Origin: Panopea generosa
Taxonomy: Eukaryota; Mollusca; Bivalvia; Adapedonta; Hiatellidae
Reading direction: 5' to 3'
DNA: 64,000 nucleotides
NCBI GenBank assembly: GCA_029582155.1
Contig: CM055902.1
Location: 17,491,511 to 17,555,510, forward strand
Part shown: in pieces, positions 1-64,000 of the stretch
Layout: the number at the start of each line of letters is the position of its first letter
Numbering within the stretch: position 1 is the first letter of the stretch
Notes under the pieces: model-generated
Told to the model about the DNA's origin: nothing
The model's database searches: none
The model's input: the letters and a program-made list of their open reading frames with translations, nothing else
Program-made: the position numbers and the translations under genes

Positions 1-1885
1 TTAAATTCATCTTGACTATCTAAATCTTAACTATCTAAATCGTAACATTAAATGCATATTGGTTATCTAAATCTTGACTATTTAAAACGCATCATTAAGT
101 GGATTTTGACTATCTAGATCGCATCATTAAGTGCATTTTGACTATCTAAATCTTGACTATCTAGATCGCAACATTAAATGCATCTTGACTATCTAAATCT
201 TGACTATCTAAATCGCATCATTAAGTGCATCTTGACTATCTAGATCGCATCATTAAGTGCATTTTGACTATCTAAATCTTGACTTTCTAAATCGCATCAT
301 TTAGCCATCTTTCCTATTTAAATCGCATCATTAAGTGCATCTTGACTATCTAAATCTTGACTATCTATATAGCACCATTAAGTGCATCTTGACTACCTAA
401 ATCTTGACTATCTATATAGCATCATTAAGTGCATCTTGACTATATAAATCGCATCATTAAACGTATCTTTACTATCTAAATCTTGACTATCTAAAAAGCA
501 TCATTTAGTGCATTTTGACTATTTAGATTGCATCATTAAGTGCATTTAACTATCTAAATTGCATTATTAAGTGTATTTTGACTATCTAAATCGCATCATT
601 AAGTGCATTTAACTATCTAAATTGCATTATTAAGTGCATTTTTACTATCTAATGTTTGACTTTCTAAATCGCTTCATTAAATGCACTCTGAATATCTAAA
701 TCGCTTCATTAAATGCATCTTGACTATCTAAATCGCATCATTCAGTACATCTTGACTATCTAAATTACACCATTAAATGCATACTGACTATCTAAATTGC
801 ATCATTTAATGCATCTTGACTATCTAAATCTTGACTATGTAAATCGCATCATTAAATGAATTTTGACTATCTATATCGCATCATTAAATGCATCCTGACT
901 ATCTAAATCGCATCATTAAATGTATCTTGACTATCCAAATCGCATCATTAAATGAATCTTGACTATCTAAATCGCATCATTAAATGCATCTTGACTATCT
1001 AAATCGCATCATTAAATGCATTTTGACTATATAAATCACATAATTAAATGCATCTTGGCTATATAAATCGCATCATTAAATGCATTTTGACTATATAAAT
1101 CACACCATTAAATACATCTTGACTATCTAAATCGCATAATTAAATGCATCTTGGCTATATAAATCGCATCATTTAGTGCATCTTGACTATCTATATCGCA
1201 TCATTAAGTGCATTTTGACTTTCTAAATTTTGACTATCTAAATCGCTTTATTAGATGCATCCTGACTATCTAAATTCTTCATTAAACGCATTCTGACTAT
1301 CTAAATCGCATAATTAAATGCATCTTGACTATATAAATCGCATCATTAAAGACATCCTGACTATCTAAATTGCATCATTAAGTGCATCTTGTCTATCTAA
1401 ATCTCATCATTAAGTGCATCTTGACTATCTAAATCGCACCATTAAGTGCATCTTTTTTTTTATCTAAATCGTACCATTAAGTGCATCTTGTCTATCTTTA
1501 TCGTACCATTAAATGCATCTTGACTATCTAAATCACACCATTAAGTGCATCTTGACTATCTAAATCGTACCATTAAGTGCATCTTGACTATCTAAATCGT
1601 ACCATTAAGTGCATCTTGACTATCTTTATCGGACCATTAAGTGCATCTTGACTATCTTAATCGTACCATTAAGTGCATCTTGTCTATCTTTATCGTACCA
1701 TTAAGTGCATCTTGTCTATCTTTATCGTACCATTAAGTGCATCTTGACTATCTAAATCGTACCATTAAGTGCAAATATTTTTTATCTCAATCGCATCATT
1801 AGGTGCATCTTGGCTATTTAAATTGAATCATTAAATGTACCTTGACTATCTTAATCGCATCATTAAGTACATCTGGACTATCTAA
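1..1885. repeat. 32-bp minisatellite array
   Basis: Unit about TGCATCTTGACTATCTAAAT + CGCATCATTAAG, near 32 bp, some 55-60 copies with many variants and frequent half-units (an extra TTGACTATCTAAATC). It starts before the window. On the LRP5/6 transcript this is intronic, just past EGF3. Confidence 0.95.
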
Positions 1886-2010
1886 TTGAATTAGAAATAA
1901 GAAAATAAAGAATGTGTCTGCTCTTGTTTCCATTCGAAGCAAATTAAAAAGATAAAAAACATATATTTAAGAGTCCTTTGATGGTCGTTATAAATATATT
2001 ATTGCCCTAC

Positions 2011-50165
<48,155 letters not shown>

Positions 50166-50425
50166 GGCGATTTTAAATATAAACATTCAATACTTCTTTA
50201 TCTCCTCGCAGTTTACGTATAATTCCTCCTGTTGGTGTAGATATTTAAATGGAGTACTTAAACGACCAATTAACGGCAAGTGCTGCCTTGACAAACGAAA
50301 AATTAACTAAGTTATAGTCAAGTGGACATTTACCGAGATTTGTTTTTGAAAGCTTGACCTCAATAAACTTGTCTCATTAAATCTAAGTATAATTCGTCAA
50401 CTTCCCTGTTTCGTCACCAAGTTAG
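50166..50425 (-). promoter_or_regulatory. Putative LRP5/6 5' UTR and proximal promoter
   Basis: This 260-bp stretch separates the LRP5/6 start codon from a minus-strand SINE. On the transcript strand it contains an ATTGG (inverted CCAAT) at about 50265, an AT-rich ATTTAAATAT about 90 bp before the ATG, and no upstream ATG close to the start. There is no strong TATA box or CpG island. The assignment is by position only. Confidence 0.3.
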
Positions 50426-50716
50426 ATTTGATTGATTGAATATTTAGCGTCATTTTATGCCATCGAAGGCTAACAGACGATCAGTTAACCTAACCACTGT
50501 TTCCTGGGATCCTGAAAGGTTAACGAGTACTCGAGTTCATCGCATCTCCGCAAGTAACTGATAACTTTCCCACTTGAATCAGCGATGAGAGACGTATGAT
50601 AATGAGACACAATGTCGTATATCAATCATCACGGAGATTGTGGCTGGGCGGGGATTCGAACTCACGATTCCTGGTTTGATAGTCAGACGCGTAACCGACT
50701 GAACTTATCGGGCGCG
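50423..50716 (-). mobile_element. SINE type A upstream of LRP5/6 exon 1
   Basis: Minus-strand copy with tail GATTGATTGAATATTTAGCG and head ending near 50716. It stands about 260 bp upstream of the LRP5/6 start codon, so it bounds any proximal promoter. Confidence 0.85.
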
Positions 50717-50945
50717 GCTTTCGCCAGTTTAACAGCCTGTCTGACAGTGAGGTACATATATAACTACTGTGTAAGTTTAGTGAGAATCCAATGGCGACTG
50801 GAGTTACTCAAGTGCACACAAAGTCAAATATTATTTGAGTCTTTATTTAACGCAGGAACTAATTTGAACAAATCTTCCATGAAGCCCTCAAACGTATATG
50901 CACATTATTAACATTAATGTGCTTAATAACACAGTCACATAAGCA

Positions 50946-51614
50946 AGAGGGCCAAGATGGCCCTATATCGCTCACCTGACTGACCTTGAGTTACCAAACT
51001 TAAGTAGATTATATAATACATGTACACTCAAAATTCCAGAAAAACGAGTTGGGCGAGTAGTTAGAAGTTTTATTTATTTTTGAAGATATAACAGATGCTT
51101 AGAAAAGTTCAAACTTGGTAGAGATTCGGCCATGGTAAATGTCAGTGAAATTACATCGAAATCAGGTCATTATATTCTGACAAGAAGGCTTTTTGAAGTT
51201 TTTACTATAGCTGCCTATATAGTTAACTAGCACCTCACTGTGGCGGTCATGTTTTTTAACAAATCACAACGGCTTGAACAAACTTGGTAAAGGGTCACCC
51301 AAGGAACATTTCTGCGAAATTGTTTTAAAATCGACCCAGTGGTTTCTGACAAGAAGATTTTTTAAGTTTTTACTCATTAAAATTGCCCCACCCCCTTGCG
51401 GCCATGTTTTTTGACGAATCAAGTTGGCTTGCACAAACTTGGTAGAGGGTCACCCAAGCATTATTTCTGTGAAGTTATATCAAAATTGACCCTGTGGTTT
51501 CAGAGGAGAAGTTGTTAGAAGCTAAAAGTCAACGACGGACGACAGACGAAGGACGATGGACACCAGGCGTTCACAAAATCTCACCTTTGAGCCTTTGGCT
51601 CAGGTGAGCTAAAA
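50946..51614 (+). mobile_element. TIR-like dispersed repeat (GCTCACCTGA ends)
   Basis: The stretch starts GGGCCAAGATGGCCC... CGCTCACCTGA and ends CTCAGGTGAGCT, so its ends are inverse. Inside, a block of roughly 165 bp (TTGNACAAACTTGGTANAGGGTCACCCAAG) is repeated about three times, ending in a GACGGACGACAGACG tract. This style of repeat is abundant in bivalve genomes (recollection, not searched). Non-coding. Confidence 0.6.
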
Positions 51615-52059
51615 AAAAACAGTATTAGAAATTATTCATCGGTTTTAGGTAAAGAAAATCGTGAAGTCTTTCATTTACAACCCTCTCAATAAGTTGATTT
51701 TTAAGAAGAAGGTACTGAAGAGTTAAATTTGAACAGAAATGGTCATTAAATGTATTTGCTGCCGCATACGAGTTGGAAATTCGGTTACCTTCTTTGTCTT
51801 TGTGTTCGATAATTAAAGCCAGATAATTAATTTCAAATGTTCCAAAGTTCCTAAGTTTCTTCTATTTGAGTCAAAAGTTTCACGATATTAGTTTTTTCTT
51901 TAGTTTAAAGAACTAAAGACTTAACAGTTTATCTCCATAATTCATAGTTTGCAATATCGTTCTGTTGGTGAAAAACGTTTCTTTTATGTATTGAATCGAA
52001 TATTTCTTTGTTGATTCAGTCAAGCCGGTTAACCCTTTTTACTCTTTTACTTTTTACTC

Positions 52060-52620
52060 GCAGGGAGCTCCCGGGGAACCCTATGCGTTAAGACTCGGCA
52101 TATAACAAAGTGGTGCTGATACAATTTCTGACGTTGGACCTTAATGTGACCTTGACCTTTGAGCTACGGACATAAGATTGCGCGAGACACATCGTATGAT
52201 TATGGTGAACGTTTGAGACATGCTATTTTAAAATATGTCAAGTGGTTTACAAGAGCTGGAACGGACACGAAATTCTGTATCTATTTCTGACCTTGAACCG
52301 CTAAGCCTGACCTTGACCTTCAATATACGGACCCGGGTCTTGCGTGTCACACTTCGTCTTTGATTACGGTAAACATTTGTGGCATGTAATTATAAAATAT
52401 TTCAAATGGTTTACAAGATATGGAGCGGACACAAAATTGTGTATGTATTTCTGACCTTAAACCTTTAAGGGTGATCTTGACCATTGGGATACGGACCTGA
52501 GTCTTGCATCCAACACTTCGTCTCATTATGTTGTGCAAATTTACTTGAAATCCCTTAATGCTATAAGTGATAGTCCGGACAAGGTAGGGCGGACAGGCGG
52601 ACAGTCGGATGCACATGCAC
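52060..52620. repeat. ~162-bp tandem repeat, three copies
   Basis: Each copy has GACCTTGACCTTYRA..ACGGAC, a TTGCG...CACTTCGTC block and GGTTTACAAGANNTGGANCGGACAC. Ends in GGGCGGACAGGCGGACAGTC. Diverged copies. Confidence 0.8.
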
Positions 52621-52787
52621 CGACCGGAAATTGTGACGACTAGATCACTGCAATCGGGTTCGACAATGAAATGAAAACTGCCGGGTAAAATACACGATGG
52701 AACTTTCTTTGAAAAATATATAGTATTACAGTGACCATTTTGCAATGATCACGGAACTAAGATGTATTCATTTTAATTATTGACGAC

Positions 52788-53093
52788 CGCGGCATGGTCC
52801 TGTGGTAGAGTGTCCGCCTCGCATGTGGAAGGTCGTAGGTTCGATCCCCAGCCGGGTCATACCAAAGACTTTAAAAATGATACTAGAATATTCCTCGCTT
52901 GACGCTCAGCATTTAGGGGAAAGTTCTAGGTCTGGTCGGCCCGGTGTCAGTATAATGTGACTAGGTGGGGTATCATACCATGTGTCTGCGGCAAGATACT
53001 CCAGTGCGACAGCGCTCAGAATACTGTCTAGTAGACACCGTCGCGATATGACTGAAAAATTGTTGAAAGCGACGCTAAACACCATACAACATA
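52788..53093 (+). mobile_element. SINE type D (tRNA-derived)
   Basis: Head GGTCCTGTGGTAGAGTGTCC and GGTTCGATCCCCAGC, a long body with TACTCCAGTGCGACAGCGCT and a tail GCGACGCTAAACACCATACA. Well preserved. Confidence 0.85.
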
Positions 53094-53192
53094 ATTATTG
53101 ATAATACAATATACTCCTCCACGAACAGAACTGGATATATATGTTATATACATTGTATATAACTTGCTATGTGATGAAAATAGCATTAAACC

Positions 53193-54330
53193 ATGAATAT
53201 ATCTTCGAAAGAGAGATATTGCTATTCAAGTTCTAACTTAAGAGCACCACAGAGTTTGCTTAAAACAGTTCCTAACTATTTCATTAGTATATCTGGAGTA
53301 CAACTTTTACTGCTTACATGTGGACAAAGTGCTAACTGTTCCATTAGTATAAGCGGAACACATCATTCATTGCTTTCAGACAGACAAGATGATAATTAAT
53401 GATTTTGCATATTTGAAGACAACTTTTATTGCATCAAGCTGGGCAAAGTACTAACTATTACATTAGCTTATTTGGAACACAACATCCACTGCTACAACGC
53501 AGATAAAGTGCTAACTTTCCATTAGCCTATTTGGAACACAACATCCACTGCTACCACGCAGATAAAGTGCTAACTATTCCATTAGCCTATTTGGAACAAA
53601 ACATCCACTGCTACCATGCAGATAAAGTGCTAACTATTCCATTAGCCTATTTGGTACACAACATCCACTGCTACAATGCAGATAAAGTGCTAACTATTCC
53701 ATTAGCCTATTTGGAACACAACACCCACTGCTACCACGCAGATAAAGTGCTAACTATTCCATTAGCCTATTTGGAACACAACATCCATTGCTACCACGCA
53801 GATAACATGGTAACTATTTCATTAGCCTATTTGAAACACAACATTCATTGCTACCATGCAGATAACATGGTAACTATTCCATTAGCCTATTTGGAACTCA
53901 ACATTCATTGCTACCATACAGACAACATGGTAACTATTCCATTAGCCTATTTGGAACACAACATTCATTGCTACCATACAGATAACATGGTAACTATTCC
54001 ATTATCCTATTTGGAACACAACATTCATTGCTACCACGCAGATAACATGGTAACTATTCCATTAGCCTATTTGGAACACAACATCCATTGCTACCATACA
54101 GACAACATGGTAACTATTCCATTAGCCTATTTGGAACACAACATTCATTGCTACCATACAGATAACATGGTAACTATTCCATTATCCTATTTGGAACACA
54201 ACATCCATTGCTACCATACAGACAACATGGTAACTATTCCATTAGCCTATTTGGAACACAACATTCATTGCTACCATACAGACAACATGGTAACTATTCT
54301 ATTTGCATATTTCAAGAACAAGACTCAATT
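53193..54330. repeat. 60-bp satellite array
   Basis: Unit TATTCCATTAGCCTATTTGG + AACACAACATTCATTGCTAC + CATACAGATAACATGGTAAC, about 19 copies. Early units carry GATAAAGTGCTAAC, later ones GATAACATGGTAAC. Open in one frame for 282 codons (53531-54379) because 60 is a multiple of 3. Confidence 0.95.
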
Positions 54331-54386
54331 AAACAAGCAACACCAACTGTTTACTTTTCGTTTAATATTTTACAAGTAAGTCAGTA

Positions 54387-54650
54387 CGTCTGACTATCAA
54401 TCCAGGGGTCGTGAGTTTGAATCCCCCGCCCGGCAACGTTCTCCGTGATGATTGATATACGACATTGTGTCTCATTATCATTCATCTCTCACCACTGATT
54501 CAAGTGGAAAAGTCATCAGTTACTTGCGTAGATGTGGTGTTCTCGAGTACTGGTTAATCCCAGGAAACAGTAGTTAGGTTAACTGATCGTCTGTTAGTCC
54601 TAGACAGAATAAAAATGACGCTAAATATTCAATCAATCAATCAATCATCA
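54387..54650 (+). mobile_element. SINE type A, 5' truncated
   Basis: Begins inside the tRNA head (TACGTCTGACTATCAATCCA) directly beyond the 60-bp satellite and ends in an (AATC)n tail. The A box is missing. Confidence 0.85.
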
Positions 54651-57213
54651 ATCAGTTATTGCTGTCAGCCAAAGTGGCAACCCTTAAGAGCAGATTATTT
54701 GCGGTATATACAAAAGTGCACATAAAAAAAAAATAACAAGTTTCTGTTTTAAGCTGTTTTATATCATGATTAAATAAAGAAAGGTTTCACATCAATTAAT
54801 GCAACTTGTGCTACCCAGATCAATAACAACAACTGCAGATGTACAAGCCTATAACTGGCTAGAATCATAATATGTGATGAATGATCAGTTTTTATGTATA
54901 CCTCAAAAGTGTCACTGAAATTACTTGCATGAAGTTTCACGATATAAATTCTAGCACATGAAGTGCCAATTTATATTATTTCTGTAAAACGTTACTAAGT
55001 CCTGAAAAAAACCAACACATTTTTATTTTTTTTGAAAGAGGTTTAATACCATTTTTCAACACATTTTAAGTTATATATGGCATATCCAGTTTTAATGGTG
55101 GAGGAAGACCTCAAAATGAATCTGAGTAGAACCACTGTCCTTCCACAAGTAACTGCCAAACTTTCGCACATAATGTTTTTTGAGCGACAGTGACTAGCCC
55201 CTATGGCCTTAGCAGTGAGAAGTAGGTGACCTGATCATCTTGAAAAAATCTGTCTAGCATTTGAGAGACAACCCAGGATCTTATATACATTAAAGTGTAT
55301 GTTTATGTTATGTGCAGTAGACATGTGTATATAAAATATTATTATGAATAAACTTTGATTTAAACCGTTGCTGGAGGTGTATCACAATTAATCAATGATT
55401 CAATCGGGCCATATAGGCAAATTATACAAAATTAAATTATATACAAAAAATTAAGTTTTTATTCATAAATTTATCTGGTAATATGAATTTACAAAATAAA
55501 TCACAGACAACAGTCAAATATCTTCTGTAACATACATCCACGCCCGAGTGGTGAATAATTACTGCCTATATACAATGCATGAAACTATCCATGTGTTTGT
55601 TTATACTGGAATGTGAAAGAACCATTACTTTGCTTATTATTTTTTAATTTTCGTTTTGTCTCCTTAAAATATACAAACACAAACAGACAGTATGGTTAAT
55701 TGTTCTTAACTGCCACTCAACACTTTTTTTTGAAAATTATATATCTACATAATGCAAATTATAAAAGCAAATCACCAGTGTCTGCCAAAGTACATAATAT
55801 TGAGAACTTGAAAGAAGTTAACACTGGTAAATGTTTGAAAGGTATCTTTTTTAAATAAATGTGTTTATTTGTGACACAAAGAGCGACACAAGTTTTAATT
55901 GAGTTTGTTTTATCCTATATGAAAGAAAAAAATCCAAGAAAAATGCATTTTTTTTTTCAAATGTGAAATATATTTGTAACACTTTAATATATGTGTACAA
56001 TGCACATGGTATTAGTACCTATACCAATTTCCAATCAAACACAACTAATATTATACCAAATTTACGTTTGGAAGAAAAAAATGCCTTTTTTATGTCATGC
56101 TAATATGGTACTGGTAGTTAATATTTTTGTCTGCCACCTGTTAATAATGTAAATGAAGTTTATTAAGGAACACACTGAACGTACTGAAAAAATGGCTTCA
56201 AAACAAAGTTTCACAGTTTGGCAAATTTGCTTCTTTTAAAATAGTGTTACTTGTTTTTCACTATTTCTTGTATGTAAAATGACTTTTTTAATTGTCAAAA
56301 TGAAGTCATCTTGTACAAAATTATATATGCATAAATACAGGTCTCTTTCAAACACAAAAGTGTACACCTATTGAAACCATTTGCACTAGGCTATTCTCAA
56401 TAACATATACAATCAAACAATTCTGTTATACTGTCAGTGATCAATTATTTCACAATTGGAATCATGTATTTCAACTGCAAACAAAATAATTCAATTTGTG
56501 ATCTACTTACAAATGTATTCTACAAGATTTCTTGGTTAAATATCTTTTTTATCCTAAAAAATACATTAAGCAAAGTCATATCTGGCAATCATTCCTGGGT
56601 ACATCAATGTGATCTGACAAATGTGACAAGGTCTAAATAAACAAAAACTGTGTAAATTAATATAAATAACACCTCTTAACTTCTTAAATGTTAGTTTTGT
56701 CATTGGTTGCCAGCATGTTGTTCTTAAATTTTATTTTCACACATCATTTGATAACTGAGGGAATATTATTTGCACATCTATGCATCATTTCCGAATACAA
56801 TTTATGCATAAAATATTTAAAAATAAATTTTATCTGTATATTACAGGATGTACCTGTAAGAATGACTGTTCTTAGTTGTTTTTTTTTAAACATTAATAAA
56901 TCAATCAATATTTGTCTTTATTGTTAGAATGTTCTTTTGACAATATTCACTTACAAGGTGGGTACCAGCTCATCCATTTACTATACCCCAGTTCAACATA
57001 TATTTTCACTTTACATCCAAATGTTAATTTAACTGTTCAAATTGATTTAAAAAAAAAAATAGAATATAGTGAACATTTCCTTCGACTTTCCTTTATTTGT
57101 TATTCAGATGTTCTAACATGTATCACCACAATTTTGTTTGGAATTCAACTACTATCTATCCAATATATTGGCTTCAATTCAGCATCTTCACATGCATTTT
57201 TCAAAATATACTT
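54651..57213. other. AT-rich region 3' of RNASEK
   Basis: Apart from the type B SINE, no repeat or exon recognised. Part of it may be a long RNASEK 3' UTR on the minus strand; AATAAA matches on that strand are many and do not decide it. Confidence 0.4.
55040..55240 (-). mobile_element. SINE type B, degenerate
   Basis: TTTAATACCATTTTTCAACA, then CATATCCAGTTTTAATGG and a decayed tRNA head around 55190-55240. Confidence 0.75.
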
Positions 57214-57441
57214 CTATTTCATCTCGTAGCTTTGTTTGGAATTCCATCTAAATTGAATGAACGAAAATATGAAGCATAAAACATAAATTCCTGCCGCAAT
57301 GAAACAGTTCAGTGCCACTTGCTCATACTTCTCATGGATATAAGACATTGTATAGTTCCTGTCCTGCCAATCTTTTTCAACAAACGGAATATCCTCAAAC
57401 AGGGCTGGACTGTGAAGTCTGTAGAATACACCCATTAAAGC
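57214..57441 (-). CDS. RNASEK: RNASEK exon 2
   Basis: 228 nt including TAG. Acceptor ATATATTTCAG, phase 0. It encodes the end of helix 1, the acidic lumenal loop (FEDIPFVEKDW plus a longer NYTMSYIHEK segment with one N-glycosylation sequon, NYT), helix 2 and a short cytosolic tail ending EMK. Several AATAAA matches lie downstream on this strand (first at 57092-57097), so the 3' UTR end is uncertain. Confidence 0.95.
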   Translation of the reverse strand, partial: ALMGVFYRLHSPALFEDIPFVEKDWQDRNYTMSYIHEKYEQVALNCFIAAGIYVLCFIFSFIQFRWNSKQSYEMK

Positions 57442-60400
57442 CTGAAATATATTTAAAAAGTAATCTTAATTTAACTGATTCAGTCTTCACAATTATTTTT
57501 TTGTTACTAAGTGGGAAAAAATCTTTACAACATTTACGAGCCTTTCAATAAATCCAGGATCTGAGAGTTTGATCATCTCTCACAGCTATTTGTGATGTCC
57601 TTGAACAAGACACTCTTTCCGAATGTGCTAAGTACTGGTTCTATCAAAGAAGATGTTGCATCTGATTGGTGCATAAGTTGTAATAACTTGTTTCACAATC
57701 AAAGTATAATAAATAAGTTTAAAAAAATATTTAGAAATGGCTTCTCGCATGAAGGTAAAATATTTTTATATACAGGAAACATCTTATATTGTAGTTCATG
57801 CGAGATATTATGCCATTATGTCAAACATCTTTGTTAAAATGTCCCTTCCACACACCCTCAATATTTGACTAAACTACAATTTCCCCATGATGTGCTTCCA
57901 TGCATCATTTACATAGATCTACACTACATTATACATCAACATATTCACACTTGACTACTATGCGATGGGTGGTGCTAGGTCAAGAAAAAATAATGAAAGG
58001 ATAGACAGTAAGAAGAGGTTGGAAAGTTAAAAGGTAGAAATTAGAATAAGGTGGTTTCAGCTACTTTTTTGCCGATTCAACCCATAACTTTCTGGTTACC
58101 ATGGCCAACACAGCAATATGAATGACTAGAGACTACTTGTTGCCGGATCCCTACAAAATAGAATGAGAGTGGTGACAGTCCCTGCTTGAAGGATACCCAG
58201 TCAGTCGTATCAGCAACATTGGCAGACAGACTGTTCCATACTGTAGTTTTTTGTGAAAAGAATGAATATCTGTAGTATGATGCAGATGTAGATGGCTGGC
58301 AGAATTTCCTCGAGTGGGAGGATCTGGTATGGCCCTGGGGGATTTACAGTGAAGTCGGTAAATGACAATCTCGGTAAAAAGGATTTATATAGTAAATGGA
58401 TTGGTGACCTCGGTAAAAAGGCAATTATATAGTACAATAGTGAATATCACACCTACCGTGGATATGTTTTGTCACCTTCACTCGCCTCATTAATGAGGTG
58501 TGATAAAACATCGGCAGTTTGGATACTGATCTTACGGTCATATGGGAAATGATGTTTACGTTGTATTTGCCAATAAACAATATATGTGTATTCTAAGAGT
58601 TTGAATTTGCAAATATGTAGATCATATACAGTTCTTAAATGTATTTTGATGCTGAGTATATCGCCGTCTTCATTACAATTACAAAATAACCAACCTCAGT
58701 TTCATTACCGATTATGACTAAAACCTGGCATTAGCTTGGATGCTGATCACACGGTGCCATAATTAAAAACATGTATTGAACACTTTAGGGTATTACTAGA
58801 TTTTTTATTGGATTAGTTTTAAGAAGATAAAAAATCTGAGAGAGTGAATGGTTGGACATGAATGCAAATGAATTACATGGATATATTGAACTTTAACATA
58901 CTCAGTGACTCAGAATATTTTATTGTTCGAACGACTTGTTTAGAAAAAAAAGTATTTTGAAGAGAACGGTTTCATTGAAATGGTATTGCAGTTACTAGTT
59001 AAAGCAACGATTAGTCTGTGGTATGAATTTAAAAGAAGTCGGCATCATTAAAATGGTACATTGTCTACATTGTCTATCACACCTGTTGATTAAGGTGAGC
59101 TGTAATCTAATTAAAAAGATGATTCGCATACTTCTTTAACAAACTGATTAATTAATGCGTGCCATAGACGACAGTTTAAGACGAAGAGGGGACACGGAGC
59201 CTGTCATTCTTGATGAATCGCTTGCAGATCAGACGCCGACTGACGACATCACCGACGAAGCTCTCGTGACTCAGGAGATTCCCGATGAACCGCTTGCAGA
59301 CCAGCCGCCGATTGACGACATCACCGACGAATCCCCCGTGACTCAGGAGATTCCCGATGTTACGTTCAACTTGACGGGAAGACAGTTCCAGCAGACGAGA
59401 GCACCACTGGAGGATTCCTTGGCAGACCAGCCGCTGACTGATGACATCCCCGATAACGCTCCAGTCACGTATGAGATTGTGGAATCGGGGACAATCCGAG
59501 GGGCTCCCAAGCTTGTAAGCAGTGACGGCTACACATACACTCGAGGGGTGAGTTATTACTGCATCAATACTATATCTGCATTTTAAAGTAAGCCTACTAT
59601 TTGCGGCTGTGGTGAGTTAATCGGCATATTATCTGGATCCAAGCAAAAAAGCAGTAAATTTGAAAGAGACATGCTTTAAATTGATTATTAAAAAAAGACA
59701 TCGAATTACATATTGATTAATTTGTATAATTTGTATTTATATTATTTGTTTCAGGTCAAATCTGGGGATAAACGCTACTGGAGATGTGCCATCAGAAACA
59801 AGACCACAACATGTACAGCCTCTGTCAAGGAGTTCATGGGGATGTTCACGTCAGGGCTCAGCGGCCATGTCCACCCTGCAGATCCCGGTGCACGTAACAA
59901 GGTCAAGATCACACAGAAGGTGAGTTACGTGTAATATTACTTCTTTATCCACAAGACACAGATGCCCCCACTTCCGCTTTGTCATAAATTGCCCTATAAT
60001 ATATCCATATTTCAAGTTTCCGTAGTACAAACGGATAAAGGCAAATGGTTGATAAATTCCCATCATCTCTTATATCTACAAATGTAACATAACGATTCTT
60101 TTAATAAATGTTTATGCGAGTTCAGATATTTTTATATCTTGTAAGCGTATGAATAAATATAACAGTTTTAAGGATGTACTAATGTGTATCATTTTCTATC
60201 TTTCTACTTAGGTAAAAGAATGTGCCAAGGAGAGAAAGTTTGAGCCAGCGGCAGCCATCGTCGAGCGTGTGATGAAGGAACTGATATTGCCCGATGATGT
60301 AAATCTGCCCAAACCCGATCATCTGGCCCGAAATTCTCATGAAAACAAAGAGACTTATGTAATGTAAATATTAAGGATTTAGAGAATTTAATGAGTCATA

Positions 60401-61830
60401 GGACAGAGTCTAGGACTCGTGATGCGGCCCATCATTATTAACTGTTGATCTAATATTTGCTAAAGAAATATGATCCACATTACTGTTAATTAATTGTTTG
60501 TTAAATATTTGTGTGAAAATATCTAATGGTATTAAATGAATTAAAAAAAAAAAAAGTTTTCTTTTATTTATTCACACCACCCGTATTTGATGTAATAATT
60601 AATTTCTTTAATACAAAGTCACCTTTTCCGACTATTTTTTTATTACTCGGCATCTTTAAGTACGGATATTTAGCTGTGGCTAAATATCAAAAAAAAATTC
60701 CACACTGCGCGAGTTTTAGTCACACCCAAATTAGAGGTGACAACATTCGGCAATTGACAATGCATCCACCATGACAACGATTGGCGAAAGGTGTTAAAGT
60801 ATCCACCGTAGGTGTGACATTCACCATTGTACTATATAATTACCTTTTTACCGAGGTCACCAATCCATTTACTATATAAATCCTTTTTACCGAGATTGTC
60901 ATTTACCGACTTCACCGTCACCCCCCTGGGCTGGGGTGAGATACTGGCTGGCTTGGATTCACAAGGTCATTTGTGATCTTGAACATCATGGTCCAACATT
61001 CATTGTCTTTCACCCAGGTGGTCTATCATGGAGGGGACACTGCTAGTGTTGTGATATCTGTTAGTCACACATCTTGCAGCTCTCCTCTGTACCATCTGGT
61101 AGTTCCATGAGAGGTTCTGGTACATGTGAACTCCAAGGTACTTTGATGTAAAATCTGTTTTGAGTGTGTGGCCCTTCAAGTAGTACTCATCTATTGTAAT
61201 TGGTGTCCTCTTTCTGTGTACACATAGAATGCTGCACGCTCTGGGTGGTAGCTCACACTCCAGTGTTTCTACCATTCCACTAATTTATTCAGGTCATCCT
61301 GTAGAGTTTGACGGTCCTGTTTAGCGCGAATTTCACTGTGTACCAAGCAATTGTCTGCAAATAGTCTTATTATGGACGAGACCTATAGTGGTTAAGTTGT
61401 TGATGAAGATGAGGAACAGAATAAGTCCGAGGATACTTCCCTGAGGGACACCATTTATAATGGGTGCCAACTCAGATGTTGCCCTGTCAACATACATGCC
61501 CTGTGTGCAGGAAGGATAATTCTATTCAGAGTATGGACCCTGATGCCATAGTGGTGTAACTTGATGAGAAGACGACTGTTGTACAACGCCAGCAGTGGTC
61601 GCTTCAACGTAAGATCCAGATCCAGATCCAGAAAGATAAAAAGAAAAGTTGTTTGAAAATAGCGATGTGGAAAAAAAATTCCAATACAACGTCTTGTGAT
61701 TGAAGCTGTTTTAAGAGAACGAACTTGCTATATTTAATTGTAGAGTTCTTACCAACATTATAATCCCCCATATACTGAGCAATGTACAACACATTGACAG
61801 TTTCGGACCACATATTGGACAAATAGACAT
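57214..61830 (-). CDS. RNASEK: Ribonuclease kappa (V-ATPase-associated membrane protein), two exons
   Basis: Coding exons 61830-61753 (26 codons) and 57441-57214 (75 codons plus TAG), 101 residues in all; human RNASEK is about 98. RNase kappa is a small two-helix membrane protein associated with the V-ATPase and needed for endosomal acidification and uptake; the early claim of RNase activity gave the name (known family). Exon 1 begins MSICPICGPKLSMCC and runs into the first membrane helix (LLSIWGIIML), ending phase 0 at TTG/GTAAGA. Exon 2 (acceptor ATATATTTCAG) continues ALMGVFYRLHS, then FEDIPFVEKDW, YEQVALNCFIAAGIYVLC (second helix) and a basic tail. CGPKLS, EDIPF.EKD and YEQV..NCFIAAG are family hallmarks. 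The junction IIML/ALMG falls inside helix 1. The 4311-nt intron holds a LINE, a TIR element and a FLYWCH gene, all described separately. Confidence 0.93.
57545..57725 (+). mobile_element. SINE type C, head decayed
   Basis: GATCATCTCTCACAGC... TCCTTGAACAAGACACTCTT... GTTGTAATAACTTGTTTCAC, tail AATAAATAAGTTTAAAAAAA. In the RNASEK intron, about 100 bp from exon 2. Confidence 0.75.
58340..58465 (+). repeat. Left terminal inverted repeat
   Basis: Pairs with 60800-60923 in inverse orientation with only a few differences. Within it the block CTCGGTAAAAAGG occurs twice, 39 bp apart, so a transposase could have two adjacent binding sites per end, as in Mutator-type termini. Confidence 0.9.
59155..60367 (+). 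CDS. FLYWCH zinc-finger protein inside a TIR element, three exons
   Basis: Exons 59155-59547, 59755-59919 and 60212-60367, all phase 0, 238 codons. Donors are GGG/GTGAGT and AAG/GTGAGT; acceptors TTTCAG and CTTAG. Exon 1 encodes an acidic region with a repeated block, roughly (E/S)PLADQPP.DDITDE.PVTQEIPD, then GYTYTRG. Exon 2 completes a FLYWCH finger: a YWRC strand, two cysteines (RC and TC) and HVH as the metal ligands. Exon 3 encodes a helix (KECAKERKFEPAAAIVE) and LPKPDHLAR, a segment that follows FLYWCH fingers in many invertebrate, transposon-related proteins (known family). The usual downstream conserved part after LAR is missing, so the protein looks truncated. FLYWCH fingers bind DNA and also occur in Mutator-like transposases; no transposase catalytic core is visible here. 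The ATG is the first in frame; an upstream exon cannot be excluded. Confidence 0.78.
60800..60923 (-). repeat. Right terminal inverted repeat
   Basis: Inverse copy of 58340-58465, with the same doubled CTCGGTAAAAAGG block. The near identity of the two ends suggests a fairly recent insertion compared with the frameshifted LINE around it. Confidence 0.9.
61753..61830 (-). CDS. RNASEK: RNASEK exon 1
   Basis: 78 nt, phase 0 at its donor (TTG/GTAAGA). It encodes MSICPICGPKLSMCC followed by the first part of membrane helix 1. The CGPK motif close to the start is a family constant. Too short for an ORF scan; recognised by translating the minus strand upstream of exon 2. Promoter and 5' UTR should lie just above 61830 but I see no clear TATA box. 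Confidence 0.9.
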
Positions 61831-62153
61831 GATTTAATCTTAAATGTGTTGATCAATAAATTTTGTCCAGAAAACCGGAAGTCATCTGACTTGTTTTTGA
61901 TTTCGTGATGTGCAAGGCGATGTTTAGTCTGGTTCTCGGACCCAAAATGCTCTCGGCGTTGCCTTAGCATCATATAATGTGAGACCGGGTACCAGTCCCG
62001 GCAACTAGTTTTCATTTTTAATTACCGAAAATAGATTAGAAAAAAACAATCGCATGAAATATAACTAGCGAGACATAGTGCCCGTCTCTGTGGTGGCCTT
62101 TAACATTGTTTTACGTATCCAAATAATAAAAAATGATGTCCAAACTACAAATA
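61831..62153. other. Sequence upstream of RNASEK exon 1
   Basis: More mixed base composition (CCGGAAGTCATCTGACTTG at 61876, GGGTACCAGTCCCGGC at 61986). CCGGAAGT is an ETS-type site about 45 bp above the ATG, common in housekeeping promoters, and RNASEK is a housekeeping gene. Promoter role inferred. Confidence 0.4.
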
Positions 62154-62577
62154 TAACACATATTTCTAATATATAATACATGCTTGGATGCATTGAATAA
62201 GAGTGACCTAATGCACCCGGACCCCCTCCAGCCTAACACTTCTTAAAAAAATGTGTGTAAAATGACTTGTGCGTTTTTTACGTATGTTTGAGACATAATT
62301 AAGCACATTTTATTGATTTATTTTATAAATGGAAATTTTTTTTTTTTTCAAAAAAGCTTCTGAAAACACATATTTCTAATATATAATACATGCTTGGATG
62401 CATTGAATAAGAGTGACCTAATGTACCCGGACCCCCTCCAGCCCAACACTTCTTAAAAAAATGTGTGTAAAATGACTTGTGCGTTTTTACGTATGTTTAA
62501 GACATAATTAAGCACATTTTATTGATTTATTTTACAAATGGAAAATTGTTTTTTTTTTAAAAAAGCCTCTGAAAATT
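62154..62577. repeat. 210-bp tandem duplication
   Basis: Two direct copies (from 62154 and 62366) of ACACATATTTCTAATATATA through a poly-T and AAAAAAGCYTCTGAAAA, about 95% alike by eye. Confidence 0.9.
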
Positions 62578-62835
62578 ATACGCAGGTCCGGGCCTTTGGG
62601 TCTATTAGATAGTTACGCTACCGACTAAGAAGGTCTCTTGAGTGATTCTAAATCAGGAATTACTGAGTTTAGATAGAAAGAGAATGTATTTATGAGCCAT
62701 TGTAAGTAAATTTATAAACTCTGTATCAAAGAAAAATACATTCTTAACTCATCTTATTTTGTGAAATATCAAATAATATGGTTGCTGTAGATCACTACAA
62801 TCTAATTTTCCCATTTCTTGAACCCTATGTCTGTA

Positions 62836-62955
62836 TCATCAGAACTACTTTCCTAGAACAGTTACAAGTTGGAATAGCCTTCCAATTCATGTTAAGCCCA
62901 GTACCAGCCTCAGTCAGTTTGGTGTAGCTGACCTGGAGACTGTACCATTTAAACA
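62836..62955 (+). mobile_element. LINE RT C-terminal fragment
   Basis: The plus strand reads YFPRTVTSWNSLPIHV and then SLSQF, the conserved end of a non-LTR RT ORF. Only about 40 codons are recognisable; the remainder is gone. Confidence 0.65.
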
Positions 62956-63600
62956 AACTATTTTTTTTTATAATATTAGCAATAAAGTGTTGTTTTCAAA
63001 TAAAATCATATGTATATCAAATGAATTATATAGAGAAAGAAAGGCATTTGATTGAGATTTTGTGAACGCTCGCATATTCGCGCAAAATCTCGCAATATCT
63101 CATTTTCAATTATCTTAACTGCCATTCATCTCAGGAACACAGATCAAAATTCTTACACTGCAAAATGAAATTGTCATCAAAACAATACCATTCCTGGAAA
63201 TTTGTGTTTAAAATTGTTGAAGTACTTGTGATTACAAATTGTGTATACTGCAGCTAAAATAACGGCAAATTACGACATGTTGTCCTTCAAACCTCAACAT
63301 CTTTAAGTCAAGATCATTTTGCATGATCGAAACACGTTTAAACATCATAGACTACATACAACTTACAGTTTAAGAAATCAGTTGCCTGTGAATTATGAAT
63401 GAATACTTTGCAAATTATGAATCCTTCGTGTGCTAATTCATCAACATTTAGTCAGGGGATGCAAGTTTCCTATCCTTCTATACGTGTCCTGTGTATATCT
63501 TTTATTTTTCAAAACATATTTCTGCTTCGGCCGGATAATGGCCACCATCAACTTGTTGATTATTATGCCATGATTATCGATTGCGCATTTATAAACAAAT

Positions 63601-64000
63601 TTAAAAATAGAAAAAAAAGTTAAAATCACTGGGCTGAGCTAGTAAGCCTAATATGCCCCAGGTCAATGAAGCTTTGAAGGCCTCTATTGATGGAGCAGTC
63701 ACCGTCCCGGGTGGAAGAGCGTTCCAATCTCTGATGGTTCGTGGGAAGAAGGAATGTTTACGGTAGTCACTAGCACTAGATGGAATTAAGAAGCTTTCAG
63801 ACTGTGAATTCCTTGTACCACGTTTTGGTTGTGTAAGACGCCCTTCTTTTTTGACTGCTACAAGATGGTTATCGATTTTGTAGAAGATTGAAATTCTGGC
63901 GTCTTGCCTTCTTTGTTGTAAGGATCTCCATTCTAGGTCCTGGATCATGTCTGTGACACTAGAGTGGTTTCCGTGTCTGTTCATTACGTATCTAGAACTT
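63601..64000 (-). mobile_element. LINE RT C-terminal ORF, runs off the right edge
   Basis: Open from the window edge to a stop at 63601, about 130 codons. It reads YVMNRHGNHSSVTDMI, LEWRSLQQRRQDARI, FYKIDNHLVAV and RTIRDWNALPPGTV, the typical end of an invertebrate non-LTR RT. This copy has no internal stop here and is better preserved than the RNASEK-intron LINE. Confidence 0.85.

Follow-up and report, generated by a model that had tools for sequence, protein, structure and literature searches.

An intact, spliced reading frame for a FLYWCH zinc finger lies between long inverted ends, inside a dead retrotransposon, inside the intron of another gene, within the 64,000-nucleotide stretch of Panopea generosa DNA that we analysed (the window). 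This arrangement raises the question of whether the frame is a DNA-binding passenger gene that moves with the element, as the original prediction held, or a part of the element itself. We answer with high confidence that the insertion is a Mutator-like (MULE) DNA transposon that is non-autonomous and carries internal deletions, and that its "FLYWCH gene" is the leftover 5′ part of the family's own FLYWCH-MULE transposase gene. The features of the locus are collected in Table 1.

Table 1. Features of the nested locus, with positions numbered along the window
Feature	Positions	Strand	Sequence or basis
RNASEK exon 1, coding part	61753..61830	-	MSICPICGPKLSMCCTLLSIWGIIML; spliced product hits Pfam V-ATPase_su_f
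RNASEK final coding exon, including the stop	57214..57441	-	reads ALMGVFYRLHS...YEMK*
RNASEK intron enclosing the whole nest	57442..61752	-	splice sites read in the sequence
5′ piece of the dead LINE, reverse transcriptase region (outer limit approximate)	60932..61620	-	frame reading; weak RVT_1
3′ piece of the dead LINE (outer limit approximate)	58130..58332	-	a single open minus frame spans the site once restored
MULE-type element with internal deletions, 2,583 bp	58341..60923	+	comparison with other copies
Left terminal inverted repeat, GATTTACAGTGAAGTCGG...	58341..58464	+	genome search, copy comparison
Right terminal inverted repeat, ...CCGACTTCACCGTCACCC	60800..60923	-	copy comparison
Left target copy, CCCTGGGG	58333..58340	.	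boundary set by other copies
Right target copy, CCCTGGGC, 7/8 match to left	60924..60931	.	direct comparison
Deletion junction, left subterminal region	58598..58599	.	mapping of copies
Deletion junction directly before ATG; native start and PHD-like first exon lost	59154..59155	.	mapping of copies
FLYWCH frame exon 1; acidic 24-residue repeats; begins at a methionine that is internal in the native frame	59155..59547	+	exon reading
FLYWCH frame exon 2, zinc-finger part	59755..59919	+	Pfam FLYWCH, exon reading
Native portion of FLYWCH frame exon 3, a linker towards the transposase core	60212..60334	+	comparison with relatives
Deletion junction removing the transposase core, within the linker exon	60334..60335	.	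mapping of copies
Tail SHENKETYVM*, read through into right subterminal sequence	60335..60367	+	comparison with copies

The outermost layer is a host gene whose two coding exons splice with the frame kept, giving a protein that matches the Pfam family V-ATPase_su_f (E 7.9e-11) and that we take to be RNASEK. Its intron holds the LINE, which has many stops in its minus-strand reading on both flanks of the element and matches Pfam RVT_1 under the family cut-off (E 0.088); given that score, the LINE was identified mainly by motifs read by eye. When the element and one target copy are removed in silico, a single open minus-strand LINE frame spans the site (...QASQYLTPAQGHTRSSHSRKFCQPSTS...), as had been claimed, and it is supported that the element is younger than the LINE it splits. 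The proposed four-level nest, with a three-exon FLYWCH frame in a TIR element in a dead minus-strand LINE in an RNASEK intron, is confirmed.

The repeat arms of the element were first found at 58338–58464 and 60800–60926, and other copies then fixed its outer bounds. The terminal inverted repeats (TIRs) are 124 bp long and identical at 116 of those positions, which, with an element length of 2,583 bp, gives exact values to the earlier estimate of about 125-bp ends and a 2.6-kb element. The target duplication had been given as the 7-bp CCCTGGG; this sequence is present, but it is what two 8-bp copies have in common, which match at seven of eight positions (CCCTGGGG versus CCCTGGGC), the duplication being perfect in most other copies. 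As a control, 18 of 22,780 pairings of nearby left-flank and right-flank 8-mers matched at seven or more of eight positions.

The FLYWCH frame consists of three exons, the last running over 60212–60367 with its tail included, which are joined in frame across GT-AG introns into a product of 237 amino acids that matches Pfam FLYWCH above the cut-off (E 6.9e-7). Its first exon contains a tandem repeat at 59212–59359. Both the start and the stop of the frame sit at deletion junctions, and the last 10 residues of the product are read-through and not native transposase sequence. Pfam searches with four other reading frames of the window element gave no MULE transposase match; nothing was found for the FLYWCH protein in phage records and viral contigs, nor for a 21-mer of the TIR in viral contigs and prokaryote genomes, and against solved structures the best matches of the protein had E values of only 0.29 and 0.39.

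The nature of the frame becomes clear from the other copies of the family. A genome search with the TIR returned 278 first-look candidates, of which 40 were scored, all 40 at 99–100% identity; the terminus is thus common in the genome. From these 40 we examined 21 places (the window included, the C10 place being reached via L003), one more, and three reached via loci of the FLYWCH search. Perfect target duplications of 8–9 bp flank 20 of the 22 other copies that have two ends, the exceptions being L016 and L020, and, short unmapped pieces aside, each of the 23 copies that were mapped can be derived from a single longer parent by internal deletion. Four of the 24 examined copies (the 23 mapped and L022) keep the whole of FLYWCH exon 2, namely the window copy, C1, L032, and L033, a count that is not an unbiased sample, the last three having been chosen because the FLYWCH search led to them. 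No complete copy with exactly window-type ends was found among the copies examined. Two outcomes had been named as fatal to the original prediction, that the termini would have no other copies or would never flank FLYWCH sequence, and neither occurred: copies exist, and a few carry FLYWCH exons. This is a young, recently active animal MULE family, with near-identical ends and recurrent deletion types.

MULE-type transposase exons come after the FLYWCH exons in three relatives: C1, L022 (where the FLYWCH exons are partly missing), and a diverged element on C8. Past window position 60334 both L022 and C1 continue with ...DHLARNANYHRR... and then a MULE-like exon. In L022, FLYWCH exon 2 (165 nt) is missing its first 112 nt, no right end occurs within 14.1 kb, and the MULE-like exon, taken alone, scores below the Pfam MULE cut-off (E 0.042); C1 has stops in both its FLYWCH and MULE-like exons. 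The 5.5-kb C8 element contains FLYWCH-type, linker, and MULE exons, with exon limits judged by eye; its match to Pfam MULE is above the cut-off (2.9e-9), and that of its FLYWCH part alone is below (E 0.012). Its ends, about 220 bp long (86.5% identity), are related to those of the window element at 76–79% over 80–94 bp, and one segment of copy L024 corresponds to the C-terminal region of the C8 transposase. Because MULE-type exons follow the same exons in relatives, these exons form the 5′ portion of the transposase gene and are not a passenger, and the idea of a mobile passenger DNA-binding gene gives way to that of a transposase gene cut on both sides. A PHD-like exon probably precedes FLYWCH in this gene, giving it a PHD-FLYWCH-MULE layout.

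The junction at 60334 occurs only in the window copy among the 14 candidates of the FLYWCH DNA search, all of which were scored; four near-identical copies extend into exon 3, and each loses the match at query position 1178 (window 60334), the point where only the window copy diverges. Judged by eye, at most 1–2 bases are shared at the window junctions, and we therefore make no claim on the deletion mechanism.

These observations are best explained by a parent element encoding a transposase with a MULE DDE body and a FLYWCH zinc finger at its front, before which a PHD-like finger probably stands. In the window copy, internal deletions have taken away the native start together with the first exon, as well as the stretch that begins in the linker exon and extends to the region ahead of the right end. 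The remainder between the ends happens to read as a three-exon FLYWCH gene, in a copy that sits in the old LINE in the RNASEK intron with its 8-bp target duplication. We infer that mobilisation, if any, would be in trans, by the transposase of other elements recognising the shared ends, and that the truncated FLYWCH frame has no function of its own. What is seen at this locus is ordinary transposon biology, one of many shortened copies of a MULE family; an intact spliced frame can make such a TIR element look like the carrier of a passenger gene, and copies elsewhere in the genome settle the question.

Among known systems the element is most like the Phantom/Muta group, including Muta1 of Aedes aegypti and Tm1 of root-knot nematodes, and we consider it a candidate Phantom/Muta-type animal MULE by shared features. 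Phantom/Muta MULEs have long TIRs, 8–10-bp target duplications, and many transposase-less derivatives, and many of their transposases combine a FLYWCH front part with a MULE domain (PMC5225508, PMC3169594, PMC6446971). Several marks of a MULE of the Phantom type are likewise found here, namely long TIRs, target duplications in keeping with the 8–11-bp range (seven of eight positions in the window), and FLYWCH exons before MULE-type exons. The present family differs in its mollusc host and in the PHD-like exon that seems to precede FLYWCH, and the window copy in retaining the FLYWCH part only.

An intact frame in an element that splits a decayed LINE had been attributed either to the youth of the element or to selection on its gene. 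The first holds relative to the LINE; selection is not needed as a reason for the intactness, because the copies look very young. Counting synonymous and then non-synonymous codon differences, the window frame shows 6 and 6 against L022 over 569 nt, 7 and 4 against C1 over 681 nt, and 2 and 1 against each of L032 and L033 over 288 nt, all of them small numbers. Six differences were judged to be window-only, four of them synonymous and two not; with 523 non-synonymous and 158 synonymous sites, two or fewer non-synonymous changes among six have a probability of 0.029, a synonymous lean that may leave room for some constraint.

Such constraint would fit a function for the truncated frame as a repressor resembling KP, an internally deleted P element that keeps the N-terminal DNA-binding part of its transposase (PMC7776569), as the window copy does. 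By this account, the deletion would have brought an in-frame methionine up against the element's native upstream region, leaving a compact, spliced, FLYWCH-only trans-repressor of a recently active PHD-FLYWCH-MULE animal family, a putative protein that would be made from a transcript of the retained 5′ region, bind the ends and block the full transposase. The frame open over three exons, its retained FLYWCH match, the direct joining of native upstream sequence to the ATG, and the precedent of KP and the 66-kDa protein (PMC7776569) are consistent with such a role. However, the junctions of the window copy were seen in one copy only, with no sign of spread or retention, the sample of six changes is small, for four of them the comparison covered just two copies, and they may be older than the deletion; we consider this role improbable. 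KP differs further in belonging to another superfamily, and one copy was seen with the deletion described here. The young family nevertheless lends itself to the study of how deletion derivatives originate and of repression by truncated transposases.

Pack-MULEs, like the window copy, hold coding exons between MULE ends with no transposase core, and MULEs are known to carry fragments of host genes (PMC5225508). Capture of a host FLYWCH gene in this manner has a negligible chance here and is largely contradicted by the MULE-type exons of the relatives, the exons of the window copy coming from the family's own transposase and not from a host gene. All 17 matches of the FLYWCH search sit either in copies that have a family end on one or both sides or in the C8 element, whose ends are related. 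Domestication of the frame as a host gene under selection has an equally negligible chance: the frame is intact, and Mutator transposases are known to have given rise to FLYWCH transcription factors (PMC10027918), but both ends and the target duplication, marks of mobility whose loss is expected of a domesticated factor, are present, the ends are near-identical to those of the 40 scored places, and the frame starts and stops at junctions that were seen in the window copy only.

The FLYWCH exons of the window element belong to a transposon gene: the original prediction, that a spliced passenger gene without a transposase had been carried between long termini, is not supported, as the same exons front a MULE-type transposase gene in two near-identical copies (L022, on contig C8, and a copy on C1) and in a diverged relative, also on C8. 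The four-level nest is itself present in the window (C9:17491511-17555510), with RNASEK exons, LINE, TIR element and FLYWCH frame (see Table), and the joined RNASEK protein matches Pfam V-ATPase_su_f with E 7.9e-11. Between the two RNASEK exons lies a decayed minus-strand LINE with a weak reverse-transcriptase match (Pfam, E 0.088), in which, as first described, one minus frame reads open across the site once the element and one target copy are removed. The inverted repeats of the element measure 124 bp (116/124 identical), the very tips being unlike, GATTTACAG at one end and GGGTGACGG at the other, a pairing found in most of the copies examined; the target duplication, CCCTGGGG/CCCTGGGC, is 8 bp with one mismatch instead of the 7 bp first described, such small corrections leaving the observation otherwise right, and 18 of 22,780 nearby left-right 8-mer pairs match equally well or better. 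Just upstream of RNASEK exon 1, at 62155-62575, stand two copies of a 210-bp unit (95% matches), and long minisatellite arrays with units of 24, 50-52 and 60 bp occupy 15846-19321, 39593-42716 and 53452-54312.

Table. Positions of the host exons, the window element and its frame, and the diverged relative
Feature	Position	Strand	Size	Remark
RNASEK exons	61830-61753 and 57441-57214	minus		in-frame splice
Window element	58341-60923		2,583 bp	bounds set by comparison with other copies
Window frame exons	59155-59547, 59755-59919, 60212-60367		237 residues	
Diverged FLYWCH-MULE element	C8:12785088-12790602		5.5 kb	loci L039, L048, L049

Further copies with these ends do exist in the genome (1.474 Gb, 39 contigs), where the left end gave 278 first-look candidates, and all 40 that were scored were 99-100% identical over ~124 bases. 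We examined 25 of these 40 places, namely 21 (window included) in a first round, then C1 and three more reached through loci of the FLYWCH search; the right arm was recognised in 20 of the 21, L022 being the exception. Perfect 8-9-bp target duplications flank 17 of the 19 other copies with a right arm; in L016 and L020, whose right tip is unrecognisable, a duplication was sought and none found. With the perfect 8-bp duplications read from the flanks of C1, L032 and L033, the total is 20 of 22 other copies. When mapped to a composite of L022 and L024, all 23 copies (the window, the 19 others, C1, L032 and L033; 409-2,583 bp) fit one parent via internal deletions, short unmapped pieces aside (for example, L003 385-520), and by our count they fall into 18 arrangements. 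One is common to five copies (L013, L014, L015, L021 and L026; 677-703 bp) and a second to L032 and L033 (~1.49 kb, with FLYWCH exons 2-3), and since the same deletion type recurs at different places, these two types of derivative probably multiplied themselves. L022 has an extra piece of ~786 bp that is missing from copies spanning that place.

The window frame, in which FLYWCH scores above the Pfam cut-off (E 6.9e-7), is itself a product of such deletion. A DNA search with 59157-60368 returned 14 candidates, all scored, with 17 matches. Exon 3 is reached in four near-identical copies (C1, L032 on C14, L033 on C13 and L022), and the match ends at 60334 in every one of them; four other places match the piece to the right only, so the window joins stretches that are apart elsewhere. 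Upstream of the ATG at 59155 there is a jump from the parent's upstream DNA to mid-exon, the start methionine being internal in L022 (inside ...MEVDVSPMRAID...), and to the right of 60334 the window frame continues into right subterminal DNA as SHENKETYVM*; its start and stop are accidents of deletion.

In L022 and C1 the frame runs on beyond 60334 as ...DHLARNANYHRR..., followed by an intron and a MULE-like exon whose score in L022 is below cut-off (E 0.042). Neither copy is whole: in L022, FLYWCH exon 2 (165 nt) has lost its first 112 nt, and stops interrupt both the FLYWCH (codon 140) and MULE-like exons of C1. The diverged C8 element, with exon limits set by eye, has MULE exons that match Pfam MULE above cut-off (2.9e-9), a linker exon, and an exon of FLYWCH type that scores E 0.012, below cut-off. 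It is 70-79% identical where alignable, its transposase C-terminal part matches a piece retained in L024, and its ends (~220 bp, 86.5% alike) are related to the window's; a perfect target duplication was sought there and none found (7/8 by eye). Here the GATTTACAG-type tip is on the 3' side of the gene, the reverse of the arrangement in the window family. The front part deleted from the window copy reads in L022 as a PHD-like finger over two exons (L022:2370-3200, also L037:900-1560; motif CIQC...CDGC...HRKC...WRCQAC; PF00628 E 0.0012 and C1_2 0.00077, both below cut-off), and the transposase thus seems to have a PHD-like zinc finger ahead of its FLYWCH part. Past the MULE-like exon, frames at L022:5844-6550 (VGDSNCLYRTVSLGAFG, NHFVPFV) may resemble an OTU-type protease; no such Pfam match was found there.

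Shared ends, target duplications, deletions and FLYWCH exons fronting a MULE-type transposase gene are seen directly, and a transposase from other elements would have moved, or may still move, the window copy. In published accounts, Phantom-type transposases combine FLYWCH with MULE, and the elements make 8-10-bp duplications and have many derivatives (PMC3169594, PMC5225508, PMC6446971); the window insertion is an ordinary one of a known kind. A table in PMC6446971 places the PHD finger under Rehavkus and FLYWCH under other groups, and a PHD-FLYWCH-MULE layout was not found named in the portions consulted of the literature on PHD finger, FLYWCH and MULE transposase; we treat it as a lead and claim no novelty.

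That the frame is intact beside a ruined LINE had been attributed to youth or selection. Youth fits: with scored ends 99-100% identical, this looks like a young family, in which little time has passed for the frame to decay. The codon differences are too few to decide for or against selection (6 synonymous and 6 non-synonymous against L022, 7 and 4 against C1), and the C1 stop indicates that FLYWCH frames are not protected everywhere. Window-only changes are 4 synonymous versus 2 not (P of two or fewer non-synonymous by site counts, 0.029), a lean that may reflect the parent's history. Most likely the truncated frame is without function; by analogy with the KP protein of P elements, a repressor (PMC7776569), it could possibly act as a repressor. 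Its exon 1 contains, at 59212-59359, an in-frame 72-bp tandem repeat, the unit of which is acidic and 24 residues long and the third copy of which is weaker.
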